In this document: piece by piece, positions 1-64,000 of the stretch
Position numbering within the stretch: position 1 is the stretch's first letter
How the letters are laid out: each line of letters starts with the position of its first letter
Source: Candidatus Nitrotoga sp. SPKER
Lineage (GTDB): Bacteria > Pseudomonadota > Gammaproteobacteria > Burkholderiales > Gallionellaceae
Assembly: GCA_003402285.1 (NCBI GenBank)
Contig: QFXG01000016.1
Span: 1 to 64,000, forward strand
Direction of reading: 5' to 3'
DNA length: 64,000 bases
The notes under the pieces: generated by a model
Database searches by the model: none
Told to the model about the DNA's origin: nothing
Seen by the model: only the letters and a program-made list of their open reading frames with translations
Made by a program: the position numbers and the translations under genes

Positions 1-293
1 CGGCTTATCCTGTACATGTTGCAGCTCCGGTTTGTGAGTTGGCGCTCAGGGGTATATCTCCTATTACCAGATGCTGCAACACCTTTATGCCTATCGGCTC
101 AATTTATTCCGGACAGCAGTGCGCGAAGGCGGGGAACCAGTTGATTGAAAATTACCCCGCGAAGCGGGACAACATGACTGCATTGTCCGCTGCGCGGGAA
201 TGACGAAACTAATGGAGTATGCTTGTTTAAAAACAGGGAATTCAACCCTATCGGAACAGTATTACCTCATTTCCCTCCTGTATCCGCATGAGC
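1..293. other. left edge, no assignable gene
   Basis: One frame is open on the plus strand from the edge to about position 203, but its translation shows no recognisable motif. A GC-rich patch at about 155-200 (CCCGCGAAGCGGG followed by GCTGCGCGGG) can fold and may be a small repeat. Nothing here can be named. Confidence 0.3.
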
Positions 294-581
294 CTATTCG
301 CCTAACCAGATACGGCCAAATAACCCAATACGGAGCCTCGCTTGCTTGGGGGCAGAGATCGATGGAGATTGTGTCTTAAAGATTGACGAACACGGATTAT
401 CCGTCCAGCGGGTGAGTAAGAGCCCGCCACGCGCGACTTTGCGCAACAAATACCATGCTCCCGCATGCTCAATCAGCAACGCGTTTCTATCGCCAAAAAG
501 CTTGCTGCTCAGAATTCTCATCTTGGTCATGTTCACGCAGGCGTTATCACTTATAAGTTGCAAGCGGACCTGATTGTGCAC
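294..581 (-). CDS. hemP: HemP-like hemin uptake protein
   Basis: The 95-aa product contains the HemP core at about residues 24-60: a 'LFGDRNALLIEHAG' stretch, a Tyr-Leu-Leu-Arg strand and a 'GLLLTRW' end. Members are small iron-regulated proteins of unclear mechanism found beside haem or siderophore uptake genes. Typical HemP proteins have about 60 residues; here there is a ~35-residue C-terminal extension with no recognisable features, possibly a frameshifted tail. The first ATG overlaps the upstream PepSY gene; the internal Met at residue 19 or 22 is equally plausible as start. It is the last gene of the minus-strand iron cluster and is probably Fur-controlled with it. Confidence 0.6.
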   Translation of the reverse strand: MHNQVRLQLISDNACVNMTKMRILSSKLFGDRNALLIEHAGAWYLLRKVARGGLLLTRWTDNPCSSIFKTQSPSISAPKQARLRIGLFGRIWLGE

Positions 582-1872
582 GAATAGTGCTGTGCGAAGT
601 CACATCGAATCTTGCCAGCGCCAAAGCACGTGCTTTGCGTTTACGCCACCAGATTACTACACCGGTCACGCTCAACATTGCTACGACCAGCCCCATGATC
701 GAAATCAGAATACGTCCAGGTAAACCAAGAATTCGCCCAGAGTGCAGCGGAAACTGGGCCTGCACAAAAATATCAGCGGCAGTGCCTGTCCACGGCTGAC
801 GATCGCCAAGATAACGGCCATCCTGACCATCATAGTAGAGCCGGGGGTGACCCACGCCACCTGCTCCATGATCAGCGCCAAGAGCATAGAACTGCACGCT
901 GTAGATTCCAAAGTTCGACGAATAAGAGGCGCTTCCTGCAGGGTCTTTCCAGCCCCGAGCCATGGCTTGAGCGCTTGCACGCTCAATGATTTCACCAAAG
1001 CCCAAACGTGGTTCTATAGGTTCATGCTTCGATGCACGCTTACGCTGATCGAAAGGTGAGGGAGTTACCGTTGATACCATTGACATCAACGGAAAAAACA
1101 CTTCGCGAGAAAGGTTAAGAGAGAAAGCGGTAAACGCAATGATGAACAACAATATCCATGTCCACAAACTAAAAGCACGATGTAAATCGAAGTTAAGCTT
1201 TGTTGACCCACTGCTCCACCGAACCTTCCACATCGGCTGCCAGCGCTGCCAGAACGAGCGATTCATCGGAATTAAAGCATCTTTGCTAATGTTGTTAATC
1301 TCATTCTCAGAAGTGATACGCCGTTTCGCAGGTAAGGTCAGATAGATACCAACAAAGCAATCGAGCGTCCAAATGATAGCGATAATTCCTAACAGCCATA
1401 GGCCCCAACGGTCTATGCCCCACAGCTCAGGAATATGCAGCGTGTAGTGCAGCCGGTAGAGAAACGAGACAAATGTTTCCTTGGTGATGGGCCATACCGC
1501 ACCCCATTGCCGCTTGCCCAATTCATTGCCTGTTGCGGGATCGATGAAAATTTGATTGAAACTCGGCACATATAATTTGCCGGTAGCGGGATTCACGCGT
1601 GGCTGAACACTTATGTGCAGGGATTCGCCGGGTTCAACGGCCAACGGAAGAAAAGTCACACGCACCTGTGGGTAGCGTGCTTCGATCTGCTTGACTATGT
1701 CCAGCACCGGAAACACGGTTCCAACTGACTTCGCCTCCATCAGATCCGGGTTGAGCCAATCGTCGAGTTCGTGATCCCATGAAATTACAGCACCCGTCAC
1801 GCCACTAATTAGCAAGAAGCTTGCGGTCAGCAGGCCAATCCAGCGATGCAGCAATCCAAAAACTCGACGCAT
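547..1872 (-). CDS. PepSY-associated TM domain protein
   Basis: This 441-aa inner-membrane protein has an N-terminal helix starting 'MRRVFGLLHRWIGLL', a periplasmic PepSY-type stretch, two central helices (about 155-180 and 235-255) and a C-terminal helix near 395-415 followed by 'WWRKRK'. This is the PepSY_TM architecture of proteins that sit beside TonB-dependent siderophore receptors. Some relatives are thought to act as periplasmic ferric-siderophore reductases, but no redox motif is evident here. It lies downstream of the receptor on the same strand and overlaps the HemP-like gene. Confidence 0.8.
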   Translation of the reverse strand: MRRVFGLLHRWIGLLTASFLLISGVTGAVISWDHELDDWLNPDLMEAKSVGTVFPVLDIVKQIEARYPQVRVTFLPLAVEPGESLHISVQPRVNPATGKLYVPSFNQIFIDPATGNELGKRQWGAVWPITKETFVSFLYRLHYTLHIPELWGIDRWGLWLLGIIAIIWTLDCFVGIYLTLPAKRRITSENEINNISKDALIPMNRSFWQRWQPMWKVRWSSGSTKLNFDLHRAFSLWTWILLFIIAFTAFSLNLSREVFFPLMSMVSTVTPSPFDQRKRASKHEPIEPRLGFGEIIERASAQAMARGWKDPAGSASYSSNFGIYSVQFYALGADHGAGGVGHPRLYYDGQDGRYLGDRQPWTGTAADIFVQAQFPLHSGRILGLPGRILISIMGLVVAMLSVTGVVIWWRKRKARALALARFDVTSHSTIRAQSGPLATYK

Positions 1873-2139
1873 AATTCGAACCGCCTTAACTATTACTTCA
1901 AAAGTAAAAAGTTGCTGAGAGTGAAGGAGTACGCCGCGCGCTTATTGAGAATTGATCAAACAAATTCAAGTCCCAGCTCAATATCAATCCCACTCAAGTA
2001 AGTAAGCCCGCCATCGATTGGCGAAAACCCACTTTTATGATGGAGCTCTTTGTACTGCTAACAGCAGACCGGGCACCAGCAATCCCACATAAGCTAGCCA
2101 GGCACTGTGCACGGTAATTACCCTACACTTTCTCAAATA

Positions 2140-2322
2140 TTAAACATGGCCGACAACGATAATGTTCGCGACTGACTTAACGAACTTATCAAACAGCCCG
2201 AGTGAAATCTCGTGCAGGCTATGACCATACTCACAAAAATACAGCGTAGCTCCCTGTGCGTTCTCTTCGATCCAAACTTGGTGGGCGTGAGCCGGCGCCA
2301 GTACTAGCCCAGCTACAACCAC
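2140..2322 (-). pseudogene. truncated DUF4198-like periplasmic protein
   Basis: The fragment begins at a GTG and encodes the end of a signal peptide (LAPAHAH) followed by 'HQVWIEENAQGATLYF', the typical N-terminus of periplasmic DUF4198-type proteins that accompany TonB receptors. After about 60 residues the reading frame ends, whereas family members have 200 or more residues. An in-frame ATG with a complete signal peptide is missing. It looks like a remnant of a gene that once lay between the receptor and the PepSY gene. Confidence 0.5.
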
Positions 2323-2441
2323 TGCTGCACCGTGCCATGGTCAAATGAGATGTCACAGTGTATTTTTTCAATAACGTGATGATGAATGCCATGGTGCATT
2401 TTTTCAGTAAAATGTAATGGAAGACATGCTCAGCGGATGGC

Positions 2442-5024
2442 TCAGAAACGCATTCTCGCGGTAAGCATGGCGCTACGCGGTTCACCATATACGTTGCCGA
2501 AATCGACGCCACGAATGCTGGAGTAGTAGGTCTTGTCAAACAAATTATTCACATTCAACGCAAGCTGCCACTGTTGATTCGGCCGGTAGCTCAGGCGCAG
2601 ACTGGTAATGGCATAGGCTGCCTGTTCCGAACGTACCGCACCGTTGAGCGCATAGTAGGCGCTCTGCGCATTAAGCCCACCGCCCAGAAACCAGCGGCTG
2701 GCGTCCCACGGCAGACCCCACTGTGCCCACAGTTTGAACATATGGCGCGGTGTCTGCGGGCGAAACGCCAGCCCTTGGTTAACTTTGTCTCTCAGGTACG
2801 AGGTCATATTGAAAGTATAGCCAGCAAACAGATCCAGCTGAGGCGCCAACCGTCCCGATATTTCGGTCTCGATACCTTCGCTGCGTACCTTGCCTTCGGC
2901 GCGGTAGCAGCCGTTGATGATGGTAGCCGTCGCGCACGGCGCAGCCGGGTCTTCAAAGGCACGGTTGGATTGATTAATGCGGAACACCGCTAGCGAAGCG
3001 TTCACGGCCCCCCCTAGGTACTCGCCCTTAACACCGGCCTCATAGTTGGCACCAACAATTGGATCCAGTTCACCGCCACTGGCAGTAAATTGTGCGCTCT
3101 GCGGCAGGAAAATGTCAGCATAACTGGCATATAGCGAATAGGTTGGATCGAGCTTGTAGATCAGGCCCGCATATGGCGTAAGCTCACGATCGTAGCGCAC
3201 CTTCTTGCCCTTGACAGTGGTACCCGTAAGCAGATTGTGGTTGTCGGTGCTGGTGTCGTACCAACTCAAGCGGGCACCAAGAATCAGCTTCAGATCTTTG
3301 ATCAAGGTAAACCGGCCACTCCCGTACACGCCATGCTGATGGGTACGCAATGTAGTTCCAGAAATGAATGGCCCTTCGTTGGGTTCAGCCACACTGTAGG
3401 GGTCAAAATTGAAAATATTCGGCACCGGCACGGCGGCAAAGAAAGCCGATTGCCGGGTTCGCGACACGTAGTCCTGAGAGCTGGCACCGATGGTCAGATC
3501 GTGTTGGTGTCCAAACAGTGTAACCTTACCACTGGCATTGGCGTCAAAGTTACGGCGCTCGCCCTCGGATTGATATCTAACACCGGTATAGATTGAGGCT
3601 GCCGGGTTGGCGGGGTTCACACCAAAACCGGTGCCCGTGCCGCGCATCACGGTGCGCTTGAAATCCTGATCCTGGGGCGTACTGTTGCCGCCTACGTTCA
3701 GTTTCCAGCCGTTTGACAAATAGTGCTCAATGTTAAAAAAAGCATCGTCGATGTCTTGCGACCAGCGGCTCCAGGCTGGTGCCAGATAGGTCGAACGCGG
3801 TAACCCCAGGCTACGTCCGTCACTATAACGCGGCAAGCCAAAGATCAGCGGCACGGCATTGGTCTGCTGCCGTTGCAAGCCCAGCGTAAGCATGGTAGCA
3901 GGACCAAGATCAAGCTCGGCAACCCCGTACAGCATATTCTTGCGCGATGACATCACGTTGACATTGTAGTCACGGTCTTCATGTACTGCCACTACTCGCG
4001 CACGTAATGTACCGGCATCATTGAGCGGGCCACCGATGTCAGCCTCGGCCCGGTAGAAATCCCAAGAGCCAGCGCTGGCCGCTAAGGTAGCAGAAAATTT
4101 GTTCCCCGGCTTCTTGCGCACCAGGTTTACCGTCGCCGAGGGATTGCCTACGCCCTGCAACAGCCCGGCCGAACCACGGATAACTTCAATCCGATCATAG
4201 CTTGCCAAGTCAACACTGGTAAACGAAGTACCGAGAAAAGTCTGCGGCACTCCATCGGCCTGGTAATTATTAATGAGAAAGCCACGCGATATAACGTTGG
4301 CTGATCCAGCCGGCCCAGTACTGGTGTCGAACTGCAAGCCAGTCATCTGGTCAAGTGCGCTCTCAAGCTGAAACAGATTCTGATCCTCCATACGCTGGCG
4401 CGTCATCACACTCACCGACTGAGGGATATCACGTAGCGCCTGTGGCGTCTTACCGATACTAACCGCACGTGTAGTATAAGAGCTCGTGCCTTCAGTACGA
4501 GGATCACGTTCGGTGTTAGTTGTCACCATCACCTCCGGCATGGTGGCCTCAACTTTTTTCGCCGCCGCTGCAGACGAGTCCGCTTGAGAAAATGGCTTCA
4601 TGGCGGCAGGCGCTTTGCGCAGCGAATAACCACCACCCGGCTGGGCGACCGCTTCAATGCCGCTGCCAGCCAGTAGCATACTTAGCGCCGAAGCAATGCT
4701 GTAACTGCCGGACACCTCTTTGGATTGCAGGCCGCTGAGTAGCGCACTGTCATAGGAGAGATTAACTCTGGCGGTGCGCGCAAAGCGATCCAGCGCCACC
4801 TCTAATGGGCCAACCGGCACGTTGAAGTTGTGGATTTCGCCACCAGCAGGTAGCGCCATGACCGCCTGTGCCTGGGCAACATGCGGCAGCACCAAGCCGA
4901 CGGTCAGACTCAACAACATGCCCTGCAGGGCGACAGCCAGCAGCGTAGGCTGCGGACGGAATGATGGGGGTATAGATCGGATCCGGGGCTCTGCGACGGG
5001 GAGCTGCAAACGGTTTAAGGTCAT
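2442..5024 (-). CDS. TonB-dependent siderophore receptor with STN domain
   Basis: The 860-aa outer-membrane receptor has a long signal region (first ~55 residues), an STN signalling domain (about 62-120), a linker with the TonB-box candidate 'EVMVTT', a plug domain (about 185-300, 'RDIPQSVSVMTRQRMEDQNL') and a 22-strand type barrel ending in 'MLTARMRF' with the usual terminal Phe. The STN domain shows that it is a transducer that reports ligand binding to the FecR-like anti-sigma factor encoded upstream. The order sigma, anti-sigma, receptor is that of fecI-fecR-fecA or fpv/fox systems. Its closest overall style is the FpvA/FoxA ferric-siderophore group; the actual siderophore cannot be inferred. 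Confidence 0.92.
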   Translation of the reverse strand: MTLNRLQLPVAEPRIRSIPPSFRPQPTLLAVALQGMLLSLTVGLVLPHVAQAQAVMALPAGGEIHNFNVPVGPLEVALDRFARTARVNLSYDSALLSGLQSKEVSGSYSIASALSMLLAGSGIEAVAQPGGGYSLRKAPAAMKPFSQADSSAAAAKKVEATMPEVMVTTNTERDPRTEGTSSYTTRAVSIGKTPQALRDIPQSVSVMTRQRMEDQNLFQLESALDQMTGLQFDTSTGPAGSANVISRGFLINNYQADGVPQTFLGTSFTSVDLASYDRIEVIRGSAGLLQGVGNPSATVNLVRKKPGNKFSATLAASAGSWDFYRAEADIGGPLNDAGTLRARVVAVHEDRDYNVNVMSSRKNMLYGVAELDLGPATMLTLGLQRQQTNAVPLIFGLPRYSDGRSLGLPRSTYLAPAWSRWSQDIDDAFFNIEHYLSNGWKLNVGGNSTPQDQDFKRTVMRGTGTGFGVNPANPAASIYTGVRYQSEGERRNFDANASGKVTLFGHQHDLTIGASSQDYVSRTRQSAFFAAVPVPNIFNFDPYSVAEPNEGPFISGTTLRTHQHGVYGSGRFTLIKDLKLILGARLSWYDTSTDNHNLLTGTTVKGKKVRYDRELTPYAGLIYKLDPTYSLYASYADIFLPQSAQFTASGGELDPIVGANYEAGVKGEYLGGAVNASLAVFRINQSNRAFEDPAAPCATATIINGCYRAEGKVRSEGIETEISGRLAPQLDLFAGYTFNMTSYLRDKVNQGLAFRPQTPRHMFKLWAQWGLPWDASRWFLGGGLNAQSAYYALNGAVRSEQAAYAITSLRLSYRPNQQWQLALNVNNLFDKTYYSSIRGVDFGNVYGEPRSAMLTARMRF

Positions 5025-5139
5025 TTCTCACTTTCGACAAGATAGATTATTAATGGCTTCCTACTTGGGAGGCCGGTCGAAAATGGAAATCCCCTCACTA
5101 TTTTCTGAAAAAATTTTTACAACTTGGTTTACGTCTTTT

Positions 5140-6207
5140 TCAATGGACTTCTCGTGGACCCACCGTGATCCAGAAACGCGTGCGATAACTGACGCTGATC
5201 GGCTGTGTCTGAACAAGAAACTGTAATGCTCGATCGGTCTCTTTAACATGAAAAAGACCAGACAGACGCAAATCGGCTACGCGTGGGTCACAAACGATGT
5301 GGCCTGGCCGGTAGCGCGCCAGCTCGACCAGCAAATCTTGCAGAAGAATATTCTTGCCAGCGATGACGCCCTCGGCCCAACCGTCAGCCTCAAAACCTTG
5401 CAGCTCGGCTGGTGCGGTACCATCATCCATAAGCCAGCGGCTTTCACCGGCCTGCACGACAGCGGACACGCCGCCATCCGCCGGGTGTAATGCCACAGCG
5501 CCCTCCTGCACGCTAATACGGGCACGCTCCTTGTCCAGCCGCACGACAAAGCGCGTGCCCAAGGCCTGCATCTTGCCAAAAGGGGTATAGACCCAAAACG
5601 GGCGTTTAGCCGACATGCCGGCATCCGCGCCCGTGGTGATAAGAATTTCGCCCCGTCGTAGCACAACAAGACGACGCGGACCGGCCAGGTCGGTATTGAT
5701 CGCGCTGTCGATGTTAAGCACAATAACGCTGCCATCATCAAGATGCAGCGTCTTTTGCTCACCGCTACCGGTACTAACATCAGCCAGCAGACGCTGCCAG
5801 GGCGTTTGCTCACGTACGATCCAGCCCGCCGTTACGGCAATACCGGCCAGGGAAAGCAGCTTCATGGCATTACGTCGGCTCAGGCTGAGGTGTGCACGGC
5901 GAGCCTGCACCGTTTGCAGCGCATCGAGCGCCAACTTGGGCGGCAATGCGCCCAGATCAGACTGAAAACCTTTCAAAGAGTGCACACGCTGCCAGGCGAT
6001 ACCGTGCAAAAGATCGTCGTTCAACCAGCACTCGAATGCACGCCGATCCTGGACAGTGGGTACGTTGTAGTTGAGCCTGATCGCCCAAGTAATGGCAGCG
6101 TCAATAATGGATTCAGGCAGTCGGTCAGGCGGTGATACATTGGAAGTGTGATACGACTCGTCCGGTACTTCCGCTGTAGCACCTTGTGGCAGAGCGCGTT
6201 CGCTCAT
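5140..6207 (-). CDS. fecR: FecR-family anti-sigma factor
   Basis: The 355-aa product has a cytoplasmic N-terminal domain (about 30-80, DUF4880-like, 'FECWLNDDLLHGIAWQRVHSL'), one membrane segment near 115-135 ('NAMKLLSLAGIAVTAGWIV') and a periplasmic FecR domain (about 145-270, 'DGSVIVLNIDSAINTD'). It would hold the FecI-type sigma factor inactive until the STN domain of the receptor signals. The start overlaps the sigma-factor stop by 4 nt, which implies translational coupling. The receptor gene follows 115 nt downstream. Confidence 0.92.
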   Translation of the reverse strand: MSERALPQGATAEVPDESYHTSNVSPPDRLPESIIDAAITWAIRLNYNVPTVQDRRAFECWLNDDLLHGIAWQRVHSLKGFQSDLGALPPKLALDALQTVQARRAHLSLSRRNAMKLLSLAGIAVTAGWIVREQTPWQRLLADVSTGSGEQKTLHLDDGSVIVLNIDSAINTDLAGPRRLVVLRRGEILITTGADAGMSAKRPFWVYTPFGKMQALGTRFVVRLDKERARISVQEGAVALHPADGGVSAVVQAGESRWLMDDGTAPAELQGFEADGWAEGVIAGKNILLQDLLVELARYRPGHIVCDPRVADLRLSGLFHVKETDRALQFLVQTQPISVSYRTRFWITVGPREVH

Positions 6208-6755
6208 AACTCAAACCGCAGGGCATAACAACCGCGCAGCGCCTTAGCGATGTAACGTTCCACGGTGGACAGTGAAACACCCAAGTGCTCAGCGATCTGT
6301 GGACAAGTGAGTCCATCAAGTTGGGCCATTAGGAAAGCGGTGCGAACTTGGGGCTTAAGTGAATCGAGCAACCGATCAATCTCAATCAGCGTTTCCAGAA
6401 AAATTTGCCGCGTTTCGGGCGAAGGCTCCTCGGCTTCAGGCAAAACGGCTAATATTTCCAGCCAGGCCAATTCCAGCTCGCGCCGTCGCCAGTGATCCAC
6501 AACCAGACCGCGCGCAATGGCAGAAAGATAAGCACGCGGCTCGTCCAGATACAGAGGCTGCTGCCGGGTGAGAACGCGCATAAAGGTATCCTGCGCAAGA
6601 TCCGCGGCGTGGCAGGCGTTGCCGAGTTTGTGACGCAGCCAACTGTACAACCAACCGTGATGGTCGGTGTACAGTATACGAATCTGCTGTGTTGCAATAT
6701 CATCCGCCGACACGATGCACTCCTTGTAATTGGTCAAGCACGTGTGCGGACCCAA
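6204..6755 (-). CDS. fecI: FecI-type ECF RNA polymerase sigma factor
   Basis: The 183-aa product has sigma region 2 at about 25-90 ('HAADLAQDTFMRVL', 'PRAYLSAIARGLVVDHWRRR') and region 4 at about 130-180 ('LDGLTCPQIAEHLGVSLSTVERYIAKAL'), with no other domain. It is the iron-starvation sigma factor expected to transcribe the receptor gene. It is the first gene of the minus-strand iron operon, and a Fur-like site lies just upstream. The upstream Met at residue 1 is used here; a shorter start at 'VSADDIATQQ' is possible. Confidence 0.92.
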   Translation of the reverse strand: MGPHTCLTNYKECIVSADDIATQQIRILYTDHHGWLYSWLRHKLGNACHAADLAQDTFMRVLTRQQPLYLDEPRAYLSAIARGLVVDHWRRRELELAWLEILAVLPEAEEPSPETRQIFLETLIEIDRLLDSLKPQVRTAFLMAQLDGLTCPQIAEHLGVSLSTVERYIAKALRGCYALRFEL

Positions 6756-6759
6756 CAGG

Positions 6760-6780
6760 TAATGAGAATTATTTGTATTT
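6760..6780. promoter_or_regulatory. Fur-box-like operator upstream of fecI
   Basis: The sequence TAATGAGAATTATTTGTATT, just upstream of the fecI start, resembles the Fur consensus (GATAATGATAATCATTATC) on either strand. Its position in front of an iron-starvation sigma factor fits Fur control. This is a match by eye only. Confidence 0.5.
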
Positions 6781-6949
6781 TACAAGGTGCAATACCGATT
6801 ATGCAAGACTGATGTAATTAGGGCTGGGCAAATGATTGATCTCCTCAGCGACAATTTTTTGTTATCGCGCTAAAATACAACTTTAAGCAATTACAATGAC
6901 GTGACCGTACTTCTGGTTAAACAGTAAATAGAGAAAGGAGTGTTTTGAT

Positions 6950-7435
6950 ATGGGCGATACCGCAGATTACAAGCTAGTCCGTAACTCAACGGTGGGCGCA
7001 GAACTTCATGAGAGCGAAGCCAAGACTCTGGTGGAGATACTGGGAGTACGTCATTTGAAGGATGGCGAGCTGCTGGTCAGCGAAGGGGAAGCCGATCAAA
7101 CTCTGTTCATCCTCGCCTCCGGTAAGCTTGCCGTTATCAGCCACGATACTGAGGGCAGAGAGACCTTTGTTTACACGATGAAAGAAGGCGAATGCGCCGG
7201 TACCCGTGCGTTTGTCGACCGAGTGCCACGCAAAGCCACATTGCGTGCGCTCGATAATGCCACGGTCTATACGCTTACTCCGGAGGCATTTGAATCATTG
7301 TTAGATCTCCATCCACGCCTGGTTTACAAAGTAATGCGTGCGCTGTTCAGAGTCACCCATGCCAATCTTTCTCGGATGAATCAGGAAAGCCAGGAACTCG
7401 CCAATTATATTCATAAGACGCAAGGACGGTATTGA
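6950..7435 (+). CDS. cyclic-nucleotide-binding domain protein
   Basis: The 161-aa protein is essentially one cNMP-binding (Crp N-terminal) domain: residues about 30-140 carry the beta-roll pattern 'LKDGELLVSEGEADQTLFILASGKLAVIS' and 'KEGECAGTRAFVDRVPRKATLRA'. No C-terminal helix-turn-helix is present, so it is not a Crp-type regulator by itself. An AGAAAGGAG ribosome-binding site lies 9 nt before the ATG. It is monocistronic and divergent from fecI. It may be a stand-alone sensor or a modulator of a partner protein. Confidence 0.8.
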   Translation: MGDTADYKLVRNSTVGAELHESEAKTLVEILGVRHLKDGELLVSEGEADQTLFILASGKLAVISHDTEGRETFVYTMKEGECAGTRAFVDRVPRKATLRALDNATVYTLTPEAFESLLDLHPRLVYKVMRALFRVTHANLSRMNQESQELANYIHKTQGRY

Positions 7436-8026
7436 GAACAGTCTTGCAATAGCCCTCCCCACCATATTTATAACTATCGAAATTTGATGAAACGGGCAAG
7501 CACCCGTTATTCTGGAAAAACTTTAAACCGCAGCAACTTCCAAAAAGATATTTTCTATAAGGTTGCCCTAGGGTTGTGACTCGCTTCGCAATCATGATCA
7601 AACCCTATTCTTTAGGTCATATTAGCCGAAGCGCAGTAGTATTTAGCTGCGGCCTTCGTGCAAGTGAGGCATCTACCAATCGAAAATAGTACAACAGCGC
7701 TGCACTCCAGTAGGATTGATAGACAGTCACTTAAATTGCACCGAAAACTGAGAACCTGAAAAAATTTGGCATTGACGTAAACCACACGATAAACGCCTAA
7801 CGAATAGCGTTTATCCGCCACTTTATCCAAATTTTCGAATCGAGGAATGGATAAGTGTATTTGCATAGCACGGTTCAACTAAAAATTTATGACTGATAGC
7901 TTATCGCTAATTTCTTTTTATTATTCATCTTTACTGCACTGCCCATCATTATCTTAACCACTTCTTTTAACTTCCTTGAATCGCCCCGGGAATGGAGGAG
8001 GCTCTAACTTTTGAGAGAATAGAGCC
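7436..8026. other. gene-poor intergenic stretch
   Basis: Apart from short open frames without codon bias or ribosome-binding sites, nothing is visible here. The last ~30 nt lead directly into the IS3 relic and may include part of its left end. Confidence 0.4.
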
Positions 8027-8900
8027 ATGAAGAAACAAAATCAGTTTTCCCTGGAGGTAAAAGAACGGGCAGTCTGTTTGGTGCAGGAACATCGTCAGGA
8101 ATATCCCTCACTGTGGGCAGCAGTTGAATCGATTGCACTCAATATTGACTGTGTGCCATCTACATTGTTGGACTGAGTCAAGCGGGCAGAGATTCACCGG
8201 GGAATCCGCCCGGGCCCCAGTACTGATGGAAGTGAACGCATCAAAGCCATGGAGCGTGAGATCAAGGAGCTGCGCCGTGACAACGAGATTCTGAAGACAG
8301 CCAATACTTTTTTCGCCCAGGCGGCGCTCGACCGCGAACTGAAGAAATAAATACCTACATTGATCAGCATCGGAATCTGTATGGGTTGAGCCAATCTGCA
8401 AAATCCTGCAGGTTACCCCCTCTGCTTACCGCAAGTATGCAGCACGCTGCCCGCTGCACAGTCGAATACGCCAAATGAATCGTGGGCTGGCGAGTAAGCA
8501 GTCAAATGACGACGGACCTAGTTATGGATGCACTGGAACAGGCTCTGCATGACCGGCAACCGGATAAATCAGCGGGGTTGATTCACCACAGCAACCGGGG
8601 ATCACAATATGTTTCGATCAAGTACACCGAACGGCTGGGCGAATGGGTATCCGCTCTTCTGTTGGCAGTACCGGGGATGCGTATGACAACGTATTAGCAG
8701 AACGGCCTTTATAAGCAGAACTGATTCACCGGAGAACTCCGTGGAAATCCAGAGCCGCTGTGGAGCTGGCAACCCTGGAGCGGGTGTTCTGGTTCAACCA
8801 TCAGCGCTTGCTTGGCTCAATCGGCAATATTCCACCCATTGAGGCAGACCAACGCTATTATCCGCAACTCGAAATATCCAGAAAGCAAACCGTTTTACTT
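8027..8900 (+). mobile_element. IS3-family insertion sequence relic
   Basis: OrfA starts at 8027 ([19 protein letters not shown]) and ends at 8350 with the leucine-zipper-like '[20 protein letters not shown]' pattern, but has an in-frame TGA near 8174 where Trp or Arg is expected. OrfB is reduced: only the catalytic-core end survives from about 8480 (VGWRVSSQMTTDLVMDAL, LIHHSNRGSQYVS) to about 8870 (WFNHQRLLGSIGN), with a large internal deletion and frameshifts. The element is therefore dead. Termini were not resolved. Confidence 0.75.
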
Positions 8901-8999
8901 TGACCAATCAGCCTACTCAAGTTCCGGGGCGATTCAGACAGCGCATTGTCTTGGTCCCCGAGCACCGAGGGAAAGTGGACTTTGTTGCCTTCATTAGAA

Positions 9000-9366
9000 T
9001 CGATGCTTGACGCCCTTCAGCGAACCATTGAGTGAAAATTCACTCGACAGATGCAGATATAAAGCTTGGAAGACATTATGTTTCTAAACTTGCATATTAA
9101 TGTACTAGTACTGTTGTGCCTGGAGCTACTAGAGCTCCCTGCGCTTAATTCTCAGGTTAACATCCAACAAATAATTAAAAACTTGTTACAAAAAATCTCG
9201 GGATAGTTACAAATATTACAAAAAACTTACAAATATTTTGTTACTATAAAAACAGTAATAAGAATTATTATTACTATTCGGCGAACAAGCCAGCCAGCAT
9301 ATGTGTCCAACAAGTAAGTGCGCAAGCCAGCCAGTCAGCCGTCTTTTTAAAAGGAAAACCATAATC
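9000..9366. repeat. AT-rich spacer with TTACAAA repeats
   Basis: Between about 9180 and 9245 the heptamer TTACAAA (or its near form) recurs four times at short spacing (GTTACAAAAAA, GTTACAAATAT, ATTACAAAAAA, CTTACAAATAT), ending in TTTTGTTAC. Downstream, the tetramer AGCC/AGCCAGCC recurs around 9288-9330. No gene of normal size is present. It could hold a regulator binding cluster for the short downstream transcript that ends at the 9469 terminator. Confidence 0.35.
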
Positions 9367-9447
9367 ATGACTCATGAGATATCCTTTAAATTTACCTCCA
9401 ATAGAGGAACATCTAAATTAACCGTACATAAACGTCCTCAAACATGA
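9367..9447 (+). CDS. possible 26-residue peptide
   Basis: A short ORF (MTHEISFKFTSN... ending HKRPQT) is preceded by AAAAGGAAAACC, an acceptable ribosome-binding site, and followed within 25 nt by a rho-independent terminator. It is basic and soluble and matches nothing I know. It could be a true small gene, or the remnant of a longer one. Confidence 0.25.
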   Translation: MTHEISFKFTSNRGTSKLTVHKRPQT

Positions 9448-9468
9448 GGTTGTTGTATCAGTAAATCC

Positions 9469-9496
9469 ACCGACCAAGTCGGTTAGGTTTTTATTT
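9469..9496 (+). terminator. rho-independent terminator
   Basis: Perfect 6-bp stem ACCGAC/GTCGGT with a 3-nt loop, followed by TAGGTTTTTATTTT. It ends whatever short transcript is made from 9.3-9.45 kb. Confidence 0.7.
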
Positions 9497-9554
9497 TGGA
9501 TGAACAAGCATTTTCCAATAAACTTTACTCATTCAGATTGATCACTGGATTGCT

Positions 9555-10214
9555 ATGTTGAAACGTCTTTGCAACTTCATTTTTGTGTTTTGCATCTTAT
9601 TCGCTTCACTAGCCACAGCCTCTCCCCTCCATATAGTCGTTAGCACAGATGACCTACCTGCAGCACAACGCTTGCTCATCAGTCCGTCCAGTCGATCACT
9701 ACTTGAGGCGCGAGATGAAATGGGTCGTACCCCACTACTGCTAGCCACAGAGCTGAACCGAGTGGATATCGCCCGAGCGCTGATCGATGCCGACGCTGAC
9801 GTGAACGCCACGGATGCCAAGCAGAACACTCCTTATCTGCTCGCCGGCGCTGAGGGCCGGCTTGAAATACTCAAGATGACTCTGGCCCATGGCGCTAACC
9901 TGGCCAGCACCAATCGCTACGGTGGCACAGCCTTAATTCCTGCGGCTGAACGCGGCCACGTGGAAGTAGTACGCACGCTGATTACCGCTGGTGTCAAAGT
10001 CGATCACATCAACCGTCTTGGCTGGACGGCATTGCTCGAAGCCATCCTACTATCCGATGGTGGAGCAGCGCATCAAGAAATCGTACGTCTGCTGATTGCA
10101 GCAGGCGCTGATGTTAATCTGCCTGACAGAGAAGGCATCACTCCTCTCCAACACGCCGTGCATCGTGGCTATACAGCCATCGCCACGTTACTGCGCAAGA
10201 ACGGAGCACGTTGA
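9555..10214 (+). CDS. periplasmic ankyrin-repeat protein
   Basis: The 219-aa product has a signal peptide (MLKRLCNFIFVFCILFASLA, cleaved near LATA-SP) and about five ankyrin repeats through residue 215, with the classic 'GRTPLLLATELNRVDIARALIDADADVNATD' pattern and 'GWTALLEAILLSDGG'. Ankyrin repeats mediate protein-protein contact, and exported single-domain forms are common in proteobacteria, sometimes protecting against oxidative stress. The neighbouring methionine-sulfoxide repair cluster is compatible with that, but the partner is unknown. Confidence 0.85.
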   Translation: MLKRLCNFIFVFCILFASLATASPLHIVVSTDDLPAAQRLLISPSSRSLLEARDEMGRTPLLLATELNRVDIARALIDADADVNATDAKQNTPYLLAGAEGRLEILKMTLAHGANLASTNRYGGTALIPAAERGHVEVVRTLITAGVKVDHINRLGWTALLEAILLSDGGAAHQEIVRLLIAAGADVNLPDREGITPLQHAVHRGYTAIATLLRKNGAR

Positions 10215-10316
10215 TTTTCTGCTAACGAAAGCACCCAAAGAAAGGTTCCATGTCTTCTCACGAATCCTTGGCTGGCAAACAAGCACACCATCTACGACCC
10301 ATTGCAGCTCTAAATA

Positions 10317-10952
10317 TCACCACTTCAATACACGTTGCCCCAGCCATAAACCGATGATACCTATGGCGAGCATGGGCAGGTAATGCCACTTGATAACATG
10401 CACGATGGAATCATTCACTTCATGCAGTCGCAGCCACAATGCGCCAACACTAAACGCAGAGAGCAATGCAACGCTGCCTGCCAGCCGATAGTGCGTACTG
10501 GCATATCTACGCATCGAAGAGAAAATCCACACTGTTGGGAGTAATGACATTACAGTGATGCCGAGAGTGCACTCGAAACTGTGGACAGGCAGCGGTATGA
10601 GCGGATTGTCGGCGCGCCAAGCTAAAAACAAGGTCAATAAAAACAGAGCAAGCATCCATGCCGGTGCCAAAGCCAGATTGCGCTTCTGATACAGATCGGG
10701 AAATGCCAGCAAGGCAGCACTGATCGAAGTGACGATCAAAATGCCCAGCAACACACCAATCTCAGCGACAAACCATACGCTGTGAAACTTTTCCAACAGA
10801 TCCGGGCGCAGGCCAAAAAGTGTGAGCGATACTGCAAGATAGATCCCAGCAGCTCCCATCCACTGAAGACTCAGTATGAACGGGTGCGGCGCAGTCTTCA
10901 CTCTGATTTCATCTTGGGCAAGCCTTGTAATAAGATTGTCTATATTGGACAT
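10317..10952 (-). CDS. nrsF: NrsF-like (DUF1109) membrane anti-sigma factor
   Basis: The 211-aa protein has a short cytoplasmic N-terminus (MSNIDNLITRLAQDEIRVKTAPHP) and six predicted membrane helices across residues 25-205. This is the topology of DUF1109/NrsF proteins, which hold SigF-type ECF sigma factors at the membrane. Its ATG overlaps the sigma-factor stop as TAATG, so the two are translationally coupled. The characterised relatives release the sigma factor under oxidative or metal stress, which fits the divergent methionine-sulfoxide repair genes. Confidence 0.8.
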   Translation of the reverse strand: MSNIDNLITRLAQDEIRVKTAPHPFILSLQWMGAAGIYLAVSLTLFGLRPDLLEKFHSVWFVAEIGVLLGILIVTSISAALLAFPDLYQKRNLALAPAWMLALFLLTLFLAWRADNPLIPLPVHSFECTLGITVMSLLPTVWIFSSMRRYASTHYRLAGSVALLSAFSVGALWLRLHEVNDSIVHVIKWHYLPMLAIGIIGLWLGQRVLKW

Positions 10953-11491
10953 TATTTTTCCAGCTTCTTTCTTAATAATTTATAAGCTCGGTGCGCCGCG
11001 ACTTTTACGGCAGACTCATTCATCCCCATTTTTTCTGCTATTTCTTTAGCGGTGTAGCCTTCCTGATGCATCAGTTGCAGGATGGCCGCCTGTTTTTCGG
11101 GCAGTTTTTTTATTTCCCCACTAATAGATTCGAAGCTAATGGCGGTTTCGGTTACAGATTCCTGAAAATTTTCTTCTATATCTTCTAAATCAATGGCCTG
11201 GCGTAACTGATCAGAATAATGCGCGCGTAAATAATCCTGCAAACGAAATTTAGCAATGGCATATACCCAAGGTTTATAGGGGCGATTACTGTCATAGGTA
11301 TGGCGAGCTTTATGAATGGAAATCAGAATTTCCTGCAACAGGTCATCTACCTCATTAGTGTAGCGGAGTCGATTCGCAAGGAAGGTATGAAGAAAAAGTG
11401 AGGTTTGTTTTAGTAAGGAAGCATAAGCCTGCTGATCTCCATTCTGAGACTGCCGCATCAATACTTCAAAACTGTCGGTTCTATCTATCAT
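10952..11491 (-). CDS. sigF: SigF-like ECF sigma factor
   Basis: The 179-aa product has region 2 at about 20-90 ('TNEVDDLLQEILISIHKARHTYDSNRPYKPWVYAIAKFRLQDYLR') and region 4 at about 125-175 ('QLMHQEGYTAKEIAEKMGMNESAVKVAAHRAYKLLRKKL'). It is paired with the NrsF-like anti-sigma factor and transcribed away from msrB. A role in inducing the adjacent msrB-dipZ-msrA operon is inferred from position and from known SigF/NrsF systems; I could not identify a matching promoter with confidence. Confidence 0.88.
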   Translation of the reverse strand: MIDRTDSFEVLMRQSQNGDQQAYASLLKQTSLFLHTFLANRLRYTNEVDDLLQEILISIHKARHTYDSNRPYKPWVYAIAKFRLQDYLRAHYSDQLRQAIDLEDIEENFQESVTETAISFESISGEIKKLPEKQAAILQLMHQEGYTAKEIAEKMGMNESAVKVAAHRAYKLLRKKLEK

Positions 11492-11753
11492 CCAAATGTT
11501 GTAAATTTTTTACTTAACCTTTTTCAGGCATGTCTAAATCTATCTAAATGGCATCTAATCATCTTACGTTATCCCATTCTGCTTCCGGGCAGGCTGTAAT
11601 GCCTGACATATATCACGTAGACAATGTAACTATTTAACGACTTAATTCGAATATAAGGGCAAGCAGAGCAAACCAACATTGGTTTCGATGATTATTCTAA
11701 ACCGAATACAGGATTTGCTAGTCAGACAAAATTGATACGCAGGAGGATTCATT

Positions 11754-12302
11754 ATGCAACGCAGACAGTTTTTATTCACTTTAACCAGTACCGCTGCCAT
11801 GTTTTTTGCCACCCGAACTTCTACCAGCACAGCATCAGGTGGCGACAAGGTGACCATCATGCAATTTTCAGATGACGGGAAACCACTGAGTCGCGTCACC
11901 CTGTTAAAGGTAAATAAAGATACCGAATGGCGCAAGATGCTGTCGCCATTAGCCTATCAGGTAACCCGCGAAAAAGGCACGGAGCGGGCATTTTCGATAC
12001 CGGGCTATGACAGGCATGAGGCAGGTTTGTATCGCTGCGTGTGCTGTAATAATGCGCTGTTCGATAGCAGTACCAAATACGATTCCGGCACGGGATGGCC
12101 GAGTTTCTGGCAACCCATCGCATCAGAGAATGTGCGTAATATTGTCGATCGCCAGTTCGGCATGACACGCACCGAAGTGCAATGTACGCTGTGTGATGCA
12201 CACTTGGGCCATGTATTTGACGATGGCCCCAAGCCCACTGGATTGCGCTATTGCATGAACACGGTGGCAATGCGCTTTGTGTCCAAATCAAAGAAAAGCT
12301 AA
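11754..12302 (+). CDS. msrB: exported peptide-methionine (R)-S-oxide reductase
   Basis: The 182-aa product has a twin-arginine-like N-terminus (MQRRQFLFTLTSTAAMFFA) and a complete MsrB domain from about residue 55. Zinc-site cysteines appear as 'CVCC' and 'CTLC', the substrate region as 'GTGWPSFWQP', and the catalytic Cys in 'GLRYCMN'. It reduces methionine-R-sulfoxide in exported proteins. AGGAGG lies just before the ATG. It is the first gene of an operon with the DipZ-like reductant supplier and msrA. Confidence 0.93.
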   Translation: MQRRQFLFTLTSTAAMFFATRTSTSTASGGDKVTIMQFSDDGKPLSRVTLLKVNKDTEWRKMLSPLAYQVTREKGTERAFSIPGYDRHEAGLYRCVCCNNALFDSSTKYDSGTGWPSFWQPIASENVRNIVDRQFGMTRTEVQCTLCDAHLGHVFDDGPKPTGLRYCMNTVAMRFVSKSKKS

Positions 12303-12308
12303 TACATT

Positions 12309-14009
12309 ATGCTGATATTTTTCTTGGCATATCTGGGCGGTCTGCTGACCATTTTCAGCCCGTGCGTACTACCGGTATTACCGTTTATCTTTGCCCGCTC
12401 GGATCAGTCATTCCGCCATTCCGGCCTGCCAATCTTACTCGGCATGGCAGCGACTTTCACACTGCTCGCCAGCTTTGCGGCGGTGGGTGGCGCCTGGCTG
12501 GTCGAAGTTAATCAATATGGCCGTTATTTGGCGATGTTATTGTTGCTGTTATTAGGAGCAGCGCTCATCTTCCCTGCCTTGTCGGAACGGTTGATGCGTC
12601 CATTTGTCTCCCTGGGAGGCCGGTTACAGCAACATGCCGATCAGCAAGGCAACTTCAAAGGCTCTTTACTGCTAGGTGTGGCCGTCGGCTTTTTATGGGC
12701 CCCTTGCGCCGGGCCGATTTTGGGTCTGGTATTAGCAGGCGCTGCGCTAAACGGCGCGAACCTTTACAGCGCCCTATTACTGCTGGTGTTCGCCGCTGGC
12801 GCCGCAACTTCATTAGGCTTTGCTCTATTGGCGGGAACACGAATGTTTAAACTGATGAAGCGCGGACTGGGAGCAGAAGAATGGGTGCGACGGGGATTGG
12901 GCATCGCGGTAGTGGCCGGCGTAGTGGTCATCGCGTTAGGCTGGGACACACGCTTTCTTTCAAAATTTACTTATTTAAATACTGCCAACACCGAGCAAAA
13001 ATTGATTGCACAATTGGCACAGAAACCCGGTGCAACTATCGTCGCCGAAACTCTCACGATGCCGCCATTGACCGGTGCGACGCAGTGGCTGAATTCTCCG
13101 CCACTAAGCAGCGAGATATTGCGCGGCAAAGTAGTGCTGGTGGATTTCTGGACATACTCGTGTATTAACTGTTTGCGCACCCTGCCCTACCTGAAAGCAT
13201 GGGATGAGAAATATCGCGCTCAAGGCTTGGTCATCATCGGTGTCCATGCCCCGGAATTCGCCTTTGAAAAAGATCAACGCAATGTTGAGCAGGCGATCCG
13301 CGATCTAGGCATCACTTACCCGGTGGCGATGGATAACCAATACGCTATTTGGAATACCTATAAAAATGAATATTGGCCAGCACATTATTTATTCGACGCA
13401 AAAGGGAAAATTCGCCATAAACACTTTGGCGAAGGCGCGTATCAGGAAACTGAGCAGATGATCCAGACTCTACTCAAGGAAGCGCATCAAGGCGTACTGG
13501 CAACGAGTGATCAATTAGTAAATGTAACAGGGGCAGGCGCGACGGCCGCTGCTGCGAATATAGAACGCTCGCCGGAAACCTATCTGGGTTATAGCCGCCA
13601 GAAAAACCTGGCTTCACCTGAGGTAGTAAGCAAGGATGTAGTCAGCACATACAGCATGCCGCCCGTACTCAAGCCGAATCAATGGGCATTGCAGGGGAAA
13701 TGGCTGATATCCGAGCAATCCGCTACATTGCCAACTACAGGCGGGGTAATCAGTTATCATTTTCAGGGACGCGATCTGCATCTTGTGCTAGGTTCGCGCA
13801 GTGGCAAACCGGTACGATTTAAAGTAACCCTGGATGGAGTCGCCCCGGGTATTGATCACGGCGCAGATATTGACGCACCAGGCAACGGCACAATCCTCAA
13901 ACAGCGGCTTTACCAGCTCATACGGCAAAATGGGAAAGTTGGATCTCACACCTTCCGTATTGAATTTTTAGATGGCGACGCAGAAGCGTTTGCCTTTACC
14001 TTTGGCTAA
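12309..14009 (+). CDS. dipZ: DipZ-like CcdA/thioredoxin fusion protein
   Basis: The 566-aa inner-membrane protein has a CcdA/DsbD-type transmembrane domain (about 1-225; 'SPCVLPVLPF' and 'WAPCAGPILG' carry the two redox cysteines), a periplasmic thioredoxin-like domain (about 245-390; active site 'WTYSCINCLRTLPYL') and a C-terminal beta-rich domain (about 420-566) as in DipZ. It carries electrons from cytoplasmic thioredoxin to the periplasm. Being sandwiched 6 nt after msrB and 17 nt before msrA, it almost certainly feeds reductant to the two exported Msr enzymes. Confidence 0.92.
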   Translation: MLIFFLAYLGGLLTIFSPCVLPVLPFIFARSDQSFRHSGLPILLGMAATFTLLASFAAVGGAWLVEVNQYGRYLAMLLLLLLGAALIFPALSERLMRPFVSLGGRLQQHADQQGNFKGSLLLGVAVGFLWAPCAGPILGLVLAGAALNGANLYSALLLLVFAAGAATSLGFALLAGTRMFKLMKRGLGAEEWVRRGLGIAVVAGVVVIALGWDTRFLSKFTYLNTANTEQKLIAQLAQKPGATIVAETLTMPPLTGATQWLNSPPLSSEILRGKVVLVDFWTYSCINCLRTLPYLKAWDEKYRAQGLVIIGVHAPEFAFEKDQRNVEQAIRDLGITYPVAMDNQYAIWNTYKNEYWPAHYLFDAKGKIRHKHFGEGAYQETEQMIQTLLKEAHQGVLATSDQLVNVTGAGATAAAANIERSPETYLGYSRQKNLASPEVVSKDVVSTYSMPPVLKPNQWALQGKWLISEQSATLPTTGGVISYHFQGRDLHLVLGSRSGKPVRFKVTLDGVAPGIDHGADIDAPGNGTILKQRLYQLIRQNGKVGSHTFRIEFLDGDAEAFAFTFG

Positions 14010-14026
14010 CTTTAAGGAGTGACATT

Positions 14027-14653
14027 ATGGTAACCATCAAATATCTACGCGGTTTTATTTTCAGCAGTATGTATCTCATACTCAGCTCAGGCACATTATC
14101 AGCCGCCCCGGCAGTACCCAACGAGCAAACAGCAATATTTGCCGGGGGCTGCTTTTGGGGTGTAGATGCTGTTTTCAAGCACGTTAAAGGCGTCTCTGAC
14201 GTGGTGTCCGGCTATACGGGTGGTAGTGCAGCAACAGCGCATTACGAAATAGTCAGCGAGGGAAATACCGGGCATGCTGAGGCAGTGCGCATTCATTTCA
14301 ATCCGGCTCAGGTGACCTATCAACAACTGCTGCAAGTATTTTTCAGCGTAGCGCACAATCCCACCCAACTCAATCGCCAAGGCCCCGATATCGGCAGCCA
14401 ATACCGCTCTGCGATTTTTTATACCAGTGCCGAACAACAGAAAATTGCGCAAAGCTATATCCAGCATCTCACCACCACGCGCACCTTTGCTGCTCCCATC
14501 GTTACTCAAGTCATGCCGCTGCAACAATTTTATCCAGCCGAACAACATCACCAAAACTATCTGGCTTTACATCCTTACCAGCCCTACATCGTCCACCACG
14601 ACATGCCCAAATTGGTGCAATTACGTAAGCAATTTCAAAATCTGTATCATTAA
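14027..14653 (+). CDS. msrA: exported peptide-methionine (S)-S-oxide reductase
   Basis: The 208-aa product has a signal peptide (hydrophobic residues 8-25, cleaved around AAPAVP) and an MsrA domain with the active-site 'GGCFWGVDAVF' near residue 43, 'GYTGG' and 'GHAEAVRIHFNP'. It repairs methionine-S-sulfoxide in the periplasm. Resolving cysteines typical of longer MsrA forms are not evident at the C-terminus, so it probably depends on the thioredoxin domain encoded upstream. Ribosome-binding site TAAGGAGTG precedes the ATG. Confidence 0.93.
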   Translation: MVTIKYLRGFIFSSMYLILSSGTLSAAPAVPNEQTAIFAGGCFWGVDAVFKHVKGVSDVVSGYTGGSAATAHYEIVSEGNTGHAEAVRIHFNPAQVTYQQLLQVFFSVAHNPTQLNRQGPDIGSQYRSAIFYTSAEQQKIAQSYIQHLTTTRTFAAPIVTQVMPLQQFYPAEQHHQNYLALHPYQPYIVHHDMPKLVQLRKQFQNLYH

Positions 14654-14819
14654 GCTTGTCCTGAATACAATCTTAATGTCTTATAAGCATACGCATCAAA
14701 ACACTTGAGCCAATTAGACGACCAAAAGGGAAATAGCAAGTGACTTAAGAGAACACATTACGCTATTTGACAAGCATCGACGATTGATGACCCATGAAGC
14801 CGTGTTTTGTGTAGTAGAT

Positions 14820-14851
14820 AAAAAAGACCATCTTAAAATGGCCTTTTTTAT
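14820..14851. terminator. bidirectional rho-independent terminator
   Basis: A GACCAT/ATGGCC hairpin is flanked by A5 on the left and T7 on the right, so it can stop transcription of the EF-hand gene from the right and of the msr operon side from the left. Confidence 0.7.
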
Positions 14852-14865
14852 TGATTGAAAGCAAA

Positions 14866-15330
14866 TTAACTACCTGATGGAGTACTGGATTTACCAGCAG
14901 CGCCGGTAGGATCCATAGCGCCATCGCGGTTTTGAATTTTCAACTTGTCTGGATTCATACCTTTCGAAGGCACTGTAGTATTTTTAGCTGAATTTCCTGC
15001 CTCTTCAGAATTTCCGCCGGAATTCTGATCACCGCCATTTCTCTCCGACACAATCTTCATTTCCCAAAGATTAATATCGCCGTTACCATCAACATCCCAT
15101 ACATTAAAATCCGTTACATCTTTCTTTTTTGTAAAATCTTTATATTCTTCCTTTGTTACTTTTCCATCTGAATCCTTATCCATAGACTTAAACAGCTTTT
15201 GATCCATTTTAAATATTTTATCGTCCTTTGCTTTAGACAAATCCGAGTCTGCATGAGCAATTGATGTACCGAATGTCAAACAAGATGATATAGCAAGAAA
15301 AGCAATAGATTTTTTCATTTTTAACTCCAT
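14866..15330 (-). CDS. secreted EF-hand protein 1
   Basis: The 154-aa product has a signal peptide (MKKSIAFLAISSCLTFGTSIAHA), then two EF-hand loops: 'DKDSDGKVTKEEY' and 'DVDGNGDINLWEM', each with the D-x-D-x-D/N-G spacing for Ca2+ binding. The C-terminal third is low-complexity and polar. It is one of three paralogues in this window (with those at 25581 and 47956), all with the same leader sequence and a divergent sRNA candidate. It probably acts in the periplasm or cell surface as a calcium-binding protein of unknown partner. Confidence 0.85.
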   Translation of the reverse strand: MELKMKKSIAFLAISSCLTFGTSIAHADSDLSKAKDDKIFKMDQKLFKSMDKDSDGKVTKEEYKDFTKKKDVTDFNVWDVDGNGDINLWEMKIVSERNGGDQNSGGNSEEAGNSAKNTTVPSKGMNPDKLKIQNRDGAMDPTGAAGKSSTPSGS

Positions 15331-15383
15331 TTAAAAGTTTTACAGAAGATTTCTTAAATCGACATTAAATTATGTCTTGCCGA

Positions 15384-15395
15384 AGAGTTGTATCC
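15384..15395 (-). promoter_or_regulatory. conserved upstream element of EF-hand gene 1
   Basis: GGATACAACTCT (read on the minus strand), 53 nt before the ATG, recurs as GGATACAACTCT at 26212-26223 and GGATAACTCT at 47886-47895, always 53-62 nt before an EF-hand gene. Between it and the gene lies a GAC...GTC inverted repeat and a common 'ACTTTTAAATGGAGT' ribosome-binding region. Confidence 0.5.
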
Positions 15396-15498
15396 GAATA
15401 GTTATTGGCAAACTCTGAAATAAGAATAACAAAGGACTTTTTATTGGTCTGTACACTACCGAACGGACGTCCCGGATACATTGAACTATGCTGCAATT

Positions 15499-15637
15499 GT
15501 TCTCTGTCTTATGCTCGTAGTACAAATATTTCCGCCAATTTTTATTTGTGCTTAACGTCTCCCCTGACGACATAAGAGGGAGGACTCATGTGTAGCTCTT
15601 TTCGCTCTCTTCCCTCTAGCTGAGAGCGTTTTTTTAT
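15499..15637 (+). ncRNA. putative structured sRNA 1, divergent from EF-hand gene
   Basis: No coding frame is present, but three hairpins can be drawn: AGTACAAATA/TATTTGTGCT (15519-15552), a CTCCC/GGGAG stem (about 15557-15594) and a terminator CGCTCTC/GAGAGCG followed by T7 (15603-15635). The same order of hairpins, with different stem sequences but the same leading GTTCT and the same CTCCC box, occurs at 26322-26464 and 47580-47724. The 5' end is set at the shared GTTCT and is approximate. Confidence 0.5.
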
Positions 15638-15842
15638 TTATACACAAAAAAATCATGGCAAATATTTATTTGGATGCAGTTAGCCTATTTCCAATAGGCA
15701 TTATTTTTCCTAAATGGGGTCTTAGGTTGACCAAACTGAAAGTAAGTGGTTTAAAACCAGGAAAGCAGATGAGAGCGAGGAAGGGTGCAGTTGCTTCGGA
15801 TAGAGTAATTTAAAGTAGTAGATATAGCTTTTACACGAAAGC

Positions 15843-16694
15843 TTAAGCGAATCGTTGCGAGCGCAAATCATCTTTGCCGTTCTTCTTTACCTCATACATT
15901 AATTCATCGGCAGCATGAAGCATTTCAAGAAACGAACGGTCAGCCTCCTTGAACCATGCTATACCTATGCTACTCTTCACTGGCGTGAATTCTTGAAGTG
16001 CACTATTCACTGCAGCAGAAATTCTTTGGCCTGCTTCTACAGCCTGTTCATATCCTATTTCTAAAAGCAAGATGGAGAATTCATCGCCCCCTAATCGCGC
16101 TACTCGATCGGTTAAGCGTGAAATACTGCGCAGAGCTGCTGCTGTCGCTCGAAGTGCTGCATCCCCACTAGCATGGCCCTTAGTATCATTGAGATATTTG
16201 AAGTTATCTAAATCCAGAATCAGAACGGCCAAAGAGTGTTTGTAGCGTTTCGTACGCTCAATTTCAAAAGTACCCCCTTCAAGAAAAGCCCGCCGGTTAT
16301 AAAGCCCCGTCAAAACATCCAGGGTTGCTCGTTCATGCTCTCTTTCAAATTGCAGACGAATCTGGGCTACCAGCAGAGCGACTAAACTATAAGTAATCAA
16401 ATAGGTTAACGCATTTACCCATGGTATCCATGCGGCGCTATATTGATGTTCAGAAAAAATATCACTTCCAACCCATGTTGCAGATGCAAGGATAGCCATA
16501 AACAAACCATTTCTTTTGCCATCAATCCATGCAATCACAAGCACAGGCAATACCACCAAGGATGCAAAGACGAATTGAGCATCAGTTGCGATCCGAAATA
16601 CTCCAATAAATAGGATCGGTAAAACGCACAATGTTCTTACGATCCAGCAGTGCCAACCGTTTCCAAAAGTACAAAATAGAAAATTATAGATCAC
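15843..16694 (-). CDS. membrane-bound diguanylate cyclase
   Basis: The 283-aa product has five or six hydrophobic segments in residues 1-120 and a GGDEF domain from about 128. The catalytic motif is intact ('RLGGDEFSIL') and the inhibitory I-site RxxD lies five residues upstream (RLTD), so it should make c-di-GMP with product inhibition. The N-terminal membrane domain is a sensor of unknown ligand. It is monocistronic. Confidence 0.92.
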   Translation of the reverse strand: MIYNFLFCTFGNGWHCWIVRTLCVLPILFIGVFRIATDAQFVFASLVVLPVLVIAWIDGKRNGLFMAILASATWVGSDIFSEHQYSAAWIPWVNALTYLITYSLVALLVAQIRLQFEREHERATLDVLTGLYNRRAFLEGGTFEIERTKRYKHSLAVLILDLDNFKYLNDTKGHASGDAALRATAAALRSISRLTDRVARLGGDEFSILLLEIGYEQAVEAGQRISAAVNSALQEFTPVKSSIGIAWFKEADRSFLEMLHAADELMYEVKKNGKDDLRSQRFA

Positions 16695-16811
16695 TTTTTT
16701 ATGGATTTCTGAATGCTCGAAGTAATTTTTATGGAAGAAAACCGGGTTTAATTTTCCACATACATTAACTTAACTTATGCTAATTTTATTAATGGTCGTC
16801 TTGTAAGTTTC

Positions 16812-17144
16812 TCAAGAGATCAGGACACAATACGAAATCATTGAATTAAATTCTAGAAAAATTAGAAAATGAAATCTGTGCGTTAGGTAACGCACAGGAT
16901 TTATTGGATACTGGGAACTTCGCGCACAACAAATCACTTCACACTCCGAATAGAGTTGGTAATCATGTTGTTTTACTTTGCCACAATACTCAATACTCCG
17001 ATCCGTTAAGACACGTAGCATAGGCAGGTTGTGGCTTGTATGAAATGACAGTTCTTTATCGTTCAGCAGATTAGCTGCGGTAATTAGTGTTTTAGTGGTG
17101 TACAACTTGCAATGAACGACCTTGCTGTAGGTATCAGTAACCAT
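16812..17144 (-). pseudogene. IS481-type transposase relic
   Basis: Residues 1-70 match the DDE core of IS481-like transposases ('DTYSKVVHCKLYTTKT', 'HNLPMLRVLTDRSIEYCGKVKQHDYQLY'); the downstream part is frameshifted and the N-terminal half is missing. No termini were found. Confidence 0.6.
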
Positions 17145-17299
17145 CTGCTGGTAAAGGCACCCTACGCCTTTAAATTACCTACGTAGAAAGTATCTTGTTC
17201 ACCCGACAACGCCGAACAACAATCGAGTCAGAACGTGCAGCCCCCAGGAACTAGGACTGAGCCCCGTCAGTAGGGAAACCGCGCGGGGCGGCATGCTCA

Positions 17300-17480
17300 A
17301 AAAATACGAACTCAAGACCTGGCGCACTGATGTGGTGCATCAGGGCGTTGACCGAGGAATACCGGCAGCGCATGTATCATTTACTCGAACTGTACACACG
17401 GTCACTGTATCAGGCTGAACTGGTAATTTGTATCGACGAAAAGAACTTACAGCTCATCGGCAATAATCGCCCGCCGCTAT
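17300..17480 (+). pseudogene. IS630-type transposase relic
   Basis: Read across frames, the segment gives 'KYELKTWR', 'EEYRQRMYHLLELY' and 'ELVICIDEKNLQLI', the N-terminal part of the IS630 catalytic domain containing the first conserved Asp. It is frameshifted and cut at about 17480, where the hemerythrin fragment begins on the other strand. Confidence 0.5.
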
Positions 17481-17674
17481 TATTCAAATAACACAAGGAA
17501 AGAATCGTCTATATCCAATCTATCCATTCGCTCCGTCATATACTTACCTAATGCTTCGAACTCTAAATCCATTTCATCTACGCCAGGAAATATTTCGTAT
17601 TCTGCTTCTGAAGCATACATTTCTATCTCTTTGGACAATTGCATGATTGCGTGGGTAGTAGATTCGTTTCTCAT
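17480..17674 (-). pseudogene. C-terminal hemerythrin-domain fragment
   Basis: The 64-aa frame ends with 'EAEYEIFPGVDEMDLEFEALGKYMTERMDRL', which parallels 'EEENEIFLFAEEMDLDLIALGQNIAERKDEL' in the intact hemerythrin at 24925. The first helices with their iron ligands are absent, so it cannot bind the diiron site. AGGAGG lies upstream of the ATG, so a short peptide may still be made. Confidence 0.5.
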
Positions 17675-18005
17675 TTTAGCCTCCTAAAAAACAGAGTCTG
17701 CAAATTAACAAAATCTAACCAAGATGTATGTGCGCTAAGCAACGAATACACATTTTCCTTTACCAATTATCCATTTTAATCACTGGTAAAATTCAACGAA
17801 TACTTACTCGTTGCGTAGCCGAGGACAGAAGTGCAGGATGCAGTAAAGATATCCAACGATCATCAAACTTTCTGAGGATTCTAAATTATTAGTATGGCAG
17901 TGCTCAATATTTCTTCCCCAAACCCGGGCGTCAAGGGTATTTCAAAGCACGCAATCTCGCTAGTGAATAACTTTTGCAGTAAGTAAACGGATAACAGGTA
18001 ACGGA
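17675..18005. other. gene-free spacer left of IS3 element
   Basis: No ORF with a ribosome-binding site and no clear repeat is seen. It ends at the 3-bp target duplication (GGA, 18003-18005) of the IS3 element. Confidence 0.4.
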
Positions 18006-18089
18006 TGTAGTGGTCAAATAATTACGGACACCCGATAGGTTGTTTTGGGGCGAACTGTATTTCGTAAACTATGGTGCTAAATTTCCCAA

Positions 18090-19185
<1,096 letters not shown>

Positions 19186-19445
19186 CGGTGATCCCTCTCT
19201 AGCTGAATAATAATCCTATCGAGGTGTACGTTTTTATTAGACCACTACAGGATGGTTTTCAAGATAGCGTAAAATATTTATCACTGGCCAGTAAATAAGG
19301 AGAAACTTAATGAAGTAATAGAATAACCTTTTCTGGAAAACAGTCCGTTAATGCGAGAAACTTGTACTATTACAGTCTCAAGTACTATTTGTAACCGTCA
19401 GCCCTACGCGGTTGGGAGGTTGAACTCCTAAAATTAAGGGCAGGG

Positions 19446-20454
19446 TTAGTTTGTGGACGAAAAAAATTCCATCAACCGGCTGGGCAGCCAGTTGATATTT
19501 CCAGGCAACGGGCGGGACGGAAACGCGACGTGGCCGCCGGTATCGGGTTGCTCCAGTGTCATGGCAGGCGAAACTTCAGCGGGGCTTGGCAACACCGAGG
19601 CAGGCATGAAAGGGGCATTTTTTGCGTTAATGACGAGCGTGGGGACAGCTATGAATTTCAGCAGCGGTTTGCTGGAGACTTTGAACCAATAATCGTCAGC
19701 GTCGATGAACCCATGCAACCGTGCGGTGACGAGCATATCAAATTCACGAAAAGTGGTGGCAGCAGCGATGGCGTCAACGTCTAGCAGGCCGGGGAATTTT
19801 TCGGCTTTTCGCAGTGCTTTAGTTTTGAGCGTGGAAAGAAAACGGGCGGTGTAGACGAGGCGATTAAAACCCTGATCCAGTGAATTACCAACGGCAGTTA
19901 AATCCAACGGAGCGGAAACGGCGGCGGCGCGCGCTACCAGACTGTGTGCTGAATCGCTCGATTCCCCCAACCATTTCAGCAAAGCGTTGGCACCAAGCGA
20001 GACACCAACGGCGTATAACGACGCGTCTGGATGACGTGATTTAACGTACCGCAGAATACGTTCGATTTCTGCGCTGTCTCCCGCAAAATAAGCGCGCGGC
20101 AGACGGTTATCTTCACCCGAGCAGCCTCGAAAATGCGCGACAGTCCTGCGCATAATAGCTGGCCGAACTACCTTCGAGGCCGTGAAAAAGCACCACAACG
20201 GGCGCGTTCGCGTTACCGTCTATCCAGTCAAAATCCAGAAAATCCCCATCGTCCAGTTCGAGCCGTTCGCGTCGGTAGTTAGCTGGGAGTACGGTGATGA
20301 AGAGACTGGTATAGATAGTTTGCACGTGGCCGCCGGGTAGCCAGGCGGGAGCTATATAAAGCTCCCGGGAGGCAGGTTCGGTCGGAGCAGCCCAAATGAA
20401 CATAGCCGCCATGATAAATGTTCCGGCGAAGACAATACAAGTGAGGCGCATCAA
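19446..20454 (-). pseudogene. YheT-like alpha/beta hydrolase, frameshifted
   Basis: The N-terminal part (20454-20113: 'APAWLPGGHVQTIYTSLF', 'PVVVLFHGLEGSSASYYA') and C-terminal part (20198-19446: 'HFRGCSGEDNRLPRAYFAGDSAEI', nucleophile region 'AVGVSLGANALLKWLGE', 'GGHVAFP') belong to one YheT/AB-hydrolase-4 protein. They are in different frames, and roughly 13 residues normally found between 'SSASYYA' and 'FRGCSGE' are missing, so there is a small deletion as well as the frameshift near 20140. An unusual N-terminal membrane segment is present. Confidence 0.75.
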
Positions 20455-20660
20455 CGATGGAGGGCGATTTCGATGCCACCACGGACGAACAGCACACCGC
20501 CAGCTTTCGAGGTAAACCAGCCGTGCGGCTTACCGCGCGGCACAAAGTGATAATCACCGCTGCGGCACAAGAATCCATTTTTTCATAACATCGCCTTCAA
20601 GCCCCCATGCTTCGAGGTACCCATCCCATTCGTGCGCGCATTTGAGATAGCATTTATCCT
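20455..20660 (-). pseudogene. cupin-domain remnant
   Basis: Across two frames the minus strand reads 'AHEWDGYLEAWGLEGDVMK' then 'FLCRSGDYHFVPRGKPHGWF' and 'GGVLFVRGGIEIALHR', the pattern of a small cupin. The frame changes within an A-run at about 20580. The N-terminal part is missing. Confidence 0.45.
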
Positions 20661-20696
20661 TAACTATCTATATTTATATCCGCACCTAACGTAAAT

Positions 20697-21056
20697 TTAA
20701 AGATCAACCAACACCTCGAAACCACCATAAATCATTCGCTTTCCATCAAAGGGAGAGGTCTCTGCTTTCATCATATCGACCATTCTAGGATCCTTCATGA
20801 CTTTGTCGTTAACCTCGTCACGGTGAGCACGCGATTCATACACGATCCACGAAAAAATTACTGTTTCTTCTGCTTCTAGATTAACGCTTTGTGGAAAAGA
20901 TGTAAGCTTCCCAGGCTTAACATCATCAGCGATACATTCACGGAATTGAAGGGCGCCGTGCTCCCGCCATATTGCGCCGCATTTGCTCGCTATTTCGCGG
21001 TAACTGTCTATATTCTTTACTGGAAGCGGCAACACGAAACCATCAACATAAGCCAT
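20697..21056 (-). CDS. YbaA-like DUF1428 protein
   Basis: The 119-aa product begins 'MAYVDGFVLPLPVKNIDSYREIASKCGAIWREHGAL' and contains 'EETVIFSWIVYESRAHRDEVNDKVMKDPRM' and 'DGKRMIYGGFEVLVDL', the full-length pattern of the DUF1428/YbaA family (a dimeric alpha-beta-barrel-like cytoplasmic protein of unknown function). AAGGAGAAT precedes the ATG. It is monocistronic and surrounded by broken genes. Confidence 0.92.
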   Translation of the reverse strand: MAYVDGFVLPLPVKNIDSYREIASKCGAIWREHGALQFRECIADDVKPGKLTSFPQSVNLEAEETVIFSWIVYESRAHRDEVNDKVMKDPRMVDMMKAETSPFDGKRMIYGGFEVLVDL

Positions 21057-21165
21057 TGCATTCTCCTTGAAAGATTTAAATTTTAGAATACATAAAAATA
21101 TAATTTCTGATACATAAAGCTAATTCTTAAAAATACGAACTCACATCAATACATGTGCTCTAAAC

Positions 21166-21387
21166 CTACTTCAATTGATTACATAATAAATTCATATTAT
21201 TGAAGCTACCTATGACTCTACTTTTGGCCACTTTTTTCCCCTTATACACCCCAAACGGACTTATATGATGCCGTAGATGATATTCACCTGTAGTAGTTTC
21301 AATCGCTAATGCTATATTTTCCATAAAATCGTGGCCTCGACGCTTCCCTTGCTTGGATGAAGATTTTTTATTTTGTCCGGCAGCCAT
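21166..21387 (-). CDS. divergent bL32 ribosomal protein paralogue
   Basis: The 73-aa product follows the bL32 pattern of betaproteobacteria: '[21 protein letters not shown]', then '[27 protein letters not shown]' followed by an extra ~15 residues ([18 protein letters not shown]). The '[18 protein letters not shown]' core is conserved, but residues before it are diverged (ENIALAIE instead of the usual TxPxLAVEP). It lacks the usual rpmF context (plsX/fab genes) and so is probably a second copy. The single Cys near the end is not a zinc site. Confidence 0.65.
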
Positions 21388-21517
21388 GTTCTGAACTCTT
21401 TAATCAATGAGATATTAAATTTAATTTCATAAATAATTTTATTTAATTAATGTTGGAAGTTCTGTACGAAAGTTAACATATGCACATTGTTATATATCAC
21501 TAAATTTCTGATTATTT

Positions 21518-21626
21518 ATCCGGCCAAATGAAGTTTGAAGTCGGCAATTCGTTCTAAAGCGTTGGAGTCCTAATGTAGCGTTAATATTTTAGGACGAATA
21601 AAGTTGAAACTTCACTTTGGCCGGAT
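21518..21626. repeat. 109-bp inverted-repeat (MITE-like) element
   Basis: Outer arms ATCCGGCCAAATGAAGTTT and AACTTCACTTTGGCCGGAT are near-perfect inverted repeats; an inner stem GTCCTAA/TTAGGAC is nested within. No coding potential. It could be a small non-autonomous element or a structured RNA. Confidence 0.5.
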
Positions 21627-21654
21627 CAATAGTTACATATCTCTGCCGTCCGAA

Positions 21655-22060
21655 CATCAGTTTCATTCCAGGGGACAGTAGTTGCTGTAACGCGAACTAG
21701 ACGTTTGAGGATGCCAAGATCGAAGCGGCGGTTAAAGCTACTGAACCTCGGACAGTTAACGATTGGAGTATTTACGAAAGTCGAAAGCATGGTATGTTCC
21801 ATTGATAGCTGTTCTCAGGTTACCCGCACGGTATTCACGGTGCTGAATGTTGCACCACTTCCCGTCTGGTGCCGCCATTCATAATAATGGCAGAGTGCGT
21901 TGCGCCGCTGACCACTACGCCTTGGAAGCAGTCCAAGCCATCGGACAGTACTTGGCACAAGACGCCAACGCCATCTCGGCCCAGGCTTCGATGGTTTCCT
22001 TGGTGAACAGGATGCGGACGAAGCAAGCTACGACCGGTTTGCCGTTCTTAGTATTTGTAC
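21655..22060 (-). pseudogene. IS1595-type transposase relic
   Basis: Read across frames on the minus strand: 'ILFTKETIEAWAEMALASCAKYCPMAW', then 'NGTYHAFDFRKYSNR', 'FNRRFDLGILKRLVRV', which is the end of IS1595-type transposases (HxxxxxR...FNRRF). At least three stops or shifts interrupt it. Confidence 0.5.
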
Positions 22061-22249
22061 AGTACGAGTAAGCACATCTTGTTTGGGAGGCCCTGACGCG
22101 TTGCCACGCCCCGCGTGATCCATTGCTATTCCGCGTCTGCTGATAGCATTAACTGTTTTCGATTATGCCTATCACGCAATGCACCATCTGCATCTGTGGT
22201 TAGAATGGAAAAGCTCGTGATATTCGCATGGGTGTTGATTTCATATACC

Positions 22250-22627
22250 CCAACCACCAATATGGGCTAATCATCTGAACAATAGGTGAAGTAAGGTTGT
22301 TTACTCTCCCCGTTACCACCCACTCATGCAATTTATCAGCTGAAATTAAACAGCGACCCGCTTTCCATGTCTTGCGAAAATATGGCTTACTTGCAGCGAG
22401 TTTCTACACGGGCATTAATTGGCTTCTGCACGGTAGTATTAGCCCATACTGGCAGAAAACCCCAATGAAAGAGATCAGCAATCTGCCCGCTGTCTGTTTC
22501 ACGGAATACCCGCGCACGGCGTCCTGGAGCTAGATTCCAGGAAGGCTGTAGATCGAAAGAGCCATCTTGGATCAAGCGCATGGGCATAATGGATTAGTGG
22601 TTTGGATTGAGCAAAGCGTCCGCACAT
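22250..22627 (-). pseudogene. SRAP (YedK-like) gene remnant, copy 1
   Basis: The N-terminus is 'MCGRFAQSKPLIHYAHAL', with the catalytic Cys2 of SOS-response-associated peptidases (SRAP), then a frameshift near 22570 into 'LQPSWNLAPGRRARVFRE ... LFHWGFLPVWA ... KPINARVET'. After that, stops and deletions follow down to about 22250, and the C-terminal half is gone. It is divergent from umuD and shares its operator region, an arrangement repeated at 51.1 kb. Confidence 0.75.
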
Positions 22628-22659
22628 ACCGTTATGTGTACCACATAATATTTGGTAAT

Positions 22660-22688
22660 TTGACAATGGAACGATCGTTCTGTATCGT
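22660..22688 (+). promoter_or_regulatory. umuDC promoter with GAACGATCGTTC operator
   Basis: -35 TTGACA (22660-22665) and -10 TATCGT (22683-22688) are 17 bp apart, and the palindrome GAACGATCGTTC (22669-22680) sits in the spacer, where a bound repressor would block RNA polymerase. The same design occurs at 39000-39029 and 51123-51155. It differs from the usual proteobacterial LexA box CTGT-N8-ACAG. Confidence 0.75.
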
Positions 22689-22723
22689 GAGAGTAGTGAT
22701 TTTTCTCTTCGAATAAACTTATC

Positions 22724-23188
22724 ATGGCTATGCAAATTTCCCCTTACCCTGCCGTGGCCGGTCGATATGACATATCGCTACCCACACTACTGGCACCAGT
22801 GGAACAGATACCCCTTTACACCCACAAAGTCTCAGCAGGGTTTCCTTCACCCGCTGACGACTATGTAGAAGACCGGCTGGATCTGAACCAGCTTCTAGTG
22901 CAAAACAAATCTTCCACCTTTTTTCTGCGCGTCCAAGGGGATTCTATGGTTAATGCAGGCATACAAGATGGAGATATGATCGTAGTCGATCGTTCCATCA
23001 CGCCTGTAGACCGGTCTGTGATAGTAGCTGTTATTGATGGAGAGCTAACAGTTAAACGTTTGGTATTGATCAATGGCGTGGCCGAGCTTCATGCAGAGAA
23101 TGCTAAGTACGCTCCGATCCGATTTAAGGAAGGACAAAATCTGACTATTTGGGGCGTGGTTACTAGCTCAGTCCATTCCGTAAATTAG
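22724..23188 (+). CDS. umuD: UmuD, S24 self-processing subunit of DNA polymerase V
   Basis: The 154-aa protein has the UmuD layout: cleavage site A38-G39 in '[11 protein letters not shown]', catalytic S74 ('GDSMVNAGI') and K111 ('GELTVKRL'), and the C-terminal '[14 protein letters not shown]'. RecA-stimulated self-cleavage gives UmuD', the partner of UmuC in translesion synthesis. It lies 36 nt after the -10 element of a damage-type promoter and 8 nt before umuC. Confidence 0.95.
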
Positions 23189-23196
23189 CAAATCTT

Positions 23197-24471
23197 ATGT
23201 CTACAATCGCGTTGGTGGATGTGAATAACTTTTACGTCAGTGCCGAACGAGTATTCAATCCCAAGCTGGAAGGGGTACCGGTCGTCGTGCTTTCAAACAA
23301 TGACGGCTGTGTAGTGGCTCGCAGTTATGAAGTAAAGGATTTAGGCATCCCGATGGCTGGACCGTGGTTCAAGCTGAAGGACATGGCCCGCAAACATGCC
23401 ATCATCGCTTTGTCCTCTAATTATGCGCTGTATGCCGATATGTCCAATCGAGTGATGACCGTGTTGAGTGATTTCAGTCCGCGACAAGAGATTTATAGCA
23501 TTGATGAATGCTTTATTGATTTAGACGGTATGGAAAGTAATACAACTCAATATTGTCAGTCTATACGACAACGTATTAAACAATGGATAGGAGTCCCTGT
23601 CTGTGTCGGTGTAGGTTCTACTAAAACCCTCGCTAAACTTGCTAATCATGTTGCCAAGAAGCATCCTCAATATGAGAGTGTCTGTAACTTTAAGGAAATG
23701 ACATCGGTTGAACTCGACATACTTTTAGCAAGCATCAAGGTGAGAGAAGTTTGGGGGATAGGACGAAAACTTAATGCACATTTACAACAGGGAGGCATCC
23801 AAACCGTACAGCAATTGCGTGATTTCGATGTCATGCGTCTTCGTAAGCGTTTCGGTGTAGTGATGGAGCGCACCGTACGTGAATTACGTGGCGAATCGTG
23901 TCTCGAAATGGTGGATATCGCCCCGGACAAACAGCAGATTATTAGTTCACGTAGCTTCGGGCGATATGTTACAGAACTCTGTGAACTGGAAGAAGCGGTC
24001 AGTACCTATATGTCGCGCGCCGCAGAGAAACTACGCCGACAAAATTCGGTCGCTTCTACAGTCTTTGTCCACATCCATACAAATCCCCATAAAGAGGGTG
24101 CACCACAATACTCCCCAGGAATGACGATAGGGCTTTCCCATCCCACAGATGACACACGAAAACTGACCAATGCCGTGCTGGTTTGTTTGCGCAGAATATA
24201 CAAGAGAGGGTATGAGTACCAGAAAGCTGGGGTAATGCTGTCAGACATTAGTCCCAAAGGTATTAGCCAAAGCGATTTGTTTGCCGAACAGTTCACAACA
24301 AATCATTCCAACAAACTAATGAGTATGTTAGATCAGGTCAATCTCAAAATGGGTAAAGGCAAGCTCAAGCTGGCTAGTGAAGGATTAGAACAGAGCTGGA
24401 AGATGAAGACCGGTAGTAAGAGTCCCGCTTATACCACTCAGTGGGGTGAGTTGCCAATTGTTCGGTCTTAG
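23197..24471 (+). CDS. umuC: UmuC, Y-family DNA polymerase V catalytic subunit
   Basis: The 424-aa protein is full length for UmuC. '[16 protein letters not shown]' carries the first metal-binding Asp, '[11 protein letters not shown]' the catalytic DE pair, '[17 protein letters not shown]' the nucleotide-binding stretch, and helix-hairpin-helix and little-finger regions follow ('[17 protein letters not shown]', 'SSRSFGRYV'). Together with UmuD' it performs error-prone lesion bypass. The operon is intact, unlike the second copy, whose relics are at 50.6 and 56.1-56.5 kb. Confidence 0.96.
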
Positions 24472-24924
24472 CAATAACAAGGGTTTAAACATAATTTAAA
24501 GGAGTTGCATTTGTATCGGCATCGCATAAATATCATGAGGTATATTGCCGCAGTCACTTTCTGCTAATTGAGTCTAGATTACTTTTGATCCGCTGATCGA
24601 ATAGGCTATATAAGTTAACTTTAGATAATTGTTTTTTGCTCCAATTCACAAACAAGTTTGATGTGAGTTTTTTAAGTAATGCTGAATTGGCAAATTCAAT
24701 GTTTTTGAAATTTACCTTACGAAGTAAACAAAAATATCTAATTCCCTACCAATATCTTTTTCATTATTCTTAAGTTTTAATTTACCCATTTGATGAAATT
24801 TATATTGTCCATCAGTGCTGAGCATAAGAATTTCTATAAATAATCTACTTGCGTTAGAAATCGTACATATTATTTCAATTATATTAGTTAATGTTTAGCT
24901 TGCTATTTAAAAAGGGTAATAATA
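24472..24924. other. AT-rich spacer before hemerythrin gene
   Basis: No ORF with codon structure or ribosome-binding site is visible; the sequence is strongly AT-rich, especially after 24650. The hemerythrin promoter presumably lies near its right end. Confidence 0.4.
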
Positions 24925-25395
24925 ATGAAAAGCCAATTAACTGATGATGCAATTAAAATACTCAAAGCTGACCATAAAAAAACAAGTGAAGCATTCCTTG
25001 AATATAAAACACTGGGTGAAGATGATTACTCTTCAAAATTAAGACTTGTAGATCAAATCTGTACACATTTAACAATACATGCAATTGTCGAAGAAGAGAT
25101 ATTTTATCCTGCTGTAGAAGAATCTTCTGCTAAGGGTCGTGAGTTGGTCCTTCAAGCTTTACAAGAGCATGCGAGTGCAAAAGCTCTCATCCTAGAACTT
25201 TTAGAATTATCACCCAGACATGAACAATTTAATTCAAAAGTTTTAAAATTATCAGAATACGTCATTGACCATGTTGAAGAAGAGAATGAAATATTTCTCT
25301 TCGCTGAAGAAATGGATTTAGATTTAATAGCCTTGGGACAAAATATTGCGGAACGAAAGGATGAGTTATTATATGAAGAGGTTCTGCCCACCTAA
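24925..25395 (+). CDS. hemerythrin HHE-domain protein
   Basis: The 156-aa protein is a four-helix hemerythrin-type domain with 'LKADHKKTSEAF' (first His), 'HLTIHAIVEEEIFYPAV' (H-x-x-x-E), 'LQEHASAKALI' and 'DHVEEENEIF' (HxxxE) as iron ligands. Such proteins bind O2, NO or iron in the cytoplasm. An AAAAGGGTAAT site precedes the ATG. A truncated paralogue lies at 17480-17674. Confidence 0.88.
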   Translation: MKSQLTDDAIKILKADHKKTSEAFLEYKTLGEDDYSSKLRLVDQICTHLTIHAIVEEEIFYPAVEESSAKGRELVLQALQEHASAKALILELLELSPRHEQFNSKVLKLSEYVIDHVEEENEIFLFAEEMDLDLIALGQNIAERKDELLYEEVLPT

Positions 25396-25537
25396 GCTAG
25401 GTAGAAGATGTCCTGCTATTTGGGTTATGTCCAACAATCGGAAATGTCCACCTAAGAAATATGTACACATCTCGAAATATTGAGCTTGCATTCCTCGATG
25501 TCGATATTAAAAGGACTCTACAACAAACGGTAAGATT

Positions 25538-25563
25538 TAAATTGAAACCCGCCGAAGCGGGTT
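25538..25563 (-). terminator. terminator of EF-hand gene 2
   Basis: AACCCGC-TTCG-GCGGGTT hairpin, followed on the minus strand by TCAATTT. The identical stem-loop terminates EF-hand gene 3 at 48369. Confidence 0.7.
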
Positions 25564-25580
25564 AAGTGTGAGCAAACAAT

Positions 25581-26149
25581 TTAACTACCAGACGGACTAC
25601 TGGATTTACCCGCAGATCCAGTGGGATCCATAGCATCATCGCGGTTTTCAATTTTCAACCTTTCTTGATTCAAAATTTTTCCCGATGCGGCCTTATCTTT
25701 TCCTGGATTTCCTGTCTGTCTATAACTACTGAATTATTCGAGGATCCACTTTTAGTGCGTTCACCCTCAGTACGTTCATTCTCGCCATGCCTAACAGTTT
25801 GATGATCCTTATCACCACTCATATCAGTGGAGCGTTCCATGCCCTTAGGGTCTTTTCCATCATCATCCATTTTATTTCTTACACTTCCGCTGCCATCCAT
25901 AGTTTGATGTGAGGTCTTCATTTCTTTATTTGTAATCTGACCATCACCATTAAGATCCAATTCAATGAACTTCTTTTCTCCGTAATTATTAAATTCCTCT
26001 TTGGTAACAATTCCATCAGAATTGATATCCATATCTTTGTACATTTTATTGTGCATATTTTCCTGAGTAGAACCAGAATTGGCATGCGCTACAGTGTTTC
26101 CCAATACAAAACAGGACGTAAGAGCAAAGTAAACTAAAGTTTTTTTCAT
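25581..26149 (-). pseudogene. secreted EF-hand protein 2, C-terminus frameshifted
   Basis: The open frame 26149-25670 gives 159 aa: signal peptide (MKKTLVYFALTSCFVLGNTVAHA), EF loops 'DINSDGIVTKEEF' and 'DLNGDGQITNKEM', and a polar tail. Below the stop the other frame continues 'LNQERLKIENRDDAMDPTG' and 'AGKSSSPSGS' to a TAA at 25581, which is clearly homologous to the end of EF-hand protein 1 ('KLKIQNRDGAMDPTG'). So the original gene ended at 25581 and a recent frameshift replaced its tail. Both EF loops are intact, so the 159-aa form may still work. Confidence 0.75.
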
Positions 26150-26211
26150 TTTGTAACTCCATTAAAAAGTATAAAATTTTCTTAATTGATATGACGTATT
26201 GTCAGTCGCTA

Positions 26212-26223
26212 AGAGTTGTATCC
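26212..26223 (-). promoter_or_regulatory. conserved upstream element of EF-hand gene 2
   Basis: GGATACAACTCT on the minus strand, 62 nt before the ATG, identical to the element at 15384-15395. A TGAC-N5-GTCA inverted repeat and 'TTTTTAATGGAGTTACAAAATG' leader follow. Confidence 0.5.
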
Positions 26224-26321
26224 ATAAAGGACCATCTCAGTATCGATATTAATTCAGTAATAATCTGCGGTCTGTGCATTGCCGCACATACGAACCATTC
26301 TCATTGATGTAGCATAAAACC

Positions 26322-26464
26322 GTTCTTTACTCCTTGCTTAAAGTGCAAATAGTCTGAGTCCCTATAAGCACTTTAAAGTCTCCCTTGACGCGCAAGGAGT
26401 ATAGAGCTTCATGTTGTATCTCCTTTTCCACTCTTTCCTTCAGCGGGGGGAGTGGTTTTTTGTT
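26322..26464 (+). ncRNA. putative structured sRNA 2, divergent from EF-hand gene
   Basis: Perfect 9-bp stem TTAAAGTGC/GCACTTTAA (26338-26376), then CTCCCTTG/CAAGGAG (26380-26399), then terminator CCACTC/GAGTGG plus T8 (26428-26463). The layout matches sRNA candidates 1 and 3 while the stems differ in sequence, which is covariation-like support for a conserved RNA. An ATAAAA stretch 2-8 nt before GTTCT may be the -10 element. Confidence 0.55.
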
Positions 26465-26599
26465 TTAGTTATACTTATATTTAAAAAATTATGAAAAAGT
26501 GTGCATTTTTACAATTGAGGTTATCGACTTTTTAAAAGTTTGGTTCTTAATGCCAGCCATATCTAATCGAGACAATGCATTTAAGGGAGATAAAATAAG

Positions 26600-27364
26600 A
26601 TGAGTGAAAAAAATTCTACTGATAGTGATTTGAATAACATGCTGGGAGAATTGAGAGTTTCTCTACTTGGTTCACACCTTCTTTTTATTTTTTCAAGCAT
26701 AGTAGTTGCCTTACCCGCAATAGCAATTACAAACGATCCTCACGGAACTGTTACTTTAAATACAGCTGGACAACAAGATGAAGGTTCAGAAAAAACGTTT
26801 CAGCAAAAGAAGCAGAATGCAGTTGCTTACAAATCTATCAAAAAAAGCGGGAAAACTTCAAATAAAAAACGACAACCTGTTTTAACAAAAAGAAACAACT
26901 TTGACGGGACGATTACCTATAAAACTGCTGGGAAACCAGATGCAGATTTATCAGAAACAATTTCACTAAAGCAAAGCAAAGAAATTGATAAGCAAGCTAA
27001 GGCAGTAGGGGTTCAGGTAATAGAAATAATGCATCAGCCCATTATGACAAAGAAGGCTAATTCGGACGGAACCGTTACGTATAACTCCGTGAATGATTTA
27101 AACGCAGATTTCTCCGAGACTGTTACTCATAAGCAAAGTAAAGATATAGAAAAGCAAGCTACGGATTCAGGAGTAAAAGTTGTAGAAATAAATGATCAGT
27201 CAGTTATGAGTAAAAAATTAAATTCTGACGGGACTGTTACCTATAAACCTGTCGGTGAACCAAAAATTGACACTTCAGAAACTATTCCAATAAAGGATGG
27301 TAAGGAAGTTGATCAAAAATTTAAGGAGCAAGGTGTAAAAATTATTGATGTGACCCCACAATAA
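26600..27364 (+). CDS. repeat-containing envelope protein of unknown function
   Basis: The 254-aa product starts 'LNNMLGELRVSLLGSHLLF', which resembles the N-terminus of DUF6328-type membrane proteins, then runs into one hydrophobic segment ending 'VALPAIA'. The rest consists of about four ~55-residue repeats with the pattern 'SDGTVTYKxxGxPxxDxSET', a Lys-rich 'KQSKEIDKQA' helix and 'GVKVIEI'. Repeats look recently duplicated. An AGGGAGATAAAATAAG site precedes the ATG. It is probably periplasmic and anchored. I know no family for the repeat. Confidence 0.65.
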   Translation: MSEKNSTDSDLNNMLGELRVSLLGSHLLFIFSSIVVALPAIAITNDPHGTVTLNTAGQQDEGSEKTFQQKKQNAVAYKSIKKSGKTSNKKRQPVLTKRNNFDGTITYKTAGKPDADLSETISLKQSKEIDKQAKAVGVQVIEIMHQPIMTKKANSDGTVTYNSVNDLNADFSETVTHKQSKDIEKQATDSGVKVVEINDQSVMSKKLNSDGTVTYKPVGEPKIDTSETIPIKDGKEVDQKFKEQGVKIIDVTPQ

Positions 27365-27437
27365 AGTTATTAAATCTCAACGGTAATTTGCAGCTGCTTA
27401 AATGTCGCAGGGAGAAGTAAGAGTTTAATCCGTTTAG

Positions 27438-28760
27438 TTATCTGCTAATTTTTGTTGACCAAAAACGACTCATTAAAGGTTTAACGCTAGTCCCATGTAT
27501 CAGAATGGATAACGTGATAACTACAAGTGTCATTTGAATCATTTGTTTTGCGATATTTTCTTGAAGACCATGATCTATTGCATACATGAGATAGTAGATT
27601 GATCCTATGCCGCGCACACCAAACCACCCTGTCATACACCGTAGGCGCCAAGTAGTTGAGGATCCTATTAGGCTAATGAACACACTAATTGGACGAGCAA
27701 CCGTAAATAAGAACATAGCCAGACCGACTGTTTCCCAATTAATAAAGTGAACCGATAACATTCCCCCTATCAAGAAAACCAGTAACAGCTCCGATAGCCT
27801 CTCTAAATGTTCCTCGAAGATTAAGGTTTCTGCGCTTATTTTAGGAGGGAGATCGATGTCTACTCTCACGCTATCTATCTTAGGGGCTTTCAATTGAACT
27901 TCTTCCACTCTAGCTTGGTCCCCGACCAGCTCCTTCCGTTTCGTACTTGTAAGTTTATTTTCAGTCTGGCGTAATGCAACGCCCGCAAAAAATACGGTCA
28001 GAAACCCCCACGCATTAATAGAGACGCTCAATCCATATACTACAGCGATAAGTCCTAATCCAACTAAATCATCTAATACCTCATGCTTTGGGTCTTGTCC
28101 TCTCAACATCCAACCCAAATGAGCAAGTGCTGTTCCACCGATCACACCTATCCCGATTGCTGCAGAAGTGGCCCACAACACATCGAGTAAAAACCATTTT
28201 GAACCAAAATCCCCGAGATCATGTAGACCTAGCAACCCCATTCCCAGCATAACAAAAGGAAACGCACTGCCATCGTTCATGCCCGCTTCACTTGTTAAAG
28301 TAAAACGCAGCTGATCATTATCACCGGCGTGTCGGGATTGAACATCGGTTGCCAAGACTGGGTCGGTGGGCGCCAATATCGCTCCAAGTAATACTCCCGC
28401 ACCTGCTGGTAGCCCAAGCACATAGTATGCAAATGCTGCGACTATTCCCACTGTAATTGACATGGATACCCAAGCAAGCAAAATGGGGGGGCGCCAACGT
28501 GATAATTTTACTGGCACGGGCATTTTTACCCCGGCAGAAAATAACGAAATCAGAACGGCGATTTCCGTCAAGAGTTCTAATTGTGCTGATTGTTTAAATG
28601 GATCGAAATGAAATAAATTTAGGAATAGTGGACCAGCTATAAGTCCGACCACTAAATACATAATTGAAGAGGTAAACGGCGAACGACCCAGAATTGTGGT
28701 GGTTAGACCTCTAGCGAGTAATACACCTCCAATTATTAAAAACCAATGTGTATGAGTCAT
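27438..28760 (-). CDS. CPA1-type cation/proton antiporter
   Basis: The 440-aa inner-membrane protein has about 12 hydrophobic segments. 'LGAILAPTDPVLATDVQSRHAGD' and 'TSEAGMNDGSAFPFVMLG' carry the conserved Asp residues of NhaP/CPA1 exchangers (ion-binding ND and TDP motifs). It exchanges Na+ or K+ for H+. A ~45-residue charged insertion at about 270-310 ('RKELVGDQARVEEVQLKAPKI') is cytoplasmic. It stands alone. Confidence 0.9.
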   Translation of the reverse strand: MTHTHWFLIIGGVLLARGLTTTILGRSPFTSSIMYLVVGLIAGPLFLNLFHFDPFKQSAQLELLTEIAVLISLFSAGVKMPVPVKLSRWRPPILLAWVSMSITVGIVAAFAYYVLGLPAGAGVLLGAILAPTDPVLATDVQSRHAGDNDQLRFTLTSEAGMNDGSAFPFVMLGMGLLGLHDLGDFGSKWFLLDVLWATSAAIGIGVIGGTALAHLGWMLRGQDPKHEVLDDLVGLGLIAVVYGLSVSINAWGFLTVFFAGVALRQTENKLTSTKRKELVGDQARVEEVQLKAPKIDSVRVDIDLPPKISAETLIFEEHLERLSELLLVFLIGGMLSVHFINWETVGLAMFLFTVARPISVFISLIGSSTTWRLRCMTGWFGVRGIGSIYYLMYAIDHGLQENIAKQMIQMTLVVITLSILIHGTSVKPLMSRFWSTKISR

Positions 28761-28864
28761 TTCAAGTTTTAATAAGGTTAATTCTACTTATGTTTGATCT
28801 CTTTCGTATTCCTTGTCAGCGATCAGACACTCAGCCATGAGTAGCCAATGATGCAACGTTAACC

Positions 28865-29010
28865 GATTCAAATTTCAAATCCCACTCAAGTTCATGTGAG
28901 GTAGTGTCGGGAATTCGGATCAAGAATAAGCCGATTTACCCCATCACTTGCCTTAAGCTCTTCAGAATGTTGCAGTTGATTATTGAACGCTCACAATTTG
29001 TGGCTATTAA
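28865..29010 (-). mobile_element. IS30-family relic A
   Basis: The stretch aligns base by base, with many changes, to the N-terminal end of the IS30 relic at 49.9-50.1 kb: 'GATTCAAAT...AATCCCACTC...GTGAGG..GTGTCGGGAATTCGGATCAAGAAT' and 'TGTTGCAGTTGATTATTGA'. It is only ~145 bp and non-coding. Confidence 0.55.
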
Positions 29011-29120
29011 TTGGCGTGATATTAATTTTGCGCATTTAATATTTTTTGAAGCATCCAATCTTAAATTTTTTCTAACCTTATAATTTTATAAAACAATATC
29101 AAGTTTGAATTACATGCTCT

Positions 29121-29134
29121 GTACGTTCCCGTAC
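29121..29134. promoter_or_regulatory. GTACG-N4-CGTAC palindrome upstream of ku
   Basis: GTACGTTCCCGTAC, 78 nt before the ku start, is the exact reverse complement of GTACGGGAACGTAC at 36708-36721, and both are preceded by CT. It is a candidate operator or an ECF/stress promoter element shared by ku-ligD and the Ser-rich stress genes. Confidence 0.45.
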
Positions 29135-29211
29135 CGACGGGGGAAAAATTGATGCGCAAACTTCTAAATAATATTGCAACAATCATTTTGAATATTGACT
29201 AAGTTCTAATT

Positions 29212-30123
29212 ATGACTTCTTCAAATAATCGTGTTTTATGGAAAGGTGCTATTACTTTTGGATTGGTGCATATTCCAATAGCCCTTTATTCCGCGACCAC
29301 TGAAACAGGGTTGGATTTCGATTGGCTGGACAAGCGGAGTATGGATCCCGTTGGATACAAACGCATTAATAAAAAAACTGGCAAGGAAATTGACAAGGAA
29401 AATATCGTCAAAGGTATTGAATACAAAGATGATCAATACATTGTTCTGAGCCCGGAAGAAATTTCAGCGGCCTACCCAAAGAGCACTCAAACGATTGAGA
29501 TAGCGACATTCGTGCCTGCTACGGATATACCTTTCGTTTATCTGGAACGACCTTACTATACTGCCCCAATTAACAAAGGAGAAAAAGTTTACGCATTGTT
29601 GCGAGAAACTCTCCTTGAAACTCAGCGTGTTGCAATTGCTCGCGTTGTAATTCAAACCAAGCAGCATCTTGCTGTCCTCATCCCTTCTGGCCCTGTGTTA
29701 ATCCTAAATTTGCTGCGCTGGGGGAATGACATTCGTAAGTTGGAAGATCTGAATCTTCCTGCCGAAGGAATAAAAGGGACAAGCGTTACTGATAAAGAAT
29801 TAAAGATGGCTGCCCAGTTAGTGAAAAGCATGAGTTCAGAATGGAATCCTGAAGAATTTCACGATACATTCAAAGAAAAAATAATGGAGCTTGTCAACCA
29901 AAAAGCTGAAAGTGGTGAACTTCAATCTGTTTCTCAACCTGAACAAATTGAACAACCACAAAGCGGAGCGCAAATTATTGATCTCACTGAACTACTCCGG
30001 AACAGCCTAAAGAAAGATAAAAATAAGGTTGAGGATACTAAGGCACCAGTCAAGAAAGCTGCAAAAACTTCATCTAAAGAATTGACCCATTCGACAGCAG
30101 GTAAGAAATCTCGTGCCTCCTGA
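29212..30123 (+). CDS. ku: Ku DNA end-binding protein
   Basis: The 303-aa protein is a complete bacterial Ku: 'RVLWKGAITFGLVHIPIALYSAT' at the start, ring/bridge region residues about 70-195 ('RPYYTAPINKGEKVYALLRETL'), and a Lys-rich C-terminal tail (about 255-303). It forms a ring dimer on broken DNA ends and recruits LigD. It lies 12 nt before ligD, so the two are one operon for non-homologous end joining. Confidence 0.96.
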   Translation: MTSSNNRVLWKGAITFGLVHIPIALYSATTETGLDFDWLDKRSMDPVGYKRINKKTGKEIDKENIVKGIEYKDDQYIVLSPEEISAAYPKSTQTIEIATFVPATDIPFVYLERPYYTAPINKGEKVYALLRETLLETQRVAIARVVIQTKQHLAVLIPSGPVLILNLLRWGNDIRKLEDLNLPAEGIKGTSVTDKELKMAAQLVKSMSSEWNPEEFHDTFKEKIMELVNQKAESGELQSVSQPEQIEQPQSGAQIIDLTELLRNSLKKDKNKVEDTKAPVKKAAKTSSKELTHSTAGKKSRAS

Positions 30124-30135
30124 ATATTAAAGAAC

Positions 30136-32667
30136 ATGGCAAAGTCGGACCCACTTAAAACTTATAAATCCAAACGCAATTTCTCTATCACGTCTGAACC
30201 CGCCGAAGGCGGTGAAGCAAATGAGAAAGCGCTTTCGTTTGTTATTCAAAAACATTGGGCGAGCCGTTTGCATTACGATTTCAGGCTTGAACTTGATGGT
30301 GCAATGAAAAGTTGGGCAATCCCTAAGGGGCCAAGCTTTGATTCCAAAGACAAGCGTTTGGCAGTTCATGTGGAAGACCATCCTATTTCTTACAACCGCT
30401 TTGAAGGACAAATTCCAGCGGGACAATATGGCGCAGGAAAGGTCATCATTTGGGACAAAGGGATCTGGATTCCACTTGATGATCCTCATAAAAATTATCG
30501 TGATGGCAATCTCAAATTTGAACTGCGTGGATTTAAATTACATGGCAATTGGGCGCTGGTTCGCATGAAAAGCAATGGAGAAAAGCAAGAGCCCTGGTTA
30601 CTTATAAAGGAAAAGGATGAATACGTTCGTCCTTCGAGTGAATTCAGCGTGGTGGATGAAATGCCTGACAGCGTTGCCAAACTCCAACCCAAAAGCCATA
30701 TAGTTGCGAAACCTAAAGAAATATTACCTGCAAGTAAAAAAAAGTTAACTTCTGAAATTTCCGACAAAGCTGTTAAAGCTGAACTTCCGCTTACGCTGCA
30801 ACCTGAACTTGCCACGCTCGTAGATTTACCTCCCAAGGATTCGATTGAATGGATATATGAAATAAAATTTGATGGCTACAGAATATTGACCAGGGTACAT
30901 GGCAAGAAAATTCAGCTATTCACCCGTAATGGAAATGACTGGTCACATAAGTTACCTACGTTGGTCAAGGCCATAGTGGAAATGAATTTAAAGCCGGGAT
31001 GGCTGGATGGCGAAATCGTAGTACTTAATGAACAAGGAATTCCTGATTTTCAAGCTTTACAGGGTGCTTTTGATAGCTCAGCTACTCAAAGTATTATTTA
31101 CTACCTTTTTGATGTGCCATTTTATGGTGGGCACGACTTAAGATCAGCTCCATTAATTGAGCGTCGGGCGTTACTCAAAACGCTCTTTGAAAAACCAACC
31201 CCAGAACAGATACGTTTCAGTGATGTTTTTAATGCGCCACCAAATGATATTGTGGCTACAGCATGCCACTTGGGTTTAGAAGGTGTCGTTGGCAAACTTA
31301 AAAGCTCTACTTATGTCTCGCGCCGGTCAACTGATTGGATAAAACTGAAGTGCAAGCAGCGACAAGAATTTGTTATTGGTGGCTACACTGATCCACAGGG
31401 CTCTCGTTCGCATATAGGCTCACTCCTGCTTGGCGTTTATGATGAAAAAGGTCAGCTGCAATACACGGGTAATGTTGGCACTGGATTTAATGAAAAAAAT
31501 CTTAAAGATTTAAAAGCAAAACTGGATGGAATTTCTGCTGACGCCAGGCCATTTAGCAAAGCAAATGATATCGATAAAAAGGCTCACTGGGTCAAGCCCA
31601 TATTCGTGGCTGAAGTTTCATTTGGTGAATGGACGAAGCGCGGACATATCCGTCATTCAGTTTTCCATGGCCTGAGAACAGACAAGAACGTTCATACCAT
31701 TATTCGTGAGAAACCTATGCATTCCCCTCCCACAAAGCCTGCACCGTCGCCTTCAGTTAAAATTTCATTAAAAGTAACCCATCCTGACCGTGTCATAGAT
31801 TCATCCACTGGATTGACAAAAATTGACCTCGTACGCTACTACAGTCTGGTCACTCCTTTAATTTTGGAACATCTCAGAGGGCGGCCAGTTTCTTTGGTAC
31901 GTGCTCCCGCTGGCGTAACAGGCCAACTTTTTTTCCAAAAACATTTGGAAAAAAATACCATGGCAGCAGTCAAACATCTTGATATTGCCCTAGACCCAGA
32001 ACATGCGGCATTACTTGAAATTTCGACCGCAGAGGGAATTGTATCTGCAGCTCAAATGAATGTGCTTGAGTTTCACACGTGGAATGCCACCAAAAGTGCA
32101 ATTGGCAAACCTTACAGGATGATATTCGATCTGGATCCAGGTGAGGGAGTGTACTGGAATACCATGCAAGAATCAGCGCAGCTTGTTCGCCAGTTTCTTA
32201 AAGAGCTGGGTCTGGAATGTTTTCTGAAAACTAGCGGGAGTAAAGGCTTGCATATGGTAGTACCCCTCAAACGTCTGCGTGACTGGGATACCATTAAGGA
32301 CTTCTCTCATGCCATTGTTAAACATCTGGCTGCAACCCTACCTCAGCGCTTTGTAGCGATAAGTGGGCCTGATAATCGTGTTGGCAAAATCTTTATTGAT
32401 TACTTGCGTAACGGATTTGGGGCGACCACCGTGTCGGCTTGGTCAGCTCGCGCGCGTCCGGGTGTGGGAGTAAGCGTGCCTATAGCTTGGGAAGAACTCA
32501 AAACCATTACGAGTAGTGCTCACTGGACTGTATCCAATATTCACAGTCGTCTGAATATAGGGAATGATCCATGGGCAGGCTATAACGCCAAGTCTCAATC
32601 TATATCATACGCAATGAAAGTCTTGGGATTTAAGCCTAAAACTAATATAAAAGGTATGCAACATTAA
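30136..32667 (+). CDS. ligD: multifunctional NHEJ DNA ligase LigD
   Basis: The 843-aa protein has three domains in the order phosphoesterase (about 10-165, 'HWASRLHYDFRLELDG'), ATP-dependent ligase (about 215-520, nucleotidyl Lys244 in 'YEIKFDGYR'), and primase-polymerase (about 540-835, 'DRVIDSSTGLTKIDLVRYY', 'DLDPGEGVYW'). This is the PE-ligase-polymerase order seen in many proteobacteria. It trims, fills and seals ends held by Ku. An apparently complete NHEJ operon is uncommon near SOS genes. Confidence 0.96.
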   Translation: MAKSDPLKTYKSKRNFSITSEPAEGGEANEKALSFVIQKHWASRLHYDFRLELDGAMKSWAIPKGPSFDSKDKRLAVHVEDHPISYNRFEGQIPAGQYGAGKVIIWDKGIWIPLDDPHKNYRDGNLKFELRGFKLHGNWALVRMKSNGEKQEPWLLIKEKDEYVRPSSEFSVVDEMPDSVAKLQPKSHIVAKPKEILPASKKKLTSEISDKAVKAELPLTLQPELATLVDLPPKDSIEWIYEIKFDGYRILTRVHGKKIQLFTRNGNDWSHKLPTLVKAIVEMNLKPGWLDGEIVVLNEQGIPDFQALQGAFDSSATQSIIYYLFDVPFYGGHDLRSAPLIERRALLKTLFEKPTPEQIRFSDVFNAPPNDIVATACHLGLEGVVGKLKSSTYVSRRSTDWIKLKCKQRQEFVIGGYTDPQGSRSHIGSLLLGVYDEKGQLQYTGNVGTGFNEKNLKDLKAKLDGISADARPFSKANDIDKKAHWVKPIFVAEVSFGEWTKRGHIRHSVFHGLRTDKNVHTIIREKPMHSPPTKPAPSPSVKISLKVTHPDRVIDSSTGLTKIDLVRYYSLVTPLILEHLRGRPVSLVRAPAGVTGQLFFQKHLEKNTMAAVKHLDIALDPEHAALLEISTAEGIVSAAQMNVLEFHTWNATKSAIGKPYRMIFDLDPGEGVYWNTMQESAQLVRQFLKELGLECFLKTSGSKGLHMVVPLKRLRDWDTIKDFSHAIVKHLAATLPQRFVAISGPDNRVGKIFIDYLRNGFGATTVSAWSARARPGVGVSVPIAWEELKTITSSAHWTVSNIHSRLNIGNDPWAGYNAKSQSISYAMKVLGFKPKTNIKGMQH

Positions 32668-32979
32668 TTCAACTATCAGGGCGGGTAATAGCGTAACAAA
32701 CCACTCACGAATCATTACTCATAGAGCCACTCCGTCAGCCAGAACAAATAATTCAAAGGGTGATTAGTCTGTCAGTTGATGAGCTGACAAATTTGCTGTG
32801 CCTCAAATTTTTCAAATACTTCTTCGCAAGCATATTTTTCTTCACACTCTGAAATATGTTTCATATCGCACAGACCATCCACAGAATTATTTGCTAATCT
32901 CACTTATCTATTTTAATAAACCCATTTTAAGCAATTTTAAATTTGCTGAACCTAAATAATTTAATTGCTCAGTGAAACC

Positions 32980-33273
32980 ATGATTTTTGAAAATCTGACA
33001 GATGCTGAAAATGCTTATAACGAACTTAAACAACTATTAGAACTTGCACAAGGTGTACAAGTGGGAGTCACTTTGATACTCACAACTCTCATTGCAAAAC
33101 ATCCTGATTACCTTCAATTACAACTTCTTCTTACCACTGCAGTAGAAATCTTTGATACTGAAGAAGAGAGCAGCAATATTTCTGAAAAACAACGAAAGAT
33201 TGCGCGAGCGTATGTCGAAAGTGTTCAACAAACCCCGCAGTCCAATCAAGATATACATCCTTTGAAGTTCTGA
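32980..33273 (+). CDS. hypothetical helical protein
   Basis: The likely start is the ATG at 32980 (MIFENLTDAENAYNELKQ), five codons after the longest possible start. The product is ~97 aa, acidic and helical, with a hydrophobic middle ('VQVGVTLILTTLIAKHPDYLQLQLLL') that is probably amphipathic, not membrane-spanning. No family recognised. It lies between ligD and another unknown gene. Confidence 0.5.
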   Translation: MIFENLTDAENAYNELKQLLELAQGVQVGVTLILTTLIAKHPDYLQLQLLLTTAVEIFDTEEESSNISEKQRKIARAYVESVQQTPQSNQDIHPLKF

Positions 33274-33393
33274 TTTATACATCGCATACCACTGCTAGAA
33301 AATTGTTTGCTATTAATTGTTTTCAAAATAAAAAATGAATTATTCCTCGCCCATCAGACAGATGTAAATTTAATGGGAATTTAGAAGTGATTA

Positions 33394-33936
33394 TTGATAT
33401 ATCAAAAAATAATGTTCGAGGGCATTTATAAAAGAGTAATCGGCATGGTATTAACACTTATAGATAAAATAATAGCTGAATTAGAGTCTTCCAGCAGCTT
33501 GAAATACGTCGAGGAAAGTAAATTAAGTTTACTGGCCAAAAAACAAGATGTAATCAATGCGCTTGAACATCTAGTTCAGGATAGAAAAGTTTTCTGCTGC
33601 AACATTACCAAAAACGGAAGATCGTACAATGTCTATTGGCTATCTTTCCATGTTACACAACCTAAACGCGATAAATCATTGGAATCACCTTCTTTGTCCC
33701 CAAAAATAAAACCTCGTGCGCAAGTAAAGAGCCATAATCCTGTCCTAACAACGGAGAAAGAATTACCTGATCGGTGGTGTAAGTCATGTGAAATTAAACA
33801 TCTGGCTACCGAATTTGCCCATTCCCGATCCAGACGATGTATTCCCTCAAATATAATTTACGAACAAAATAAAAAAGAAATCCAGCTTGAGAGAGTTCGG
33901 CAATGGCGTAAAAAAAACAAGGACAAAACAGGTTAG
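33394..33936 (+). CDS. hypothetical winged-helix-like protein
   Basis: The 180-aa frame probably starts at the internal Met at 33445 (MVLTLIDKIIAEL). Residues about 18-85 suggest a winged-helix fold ('DVINALEHLVQDRKVFCCNITKNGRSYNVYWLS'), followed by a basic linker and two cysteine-containing motifs ('RWCKSCEIKHLATEF', 'RRCIPSN') that might bind zinc. The C-terminus is highly charged. It could be a DNA-binding protein, but no family is recognised. Confidence 0.45.
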   Translation: MIYQKIMFEGIYKRVIGMVLTLIDKIIAELESSSSLKYVEESKLSLLAKKQDVINALEHLVQDRKVFCCNITKNGRSYNVYWLSFHVTQPKRDKSLESPSLSPKIKPRAQVKSHNPVLTTEKELPDRWCKSCEIKHLATEFAHSRSRRCIPSNIIYEQNKKEIQLERVRQWRKKNKDKTG

Positions 33937-34177
33937 CTACAGCGCATTAATAAGTAAAGGGGTTGTATAAGCTTGGCACCATTCGTCGATTAAACCGGTT
34001 ATGACTACATCGCTCTTAATAGATGTTAGGTTAAACCTTTAAAAAAGAATTAATCTTCATAATCTAGGCAAAACTTTATAGTATAGACTTGTATTTTTGT
34101 ATTATGCCGACAGAGCTGTCTATCTTTGGACGAGTTGAGAAACTTGCTTTATTGATTTTTTCTAAGGAAAAATCCTT

Positions 34178-35302
34178 ATGCGGCTTGCTGCTTTTATAAG
34201 ACAAAATTTGGAAATTATTTTACAAGAATGGGAGGATTTTGCAGTTACTCTTCCCCCCATTAAAGATTCCAACAAGATGCAGCTCCGCGATCACGCACAG
34301 ATGATGTTGCATGTTATCTGTGACGATCTTGAAACATTTCAATGTGCTCAGGTAAGCATAGATAAATCCTGGGGCAAGGCTCCTCCCCATAGCACGTTCA
34401 CTGCTGCTGAATCTCATGCCGAAGAGCGGATAAATTCCGGGTTATCAATTGAAGAGGTTATGGCCGAATACAGGGCTTTGCGCGCCAGTGTCTTACGACT
34501 TTGGCAATCCAAGTTTAGGCAGGCAAATGAACACGTTGTGCAGGATATGATTCGGTTCAACGAAGCGGTCGATCAGTCTTTAACTGAATCAATTGCACGT
34601 TATACCTGCCTACAGCGTGAGGCACAGAATGTGTTTTTGGCGATTTTAGGCCACGATGTAAGAAATCCACTTGGGGCAATTAGCATGGGAAGTCAGCTAC
34701 TCCTACAGGATGACAAGCTCGATTTAAAACATGTCAACATCGCAAAAGTAATCCGCCTCAGTGTTGATCGCGCCAATAAGATCGTTTCCGACCTACTGGA
34801 TTTTTCAACGACACATCTAGGTATGAATATACCTGTAACGTTAGTGCAAATGGATTTTCAAGTCGAATGTAAAGCGATTGTGGATGAACTGAGATTATTT
34901 TACCCCAAGAGTGACATTCGACTGGAAATGGAGAGTGACCTAATAGTGTATTGGGATCGGGCACGCATTGGACAAGCACTCTCAAATCTTGTAGCAAACG
35001 CTATTCACCACGGATCCCCCGGTACCGCAATATCGGTAACGGTGACTAAAAACGATAATGCAATTCAGTGGGTAATTCAGAACCAAGGGAAAGTAATAAG
35101 TTCTGAAGAACTTCGATGTTTATTCAATTCACATAAACAATATTCAATAAAGCAATCGGCAGATGGACATCTTGGTCTAGGTCTGTATGTCACCCATTTA
35201 ATTGTGGAAGCCCACAAAGGGACGATACGCGTCACGTCTACTGCCAATGAAGGTACAATATTTACTATCACTTTGCCACGGGGTCACGCACCTAATACGT
35301 AA
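34178..35302 (+). CDS. RsbRD-type sensor histidine kinase
   Basis: The 374-aa protein has an N-terminal helical RsbRD-like domain (about 5-150, 'WEDFAVTLP', 'AEERINSGLSIEEVMAEYRALRASVLRLW'), a HisKA domain with 'FLAILGHDVRNPLGAISMG' (phospho-His about 168) and an HATPase domain (N-box 'LSNLVANAIHHG', G-box 'GLGLYVTHLIVEAHKG'). It is soluble with no membrane segment. No response regulator gene is adjacent, so it is an orphan kinase. Confidence 0.9.
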   Translation: MRLAAFIRQNLEIILQEWEDFAVTLPPIKDSNKMQLRDHAQMMLHVICDDLETFQCAQVSIDKSWGKAPPHSTFTAAESHAEERINSGLSIEEVMAEYRALRASVLRLWQSKFRQANEHVVQDMIRFNEAVDQSLTESIARYTCLQREAQNVFLAILGHDVRNPLGAISMGSQLLLQDDKLDLKHVNIAKVIRLSVDRANKIVSDLLDFSTTHLGMNIPVTLVQMDFQVECKAIVDELRLFYPKSDIRLEMESDLIVYWDRARIGQALSNLVANAIHHGSPGTAISVTVTKNDNAIQWVIQNQGKVISSEELRCLFNSHKQYSIKQSADGHLGLGLYVTHLIVEAHKGTIRVTSTANEGTIFTITLPRGHAPNT

Positions 35303-35450
35303 ATTTTGGGCAAAACTAATTAACTAAAATGAACTGTTATTCATAGAATGCAGGCTTAAAAAAGACACGGCTACTAGTTTTTCAAGGCAATATGGTATTG
35401 CTGAGAAACTTTATAAGTTTTGCTCTAAGGGAGTTGACCATATCCTGTAA

Positions 35451-35690
35451 TTAAATTTCAGATTTTTTATCTTTAGGACATTCGGAAGGTTCAAAACCAT
35501 CTGAATATATTCTCAGAAATCCTTTGTACGCTTCTGATAAACCATTACTAGCGGCGACCCATGGTCTATGACCTCGATATGATTCGTTTGCCGCTATTAG
35601 CCAATCTTTTTTTTCATTTATTGCCCTAGGAGTTGTACATGAAGACAATGTTACTGAAAGTAAAGATACGCCCAAAATATATTTAGTCGT
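35451..35690 (-). CDS. small putative lipoprotein
   Basis: The frame contains a lipobox ('SVTLSSC') after a hydrophobic stretch and a mature part of ~60 aa ('NEKKDWLIAANESYRGHRPWVAASNGLSEAYKGF'). No ATG is in frame at the start: the frame runs upstream through 'KDTTKYILGV' with only TTG or ATT choices, so the start may be non-canonical or the gene broken. The mature sequence has no recognised domain. Confidence 0.45.
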   Translation of the reverse strand, partial: TTKYILGVSLLSVTLSSCTTPRAINEKKDWLIAANESYRGHRPWVAASNGLSEAYKGFLRIYSDGFEPSECPKDKKSEI

Positions 35691-35728
35691 ATCTTTAAAA
35701 TAAATAATATTCGAAATTGATTCAGGTA

Positions 35729-36187
35729 TTAATGGCCGGATCCGCCTGATCCAGAACCCCCAGATTGTCCAGAACCGCCAGTATGCCCCGAGCTGTTAGA
35801 TTGACCAGAACCGTTAGATGAATCAGATTGTTCAGATCCACTTCCTTGATAAGTACTAGCATGCCCAGAAGAACCATGTCCGTCCCAAGCACTTTCTATT
35901 CTCCCGGAAGAACCGGACTGCCGCGATCTGTCACTCCCTGATCTACCAGATTGCCCTGACATATCAGACTTAGACATACCAGCTTGATTCATTCCATCTG
36001 CTCCTGACGAGTTAGATTGTCGCATTCTCTCACCATCCGAGGGTCCCGATTGCCTCGACATCTCTGACCTGGTTTTACCGGACTGGCTGGTTCTATCAGA
36101 ATCTAGGTTATTAGCATCGGCAAAGGCTGACATTGCTGTTAAAGAAAAACAAGCAGATAACGTTAGACTAACAATATTCTTATTCAT
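35729..36187 (-). CDS. secreted Ser/Gly-rich low-complexity protein
   Basis: The 152-aa product has a signal peptide (MNKNIVSLTLSACFSLTAMSAFA) and a mature region that is almost all Ser, Gly, Gln, Asp with repeated 'SGQSG', 'SDRSRQSGSSG' units. Such disordered proteins are typical of stress or surface polymers. Ribosome-binding site TAAGGAGCA lies before the ATG. Its tail resembles that of EF-hand protein 3 (GSGSGGSGH). Confidence 0.6.
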   Translation of the reverse strand: MNKNIVSLTLSACFSLTAMSAFADANNLDSDRTSQSGKTRSEMSRQSGPSDGERMRQSNSSGADGMNQAGMSKSDMSGQSGRSGSDRSRQSGSSGRIESAWDGHGSSGHASTYQGSGSEQSDSSNGSGQSNSSGHTGGSGQSGGSGSGGSGH

Positions 36188-36287
36188 GAAATGCTCCTTA
36201 AAATAAAATGATTTAAATTATTACAAAGCACATGGAATACTGATTAATTAAATCGAGTACGCATTACCTACTCTGTTTATATTTGTA

Positions 36288-36566
36288 CTAACGGTTTTTA
36301 TGACTTTGCCGACCCGCCTCTACATGCTGCTCATGCGTTCCACCTCGTGTTGAAGTAGAAGAGTTTTCATCTTTACTCTTATTGCTTCCGGCAGATGTTC
36401 CACTTTTGCTCGAAGCTGAACTCCCGTTGCTGCTACTAACGCTCCCACTATGACCGGAAGTCGTATCTTTTGTGTCTTTCGTGTCTTTTCCAGCTGAGGA
36501 TTTATTGTCAGATGACGTTTTATTGTTTTGAGCGCCACTGTTGCTGCTGCTTTTTCCTGTTGTCAT
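36288..36566 (-). CDS. Ser-rich disordered protein
   Basis: The 92-aa product is hydrophilic, without signal peptide, made largely of Ser, Lys, Asp, Thr with a repeated 'DTKDTKDT' stretch and the ending 'GGTHEQHVEAGRQSHKNR', which resembles the KGG-type stress peptide tail (GG-x-H-x-x-H-x-x-A-G-x-x-S). An AAGGAAAAAATC site precedes the ATG. It is divergent from the 36926 gene across the palindrome at 36708. Confidence 0.55.
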   Translation of the reverse strand: MTTGKSSSNSGAQNNKTSSDNKSSAGKDTKDTKDTTSGHSGSVSSSNGSSASSKSGTSAGSNKSKDENSSTSTRGGTHEQHVEAGRQSHKNR

Positions 36567-36707
36567 GATTTTTTCCTTTTTTCCTTAATGATTAGATCTG
36601 ATTTTCCCAAATTTATATAACAATTATTAATAAATTTTTTGGGAGTTATATCTCCAGATTATTAATGGAGAATGATCAAATATTATTGAAAATGAATTTT
36701 TATTTCT

Positions 36708-36721
36708 GTACGGGAACGTAC
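36708..36721. promoter_or_regulatory. GTACG-N4-CGTAC palindrome, second copy
   Basis: GTACGGGAACGTAC lies between the divergent genes at 36288-36566 and 36926-37105. It is the reverse complement of the site upstream of ku. A weaker relative (TGTTCGTTGTCGTACAGAA) lies near 36832-36850. Confidence 0.45.
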
Positions 36722-36925
36722 AAAAATTTAAAAAAAACCAAATAGAAAATTGATTGATTTAAAAAAGCGATTGCGCCTGAGTGGTGATGCACGAGTAAGA
36801 ATTCGGTCATCTGGCCATTTGCACACTGATAGTGTTCGTTGTCGTACAGAATTTAATATTTAAATATTTTATTATTTCTACATGTCGAAGTTTCAATTTT
36901 TGCAATGACGATTTAGGAGATAAAT

Positions 36926-37105
36926 ATGCTACCTCAAAATGCCAGTAATCCTCAGAATTCAAAAACCGTGTTATTGGTGGATACACCTAAGAGAACGAGG
37001 AAATTGTTAGCAGCCCTAGCAGTAATATTAGGATTAGCAGCACTAATTATTTATTTTTGGAATCCAGAATTTATTCCCTGGCTGATGGGAAGTACTAAGC
37101 GATAA
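36926..37105 (+). CDS. small single-pass membrane protein
   Basis: The 59-aa product has a polar N-terminus (MLPQNASNPQNSKTVLLV), a basic 'PKRTRK' and one membrane helix 'LLAALAVILGLAALIIYFW', ending 'PEFIPWLMGSTKR'. TTAGGAGA lies 6 nt before the ATG. It is followed 45 nt later by another small membrane protein with a similar 'W-P-W' feature. Confidence 0.6.
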   Translation: MLPQNASNPQNSKTVLLVDTPKRTRKLLAALAVILGLAALIIYFWNPEFIPWLMGSTKR

Positions 37106-37150
37106 CTAATAAAACGTATTAGTAAGCACATTAGTAATTAAATTTGGAGA

Positions 37151-37360
37151 ATGATGATGTCTGCTTTGCATAGTAATCATAATGATAAATACACTAACTT
37201 GGATGAAATAAAAAGGGAACGGCGAATAGATCAATTTCTGGAAATTTCAACGACTACTATTGTTGCAGTGGCAACGATATTTTTTCTTTTCGTAATAATA
37301 GCCACTTCAACGGATTGGCTACCCTGGAAAATAAATATTGCTCATATGCTGGGATATTAA
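37151..37360 (+). CDS. small single-pass membrane protein
   Basis: The 69-aa product (start among ATG-ATG-ATG at 37151-37159) has a charged N-terminal half ('DEIKRERRIDQFLEI') and a membrane helix 'TTTIVAVATIFFLFVIIATS', then 'TDWLPWKINIAHMLGY'. GGAG lies immediately upstream. Likely co-transcribed with the preceding small membrane gene. Function unknown. Confidence 0.55.
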   Translation: MMMSALHSNHNDKYTNLDEIKRERRIDQFLEISTTTIVAVATIFFLFVIIATSTDWLPWKINIAHMLGY

Positions 37361-37429
37361 GAAGGGCGGATTCAAAACCCGACTGAACTATTATTTAGTA
37401 GCGATTCTATAGAGTTCAATATTGTCAGC

Positions 37430-37850
37430 CAACTCTTACAAACCTCTACCGGTTATTTAAACTCAAGATACTTTGTTAGAGGTATATTCGAATTTCCTGC
37501 AATCTCATCTAGTTAAGCTTGCGTGTATATCGACAGGTCTAATTTCATCGGCAAATTTTGACTCAGAAAGTTGGTGTTTTCGTTCAATCCATTTGGCATA
37601 ATGTATAAATCGTTTTTGATCAGACAGTGATGCAGCAAAGATTTATTCATCTCTAATTTCGATCAGGTTTGCGTTAGATTGTGACGGAAGATGGTTATAA
37701 AACGACCTATTTCCCGTGCACTTGCTCTTTTGCCGATACGCATAATTGTTCCCCATTATTCATTTTTCAAATGCATGTAATGTTTTTCTTTTTTCTCCAG
37801 CGCTACATATTAACTTCCCCAATGCTTTCACTATTCCCTTGATTAAATTT
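37430..37850 (-). mobile_element. IS30-family relic B
   Basis: 37430-37600 aligns to the C-terminal coding end of the IS30 relic at 49.1-49.25 kb ('AACCTCTACCGGTTATTTAAA', 'GCAATCTCATC', 'GCGTGTATATCGACAGG'), and 37755-37850 aligns to its N-terminal end. The middle is deleted. No reading frame survives. Confidence 0.6.
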
Positions 37851-37997
37851 ATTATAAAACATAATGAATTTAATCAATTAAGTTATATAGCGTACAGAGA
37901 AGATAATTTACTTTTAATATCATATGACGCGTAATTGATCACTTAATGTCATGTATTTATAAATTTTATTAGTATTTAATTTAAGAGAGGAACAAAA

Positions 37998-38636
37998 ATG
38001 AAACTGAAAAATCTGTCCTATGCTATTGCCATAATAGGAACTGGCAACATCCTTTTAATGCCTACAGCTTTTGCAGTATTCGGGTTAGGAGATTCTGCTG
38101 GATACATAGGGGCCAGTATTGGTGAAGCTCGATACAAGGATACGCCTGGTGTACTAACTAACAGTGATAAAAAGGATACTGGTTATAAGGTCTTTACTGG
38201 ATTTCAGCTAAATCCTGTTGTTGGACTAGAAGGGACTTATTATGATTTGGCCAAATACAGGGGTAATTCAACGGCTTTTAATGGTTCAACTGTTATTCCT
38301 ACCAACGTATCTGGAGATACGACTGCGTGGGGTGTTGCGGCGATTATAACTGCCCCTTCTAATTTGTTCTCAGTCTTTGGAACCGGCTTTGGTCTCTTTG
38401 GAAAACTAGGAATGGTTAAAAGCAGGCTCACCACCGATGTATCTGGAATTGGTTTTAATTCACATCGTAAAGAATCAAATACTGGTTCAAATTTTGGTGT
38501 GGGAGCCAAATTTGATTTCGCTAAAAATTATTCAATCCGTACTGAATATGAACGTTTAAACAATGTGGGTGATAAAGGTACGACTGGAGAAACTAGGATT
38601 GATTTTTGGTCGGTAGGTCTGGCATATAAATTCTAA
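37998..38636 (+). CDS. OmpA-like/porin-family outer-membrane beta-barrel
   Basis: The 212-aa product has a signal peptide (MKLKNLSYAIAIIGTGNILLMPTAFA) and an 8-strand barrel pattern: 'AGYIGASIGEARYK', 'GYKVFTGFQLNPVVGLEGTYYDLAKY', 'GVGAKFDFAKNYSIRTEYERLNNVGD', ending 'WSVGLAYKF' with terminal Phe. It matches the small OmpA-like transmembrane-barrel family of outer-membrane proteins without a C-terminal peptidoglycan domain. AGAGAGGAAC precedes the ATG. Confidence 0.88.
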   Translation: MKLKNLSYAIAIIGTGNILLMPTAFAVFGLGDSAGYIGASIGEARYKDTPGVLTNSDKKDTGYKVFTGFQLNPVVGLEGTYYDLAKYRGNSTAFNGSTVIPTNVSGDTTAWGVAAIITAPSNLFSVFGTGFGLFGKLGMVKSRLTTDVSGIGFNSHRKESNTGSNFGVGAKFDFAKNYSIRTEYERLNNVGDKGTTGETRIDFWSVGLAYKF

Positions 38637-38688
38637 ATATTATTTCTTCCTTGCATTTGCATGCGGCCCATTTTTATTTTCACACCAA

Positions 38689-38730
38689 AAGGGTTGTACT
38701 AAATTACAACCCTTCTAAACCCTTTTTAAT
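38689..38730 (+). terminator. terminator of the beta-barrel gene
   Basis: Ten-bp stem AAGGGTTGTA/TACAACCCTT followed by a run CTAAACCCTTTTTAATTTTT. Confidence 0.7.
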
Positions 38731-38999
38731 TTTTCCAAATTTCGACAAATAATAATTTAAACGGTTTGCTGTGCATTTTTTACCCAAATTTGAAATTTCT
38801 ATTCCATTAGTATAAGCCTTATTTTTTACTTATCATTTACTAGGCATCTTTAAATCTTCTTCTAACTTCACAGTGCATGTAATGGGATGGCTGAGAAGCA
38901 TTAAGTAAAAAATACCGTTGCGCGTTTTTCAGAGGTTCCATTACTAGCAAGGGGAGTATCCGCACATAACTCGATCTTAAACATGATTTACCTCTCATA

Positions 39000-39029
39000 T
39001 TGACAATAGAACGATCGTTCCATTACTAT
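39000..39029 (+). promoter_or_regulatory. promoter with GAACGATCGTTC operator (LexA-like operon)
   Basis: -35 TTGACA (39000-39005), palindrome GAACGATCGTTC (39009-39020) in the spacer, and a -10 TACTAT (39024-39029) 18 bp on. It precedes a 29-residue membrane peptide and the LexA-like gene, so the repressor probably controls itself. Confidence 0.7.
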
Positions 39030-39074
39030 ACAAATATTGAACGGTCTAACATGTAATTAATTGAGGAAATAAAA

Positions 39075-39164
39075 ATGCAAAAAGATAATGTGTTTGATCC
39101 AGATCGCATGGTATTTTTTGGATGTATGTGTGGTGCACTGTTTTTGGTAGTTTTTAGTTGGTGA
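39075..39164 (+). CDS. 29-residue membrane peptide under damage-type operator
   Basis: GAGG precedes an ATG that encodes 29 residues: a charged head (MQKDNVFDPDRM) and a hydrophobic helix (VFFGCMCGALFLVVFSW). It is the first ORF after the GAACGATCGTTC promoter. Size, topology and regulation recall SOS-induced membrane peptides such as E. coli TisB (29 aa), but there is no sequence similarity that I can see. It could also be an unrelated leader peptide. Confidence 0.5.
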   Translation: MQKDNVFDPDRMVFFGCMCGALFLVVFSW

Positions 39165-39209
39165 TATATATTTAGCATTGAGAAAAATTGTGTTCCATAT
39201 GAAATCTTA

Positions 39210-39791
39210 ATGCACATGGCAAATGACACCGAATATCTTGGAAAACTTCAGGATTACTACGCTCAGCACAATGTATTACCTCCCTATTCCACTATTATGG
39301 AATTGATGGGATATAAATCTAAGTCTCCCGTTGCTGCGTTGATTACTCGTTTACGACTGCTTGGCTTTCTGGAATTCACTGCTGAAAAGCGCCTTAAACC
39401 GGGTAAACGTTTTTTTGAGCGCACAGTATTTGATAGTGTGCCCGCAGGTATGCCCAGTCCTGCCGAAGACTCCTGTTCGGATTCACTGACTATAGATCAG
39501 TTTCTGATCAATCAACCCTCCAATACCATTTTGGTCACGGTCAAAGGGCAATCTATGACGGGTGATGGAATCATGCCGGGTGATACCGTAGTCGTAGAAA
39601 AGCGCAACATGGCGAACGTTGGAGATTTGGTTATTGCAATCGTGGACAACGAATTCACGCTAAAAAGATTGGGCAAGGACAAGAAAGGATTTGTATTGCA
39701 TCCCTCTAATCCAGAATTTCCCCCTATACGCCCTGAAGGCAATCTGGAAATCTTTGGCATAGTCATCGGGCAGTTTCGAAAATATAGATAA
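39210..39791 (+). CDS. LexA-like self-cleaving repressor
   Basis: The 193-aa protein has an N-terminal winged-helix (about 8-65, 'PPYSTIMELMGYKSKSPVAALITRLRLLGFLEFTAEKRLKPGK') and an S24 peptidase domain with cleavage site A79-G80 ('SVPAGMPSP'), catalytic S115 ('KGQSMTGDGIMPGD') and K152 ('DNEFTLKRL'). All residues for RecA-stimulated self-cleavage are present. The DNA-recognition helix differs from canonical LexA, in line with the different operator found at three promoters here. No strong ribosome-binding site is seen; an alternative ATG lies two codons later. Confidence 0.88.
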   Translation: MHMANDTEYLGKLQDYYAQHNVLPPYSTIMELMGYKSKSPVAALITRLRLLGFLEFTAEKRLKPGKRFFERTVFDSVPAGMPSPAEDSCSDSLTIDQFLINQPSNTILVTVKGQSMTGDGIMPGDTVVVEKRNMANVGDLVIAIVDNEFTLKRLGKDKKGFVLHPSNPEFPPIRPEGNLEIFGIVIGQFRKYR

Positions 39792-39839
39792 TTTATTTGG
39801 TGCCAATTCCTCAAGGACAGGATAATTCCGCTATATTGA

Positions 39840-41231
39840 ATGAGTACATTGTTGCCTGCATATGTGTTGCTTGATCTAGAAACAACAGGATGCACCCCTA
39901 CACTTGATCGTATTACTGAAATTGGTTTGATTCGCTATGAAAAGGGTGTTGAAGTAGGTCGTTGGAATACGCTCATTAATCCTGAAGTCAGTATCTCACC
40001 GTTTATTCAGCGGCTTACAGGTATTACCCAAGCAATGGTTCCTCATGCCCCCACATTTGAGCAGGTAAGTGAAACGTTGTTGCAATGGCTGGATCACGCA
40101 GTATTGTGTGCCCACAATGCACGTTTCGATTATGGATTTCTCAAAAACGAATTTAAACGGATCGGTATTACGTTTCAAAAGAAACTTCTATGCACCGTCA
40201 AGCTTTCCAGAAAGCTATATCCCCACCATCATTCACATGGCCTTAGTGCCATTATCGAAAGATTTAATCTAACGTGTCACCAGCGTCACCGTGCGATGAG
40301 CGATACGCAAATGATGGCAGATTTCATTGATGCAGCAATGTTTGAATTAGGAGAATTTAAAGTCCAGGAGGCTGCAGGAATATTACTGAAGCAACAAGCG
40401 ATTCCGGTAAGTTTAAATCATCTTGATATCTCTGCTATCCCAGAAACCTGTGGTGTGTATTTATTTTATGGCGATAGCGCATTACTTTATGTTGGCAAAA
40501 GTGTTTCATTGCGATCTCGAATATTTAATCACTTTCAGAGCGATCATTCTTCCGCTAAGGAAATGCGCATTGCACAAAAAATCAAACGAGTTGAATATCG
40601 TCTTACTGCCGGTGAATTAGGTGCTTTGTTATTGGAATCGCGGTTGATTAAAGAATATCAACCCATCTATAACAGGCAGCTTAGACGTGAGCGACAACTT
40701 TGTGCATGGCAAGTCAACTCTGATCCCAACGGCTCGCCCTTAGTGACCTTGATCAATGATAGCGACATAAATTGGCGTGATATGGAAAATGTATATGGCG
40801 CTTTCAAAACGACACGTCAGGCAGTTGAAGTACTGAATAAGCTGGCCGATGAACATGGTTTATGCGATAAGGCTTTAGGGCTAGAAAGAGGATCGGGTAT
40901 ATGTTTTTCTCATCAAATTAAGCAATGCAGAGGTTTGTGTGATGGCAAGGAATCCGCCAAGTCACACTGGTTACGCCTCGTCGCCGCATTAAGTGGATAT
41001 AAGCTTCTGACATGGCCGTATGCGGGACGTATTGGAATTAGAGAGCACAATACAGAAAATGATATCTCCGAAATACACGTCTTTGACCAATGGTGCCATT
41101 TGGCAACCGCCGACGATCACCATAAATTAGATGAGGTAACAGGTCCCCCCCGTTTTGACCGTGATACTTACCGCTACCTCCTCAAGTTCCTCAACCGAAA
41201 AGATGTCGAGGTAATCCCGATGAATGGATAA
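39840..41231 (+). CDS. DnaQ-like exonuclease fused to GIY-YIG (Cho/UvrC-type) nuclease
   Basis: The 463-aa protein has a DEDDh exonuclease domain (about 8-175; D12/E14 in 'LLDLETTG', 'HNARFDYGF', 'HRAMSDTQMMADF') and a GIY-YIG domain (about 200-285; 'TCGVYLFYGDSALLYVGKSVSLRSRIFNHF') with a C-terminal UvrC-like extension ('ICFSHQIKQCRGLCDG'). Such DnaQ-UvrC fusions are common alternative incision nucleases. It follows the LexA-like gene by 48 nt and is probably part of the same damage-induced operon. Confidence 0.92.
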   Translation: MSTLLPAYVLLDLETTGCTPTLDRITEIGLIRYEKGVEVGRWNTLINPEVSISPFIQRLTGITQAMVPHAPTFEQVSETLLQWLDHAVLCAHNARFDYGFLKNEFKRIGITFQKKLLCTVKLSRKLYPHHHSHGLSAIIERFNLTCHQRHRAMSDTQMMADFIDAAMFELGEFKVQEAAGILLKQQAIPVSLNHLDISAIPETCGVYLFYGDSALLYVGKSVSLRSRIFNHFQSDHSSAKEMRIAQKIKRVEYRLTAGELGALLLESRLIKEYQPIYNRQLRRERQLCAWQVNSDPNGSPLVTLINDSDINWRDMENVYGAFKTTRQAVEVLNKLADEHGLCDKALGLERGSGICFSHQIKQCRGLCDGKESAKSHWLRLVAALSGYKLLTWPYAGRIGIREHNTENDISEIHVFDQWCHLATADDHHKLDEVTGPPRFDRDTYRYLLKFLNRKDVEVIPMNG

Positions 41232-41821
41232 ACGTCCACTCCACCGCCAATAATTTTGCCATAATGTATCGCTATATTTGTCCTTCTAAAGCTATTTAAC
41301 TTGTACCTGACGAAAAAGCTAAATCTTAATTTGCCGCTCCAACTACCCACATAAAACACGGCAGTAAATGCTTAAAAATAGCTAATAAGGGCCGCATTAT
41401 CGTCGTTGCTTAACTTGGTGCGCATATTTGGGCTGCTTAAAATGGAGTGTGTCAAGCGAAGTATCAATCCAATCTTCGAACCCAACAAAACCGGCAATGA
41501 TTAACAATGTTGTTCACAAATAGACGTCTCCCTGAAAAAGAAAATGGAGCGAACATTTAAGTTAATTCCTTGATTAACTGGCGCACCGATATTTGTAAAA
41601 CGTTAATCTTAATATAGGTATAGTCTTCTTCATTTTTATCAAACCCAATAAAAGAGGAAGCCGAGCAAACTCCACAGTACCCTATAAAGTGGTTCTCCTC
41701 GCGGAAAGGTGTTCACCTATATAAATTACATACCTCCTGAGCGGCTCAAATTGTTATCAATTTGTTTCTTATTAGCTAAAATGTGCGGCGTTGCAATGAA
41801 TGATGAGTAAAGGAAAAATGC
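41232..41821. other. intergenic stretch before cytochrome gene
   Basis: No gene with codon structure is visible. A hairpin AGTTAAT-TCCTTG-ATTAACT lies at about 41560-41580, and a motif 'GACGTCTCCCTGA...ATGGAG' near 41523 resembles part of the sRNA candidates, without a terminator. Confidence 0.35.
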
Positions 41822-42724
41822 ATGAATAAGGTGCTTAGGAAGACAGGAATGGTCGTCGCTGCGCTCGTAGTTCTGATCATATTAGCTTTAGTGGTTATTT
41901 ATACACTGAGTACCATACGCATGAACAAGAAATACGATCTTGTTGCATCAACTATCAATGCACCGAAAGATCAGGCCTCGATCACAGAAGGTAGACGACT
42001 GTATATTTCCAGAGGATGCGTAGACTGTCATGGCGCAGATTTATCTGGTCAAACCTTTATCAATGTTCCGCCGATAGGAAAATTTACGGGCACCAATCTG
42101 ACCTCAGGCAAGGGAGGGGCAGCAAGTACGATGAGCGATACCGATTTCGCGTTCGCGATTCGTCATGGTATTGCTCCGGATGGAAGTGCATTGATCTTTA
42201 TGCCCGCGACTGATTTTCAGGGCATGAGCGATGAGGACGTAGGGAAGATCATTGCTTACATCCGTAGGGTAAAACCAGTAAACGAGACATCTCCCGCACA
42301 GCACGCAGGTCCTATCACACGTTTATTGTTCCTTGCGGGGAAAATGCCTTTGCTGGTTTCGGCGGAATTGATCAACCATCAGGCTAAATCGCCTGCGCAA
42401 GTGGAAGTCGGCGAGACCGTCGAATATGGTCGTTATCTGGCAATTGGATGCACTGGTTGTCATGGGCCGGGCTTCTCTGGCGGCACCATTCCGGGCGGTC
42501 CGCCAGATTGGCCACATGCCAAAAACCTCACACCTGCCGGCGATCTAGGGAAATGGAGTCAGGCTGAATTCATAAAAACAATGCGCACCGGCGTGCGCCC
42601 GGATGATTCGACATTGAAGCCGCCTATGCCATGGAAGAACTTCAGCCTTATGACCGATGTGGAATTGAAGGCAATATGGATGTTTTTGAAGACAATACCG
42701 GCGAAGGAAACTGGAAATCGTTAA
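41822..42724 (+). CDS. membrane-anchored dihaem c-type cytochrome
   Basis: The 300-aa product has an N-terminal membrane anchor (about 9-30) and two haem c motifs, 'RGCVDCHGAD' and 'IGCTGCHGPG', each in a cytochrome-c domain (about 45-150 and 190-298) with axial Met candidates 'FMPATDF' and 'PPMPWKNF'. It transfers electrons in the periplasm. It is probably the acceptor for a dehydrogenase; the sorbosone-dehydrogenase-like protein 0.8 kb downstream is a candidate donor. Confidence 0.9.
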   Translation: MNKVLRKTGMVVAALVVLIILALVVIYTLSTIRMNKKYDLVASTINAPKDQASITEGRRLYISRGCVDCHGADLSGQTFINVPPIGKFTGTNLTSGKGGAASTMSDTDFAFAIRHGIAPDGSALIFMPATDFQGMSDEDVGKIIAYIRRVKPVNETSPAQHAGPITRLLFLAGKMPLLVSAELINHQAKSPAQVEVGETVEYGRYLAIGCTGCHGPGFSGGTIPGGPPDWPHAKNLTPAGDLGKWSQAEFIKTMRTGVRPDDSTLKPPMPWKNFSLMTDVELKAIWMFLKTIPAKETGNR

Positions 42725-42952
42725 CAGTTTTTGTGAAAATAAAGTAATAGTTGCAGGTTAGTGCGGCAATACATAACTAATCTTACATGTCGATCAAAGG
42801 GTATCGTTGAAAGTATCGGTGGATATGCAGGTACTTTTGGAGCACCAGTAAATCAATTGGCTAGGTCAGAAATGATCTAACCGATTTTCTTTTGGTTGAA
42901 GGCTTTTTGGGGCCTTTCATTTCCAATCTGTTCCCACCGGATCATTGCAAGA

Positions 42953-43144
42953 CTACGATTGACCCGACGGACTTGATTCGTAATGCGGTTTAATTGCCTC
43001 CAATAGCTCATTAATCTGTACAACCGAGTAATGTGCAGTCATCTCTAGTCGGGTATGCCACAAAATGTCACCAATCGTTTCTTCAAGTGCACCCGCCTTT
43101 CGCAATCGCATCCCAATCGTATTGCTTGATTGGGATCGGGTCAC
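42953..43144 (-). pseudogene. phage-type integrase C-terminal remnant
   Basis: The 63-aa frame 'RLRKAGALEETIGDILWHTRLEMTAHYSVVQINELLEAI' is the end of a tyrosine recombinase (the conserved H-x-x-x-x-x-x-x-H-Y region with the catalytic Tyr equivalent 'HYSVVQ'). All N-terminal parts are missing. It marks an old integration event between the cytochrome and the dehydrogenase-like genes. Confidence 0.6.
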
Positions 43145-43483
43145 TTAGAAATTCAATTAACTTTTGGACAAGTTCTAACACACAAAAAAGTAGTGCGATC
43201 TAATCACGAAAAGGAATCTCGTACACCTCTGCCCAATAAAAATTTTTATCCAGAATCTTATTATTTTTCTTTTGAAGCAGTTAGTATGAATATGTCGGCA
43301 TGACGGAATTAGGCCTAAATATTCGCTTCAATAAACACAAGGAATTCAGTCCAACTGTTATGTAAAGCAATAAGAATGGCCTCTTTTTTATCTTGTAGCC
43401 TGAAGTATTTCAATGTGCGCTCACGTACAGTCATGATTTAAATTTTAATTTGATAATTCTAAAAATTATTTTTTGGAATTATC
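43145..43483. other. intergenic stretch before lipoprotein dehydrogenase
   Basis: No gene is seen. The right end should hold the promoter of the sorbosone-dehydrogenase-like gene; no consensus -35/-10 pair is clear. Confidence 0.35.
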
Positions 43484-44833
43484 ATGATTAAAAAAAATCT
43501 TTACTCTAGAAGACTGAAACTTTCATCTTCTTTGGCGATGATCATTATAGTTTTGGCGCTGGCGGGATGCGGGAGCGAGACTACATTGCCCACTTCGGCT
43601 GGCATCGGACATAATCCTACATTGCCTCCTCCACAACCCACGCTGTTTCCAACAGTGCATGTGGCCCCTGCTAAAGGCTGGCCTATAAATGCTAAGCCAG
43701 TCCCTGCGCCGGGCACAAATGTCACACGATTCGCTGAAGGCCTCGATCACCCCCGGTGGATTTACGTCTTACCCAACGGTGATGTTCTTATCGCCGAAAC
43801 CAATGCGCCACCTAAACCCGAAGATGGCAAAGGTATTAAAGGATGGTTTATGAAAAAGGTTATGGGTAAGGCAGGTGCTACAGTGCCAAGTGCCAATCGA
43901 ATTTCATTATTGCGTGACTCCGATGGAGACGGCATCTCAGACGTAAGATTTGCATTCCTGGAAGGGTTAAATTCGCCCTTTGGGATGACATTGGTTGGTA
44001 ATGATTTTTACGTTGCTAACACAGACGCAGTGATACGATACCCCTACAAACCAGGGGATACTAAAATCTCTGCGCCAGGTGTAAAGGTAATGGATCTCCC
44101 CGCTGGGCCGATTAATCATCACTGGACTAAAAGCCTCATAGCCAGTCTTGATGGTACACGGCTGTATGTGACGGTAGGTTCCAATAGTAACGTTGGGGAA
44201 AATGGAATCGAGAAAGAAGAAGGGCGCGCCGCTATCTGGGAGCTAAATCTCAGAACGGGAATTAAACGTATTTTTGCCTCGGGGCTGCGTAACCCGAATG
44301 GGATGGCATGGGAAGTGAATAGTGGTGCATTGTGGACAACAGTAAACGAGCGCGATGAACTAGGTAATGATCTTGTACCAGACTATATGACGTCGGTGCA
44401 AGACGGTGGTTTTTACGGCTGGCCCTACAGTTATTTCGGGCAGCACGTCGATACACGTGTGAATCCGCCGCGCCCTGACTTGGTTGCAAAAGCAATTTAT
44501 CCTGACTACGCATTAGGGTCTCACACCGCCTCGTTGGGTTTGACCTCCGCGCAAGGCACTAGCTTACCTACCCGATTCCATAACGGAATGTTTGTGGGTC
44601 AGCATGGTTCTTGGAACAGAAAGCCACATAGTGGCTACAAGGTGATTTTTATACCCTTTAGCAACGGTCATCCGACATCTGAGCCGGTAGTCGATGTGCT
44701 AACCGGCTTTATTACCAAAGAAGGGGACGCACTGGGACGGCCCGTGGGTGTTGCATTGGATAAAAGAGGAGCCTTATTAGTTGCAGACGATGTAGGCAAT
44801 ATAATCTGGCGAGTTACTTCCGCAGCTTTTTAA
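43484..44833 (+). CDS. sorbosone dehydrogenase-like quinoprotein lipoprotein
   Basis: The 449-aa product has a signal peptide with lipobox 'LALAGCGSE' and a six-bladed soluble-glucose/sorbosone dehydrogenase-type propeller: '[25 protein letters not shown]', '[21 protein letters not shown]', '[13 protein letters not shown]', '[30 protein letters not shown]'. Relatives use PQQ and oxidise sugars. Localised to the outer or inner membrane face of the periplasm. The dihaem cytochrome upstream could accept its electrons. Confidence 0.88.
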
Positions 44834-45088
44834 GCACATTATTTTAAGGATCATGAAGACTGGACAGCATCACCTCTCAGTTAAGTGAGTACTTAATAGA
44901 AAAAATTTAATTCCTATTGAGATCCACCGCACAGATCGGAGAACACTAAATAGGTATTATTAAATCGTTCTTCACTAATTGCTATAAAGCTATAGATAAT
45001 TTCCTTTAAAAATATCTTTGCCTAAAAGTCTCAGGACGCGCATTTTAGTGACGAACGTTTATTTTTCACTATTTTCTAGGAGTTGAAT

Positions 45089-45372
45089 ATGGATAATGCA
45101 GTTAATCCCCAAAAAAACATTGAATCAAAGCTACATGAAACAATTGATAAGGTGACCGACAAAGAAGTGGATATGATTGCTGGGCTAGCGAAATCATCTA
45201 TAAAGTTGTTGAGTCAGTTGCTTATCGTGCAGCACAAATTGAAGACAGCTATCATCGTCTTATTGATAAAAGCCGGAGTTGCATACAGAGCAATCCCCTT
45301 AAGTGTGTCGGCATAGCTATTGCCCTGAGTTTTATGTTTGTAAAATTACTTAACAAGCCACGCGGAGATTAA
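45089..45372 (+). pseudogene. DUF883/YqjD-like protein, frameshifted
   Basis: The N-terminal frame (start ATG 45089 with AGGAG upstream) gives 'MDNAVNPQKNIESKLHETIDKVTDKEVDMIAGLAKSS'. In another frame the continuation reads 'KVVESVAYRAAQIEDSYHRLIDKSR' and a C-terminal membrane anchor 'CVGIAIALSFMFVKLLNK', ending at 45372. Joined, this is a normal-length YqjD/DUF883-type ribosome- or membrane-associated stress protein. One frameshift near 45205 splits it. The next gene starts 1 nt after the restored stop. Confidence 0.7.
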
Positions 45373-45373
45373 T

Positions 45374-45577
45374 GTGAATAAATCATTAATTAGTTTGGCT
45401 ATAACCACATGCTATACGATTGCTATTGCCGCAATACTTACTGGCTGCGAAGGCGGCGGGCAATTAGCGGTGCATGGCAAAAAAGCTGACAATCAGCAAA
45501 CTCCAGCATCAAGTGTATTACCAATTGTTCCTAAAGACACTCATCATGCAGTTGGGGCGGATGGTGCAAATAATTAA
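45374..45577 (+). CDS. small lipoprotein
   Basis: The 67-aa product (GTG start) has a hydrophobic signal and lipobox 'AILTGCEGGG', and a ~45-residue polar mature part with no recognised domain. It directly follows the DUF883-like gene and is probably co-transcribed. Confidence 0.6.
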   Translation: MNKSLISLAITTCYTIAIAAILTGCEGGGQLAVHGKKADNQQTPASSVLPIVPKDTHHAVGADGANN

Positions 45578-45723
45578 TTGTGTATTTGTAAATTTAAGAT
45601 TTGATTTGATCAAAAAAATAGGTTTATATTCTTACAAATAAAGTGATCATTAGTAGTATTTCAAATCACTTAAAACTTAATTATAAAATTGGTATTTTTA
45701 TAATTTATACAATTTTTTAAAAA

Positions 45724-45939
45724 ATGAAGACAGTCAATCAAGTAAGAAATAAAGAAAATTATAAATTACCTCATGAGCGTGATCAGTCCACCGATGCTGA
45801 TGGTACGGGTTCGGGTTCGTCGCATGAAGGATCACAGCGTCTCCTAGATCAAGCTTTAAAGGACATCAAACGAGGGGTCAAAGATACGGATCGAGGTACA
45901 CCTTCAGATGTACCTATAAGAACTAAAGACAAACCATAA
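45724..45939 (+). CDS. hydrophilic hypothetical protein
   Basis: The 71-aa product carries 'LPHERDQS' near the start and 'RLLDQALKDIKRGVKDTDRGTPSDVP' near the end, a pattern I associate with a small uncharacterised betaproteobacterial stress-protein family. It is soluble and polar. No obvious ribosome-binding site precedes the ATG (T-rich upstream). Confidence 0.6.
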   Translation: MKTVNQVRNKENYKLPHERDQSTDADGTGSGSSHEGSQRLLDQALKDIKRGVKDTDRGTPSDVPIRTKDKP

Positions 45940-46171
45940 ATAACTGTAATTAATGGGTCTTCTTTATAATAGGCCAGAAAGACTGTTCCTATTGGCTTGT
46001 AAAACGGAACGGCAATCAAGTTACGCAACTTGCTTCAAGTTTGTCTCACAGGTGTAATTTTTCACTTGCAGAAGTCCCTGTTTACTTAGTGCCTTCTACT
46101 TACTCATCCGCAAGTTTATTTATATTCTGCCTGGATTCATTTTATCGTCAAGCGGAGTTGCGTATTCAAAT

Positions 46172-46408
46172 ATGAAAACTACTGAAATGATCTATTGTTA
46201 TCACTGCAATCTACAGCATCCTCGTCAGGAGATGCGTTTGGTTATCTCTAAATCTGGGAAACGATGGCGTTGTATACAGAGTATTGAAGCGGTTAGGACT
46301 GGCACGAGAGAAAATCGAGAAGCTTTTGGTCGCAATTCAACAGCAAATAATAGGGCAGAAGCTCAGGCAAAATTAAGGTTGAGAGTGCGGCCAGATTTCA
46401 AAAACTAA
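46172..46408 (+). CDS. hypothetical small zinc-ribbon-like protein
   Basis: The 78-aa product begins 'MKTTEMIYCYHCNLQHPRQEMR', with C-x-x-C near the N-terminus and one further Cys ('RWRCIQSI'). The C-terminal half is basic and Ala/Arg-rich. It ends 2 nt before the next small gene, so they form a pair. Confidence 0.5.
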   Translation: MKTTEMIYCYHCNLQHPRQEMRLVISKSGKRWRCIQSIEAVRTGTRENREAFGRNSTANNRAEAQAKLRLRVRPDFKN

Positions 46409-46410
46409 CA

Positions 46411-46656
46411 ATGGAATATATAAACCTCCTCCAATGGCCAGCAATGATCGTTACTCTAACTGCATCTTGGTTGGTTGCATCACAATCAACGCATAAGCGA
46501 CAAATAGGTTTTTGGGTCTTTCTTCTAAGCAATGCTTTGTGGGGAATATGGGGTTGGCATGATCAAGCGTATGCACTTTTAGCCTTGCAGTTGGCTTTAG
46601 CTGGATTAAATATTCGTGGAGCATCAAAAAATGATCAGACGTCTAAAGCTAAGTAA
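46411..46656 (+). CDS. small membrane protein (two or three helices)
   Basis: The 81-aa product has hydrophobic segments 'LLQWPAMIVTLTASWLVA', 'IGFWVFLLSNALWGIWGW' and 'ALLALQLALAGLNIRGA'. This W-rich, three-segment pattern is seen in small uncharacterised inner-membrane proteins. It follows the zinc-ribbon-like gene by 2 nt. Function unknown. Confidence 0.6.
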   Translation: MEYINLLQWPAMIVTLTASWLVASQSTHKRQIGFWVFLLSNALWGIWGWHDQAYALLALQLALAGLNIRGASKNDQTSKAK

Positions 46657-46883
46657 AATTTTAGAGTTTGATCTCAACGTTTGATGTGCAATTGTTTGAT
46701 AATTCTTTTTTTCATCGCTGCCTCCCGTCCCAGTGGCGGGTCGAGTGCATGCTGTAGGGGTTTTAATTCACGCATCACCAAATTTAGAACATCAGTTTTA
46801 TACAAGGTAGCATACTGAATCGATTTGAATAAAACTTTTTCTAAGCATACCATCTTATAGTTATGGCTCTTATTATTCTAAAT

Positions 46884-47321
46884 TTATTGACATTCGTGTT
46901 TGATTAAACCTGCTTTCCAAAGTGCAATTACAACCTGCATTTCTTGATGTGGAGCTATATGCGCACCTCGAGTTACACTTTGCCATAATTTCAATTCGTC
47001 ATCCACAAGACTGGAATTAGTTCTCAGTAAGAATATTGCTCTCGTGGCAATGCCCTTGTACATAATCGATGAACAATATTTCCCTTTAGGTATTCCAATA
47101 ATCAAACCACTCTCGCAAAGTCCGAGAAATGAACAGCGGGGATAAAGTTCTTGGCGTACTAGCCTAGAATTTGTAAATAATTTTGCTAAAGCAAATCTCC
47201 AAGCAAAACTTGGTGCAATTGCCGCATTCGATTGACAGTATTGCGCTGCCATAACTGCTGCAATACCGTATTTATTTAATTGATCCTCTCTGATCGACCG
47301 TTTATTTAACTGGTGTTTCAT
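46884..47321 (-). CDS. DUF6979-like hypothetical protein
   Basis: The 145-aa product has 'KYGIAAVMAAQYCQSNAAIAPSFAWRFA', 'CSFLGLCESGLIIGIPKGKY' and 'KGIATRAIFLL', which match the pattern I recall for the DUF6979 family. The rest ends in 'VIALWKAGLI'. Cytoplasmic and of unknown function. It stands alone with no promoter recognised. Confidence 0.55.
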   Translation of the reverse strand: MKHQLNKRSIREDQLNKYGIAAVMAAQYCQSNAAIAPSFAWRFALAKLFTNSRLVRQELYPRCSFLGLCESGLIIGIPKGKYCSSIMYKGIATRAIFLLRTNSSLVDDELKLWQSVTRGAHIAPHQEMQVVIALWKAGLIKHECQ

Positions 47322-47579
47322 ATTATTGATATCTACTTTATTTGCTATCAGCTATGTGTATATAAATTTGGTTTCATTCAATAAACCGACAAAGTTTCCT
47401 TTCTCGGCGAAACTGTTAATAATTTATCAATTCATTTTATTACCAATTAAATATTAACTTAGCGATTCATTTAAATATGTCTGGTTTCGCACATCTATGA
47501 AAAGCAGTGAAATCTTTCAAAAATTCGTCCTGGTGGGACATAGCCCGCTCAAATTGGTGGTTGGATTAATAATAAAAGG

Positions 47580-47724
47580 CAAATAAAAAACCGCCCTGAA
47601 TTGGAGAGACAGGGCGGGCAAGGGGAGTTTTAAAGATGCTCTCCGCTTAAAGACTGAAAAGGGAGCTCACGTGTAACAAAAAGCAAGGAGGTATTTTGCA
47701 CACGTTGATCATCAAGCAGAGAAC
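47580..47724 (-). ncRNA. putative structured sRNA 3, divergent from EF-hand gene
   Basis: Read on the minus strand: GTTCTCTGCTT start at 47724, hairpin ACGTGT/ACACGT (47705-47669) with inner GCAAAA/TTTTG pairing, a CTCCC box, then a very strong terminator CCGCCCTG/CAGGGCGG (47617-47591) with T6. TATAAT lies immediately before GTTCT. Same architecture as candidates 1 and 2. Confidence 0.55.
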
Positions 47725-47885
47725 GATTATAGAATAGGTGAATTACATCAAAAGGTCTGTTCGGTGTAACACTTTGAAGATCAGTTTCAAGCTGCCAAAT
47801 TAAAATCAAGTTGATGGGTCTGTTGGTTTGTGCACAGACTGTGTGCTAACTATAGGTTAATGTTATTACAGAGTTGGTATTACAT

Positions 47886-47895
47886 GGATAACTCT
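47886..47895 (+). promoter_or_regulatory. conserved upstream element of EF-hand gene 3
   Basis: GGATAACTCT, 60 nt before the ATG, followed by ATGAC-N5-GTCAT and 'ACTTTTAAATGGAGTCACAAAATG'. Matches the elements at 15384 and 26212. Confidence 0.5.
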
Positions 47896-47955
47896 ATGTG
47901 AATGACAGTCCGTCATTTTAATTAAGAATTCCTAACTTTTAAATGGAGTCACAAA

Positions 47956-48348
47956 ATGAAAAAATCTTTTACCTACCTCACCCTTGCGTCCTGTTTAGTT
48001 TTGGGATCTACAGTAGCTCACGCAGACTCGGGTTCTTATCAAGGAAAATCTCCAGAACAGATGTTCAAATCCATTGATACCAATTCAGATGGCAATGTAA
48101 CTTTAGATGAATTTAAAGCATGGCATAGCAAGAAGAATAAAGACGGGTGGAGCGGAAGTAAGGGTTCACAGGGAAATTCCGAAAATAATCGAGGAAATTC
48201 AACTAACTCTGGAGATAGGTCACGCTCCGGTGGATCTAATTCCTCTGGTCAATCGGGTGGTTCCCGCTCGGGTAGCTCAAATTCCTCTGATGGTGGAGGT
48301 AGTGGTAGTTCAGGTTCCTCGGGAAGTTCGAGTGAATCCGGGCATTAA
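47956..48348 (+). CDS. secreted EF-hand protein 3
   Basis: The 130-aa product has a signal peptide (MKKSFTYLTLASCLVLGSTVAHA), one clear EF-hand loop ('DTNSDGNVTLDEF') and a long Ser/Gly tail ('SGQSGGSRSGSS', ending 'SGH'). Compared with paralogues 1 and 2 the second EF-hand is lost and replaced by low-complexity sequence. TAAATGGAGT precedes the ATG. Confidence 0.8.
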   Translation: MKKSFTYLTLASCLVLGSTVAHADSGSYQGKSPEQMFKSIDTNSDGNVTLDEFKAWHSKKNKDGWSGSKGSQGNSENNRGNSTNSGDRSRSGGSNSSGQSGGSRSGSSNSSDGGGSGSSGSSGSSSESGH

Positions 48349-48368
48349 GATTATTATTTATGTTGATT

Positions 48369-48394
48369 AAACCCGCTTCGGCGGGTTTTTTCTT
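48369..48394 (+). terminator. terminator of EF-hand gene 3
   Basis: AAACCCGC-TTCG-GCGGGTTT stem-loop with T6, 21 nt after the stop. Confidence 0.85.
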
Positions 48395-48469
48395 ACCGCA
48401 GAGTATTGTGCATAGTAATTTTTGATCACTCTTAAATCCGCTTGCCCCATTAATGTAGCGGAAGCCCAC

Positions 48470-48559
48470 ATGAAAATTTTATTGTTGATAGCTGCTACTT
48501 TATCCATGTGGGATACGAACTGCTATGCGCTTGAAAATAAAGAAGCTTGCAAAGCTTAA
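48470..48559 (+). CDS. possible 29-residue secreted peptide or gene remnant
   Basis: The ORF 'MKILLLIAATLSMWDTNCYALEN' plus a short tail looks like a signal peptide followed by six residues (KEACKA). The next ~60 nt continue in other frames with Lys-rich codons, so this may be the N-terminal stub of a decayed secreted protein. Confidence 0.3.
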   Translation: MKILLLIAATLSMWDTNCYALENKEACKA

Positions 48560-49053
48560 TTTTGCCAAGAAAACTTGTATGTTTGGCGAAATAAATGATT
48601 GCGTTAATCAACTTTTCGCGTTCGTGATTTATCAGCATTTTTATATTATAACCCCACGCTTCCTAGAAAGCGGTTGTTATTTTGTTCATACATTGACGGT
48701 CCGGTTGTGGCACGGAGCACGCTGTGGGCAAGGCCCCTAAAGCAGTTATAGCCAGCACCAGCTGGGCAAACCAATGGCAGCTTATGGGTACTATGTTGCA
48801 TTCACACCCGATGCCATTTACAGTCCACATGGATTAGACTTCCCGTAACCGGACGCTGGCTAATGCACTATAAGCTCCAAAACCAGTCAGTGATACCGCA
48901 TTGAAATCGCCCTGACGGAAGTTTTGTCTACTCGCGATAGGCGAACTTCAGAAAAACGGATGCTATGCACACTAACCTGAGAATACAAAAAAAGTTATCA
49001 ATAAGTATTGTTTGTAATGTGAGTGATTGAGAAATTAGCAATGCAGAACAAGC
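48560..49053. other. degenerate region before the IS30 relic
   Basis: Scattered short frames only, including a possible decayed secreted protein after the stub at 48470 and a GC-richer patch around 48690-48740. Nothing nameable. Confidence 0.35.
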
Positions 49054-50125
49054 TTAGTGACTTTTTTTAGCGAGTTCCGTATTGTGCAGCAGCTCGCTGA
49101 AAACCTCTACCGGTGATCTAAATCCGAGTGACTTCCTCGGGCGTGTATTCAAGCTCCATGCAATCTCATCCAGTTGCTCTTGCGTGTATACCGACAGGTT
49201 TGTACCCTTTGATAAATATTGACGCAGCAGACCGTTGGTATTTTCATTCAATCCGCGCTGCCACGGGCTGTGCGGGTCGCCGAAATAGACCGCCACCCCG
49301 GTTCTTTCACTCAATTGCACGTGATTGCTCATCTCGCGCCCCTGGTCGTAGGTGAAGGTGTTGCGCAATTCCGGTGGAATCGCATTGAGTGCCTCGCTGA
49401 AGCCGTCAAGCGCCGACTGTGCCGTGCCATCCGGCATCCTGGCCAACACTTCCATCAGAGTTATGCGTTCCACCAGCGTACCGACTGAAGAACGGTTCAT
49501 CGCGCCTTTGATCATGTCCGCTCCCAGTGTCCTGGTATCAGGCGATCTGCCACTTCCGGGGGTCGCAGGTGTATGCTCTGCATTTCCGCTATGTGCCCAC
49601 GTCCTTCTAGAGTCCGTGTTTTAGAACGGCGTTTGTCTTGACTCCAACGCAAGCAGGCAATCAATTCACGGCGCAGTTTGCCACGCAGCATGGCATAGAG
49701 CGTGCGGTAATGGTTTCGTGGCTTACGCGTTGCGAAGGTTCGTCGGGATGCATGCCCTTGAGTGTGCCTGCAATTTGTTCGGGTGACCATTTCTTCTTGA
49801 GATGGCCTACAACAACTCCAAACAATGCGCCTCCATAAATGAGCTTCAATTCCTTGCGGGGATTGATGCGCAGACTGCGTGCTTGGTCGCCAGCCAATGA
49901 TGCATTGTAACCAGATTCAAACACCTAATCCCGATCCAGCTCTCGTGAAATGGTGCCGAGGGAGCGGTTCAAGAATCGTCCGATTTACCGCACCCCTTTG
50001 CTCTCTTGCCTCATCAGCATATTCGTCGCCCGTTCTTCGGCATTCACATGCGTGTAATGCGTTTCTGATTTCTCCATCGCTACACCTTAACCGCTCCAAG
50101 GTGTTGCAGTTGGTTATTGAGCGCG
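49054..50125 (-). mobile_element. IS30-family relic C (most complete)
   Basis: The transposase started at about 50077 ('MEKSETHYTHVNAEERATNM'), has an in-frame stop after 'QESKGVR', continues with helix-turn-helix 'IGRFLNRSLGTISREL', shifts frame, then 'YGGALFGVVVGHLKKKWSPEQIAGTLKG', 'RRSKTRTLEGRGHIAEMQSI', and the DDE part 'ERITLMEVLARMPDGTAQS ... TFTYDQGREMSNH ... ENTNGLLRQYLSKGTNLS' to 49054. Inactive because of two or more frameshifts and stops. Fragments A and B are further decayed copies. Confidence 0.8.
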
Positions 50126-50189
50126 CCCAGTGCTGTGATTACAATCGGCACTAAGCGGCCTGATAGGGGCTATTGAGGAATAAGGAGGG

Positions 50190-50620
50190 TAACGGTAGTG
50201 GCGCGGCCCTTCAATTTGCTCAAGAGCTGTAATGGCAATGGCCTGGACAATCCGGTGCGGATTGTCGATGTATTTGTGAATGAGCTTGAGCTGGCCGAAC
50301 TTGGGTTTGAAGGTGTTACTCCGCATCGACAGGAGGACCTGGCTACCATCCATCACTTCTTCTGAAGCTATACATCTACGGATATCTCAATCGCATTCAA
50401 TCGAGTCGGCGTCTGGAACGGGAGGCACAACGTAATGTCGAGCTGATAGCTCACAGAACATCTGGCACCCGACTTCAAGACAATTGCCGACTTTCGCCGT
50501 GAGAACGGCAAAAGAATTCGTGACGTCTGCCGCTGCTATGTTGCAATGTGCCGCCAGTGAAAGCATTTGCGCTGACGTAGAAGTTGTTCATGTCTACCAG
50601 GGCGATGGTAGTCATAGAAC
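50190..50620 (+). pseudogene. IS1182-type transposase relic
   Basis: Across frames: 'VFVNELELAELGFEGVTPHRQEDL', then 'KLYIYGYLNRIQSSRRLEREAQRNVEL', 'LAPDFKTIADFRRENGKRIRDVCR'. This is the conserved N-terminal block of IS1182 transposases. It is broken several times and occupies the place where umuC would follow umuD2. Confidence 0.65.
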
Positions 50621-50621
50621 G

Positions 50622-51086
50622 CTACTTGACCGAATGCACTGAACTGGTGACTACACCCCAAACGGTCAGATCTTGTCCTTCTCTAAATCGGATCGGTTCG
50701 TACTTATGATTCTCGGCATGGAGCTCGGCAATGCCATTGAGTAATATCAGGCGCTCGACTGTCAGTTCACCATCAATGACAGCTACAACCACAGACCGGT
50801 CTATTGGCTCGACAGAACGATCAACGACGATGATGTCGCCGTCATGAATGCCTGCATTAATCATTGAATCCCCTTTAACGCGTAGGAAAAAGATGGATGA
50901 CTTGTTTTGTACTAGAAGTTGATTGAGGCCCAATCGGACTTCTATGTAGTCGTCGGCAGGTGACGGAAAATCGGCTGAGACCTTGTGGGCGTATAAGGGA
51001 ATCCGCTCAACCGGCGCCAATAGAGCAGGCAGCCACTTATCATGGTGAGTGAGCGTATGCGGATAAGATGAAATGTGTATTGCCAT
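50622..51086 (-). CDS. orphan UmuD-like protein lacking cleavage and catalytic residues
   Basis: The 154-aa product is closely similar to UmuD at 22724 over its whole length ('[17 protein letters not shown]', 'VKGDSMINAGI', '[14 protein letters not shown]'). However, the cleavage-site Gly is Asp (A38-D39) and the general-base Lys is Glu (E111 in 'GELTVERL'), while S74 remains. It should therefore be unable to self-cleave. No umuC follows; an IS1182 relic does. It has a good promoter with the shared operator. It may act as a full-length UmuD that pairs with UmuD or UmuC and tones down mutagenesis, or it may simply be decaying. Confidence 0.85.
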   Translation of the reverse strand: MAIHISSYPHTLTHHDKWLPALLAPVERIPLYAHKVSADFPSPADDYIEVRLGLNQLLVQNKSSIFFLRVKGDSMINAGIHDGDIIVVDRSVEPIDRSVVVAVIDGELTVERLILLNGIAELHAENHKYEPIRFREGQDLTVWGVVTSSVHSVK

Positions 51087-51122
51087 GAAGAAGGATACCA
51101 GGGGGGGAGAGAAAAATAACCG

Positions 51123-51155
51123 CCTTCACGATATAGAACGATCGTTCTATTATCA
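51123..51155. promoter_or_regulatory. bidirectional promoter with GAACGATCGTTC operator
   Basis: ATAGAACGATCGTTCTAT (51133-51150) is an 18-bp perfect palindrome. On the minus strand it lies between TTGATA and TATCGT (17-bp spacer) toward umuD2; on the plus strand it lies between TTCACG and TATTAT (17 bp) toward the SRAP gene. Confidence 0.75.
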
Positions 51156-51187
51156 AACTGGAGAGAACATATTGTAACATACACCAC

Positions 51188-51752
51188 ATGTGTGAACGCT
51201 TTGCTCAATCCCAACCGCTTATTTATTATGCCCGTGCGCTCGATCTGGTATGGAATCCTACGTATTTTGATCTAGACCCTTCGGGCTGATGCTACCAGCC
51301 AGAAGCCGATCAATGCACGTGTCGAAACTCCTGCTAGTAAGCCCTATTTTCGCAAGACTTGGAAAGCTAGTCGTTGCTTAATCCCCGCTGATGGATGGTA
51401 TGAGTGGATGGGAACAAGGAAGAGTAAACAACCTTACTTCATCCATCGTTCAGATGATGAGCCGATTCTTATGGCTGGGCTGTATGAAACCAACACCCAT
51501 GCCAACATCACGAGCTTCTCCATCCTCCCCACAGAAGCAAAGGGTGCTTTGCGTGATGTGCATAATCGAAAACCGTTGGTGCTTTCCGGTGACGCTGGTA
51601 AACAATGGATCAAGCCAGGTTTGGGAACTGATGAAATTTCTGCACTGGCTCAAAGTTCGCTGACTGACGAGAGATTTGCATGGCGTGCAGTCTCTACCAA
51701 GGTGAATAATGCAAGGAATGCGGGGGTGGAGTTGATTTCGCGATTAGGATAA
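51188..51752 (+). pseudogene. SRAP (YedK-like) gene remnant, copy 2
   Basis: The N-terminus 'MCERFAQSQPLIYYARAL' is followed by a deletion of about 50 codons and a stop; the C-terminal half is intact in another frame ('KPYFRKTWKASRCLIPADGWYEWMG', 'MAGLYETNTHANITSFSILPTEA', 'IHNRKPLVL'-like 'VHNRKPLVLSGD'). SRAP proteins crosslink to abasic sites through Cys2, and the catalytic Glu/His region 'PADGWYEW' is present. Divergent from umuD2 across the shared operator. Confidence 0.75.
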
Positions 51753-51800
51753 CAATTTCCTTCCTAAGCTAAGTTCCTAACCTTTCCACCTATGGCATAC

Positions 51801-51846
51801 CTGTCAGATGAATAGGACATTGTGCCGCATTATACCCATCTGACAG
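51801..51846. repeat. inverted repeat CTGTCAGATG / CATCTGACAG
   Basis: Perfect 10-bp arms separated by 26 nt, downstream of the SRAP remnant. No T-run follows, so it is not a standard terminator. It could be an old IS end or a regulatory hairpin. Confidence 0.4.
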
Positions 51847-51891
51847 TACTGTTGGGCATGGGAATTTCCCAGAAAGCTGAAAACTGAATTC

Positions 51892-52152
51892 ATGACAAAC
51901 CGAAATCGTTTTAAATTTCCCATGTTACCAACCGTTCAGATTCAGCCTGAGCCCATAAATGTGCTCCCTTGCACTCATATTGAACGGCATGGTTACTCCC
52001 TATCCGGCAGTCGGGAGGGCATGCTCGGGCAATTTATGGTGCACCCACTGGTTTGCTGTTTAGCTAGAGTTATGGGTGATTTCGACTATGACTTAGGACT
52101 GCGCATTACTCAGTTACATTGGGTGGCACTTAGTAAATTTGGAAGGTTCTAA
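51892..52152 (+). CDS. uncertain 86-residue ORF
   Basis: The product (MTNRNRFKFPMLPTVQIQPEPINVLPCTH...) has no recognised domain and ends at 'SKFGRF'; AAAGCTGAAAACTG upstream is a weak ribosome-binding site. It is probably the remnant of something larger because nearby frames continue with similar composition to 52350. Confidence 0.25.
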   Translation: MTNRNRFKFPMLPTVQIQPEPINVLPCTHIERHGYSLSGSREGMLGQFMVHPLVCCLARVMGDFDYDLGLRITQLHWVALSKFGRF

Positions 52153-52365
52153 AACTCCAGCGGAGAACAGTTGGGGTATGTTAATTCGTGGTGGGAAGGC
52201 AACCTTAATCCCCACCGTATCAACTCGACCTGTTCAGGATCGTCTACTGCTGACATTTGCGGAAGGTGTCCAAAGTATAAATCATCTATTAATAACAAGA
52301 CGGGGCATCAACCTCATCCTATCCTGTAGAAACAGTAAATTATATTTTCGTTAATGAATATATCA

Positions 52366-54051
52366 TTAGCCGAGCTTGCGCATCCAGTCGGGCTCCGGAA
52401 CCTTGTTAGCCGTGTAGAAGTGCTCTAGGCGCTGTCGATTAGGTTTGCCGGCAGTCAAGCCAAGATACTGCGCCGCATTCTGTCCGAAAAATGCATTGGA
52501 AAGTGTCGTTTTTCGCGTCACAATCCCTGGCTGATCAGCTTCGATACGGTGCATCACATCGATGAAGTCTGACAGGTATCGCTCCACGTGGCGCTGCGGC
52601 AGGATCATGGTCCAGTCTGTACCGTACATTAGCCTCTCGAATAATACCTGGTTTTCCGAAGCCGCGTAGAGCTGTTGCAAGATGTCCGCAATTTTCTTTT
52701 GATTACCGAGGACGCCCGCGAAATAGCTGCTATCGGCATATGTGTTTACGCCATTGGATCCCCCTGCCGAGGTAATTAACTTCAAAAATTCGCGCGGCCT
52801 TTCGGCATGGTGGTCCTCCAGATCTGTATCGCCGAAATGCCCAAAACTAACGCGCAGTCCCTTAAACTTCTGTAGTGCGGAAGTCCAGTATTTGCTGCCT
52901 GCCAAATCCTTAAACTCTTCGTAAGGTCCGTTTGAATGGTTAGTGTGAGCCATAATGGGCACATCATTGGCAATGCAATATTGGAATAGACTCTGCATGG
53001 CGGCGTCGAGGCGACCACCAAAGTCTGGATTCGCTGCGGCGGAGGGGAGCGTCGCTTTGCCCTGCCAAACAGTCTTTCCTGTGTTACCCCACGGGGCGAA
53101 GCCCATAGGTGGATAAAGCTTCACGCCAATGAACCCACGAGTCTCGATGGCATGTTTGACGAGAAGTAGTGACTCCCCCATACTACCTGAGCCACTGGTC
53201 ATTGCCTCGCGGAAGGGACAGAAGGGGGCGAAGCCATGAACTCGGCCACCGAGCAGGATGGAGACCTTGCTCATAACTTCCACCTGGTCGGCAAGTGATG
53301 TCGGTGTAGGCTTGCCGTGTGCTAACCACCAGTCATAGTCGACCATGCTGGGCACTACTAGGTCAATCTTGCGTTCGGATTGCCTCGAATACGTCGTTAG
53401 GTAGTCAATGGCATTGACATGGCGGTGATTGAAGTTGTGCAGCACGAATTGTAGATAACCGAGGAAGGTAGGCTGACTGCCTAGCACTGTCGCCCCATCG
53501 GACCTACGCTCCTCAAATTCATCATACGTCGCGGGCAAATCCGCGATTGCAGCGCCAAGGCCTACCTTCCCGACTTTCGGTCCCAGTACCGAAGCACCTA
53601 GAGGTGACTTATACACCACATCCGCTGCCGCTCGGAGCTCACGCCGCCCGACCGCATAGCCCTCCCGGAATGATGGCATGGCCATCTTGCGCATCTGCTC
53701 GGCGCCATCGCAGTTTTTGAGCAACTCTGCATAACGCTCAATAGCCCTTGTTTCATCCTGTGCGCTGGGTGCAAGGTGCCATGCCAAATTTTGCAAGATT
53801 GCTCCCATTTGATTGACGAGAGGATACATCTCAGAATCAGGACCAACTGTCGTCTTTGACAGAAATGACTTGATCTGCAAATCTCTGCCGTTAAAAAAGT
53901 GCGCGTGCGTGTCGATCGTCAGCGGAGTTGCAATACTTAAAACGGTGGGGTCGGAGAGACACAGGGTCGCGGCTTTGGTGGTCCCAGGGAACGGCGCGAG
54001 CGCCGCTAAAATGCTGGCAATGAAGGTACGACGACTTGAATCGTGTTGCAT
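52366..54051 (-). CDS. Tat-exported amidohydrolase-family metal hydrolase
   Basis: The 561-aa product has a twin-arginine-type signal ('SSRRTFIASILAALAPFPGTTKAA') and an amidohydrolase-2-type TIM-barrel: H49-x-H51 in 'DTHAHFFNG', a Lys candidate in 'GVKLYPP' (about 318), 'MAHTNHS' and 'SFGHFGD' His residues, and the terminal metal Asp in 'YGTDW'. Family members are typically 280-400 residues long, so it carries a large N-terminal insertion (about 60-250). It is 26 nt downstream of the CHAT lipoprotein gene and surely in one operon with it. Substrate unknown. Confidence 0.8.
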   Translation of the reverse strand: MQHDSSRRTFIASILAALAPFPGTTKAATLCLSDPTVLSIATPLTIDTHAHFFNGRDLQIKSFLSKTTVGPDSEMYPLVNQMGAILQNLAWHLAPSAQDETRAIERYAELLKNCDGAEQMRKMAMPSFREGYAVGRRELRAAADVVYKSPLGASVLGPKVGKVGLGAAIADLPATYDEFEERRSDGATVLGSQPTFLGYLQFVLHNFNHRHVNAIDYLTTYSRQSERKIDLVVPSMVDYDWWLAHGKPTPTSLADQVEVMSKVSILLGGRVHGFAPFCPFREAMTSGSGSMGESLLLVKHAIETRGFIGVKLYPPMGFAPWGNTGKTVWQGKATLPSAAANPDFGGRLDAAMQSLFQYCIANDVPIMAHTNHSNGPYEEFKDLAGSKYWTSALQKFKGLRVSFGHFGDTDLEDHHAERPREFLKLITSAGGSNGVNTYADSSYFAGVLGNQKKIADILQQLYAASENQVLFERLMYGTDWTMILPQRHVERYLSDFIDVMHRIEADQPGIVTRKTTLSNAFFGQNAAQYLGLTAGKPNRQRLEHFYTANKVPEPDWMRKLG

Positions 54052-54077
54052 GGTTTCCCTCTCCTTAGTGATGCTAA

Positions 54078-56048
54078 TTAATGTCTCAAAGTAGCCGCTG
54101 GATCGCCGTAATAGCCGTATAGCAGCCCCAACGGGTTATTTTTTTCAACGTAGAGTTCGCGGCGAACCGCAGTTAGCGCGTCGCTGATTATTTCCCCCTT
54201 GCCTAGCTTCGCGATGAGCCGCGTTGCTACCTCGTGCCCTAGACGCAACCATACTGACACCTCTGTCACTACCACACCTTGCGCTCCGAGCTGAAACATC
54301 GCATTTTCAAGGCTTACATGCGGAAGATTGGTAGAAGGACCGGTTTCACAAGCATTAAGGATGACGAGTGGGGCTCCCGCAAGATAAGGTACATTTTCCT
54401 GGGTCAGCCTATTTAAGAGGTTTTCTAGCTTAGTACTTGTTACGATGTCATTGTCATTGAAAGACAGCTGCGGCCCTAGTGGTTCCAAGGAGTTAGCTGG
54501 TTGCATGGCGCCGCTAGAGGCATGTAGAAAAGTGAAGATGGCCGAGATGTTCATTCGCTGCTTTGTCAGCGCCTTGTCGAGCAAATCTGCGCCCGAATTG
54601 ACAACAATTAGATTTGATGGTGACATAATCTGGCGTAACTGATTCATTTGATCCTCAGCCAGCTTGACTGTGGGGTCGGCGCTACTTCCGTATTGAGCGA
54701 AAACTACCTTGCGCGCAAGCTCCTTGCCTTTAGCAATGGTCCTCTGCCGCTCGCCGGTGTTGGCGCGCAACACGCTGAGGCTGAACCGCAATCCCCAGAA
54801 CTTCGCCGGCTCGATGTCTGGACCAAGTGGGTGTAGATACTGCCATGGTAGCGAGACCCGGTTAGTTACGATTTTCAATCTCAAGGGTCGGTCCTTGGTC
54901 TGCGCCGCGAAGACCTCGAGCTGACCGATGATGTTGAGCAACTTACTGTCCTGAGCATAGCTGAACAGGTGCCGATAAAGTTGTTGCCCGACATCGGCGA
55001 TGGCTCCAACGACGTTCGCTGACTCCATGTTTGTCAACTCAAGGCTCTCCAATGACTTCTCCGACACTTTGGCATCAATCCCAGTCGAGCTCAATCGCCT
55101 AAGGAAGTCGCCCTGCAAGCTAACGGCTGACATTGCTCCGTACGCGGACAATGTCATGGCATCCATCAGCGTGTCATTTACGCCAGACAGGAATTTCCTG
55201 CGCACTCCTCGGTTGTCAAATGCAAGCTCACCGATCTCTGCCTTGAGCTCAGCGCTAACCGGCTCAACCTCGAAGCTGATGATCCGGTTTAGCTCTTCGG
55301 TGGCGTACAGAATCACATCTGGACTCCAATTAGACGTGACGTTCGGCTCCGAAGCGAGGCCAGCGACCACTGTGGGCAACGCAGTTGTGGACACGGTGCC
55401 ATCTTCCTCAATGGCAACATCGACAGTCAGCCGGTCGTGCTCGTTTCCCGTCTTGTCGTTTATGATCAACAACTGAACTGCTCCTATGTAAGCGCGACCC
55501 TCCGGACCGTGCTGCGGAGTGAAATGGAATAGAATTTCGTTCGAGCGGCGCTTACTCGGTTGGTACGTGATATGCTTGAGCGATTCCGCATGGGGTTTGC
55601 AAAACGAACAGGAGAAAACAACAGTAAGCCCGACGTCTTCTATGCTATTAAGGATTTCGGAAGGTGGTGACCTAGGAGTAAGGATAGACTTTGTCCAGGG
55701 CGGGCCGATGTCGAAACGTAGGGTGGCTGCTTGAGCAGACTTTAAGACAGGAAGATTAGGAAATTCCTTTTTCCGAGGGAGTTGAGGTGACAGATCTGCG
55801 TTGTACACAATACTCGGTACAAGTTGTATCGAGCTCGAGCCAGGGTGAACTTGTACACTAGTATCACTGTTAAGCGGATGCTCAGCTGCTCCTGAGGAAT
55901 TAGGAATAGATATGGCATATATTTCATCTATTGATGCATCATTATTACTGCCTTTCACCATATGTGAATCAGAAGTAGGTGAAGCACAAGCAGCTAAAAA
56001 ATGTATAACCAATACGCCGATCGCAATTTTTTTAATTTTATTATTCAT
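54078..56048 (-). CDS. CHAT-domain cysteine protease lipoprotein
   Basis: The 656-aa product begins with a lipoprotein signal (MNNKIKKIAIGVLVIHFLAACAS; lipobox LAAC), followed by a ~400-residue region of unknown fold and a C-terminal CHAT (caspase-like) domain from about 420. The catalytic His is in 'TFLHASSG' (about 508) and the Cys in 'VILNACETG' (about 566), followed by 'GAQGVVVTEVSVWLRLGHEVATRLIA', the usual CHAT ending. A periplasmic lipid-anchored CHAT protease is unusual, as most are cytoplasmic. It is the first gene of the pair with the amidohydrolase. Confidence 0.85.
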   Translation of the reverse strand: MNNKIKKIAIGVLVIHFLAACASPTSDSHMVKGSNNDASIDEIYAISIPNSSGAAEHPLNSDTSVQVHPGSSSIQLVPSIVYNADLSPQLPRKKEFPNLPVLKSAQAATLRFDIGPPWTKSILTPRSPPSEILNSIEDVGLTVVFSCSFCKPHAESLKHITYQPSKRRSNEILFHFTPQHGPEGRAYIGAVQLLIINDKTGNEHDRLTVDVAIEEDGTVSTTALPTVVAGLASEPNVTSNWSPDVILYATEELNRIISFEVEPVSAELKAEIGELAFDNRGVRRKFLSGVNDTLMDAMTLSAYGAMSAVSLQGDFLRRLSSTGIDAKVSEKSLESLELTNMESANVVGAIADVGQQLYRHLFSYAQDSKLLNIIGQLEVFAAQTKDRPLRLKIVTNRVSLPWQYLHPLGPDIEPAKFWGLRFSLSVLRANTGERQRTIAKGKELARKVVFAQYGSSADPTVKLAEDQMNQLRQIMSPSNLIVVNSGADLLDKALTKQRMNISAIFTFLHASSGAMQPANSLEPLGPQLSFNDNDIVTSTKLENLLNRLTQENVPYLAGAPLVILNACETGPSTNLPHVSLENAMFQLGAQGVVVTEVSVWLRLGHEVATRLIAKLGKGEIISDALTAVRRELYVEKNNPLGLLYGYYGDPAATLRH

Positions 56049-56087
56049 AATATTATTTAGATTCTAATAAGTCGTCTACATCAGTAA

Positions 56088-56535
56088 TCAGGAGCCAAAC
56101 GACCTGGACACGATGATTTGCTGGCGTGGCTTGCCGACTTCTTCCAACGCCAAGCATGAGACGCCGTTAAACTGCTGCACGGGACGCTCCATTACAACTG
56201 AAAATTGACGTCTTATCCTATCGGGATTGGAGCGCCTTAGCTCCTCAACAGTCTTGATCTTCATCGTCAGCAGCTTCTGTTATTCGTCTGCCGACTCCCC
56301 AAATCTCACTGGAAGGCATACTAGAAAAGAGCGCGCTCAGTTGTCCTTCGTCTAGAAGGCCAAAGTCGCAAACGCCGTCCGTCCCAGCAAATCCTTTTTT
56401 GGCACAATGATTGGCAAGCTTGGCCATCGTCTTTTTGGCGGCGATACCTACGCAGACAGGAATTCCAAGATTACTCATAATTGTTTGTCGCATCTTCTGT
56501 CCGTAAGCCTGCAGTGACTGCGGATCATAACCATA
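56088..56535 (-). pseudogene. UmuC fragment, second copy
   Basis: Two frames give 'YGQKMRQTIMSNLGIPVCVGIAAKKTMAKLANHCAKK', 'SSEIWGVGRRIT', then after a 1-nt shift near 56270 'KTVEELRRSNPDRIRRQFSVVMERPVQQ' and 'QQIIVSRSFG' to a stop at 56088. This is the middle of a UmuC polymerase lacking palm and little-finger ends. It could be the displaced partner of umuD2. Confidence 0.8.
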
Positions 56536-56916
56536 AAGATACACGGACATCTTGTTTTGCTCAAATTGGTTCAGACATTTTTCAATGACATCCGCTCTTA
56601 CGCCAAGTACACCCATCATTGTTGCCCCGGTACGACGAAGATCATGGGGTGTCCATTTTCTACCTTTTAACTTTAACGCATTGATGTTTTTGCTGCGTGA
56701 CGTCATAGCTGGCCTTTCGTTTAAGCCCGGCTGATTCACCGCTAGGGAGACATTGAAAACTATCAAAGGTTTAATGTACTCAGACTTTACAGAGTCAATT
56801 GGGTTAATGCGCAGATCGCCAACCCCCTGAATTATACCTAGGACGCAAATAGCGGGCTTTTTGGCGCGTTGCCGAACTGCTAATACCTTGCGCGGCTGTC
56901 CCGCAATACGCAGCAA
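56536..56916 (-). pseudogene. integrase fragment fused in frame to UmuC fragment
   Basis: Residues 1-125 of the frame 56916-56245 resemble a P4-type tyrosine recombinase ('RKWTPHDLRRTGATMMGVLGVRADVIEKCLNQFEQNKM': catalytic H-x-x-R), directly followed by UmuC sequence from 'YGQKMRQTI'. The N-terminus (MLRIAGQPRKVLAVRQRAKKP) contains unrelated sequence. The junction seems to be illegitimate recombination. Confidence 0.7.
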
Positions 56917-56959
56917 GCCTGGACATGTTGGCCTTCTGTTGCACTTGATCCACTAAGGT

Positions 56960-57305
56960 GTCAATCATCAGTTCGCGGGCAAGAAGGCCGATGCTTTTTT
57001 TTTAAAGAGGTTGTTGTCTGAACGAGTTGACGATTCTCATGTTTTAATTGGCAACTGCGTTGCAGTTCGGAGTCCCGCCTTGCCTTGCTGATCCGCGCGG
57101 TATTGTTTAATCCAATGATTGATCGCCGTGTGGCCAATTTTCATTTATTTGACAACTTGCGCGACTCTCCATCCTTGATCTACTACCATGCGTGCTACTT
57201 CGAGCTTGACGGTAGTTTCCTAATGCTGGCGTTGTTTTGTCATTGCTGGGACTCTCTAGGTGAATATAATCCTATCAAGGTGTCCGTTTTCATTAGGCCA
57301 CTACA
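56960..57305 (-). mobile_element. fragment of the IS3 element (right end)
   Basis: The terminus 57271-57305 (CCTATCAAGGTGTCCGTTTT ... TAGGCCACTACA) matches the right inverted repeat of the IS3 element at 19215-19249. Left of it lies a decayed orfA ('AGTTCGCGGGCAAGAAGGCCGATGC' at about 56970 corresponds to the orfA end). OrfB and the left end are missing. Together with the chimera it borders the GC-rich island. Confidence 0.75.
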
Positions 57306-57403
57306 ATTATGGCAACTACATTTCACTTTTCAAGAGTAACACAGCATCCTCGCGGGTTTGCGCCGGACCCAGGCCCAAAAGGGCTAACACTAACAAATTT
57401 TGG

Positions 57404-58519
57404 CTAGGTGATGACCACGCGGTTGTTCAGGAGGCCAATATCGAAGTGGAGAAACCGGCCGATCGTGATTTGGTCGGTGCCACCATTCGGGAGGACGACG
57501 TCGTAGACGGGGGGTGAACCATCGCGCCGGATTAGCGGGTCCTGTGGGCGTGGGGAAAGGATGCCAGGCGGAGGGAGCCAGAATAAGTGGAAGCTGTTGT
57601 CCACGTAGGCAGCGCGAAGTAGTACCTTCGGGGAGACGTCGAAAATCCGCTTGGACGGCACGAGAATCTCGTAGACGCCGGCGAACTTTTCCTCGGTCCA
57701 GAACGTGGGGCGGGTGGCGAGGCGGGCGATGGTGTGGTAGCTTGGGGCGCGGGTGATGTGGTGGTCAATGAAGACGTCGTCTGCATCGCCGTAAACGAAG
57801 TATGCGAGGCCCTCGGGATAGTCGGAGTCGGGCTCAAACTGGTGAAAGTGTAGTACGCGGTCAATGCGCACTGGAACCTTTTCCTCCAGTCCCGGCATCG
57901 GCTCGCTAGCGTCAGTCCGGTTATATTCCACCGACGCCTCCGGGAGGAGAGTGATTTTGCCTGCGCCGATATCCACCAGCGAAAGGTGGTCGTGGAATAT
58001 CTGCACCTTGCCATCGCCGAACCCACCGTTACGTTGCGCCTCGTACGCCTGCACGTGCCGTTCTTCGACAAAACTGCCCTGAAGAATCACCTGATAACGA
58101 TGGCGATCGTCGGCGATCACGGGGGTGTGGGACATGAAGAGGCGCCGGCCCGATCGGCCGCCGGTAACGAAGCCGTGGAAGTGCCGGAGGTGGTCGCCGT
58201 CATGCCCGCCGTGGTCGTGACCTCCGTGACCGGGGTGGGTCGTCCCCGGCGCGCCGGCATCTTCGACGACGACGGTGCCTGACATCTCGTGATGGAAGCG
58301 GCACAGGTAGTCAAACTGGCCCGAGGAACCGAAGTATACCGGGCTTGTGGTTCCGCCGGTAAAGAGGGGACCGGCGTTAAAGAAGAATGAGTTGTTCGGG
58401 GCGGTCTCAACGGTGTGAGGATACGGGTCGAGATTGCGCCAGACGACGAACGTCCCCTTCGTAATCCGAACCTCTGGAAACTGGTTGTTGATGATGTCGA
58501 CGGTGATGGTCTTAGGCAA
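57404..58519 (-). CDS. cupredoxin-domain protein with large C-terminal extension
   Basis: The probable TTG start at 58519, with AAGGAGAA upstream and an 8-nt overlap with the preceding gene, gives 371 aa. Residues 1-85 form a plastocyanin-like fold: 'DPYPHTVE' and 'YLCRFHHEMSGTV' supply the type 1 copper ligands (His, Cys, His, Met). Then a His-rich linker ('HPGHGGHDHGGHDGDHLRHFHG') and a ~250-residue domain with no known family ('HRYQVILQGSF', 'FHFDIGLLNNRVV'-like end). No signal peptide is seen. Third gene of the GC-rich operon. Confidence 0.7.
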   Translation of the reverse strand: MPKTITVDIINNQFPEVRITKGTFVVWRNLDPYPHTVETAPNNSFFFNAGPLFTGGTTSPVYFGSSGQFDYLCRFHHEMSGTVVVEDAGAPGTTHPGHGGHDHGGHDGDHLRHFHGFVTGGRSGRRLFMSHTPVIADDRHRYQVILQGSFVEERHVQAYEAQRNGGFGDGKVQIFHDHLSLVDIGAGKITLLPEASVEYNRTDASEPMPGLEEKVPVRIDRVLHFHQFEPDSDYPEGLAYFVYGDADDVFIDHHITRAPSYHTIARLATRPTFWTEEKFAGVYEILVPSKRIFDVSPKVLLRAAYVDNSFHLFWLPPPGILSPRPQDPLIRRDGSPPVYDVVLPNGGTDQITIGRFLHFDIGLLNNRVVIT

Positions 58520-59555
58520 GAGATTCTCCTTGATGAAAGTACGGTGAATGGACGGGGCGGAGCTCGCGGTAAAGGGAGTCAAGCTGGCGAACATTGTGGT
58601 CGAACCAATCGGCGAGCCACCGGTCGTAATTGCCGGTGGCCCTCGCCTCGGGCACGGCTCCCACCCGGACCGCCTCGATGGATCGGGCGGCGCGCATGCC
58701 GGAGAGCAGCGCGCGGAGGGTCCCGTTCGAGGCGACGGGGTCGAGGACCATTGCTGCGTCGCCAGCGATGAAGTAGCCAGCGCCGGCGGCGGCTACTACG
58801 CGGTTCCAGCTGACGTCCGCACCTTTGGTCGGTCCGATCGGCGGGAGGTCGGCCAGCGCCCGGGGCGGGCCTTCCACCTTGGATCCGTCGAATGCGAGAC
58901 GGGTCCAGTGCACCAATCCGGGGGCAACCTGGGCCATCCAGGCCCACCCGCTCGCGTCACCCACAAGCGTGGGAGTCTCGCGCAAGGCGTCCGGATCACC
59001 GGCGCGGTAACCATAGGCGACCCGCAGCGGAGGCGACGCCACTTGGCTGGGCAGCGCCAGTCCGCGGCGGAGGAAGCCGGCGCGTCCGCTGGCGTCTATC
59101 AGGAAGCGGTAGCGGGTCTCGCCCGCGGGTTCGCGCAGACCCACGACGCGGCCGTCCTCGACCCGAACCCGAACGGGGCCGACAGGCTGCCGAATGTCGA
59201 CGCCGAGCTCGAGGGCGCGGTCCATAAGGATGCGGTCGAGGTCCCGTCGTAGGATCTGGTAGCCGAGCCAGGGGCCCTGCTCATCCTGCCCGAACGGTTG
59301 CACCGACCGGTTCCCTCCCCAATCCACGAAGACGCCGGCGTGGCGGTACGCGCTCGCTGCGGTCACCCGCACGTCAACGCCGAGGGCGGCCAGCAGGACG
59401 CCCACTCCGGGATGCAAGGTTTCGCCGGGAAGATTCCGCGGGAATGAAGCCCGTTCGTAGAGGCGAACGCGCATGCCTGACCCGGCGGCCGTAATCGCTG
59501 CGGCGGTGCCCGCGGGTCCACCCCCCACGATGCCCACGTCAGCGTCGTAACTCAT
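58512..59555 (-). CDS. halogenase/LodB-like FAD-dependent oxidoreductase
   Basis: The 347-aa product starts at the ATG at 59555 that overlaps the end of the upstream gene; 'YDADVGIVGGGPAGTAAAITAAGSG' is the FAD Rossmann fingerprint, 'GASGWAWMAQ'-type 'DASGWAWMAQVAPGLVHW' resembles the halogenase motif GWxWxIP without the full form, and 'AGYFIAGDAAMVLDPVASNG' is the second FAD motif. This fits the flavoprotein group that includes LodB, which matures a quinone cofactor in its partner enzyme. A monooxygenase role is equally possible. Confidence 0.75.
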   Translation of the reverse strand: MSYDADVGIVGGGPAGTAAAITAAGSGMRVRLYERASFPRNLPGETLHPGVGVLLAALGVDVRVTAASAYRHAGVFVDWGGNRSVQPFGQDEQGPWLGYQILRRDLDRILMDRALELGVDIRQPVGPVRVRVEDGRVVGLREPAGETRYRFLIDASGRAGFLRRGLALPSQVASPPLRVAYGYRAGDPDALRETPTLVGDASGWAWMAQVAPGLVHWTRLAFDGSKVEGPPRALADLPPIGPTKGADVSWNRVVAAAGAGYFIAGDAAMVLDPVASNGTLRALLSGMRAARSIEAVRVGAVPEARATGNYDRWLADWFDHNVRQLDSLYRELRPVHSPYFHQGESLA

Positions 59556-62022
59556 GAACCGTCCAATCCTCGCCGTCTTTGGCCAGCACAATGGACGGGT
59601 CGGCGTAGAAAACGGCAGTTTCCTTAAGCGGCAGCACCCGCCGGTCGAATTTAGCTGGGTCGGGGCTAGTCGTGCCCTCGCCCCGGAAGTGCTTGAAAAG
59701 TTCGAATCGGTAGGCGAACTCGGGGCTGAGGATGCGGCCGGTCTTCGCGAGCGCGTCTTGGTACTCCGGGTCTTTCGGATCCGTCGACCGGAAGGAGAGA
59801 ACGCTCCAAAGCGTCTTGTCCTCATTCGTCTCGACGCCCAGCGCGTTATAGACAAGCGCCATCGTGAGCGTACGGGCGACATACTCGTCGCGGGTTGTGT
59901 GGGCTATCGCGCCGTAATTTAAGTTCCTGTTTAGCGCCGCTTCAACGTAGTCGCCGTAGGCCAGAGTCTTATACTCCACCACCCCCTTATCGCGATCGAC
60001 GACCGGCCCGCGGATGCCGTCCCACGGCTCGCCAGCACCGAGACCGATCGCCTCGTCGGTCAGCGGGGTTGCGGTGGCGTAACTGCGCCCGGGGGCGAAA
60101 GTGCGGGTGATGTCGGGGGCGACGGCAGGCCAGAACGAACTGAGGGCGGCACAGAGCATCGAATCCTCGGGGAACGGCGAGCCAAGGCCGTAGTTGGTGA
60201 GGAACGTCACTCCCGGCTTCAGTGTGTCTCCGGTATCGTCGGCGTCCGACTCCAGCTGGCGGTCGTATGAGGTGTCCCACCCGGGCGCGAACACCCCTGC
60301 GGCGCCATCGGGAAGGGTTGATGCGCGAGGATAGCGGGGCCGGTCAAGCCGGGTTTGATCGCCTTGGCCAGATCCGTACCCGCCCACGATGGCGGTCATC
60401 GTGTCGTCCGCAGGGTCGAAGCTCGCGCCGGGAAGCTGCAGGTTTGCAGCGTACCGCTGATCCGACAGCGGCTCTGGACGCCCAACGCCGGGGGCCGACC
60501 AAAGAATCTTTAGCGTCGTCGGCTGGACGGATCGCTCCGTCCATTCTAAGAGCGCGGCCTGATCGACGTGAGGGAAGAAATCCGGCGAGGAGACGATCGA
60601 GTAGGCGGGCAGGCGGCGGGGCACTTCAAGCGCGAGTTCCGGGCACTCCACGTCAATCCAGCCGTCGCCGGTGTAGTCCACATAGTGGAGGGCGCGGTAG
60701 TCACCCGCGTTGACCTTCCCCACGATGCCAGGCTCATGGTTCAGGTTCTTCATGGTCCCTTCGTCCATCATCATGTGGCGGGCGTGGAGGTATTCGGGCG
60801 CGTTGCGGGCTCCGCTGACCTGGGGAAGCAGGTTGAGGCTGGACTGGTAGGCCCGCCAGGTCCCTTCCACTGCCAAGTCGGTTTTTGGGACGTTGTAGGT
60901 TAACGGCTTGCCTTTGTACTCTGCAGGTTCAACGAGGCGGGGGCGATGTTGGGGTACGACGAGCCAGCTTCCGTCTTTGGCGTCAGTCCCAAATGCGGCG
61001 ATACCATCGGTGATGACGAACGGATGTGCTTTCAAATCCGGCTCCAGCCAGCCGCCGAAGTGGCCGAGGGACAGGAATCGAAGGTGGGCGCGCCGGATCT
61101 TTTCGTTGCGGTGATTGGCAGAGAGCCGCAGGCCGAGCGACCGGCCGCGCAGGCACTCGTCACCCTCGAACAGTTTGTGGAGAGGAATCCAAAATTTCCG
61201 CTCGGAATCGGCGACTCTTCGCTGTAATGCCGTGGGGGCAATAGCAAGGCCTGCCTCCTTTCCTCCCGACGCATTGGCGGCGGAAGGCGTGATCTCCGCT
61301 TCCAAGAAGCGGAGCGGGCCGTGCTCGCCCCGGCGGCCCGGGACGAGGGCGGCGATGAACGCGGCGTACCGGCACGGGAGCACACGCACCGCGTGATCGT
61401 CATCGGCGAACGGGAGGAAGCCACGGGCTTCCGGCAGGTACCGCGCGGGCTCGCTTCCGATGCGGGCAATCCCGGTTCGGGAGAAGCAGAGGTCGGCGTG
61501 CTTGCTGTGGACGGTGCCGATAGCGGGACGGTATTCCAGGGCGTACACCACGATCGCAAGGTGGGCGCCGTTCGCGAGCACGCGCAAGTCCTCCAGAGAG
61601 GCGTGGCGAGTGGAGTAGACGTAGTCTTCGATCCACTCGATATCGGCGAGGGACGGGAATTCCCGCATCGGGACGACCGCGCCGTTGGCATCGACGTATT
61701 CGATGACACGGGGAGAGGCGAGAGCGTGGTACACGAGGCTGAGCGCCGGCTTGCCCGGTTCGATGCCCCGACACCCTTCGTGAGCGTAGTCTTCGAAGCC
61801 TGAGGCGGTCCGGTCGACGGAGACCGGCCGGGCGAGTTCCTCGGCGAGATCCACCGCGCGGATGTCGAGGCCATGCGTGGCGAAGAGATCGGCCCAGCCC
61901 GCGTCCGCGAGGCGGTTGAGCACGGCCGCGACCTGATCAATGAGGCGGGGCTTTGCAAACGCGCCCAATGCCGCCACGGTGGGGGATGCAAGTCCAATGG
62001 CGGACGATTCGAATTTCTTCAT
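59539..62022 (-). CDS. 827-residue protein of unknown family, candidate LodA-type partner
   Basis: The product has no signal peptide or membrane segment. Features: 'VVYALEYRPAIGTVHSKHADLCFSRTGIARIG' in the N-terminal third, 'HARHMMMDEGTMKNLNH' near 480, and 'FPEDSMLCAALSSFWPAVAPDITRTF' near 640-660 with neighbouring Cys and Trp. Its gene overlaps that of a LodB-like flavoprotein, the order known for lodA-lodB, in which LodA carries a Cys-Trp quinone (CTQ) cofactor. 'GIARIG' recalls the LodA N-terminal 'GVARLGN', but the remaining similarity is not convincing. AGGATAAACCA precedes the ATG. GC content is far above neighbouring genes. Confidence 0.65.
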   Translation of the reverse strand: MKKFESSAIGLASPTVAALGAFAKPRLIDQVAAVLNRLADAGWADLFATHGLDIRAVDLAEELARPVSVDRTASGFEDYAHEGCRGIEPGKPALSLVYHALASPRVIEYVDANGAVVPMREFPSLADIEWIEDYVYSTRHASLEDLRVLANGAHLAIVVYALEYRPAIGTVHSKHADLCFSRTGIARIGSEPARYLPEARGFLPFADDDHAVRVLPCRYAAFIAALVPGRRGEHGPLRFLEAEITPSAANASGGKEAGLAIAPTALQRRVADSERKFWIPLHKLFEGDECLRGRSLGLRLSANHRNEKIRRAHLRFLSLGHFGGWLEPDLKAHPFVITDGIAAFGTDAKDGSWLVVPQHRPRLVEPAEYKGKPLTYNVPKTDLAVEGTWRAYQSSLNLLPQVSGARNAPEYLHARHMMMDEGTMKNLNHEPGIVGKVNAGDYRALHYVDYTGDGWIDVECPELALEVPRRLPAYSIVSSPDFFPHVDQAALLEWTERSVQPTTLKILWSAPGVGRPEPLSDQRYAANLQLPGASFDPADDTMTAIVGGYGSGQGDQTRLDRPRYPRASTLPDGAAGVFAPGWDTSYDRQLESDADDTGDTLKPGVTFLTNYGLGSPFPEDSMLCAALSSFWPAVAPDITRTFAPGRSYATATPLTDEAIGLGAGEPWDGIRGPVVDRDKGVVEYKTLAYGDYVEAALNRNLNYGAIAHTTRDEYVARTLTMALVYNALGVETNEDKTLWSVLSFRSTDPKDPEYQDALAKTGRILSPEFAYRFELFKHFRGEGTTSPDPAKFDRRVLPLKETAVFYADPSIVLAKDGEDWTVHELRR

Positions 62023-62588
62023 TGGTTTATCCTAGCTAACGAGAACGGTGATGACGGATGGCGAGACACACCAAACACAGCGCACAAAGCTACCGACGTG
62101 AGCAAAAATTGCTGTCACAAAGCGATACTACGATACCTTCAGTTATATCGAGAGGTGTAGTACCGTCCTTCTTGATCGCTACCTCTTTAAGTAGAACAAA
62201 AATATACGTCAATCCAACCCCAGTCTGTTCGATAACGCACATAGGCCAAATATTTCTATTTGGTCGACGGTTTGCGCCAATCTATTCGCCAGGCTGTCGG
62301 CAATGCCGCCTTACATCGGAATATTGTAGCAACTGATACTTTAAAATAAGGAATTTGCTTATATCAAATCTTTTAGTATTTTTTTATTATTTTGTTACTT
62401 TGAATGTGTCCAGAAGAAATGATAGCCAACGTTCCTTCTATGCGGATCGGTGAGTTTTATCTCAAGCTTGTTAATTATCAATGCCGAGATGAGGGCAATT
62501 GCAACCTTCTCGGCATCAATAATTAAAAACGAGATTCAAAATAACAAGTGAAATTCTCAGAGATCCAGGTGATACATTTCCATGGAGT
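62023..62588. other. promoter region of the GC-rich operon and spacer
   Basis: GC content drops sharply at about 62040. No gene is visible. An IR-like 'CTTCTCGGCATCAATAATTAAAAACGAG' patch at about 62505-62535 follows 'ATTATCAATGCCGAGATGAGG' (ATGCCGAGA / TCTCGGCAT), a possible terminator with a weak T-run. Confidence 0.4.
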
Positions 62589-62828
62589 GTGCTGAAAGAT
62601 GGGGCACGTCTACTATTAATGCGTACAGTGATTTCAGGACTTATTACCAAAAATAGTGAAATGGGTATTTGTATGGAAGGCTCAACACATCTTATTCATA
62701 ATCCAAATGGTATAACAAGACTCAAAGGGCAAGATGACGTCACGAAGGCGTTAAATAAGGCAAGCGGTACTAGGCAGAATGTCACTGTCATTGGATACCT
62801 CGTAGATGGTAAGTGTGAATATTTTTGA
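62589..62828 (+). CDS. small hypothetical protein with LRDPGD-type context
   Basis: The 79-aa ORF (GTG start) reads 'LKDGARLLLMRTVISGLITKNSEMGICMEGSTHLIHNPNGITRLKGQDDVTKALNKASG' and ends 'GKCEYF'. Upstream in the same frame, but after a stop, lies 'EILRDPGDTFPWSVLKDG', so the real start might be at an alternative codon there or the gene may be truncated. The 53-residue ORF 18 nt downstream repeats this motif. No family recognised. Confidence 0.4.
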   Translation: MLKDGARLLLMRTVISGLITKNSEMGICMEGSTHLIHNPNGITRLKGQDDVTKALNKASGTRQNVTVIGYLVDGKCEYF

Positions 62829-62846
62829 GTGCATGAAATTGCCACA

Positions 62847-63008
62847 ATGGTACCATTGAAATTATTCCGTGATCCAGGAGATGCTTGGTCATGGCATTCC
62901 TTGATAGAAAATAGGCTAACCCAGCGGTCAAAGTGGGATTTGCCCCATATCCTTAAACCTGAGAGAAACCCGAAAAATTCGGTAACTGTCAGATCAGATT
63001 TTAGCTAG
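62847..63008 (+). CDS. small hypothetical protein, related to the preceding ORF
   Basis: The 53-aa product 'MVPLKLFRDPGDAWSWHSLIENRL' shares the LxRDPGDxxxWxxL motif with the frame before 62589, then diverges. Both ORFs precede the tyrosinase by less than 100-500 nt on the same strand, which suggests an association. Confidence 0.4.
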   Translation: MVPLKLFRDPGDAWSWHSLIENRLTQRSKWDLPHILKPERNPKNSVTVRSDFS

Positions 63009-63092
63009 CACACCTAATATATCGATATATTGAACGTTTTTTTCGCCAGGTTTAAGCTTGAAACAAATAAATAACCATAAGGGATCAATAAC

Positions 63093-64000
63093 ATGAACAA
63101 TTTAAAAACTATACGTGTTTTTGCCTCAACTTCAAGCAAATGGTTATTATTTTTCTTTGCACTTATATTAATCCTGTTCAGCAACAAGTTTTCAAATGCA
63201 CAAAATCAGGATCTAACGACCGACAAGATTCCACCTCGAATGCCGCTTCATGAATTTGTCAAAGATGAAGAGCTCATGAAGGCGTTAATTAAAGGGGTAC
63301 GCGCTATGAAGGAAAGGAAACCTTCAGATCCCTTAAGTTGGTTCTACCAAGCTGCAATTCATGGAGTTACACCTGAAAAAATTGCTGAAGCGGCTGCGCA
63401 GGACCCAGATGTGCTAAATGTCGATCAAAAAAAATATTGGAACCAATGCCCCCACAATAGCCAAGAGTCTGCTAATTTCCTTCCTTGGCATCGAGCATAT
63501 ACTAGCCATTTTGAGAGAATTCTTCGAGCTCACACAGACGAACCACGATTTTCTTTACCATACTGGGATTACTCCAAACCTGAAAATTACCGTTTCCCGC
63601 GGGAATTTGGTATAACAAAATTATCTCCAAAGCTAGCTGCAACAGTCGGTCATAATTATGACAATCCTCTCTGGTATGAGGATAGGAACCTTTATTTTGC
63701 ATCTTGGGAACATTGGTCAAATAACTACTTGCCTTATGTCCAGTTGACACCAGAAGCAGTGGACTGGTCACTGGCGAAAGACTCGTTGGTCTTTTTTGGC
63801 GCCACAGAGCAGGAGGGCCTTGGCGGAGGTGTGGCAGACGACGATACAAACACACGCGGGCTCTTAGAATCATTTCCACATGACCCTCTTCACCGTATAA
63901 CTGGGATTGTCGTTCCCGATCAGATAGTTTTTGATCCGTCATCGCCTGGGAAAGTTATTACTAAAGCGGGTGACGGTTTAGGTATGGCAAAACCAGCCAC
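63093..64000 (+). CDS. tyrosinase/polyphenol oxidase, cut by the window edge
   Basis: The first 302 residues are open to the edge. After a signal or anchor (about 18-32, 'WLLFFFALILILFS') comes a tyrosinase copper domain: CuA ligands H90 ('AAIHGV'), H121 ('CPHN') and H133 ('FLPWHRAY'), the marker 'SLPYWDYSKPEN', and CuB ligands H263 and H267 ('FPHDPLHR'); the third CuB His lies past the edge. It should oxidise phenols or diphenols to quinones, exported or membrane-bound. AAGGGATCAATAAC precedes the ATG. It is divergent from the GC-rich flavin/cupredoxin operon. Confidence 0.85.
   Translation, partial: MNNLKTIRVFASTSSKWLLFFFALILILFSNKFSNAQNQDLTTDKIPPRMPLHEFVKDEELMKALIKGVRAMKERKPSDPLSWFYQAAIHGVTPEKIAEAAAQDPDVLNVDQKKYWNQCPHNSQESANFLPWHRAYTSHFERILRAHTDEPRFSLPYWDYSKPENYRFPREFGITKLSPKLAATVGHNYDNPLWYEDRNLYFASWEHWSNNYLPYVQLTPEAVDWSLAKDSLVFFGATEQEGLGGGVADDDTNTRGLLESFPHDPLHRITGIVVPDQIVFDPSSPGKVITKAGDGLGMAKPA

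Follow-up and report, generated by a model that had tools for sequence, protein, structure and literature searches.

The Gram-positive LexA/DinR box has the form GAAC-N4-GTTC. Within the Betaproteobacteria, a noncanonical LexA motif with the consensus GAACGaaCGTTC was reportedly described for Sideroxydans and Gallionella by Sanchez-Alberola et al. in 2015 (J Bacteriol). PMC8565304, PMC13148647, PMC6595937 and PMC7017128 cite that 2015 study (J Bacteriol 197:2622, 10.1128/JB.00035-15), and PMC6595937 gives CTGT-N8-ACAG as the usual betaproteobacterial LexA box. With regard to the effectors of such circuits, PMC4211646 describes two small membrane division inhibitors of Caulobacter, i.e., the LexA-controlled SidA, a protein of 29 aa, and DidA, which the HTH-WYL factor DriD activates. 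A search of the accessible literature returned no paper on LexA or the SOS response in Nitrotoga, nor any paper joining WYL, LexA and a small membrane division inhibitor.

The locus described here lies in a window of 64,000 nucleotides (positions 1 to 64,000 of contig QFXG01000016.1, assembly GCA_003402285.1) of Candidatus Nitrotoga sp. SPKER, for which we propose, with high confidence, an SOS switch in which the sole LexA of the organism would act on GAACGATCGTTC in three promoters and would be removed by damage-triggered self-cleavage. An earlier, sequence-only reading of the window had placed GAACGATCGTTC at three positions, each between a -35 element (TTGACA or TTGATA) and a -10 element with a 17-18 bp spacer, and all three positions and their promoter contexts were borne out (Table 1): every copy is located inside the spacer of a sigma-70-type promoter, the spacers measuring 17, 18 and 17 bp, respectively. 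The genome-wide scan proposed in that reading returned these three exact copies, each in a promoter spacer and all inside the window, from a genome of 2,982,257 bases, while 0.17 copies are expected from the base composition of the window (P for three or more approximately 7e-4) and the reversed control pattern gave 0 matches in the whole genome. The signal rests on the exact match, and relaxed matches carry none: matches with 2 mismatches to GAACGATCGTTC occur at 4 places in the window, with as many in 20 of 100 shuffles, and allowing up to 1 mismatch to GAACGNNCGTTC yields 47 places in the genome versus 149 for a control pattern. Besides the three window copies, the genome has one further exact GAACGNNCGTTC, GAACGTACGTTC on contig C26, which falls within a 419-aa reading frame. 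Promoter context was scored at 43 other places in the genome, i.e., 42 one-mismatch sites and the exact site on C26 (one further one-mismatch site overlaps the latter and hence was not scored separately); 40 of these fall in a mechanical ORF of at least 100 aa, and at none of the 43 are a -35-like and a -10-like element both in place, while the same test was positive at all three GAACGATCGTTC sites of the window. A wider regulon operating through one-mismatch sites was rejected, none of those scored being in promoter position.

Table 1. Features of the window that belong to, or adjoin, the proposed LexA-controlled units (positions are those of the window).
Feature	Position	Strand	Basis and remarks
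SRAP remnant, divergent from umuDC	22055..22627	-	Frameshift and stops, three-frame reading; left end approximate
Predicted umuDC operator GAACGATCGTTC	22669..22680		Promoter on + strand: TTGACA (22660-22665), 17 bp, TATCGT (22683-22688)
umuD	22724..23188	+	Cleavage Ala-Gly, Ser and Lys intact
umuC	23197..24471	+	Domain/family profile matches
Predicted lexA-operon operator GAACGATCGTTC	39009..39020		Promoter on + strand: TTGACA (39000-39005), 18 bp, TACTAT (39024-39029)
29-aa DPDR-family peptide, first gene after operator	39075..39164	+	Shine-Dalgarno-like GAGGAA; homologues; coding signal
lexA	39210..39791	+	193 aa; profile and structure matches; start more likely 39216 by kin alignment
DnaQ-type exonuclease plus GIY-YIG (Cho-like) nuclease	39840..41231	+	463 aa; profile matches
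umuC remnant after umuD2, first 25 codons only	50541..50615	-	tblastn E 8e-4
umuD2	50622..51086	-	Alignment: scissile Ala-Gly to Ala-Asp, catalytic Lys to Glu
Predicted second-umuD operator GAACGATCGTTC	51136..51147		Promoter on - strand: TTGATA (51156-51151), 17 bp, TATCGT (51133-51128)
SRAP remnant with inner deletion	51188..51752	+	Profile match; lacks an inner piece

The 193-aa protein encoded downstream of one of these operators is LexA, and it is the sole LexA found in the genome. Its S24 domain matches PF00717 (E 1.4e-26), and TIGR00498 covers 181 of its 193 residues (E 1.4e-27), with a score of 96.6 bits that lies below the curated cut-off of 110.95 bits; this cut-off is passed in none of the 19 genomes of the genus and may therefore not suit the lineage. 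The self-cleavage residues listed in the sequence-only reading (A79-G80, S115 and K152) are present at exactly those positions, and the cleavage-site and dyad residues are invariant in 31 of 31 aligned LexA rows, the window included. Pfam LexA_DNA_bind does not match the protein; a profile of the 31 LexA rows nevertheless aligns to E. coli LexA (residues 5-188 on 9-197) with the DNA-binding domain included. The AlphaFold2 model (mean pLDDT 80.5) places helices at residues 2-18, 24-31 and 36-48, followed by a wing, and the best Foldseek matches of the predicted fold, both full-length, are the Thermotoga and E. coli LexA structures (3k2z, E 2.3e-14, and 3jso, E 6.5e-13, respectively). Model and alignment thus agree on a predicted N-terminal winged helix-turn-helix. 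This winged helix had been called divergent, which holds in comparison to the E. coli type, as the missing LexA_DNA_bind match indicates, but not in comparison to nine close kin, to which the DNA-binding domain is 70-78% identical with a nearly unchanged recognition helix.

The protein had also been termed a second LexA-like repressor, and this designation had to be abandoned. The coexistence of a canonical LexA and a second one with separate boxes would have some precedent in the family, where three genomes (G009, G013 and G021) carry two or three LexA-like proteins each, but its probability here is practically negligible: the searches, both of them with a positive E. coli control, returned three S24 proteins from the window's own genome, i.e., LexA and two UmuDs, and neither a canonical LexA nor a second S24 repressor was found in this genome, which is rated 100% complete.

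The link between this LexA and its predicted operator was assessed in the sequences upstream of lexA in the best 80 of 401 named relatives (L094-L173). GAAC-N4-GTTC is present at most 150 bp before lexA in 63 of these best 80, and exact GAACGNNCGTTC in 54; 56 of the 80 fit a strict pattern that requires TTG... before the box and TA... after it, while control palindromes and CTGT-N8-ACAG occur in 2 and 1 of the 80, respectively. The corresponding element of the window's lexA promoter, at 39009-39020, is GAACG-NN-CGTTC. GTAC-N4-GTAC takes the place of the box in 14 more of the best 80, and the three remaining relatives have degenerate or other boxes. The changed box is accompanied by a changed recognition helix, since, among the best 80 and the window, N39 is found in 14 of 14 GTAC-N4-GTAC rows versus 1 of 64 GAAC rows, and T42 in 14 of 14 versus 0 of 64. 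The 14 GTAC-type LexAs (L123, L127, L129, L133, L134, L137, L140, L141, L143, L144, L147, L148, L150 and L151) form one clade in the tree, with 13 belonging to the Methylophilaceae by name and L137 unplaced, and the helix-operator pairing may therefore represent a single event. It is very improbable that the palindrome serves a different regulator and is present at lexA only incidentally, in view of both the retention of the box at lexA in these 63 relatives and its joint change with the LexA recognition helix. The same retention supports the proposal, made in the sequence-only reading, that this LexA is the natural candidate for the repressor of the site; GAACGATCGTTC is very probably, as judged from these comparisons, a LexA operator and autoregulatory site.

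In close kin, the operator element is mostly located 26-29 bp before lexA, compared to approximately 190 bp in the window, where the peptide gene sits between the two. Of 69 promoters that could be measured among the best 80 of 401 named relatives, 48 have the lexA start 6-8 bases past the -10 hexamer, and the lexA message is thus probably leaderless in many of them. In the tree, the window LexA is placed among 17 Gallionellaceae and Nitrosomonadales rows whose order is unresolved (94/87); a larger set of 20 rows that contains this group is supported (100/95). The branch of the window LexA is long (0.41 versus a median of 0.055).

From these data we infer LexA binding, cleavage, induction and a lexA operon, which would together work as follows. 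A LexA dimer would bind GAACGATCGTTC in the spacer between the -35 and -10 elements, by which RNA polymerase would be shut out of the three promoters, thereby repressing the operon of the membrane peptide, lexA and the exonuclease/GIY-YIG gene, the umuDC genes and the decaying second umuD. Upon DNA damage, RecA on single-stranded DNA would prompt LexA to cut itself at A79-G80 by means of the S115/K152 dyad, and the ensuing end of repression would switch on the target genes, including lexA, whose product would reset the system. The exonuclease/GIY-YIG gene is likely part of the lexA operon, and no terminator-like site was found between it and lexA. As a conserved partner of lexA it was rejected: the gene is found whole beside lexA in none of the best 80 of 401 named relatives, and its exonuclease part in one, with at least 1.5 kb downstream of lexA covered in 74 of the 80 stretches.

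The three sites had been assigned to three damage-gene promoters, an assignment that stands for umuDC and the lexA operon, while the third target, listed as umuD2 plus SRAP, proved to be a decayed gene pair. The umuD2 product is predicted not to self-cleave; in LexA, the G85D replacement reportedly blocks cleavage, and umuD2 has the same Gly-to-Asp change as this mutant, which is named in the title of structure 1jhf. The remnant beside umuDC was assigned to SRAP by eye, as it resembles the SRAP remnant at 51188-51752. Pieces of another umuC are present at 56094-56538 on the minus strand, partly in a mechanical ORF at 56245-56916. A recA gene is present in the genome, yet its control by a LexA operator was rejected, as no operator site was found in the recA locus (L078) at up to 2 mismatches. 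With recA lacking an operator and with umuD2 and both SRAP genes broken, the regulon looks as though it is shrinking. These same losses, including two active-site residues of umuD2, would also fit a relic, in which LexA and its sites would be inherited leftovers without a useful damage response, as would the presence of LexA in 4 of the 15 genomes of the genus that are at least 90% complete and the long LexA branch, which might mean relaxed constraint. We nevertheless give a relic only a small chance, as all three operators are perfect 12-mers, LexA retains its cleavage site, dyad and recognition helix, and umuDC and the genes of the lexA operon are open.

Across 19 genomes of the genus, LexA was found whole in six and truncated at a contig end in one. 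The genus contains 32 exact GAACGNNCGTTC sites, i.e., 20 in the seven LexA genomes and 12 in the remaining 12 genomes, where no LexA was detected. The strict promoter pattern applies to 9 of the 20 sites in the LexA genomes (one of these LexAs being truncated) versus 2 of the 12 in the others; the former count rises to 12 of 20 if the sites ahead of lexA (G061) and recA (G070 and G079) are added. The G070 site is an exact match ahead of recA (L060), and that of G079 (L085) is exact and lies in what appears to be the same cinA-recA gap, the presence of recA there being presumed from the cinA-like gene before it and from frames on the strand opposite to recA. Of the two promoter-type sites in genomes without a detected LexA, that ahead of a Bro-N gene in G067 (91% complete) is convincing and speaks against a simple rule by which such sites go with LexA, while that in G026 lies inside a reading frame and has weak hexamers. 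LexA-type promoter sites ahead of Bro-N domain genes were observed in two genomes of the genus (L059 and L084), one of them being G067.

A different arrangement was encountered in eight of the 19 genomes of the genus, in which a UmuD with a long N-terminal part is located behind a 22-base near-palindrome, ATGATTATTGTTACGATAATCA, that occurs only at this gene. Six of these eight genomes are without LexA, and two (G033 and G061) have both. The long UmuDs (L175, L176, L177, L179, L180 and L182-L184) possess approximately 75 aa before the S24 domain, compared to approximately 30 in the UmuD of the window. Their N-terminal parts contain the motifs TRGG.R.GAGRK and TK.MRIPES and resemble a ribbon-helix-helix by eye; a Pfam scan of one copy returned no DNA-binding family. 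By its layout, this UmuD of other Nitrotoga genomes is a candidate self-cleaving repressor.

The first gene after the operator of the lexA operon encodes the 29-aa DPDR-family peptide, which has a single hydrophobic stretch of helix length as judged by eye. It might be argued that this ORF is a leader sequence only and no gene, given that it is very short, that no Pfam or NCBIfam family reaches the cut-off for it, and that, among 20 copies, divergence is highest in those of the window and G005 (the window copy having a mean identity of 0.54 to the rest). We regard this as unlikely, if less so than a relic circuit, because, at E 0.01, homologues are present in 20 of the 158 genomes of the family (that in G147 being weak) and in 14 of 19 in the genus, a PDR.VFF.CM.G core is invariant in 10 aligned copies, and a copy stands by itself behind a double operator in a different genus. 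Moreover, a pN/pS of 0.27 over 171 pairs of 19 copies indicates that the peptide evolves as coding DNA. Sec61beta was rejected as a named family, as it gave sub-cut-off matches only, and no copy was confirmed in viral contigs.

The DPDR gene was located at 27 loci, in two principal contexts. A WYL-type regulator gene adjoins it at 15 of these, in 13 of the 19 Nitrotoga genomes and in one other genome, the WYL domain itself having been scanned in one of the adjoining regulators; the window's own genome also carries such a WYL-linked copy, on contig C14. At three of the 27 loci, in three genera, DPDR belongs to an SOS unit: besides the window, these are G005 (L174), where it follows umuC by 27 bp in a umuDC operon whose promoter contains GAACGATCGTTC, and G007 (L250/L261), where a 44-aa version is the stand-alone copy under the double operator, GAACGAACGTTC and GAACGTTCGTTC. 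The nine other loci have neither a WYL gene nor an SOS unit, and some are weak matches or lie near contig ends. We infer a damage-induced membrane peptide; that it arrests division is a guess by analogy. In full, the DPDR peptides of Gallionellaceae may be a new family of damage-induced membrane peptides, probably division inhibitors, that are switched on by LexA in some genomes and by a WYL factor in Nitrotoga, most genomes of which have apparently lost LexA, a reading that we advance tentatively and to which we give somewhat less than an even chance. SulA went undetected throughout the 19 Nitrotoga genomes, and the peptide could be an SOS checkpoint effector in bacteria without detected SulA.

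When set against the systems outlined above, the Nitrotoga switch appears, by the reported motif, to be a further example of a kind already described in this family. It shares with the betaproteobacterial LexA of the 2015 study the family Gallionellaceae, the reported operator consensus and an atypical LexA for Betaproteobacteria, so that the term non-canonical, which the sequence-only reading had given the operator, is correct for Proteobacteria at large but not for this family, whose reported motif it matches. It differs in belonging to another genus, in its very small regulon without recA, and in the addition of the peptide gene and the exonuclease/GIY-YIG gene to the lexA operon. The half-sites and spacing are those of the Gram-positive LexA/DinR box; the Nitrotoga LexA itself is of betaproteobacterial lineage. 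A known but little-studied SOS system is thereby extended to nitrite oxidizers, with a regulon caught while seemingly shrinking, and the pairing of S39N/A42T in the recognition helix with the change from GAAC to GTAC is testable. The long UmuDs of other Nitrotoga genomes are comparable, by layout, to Acinetobacter UmuDAb (PMC4807011, PMC11332147) in their long N-terminal extension and promoter palindrome; no long-extension UmuD of this type was found in the window's own genome. The less ordinary part, and that worth pursuing, is the small membrane peptide between the operator and lexA. Compared to SidA and DidA, as described in PMC4211646, it is alike in its 29 aa, its one hydrophobic stretch, its SOS promoter and its homologous copies beside an HTH-WYL gene, and it differs in that it has no demonstrated sequence kinship with them and in that one DPDR family spans both contexts. 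If the tentative reading given above is true, a single effector family would have been handed between two damage-sensing circuits, those behind SidA and DidA in Caulobacter.
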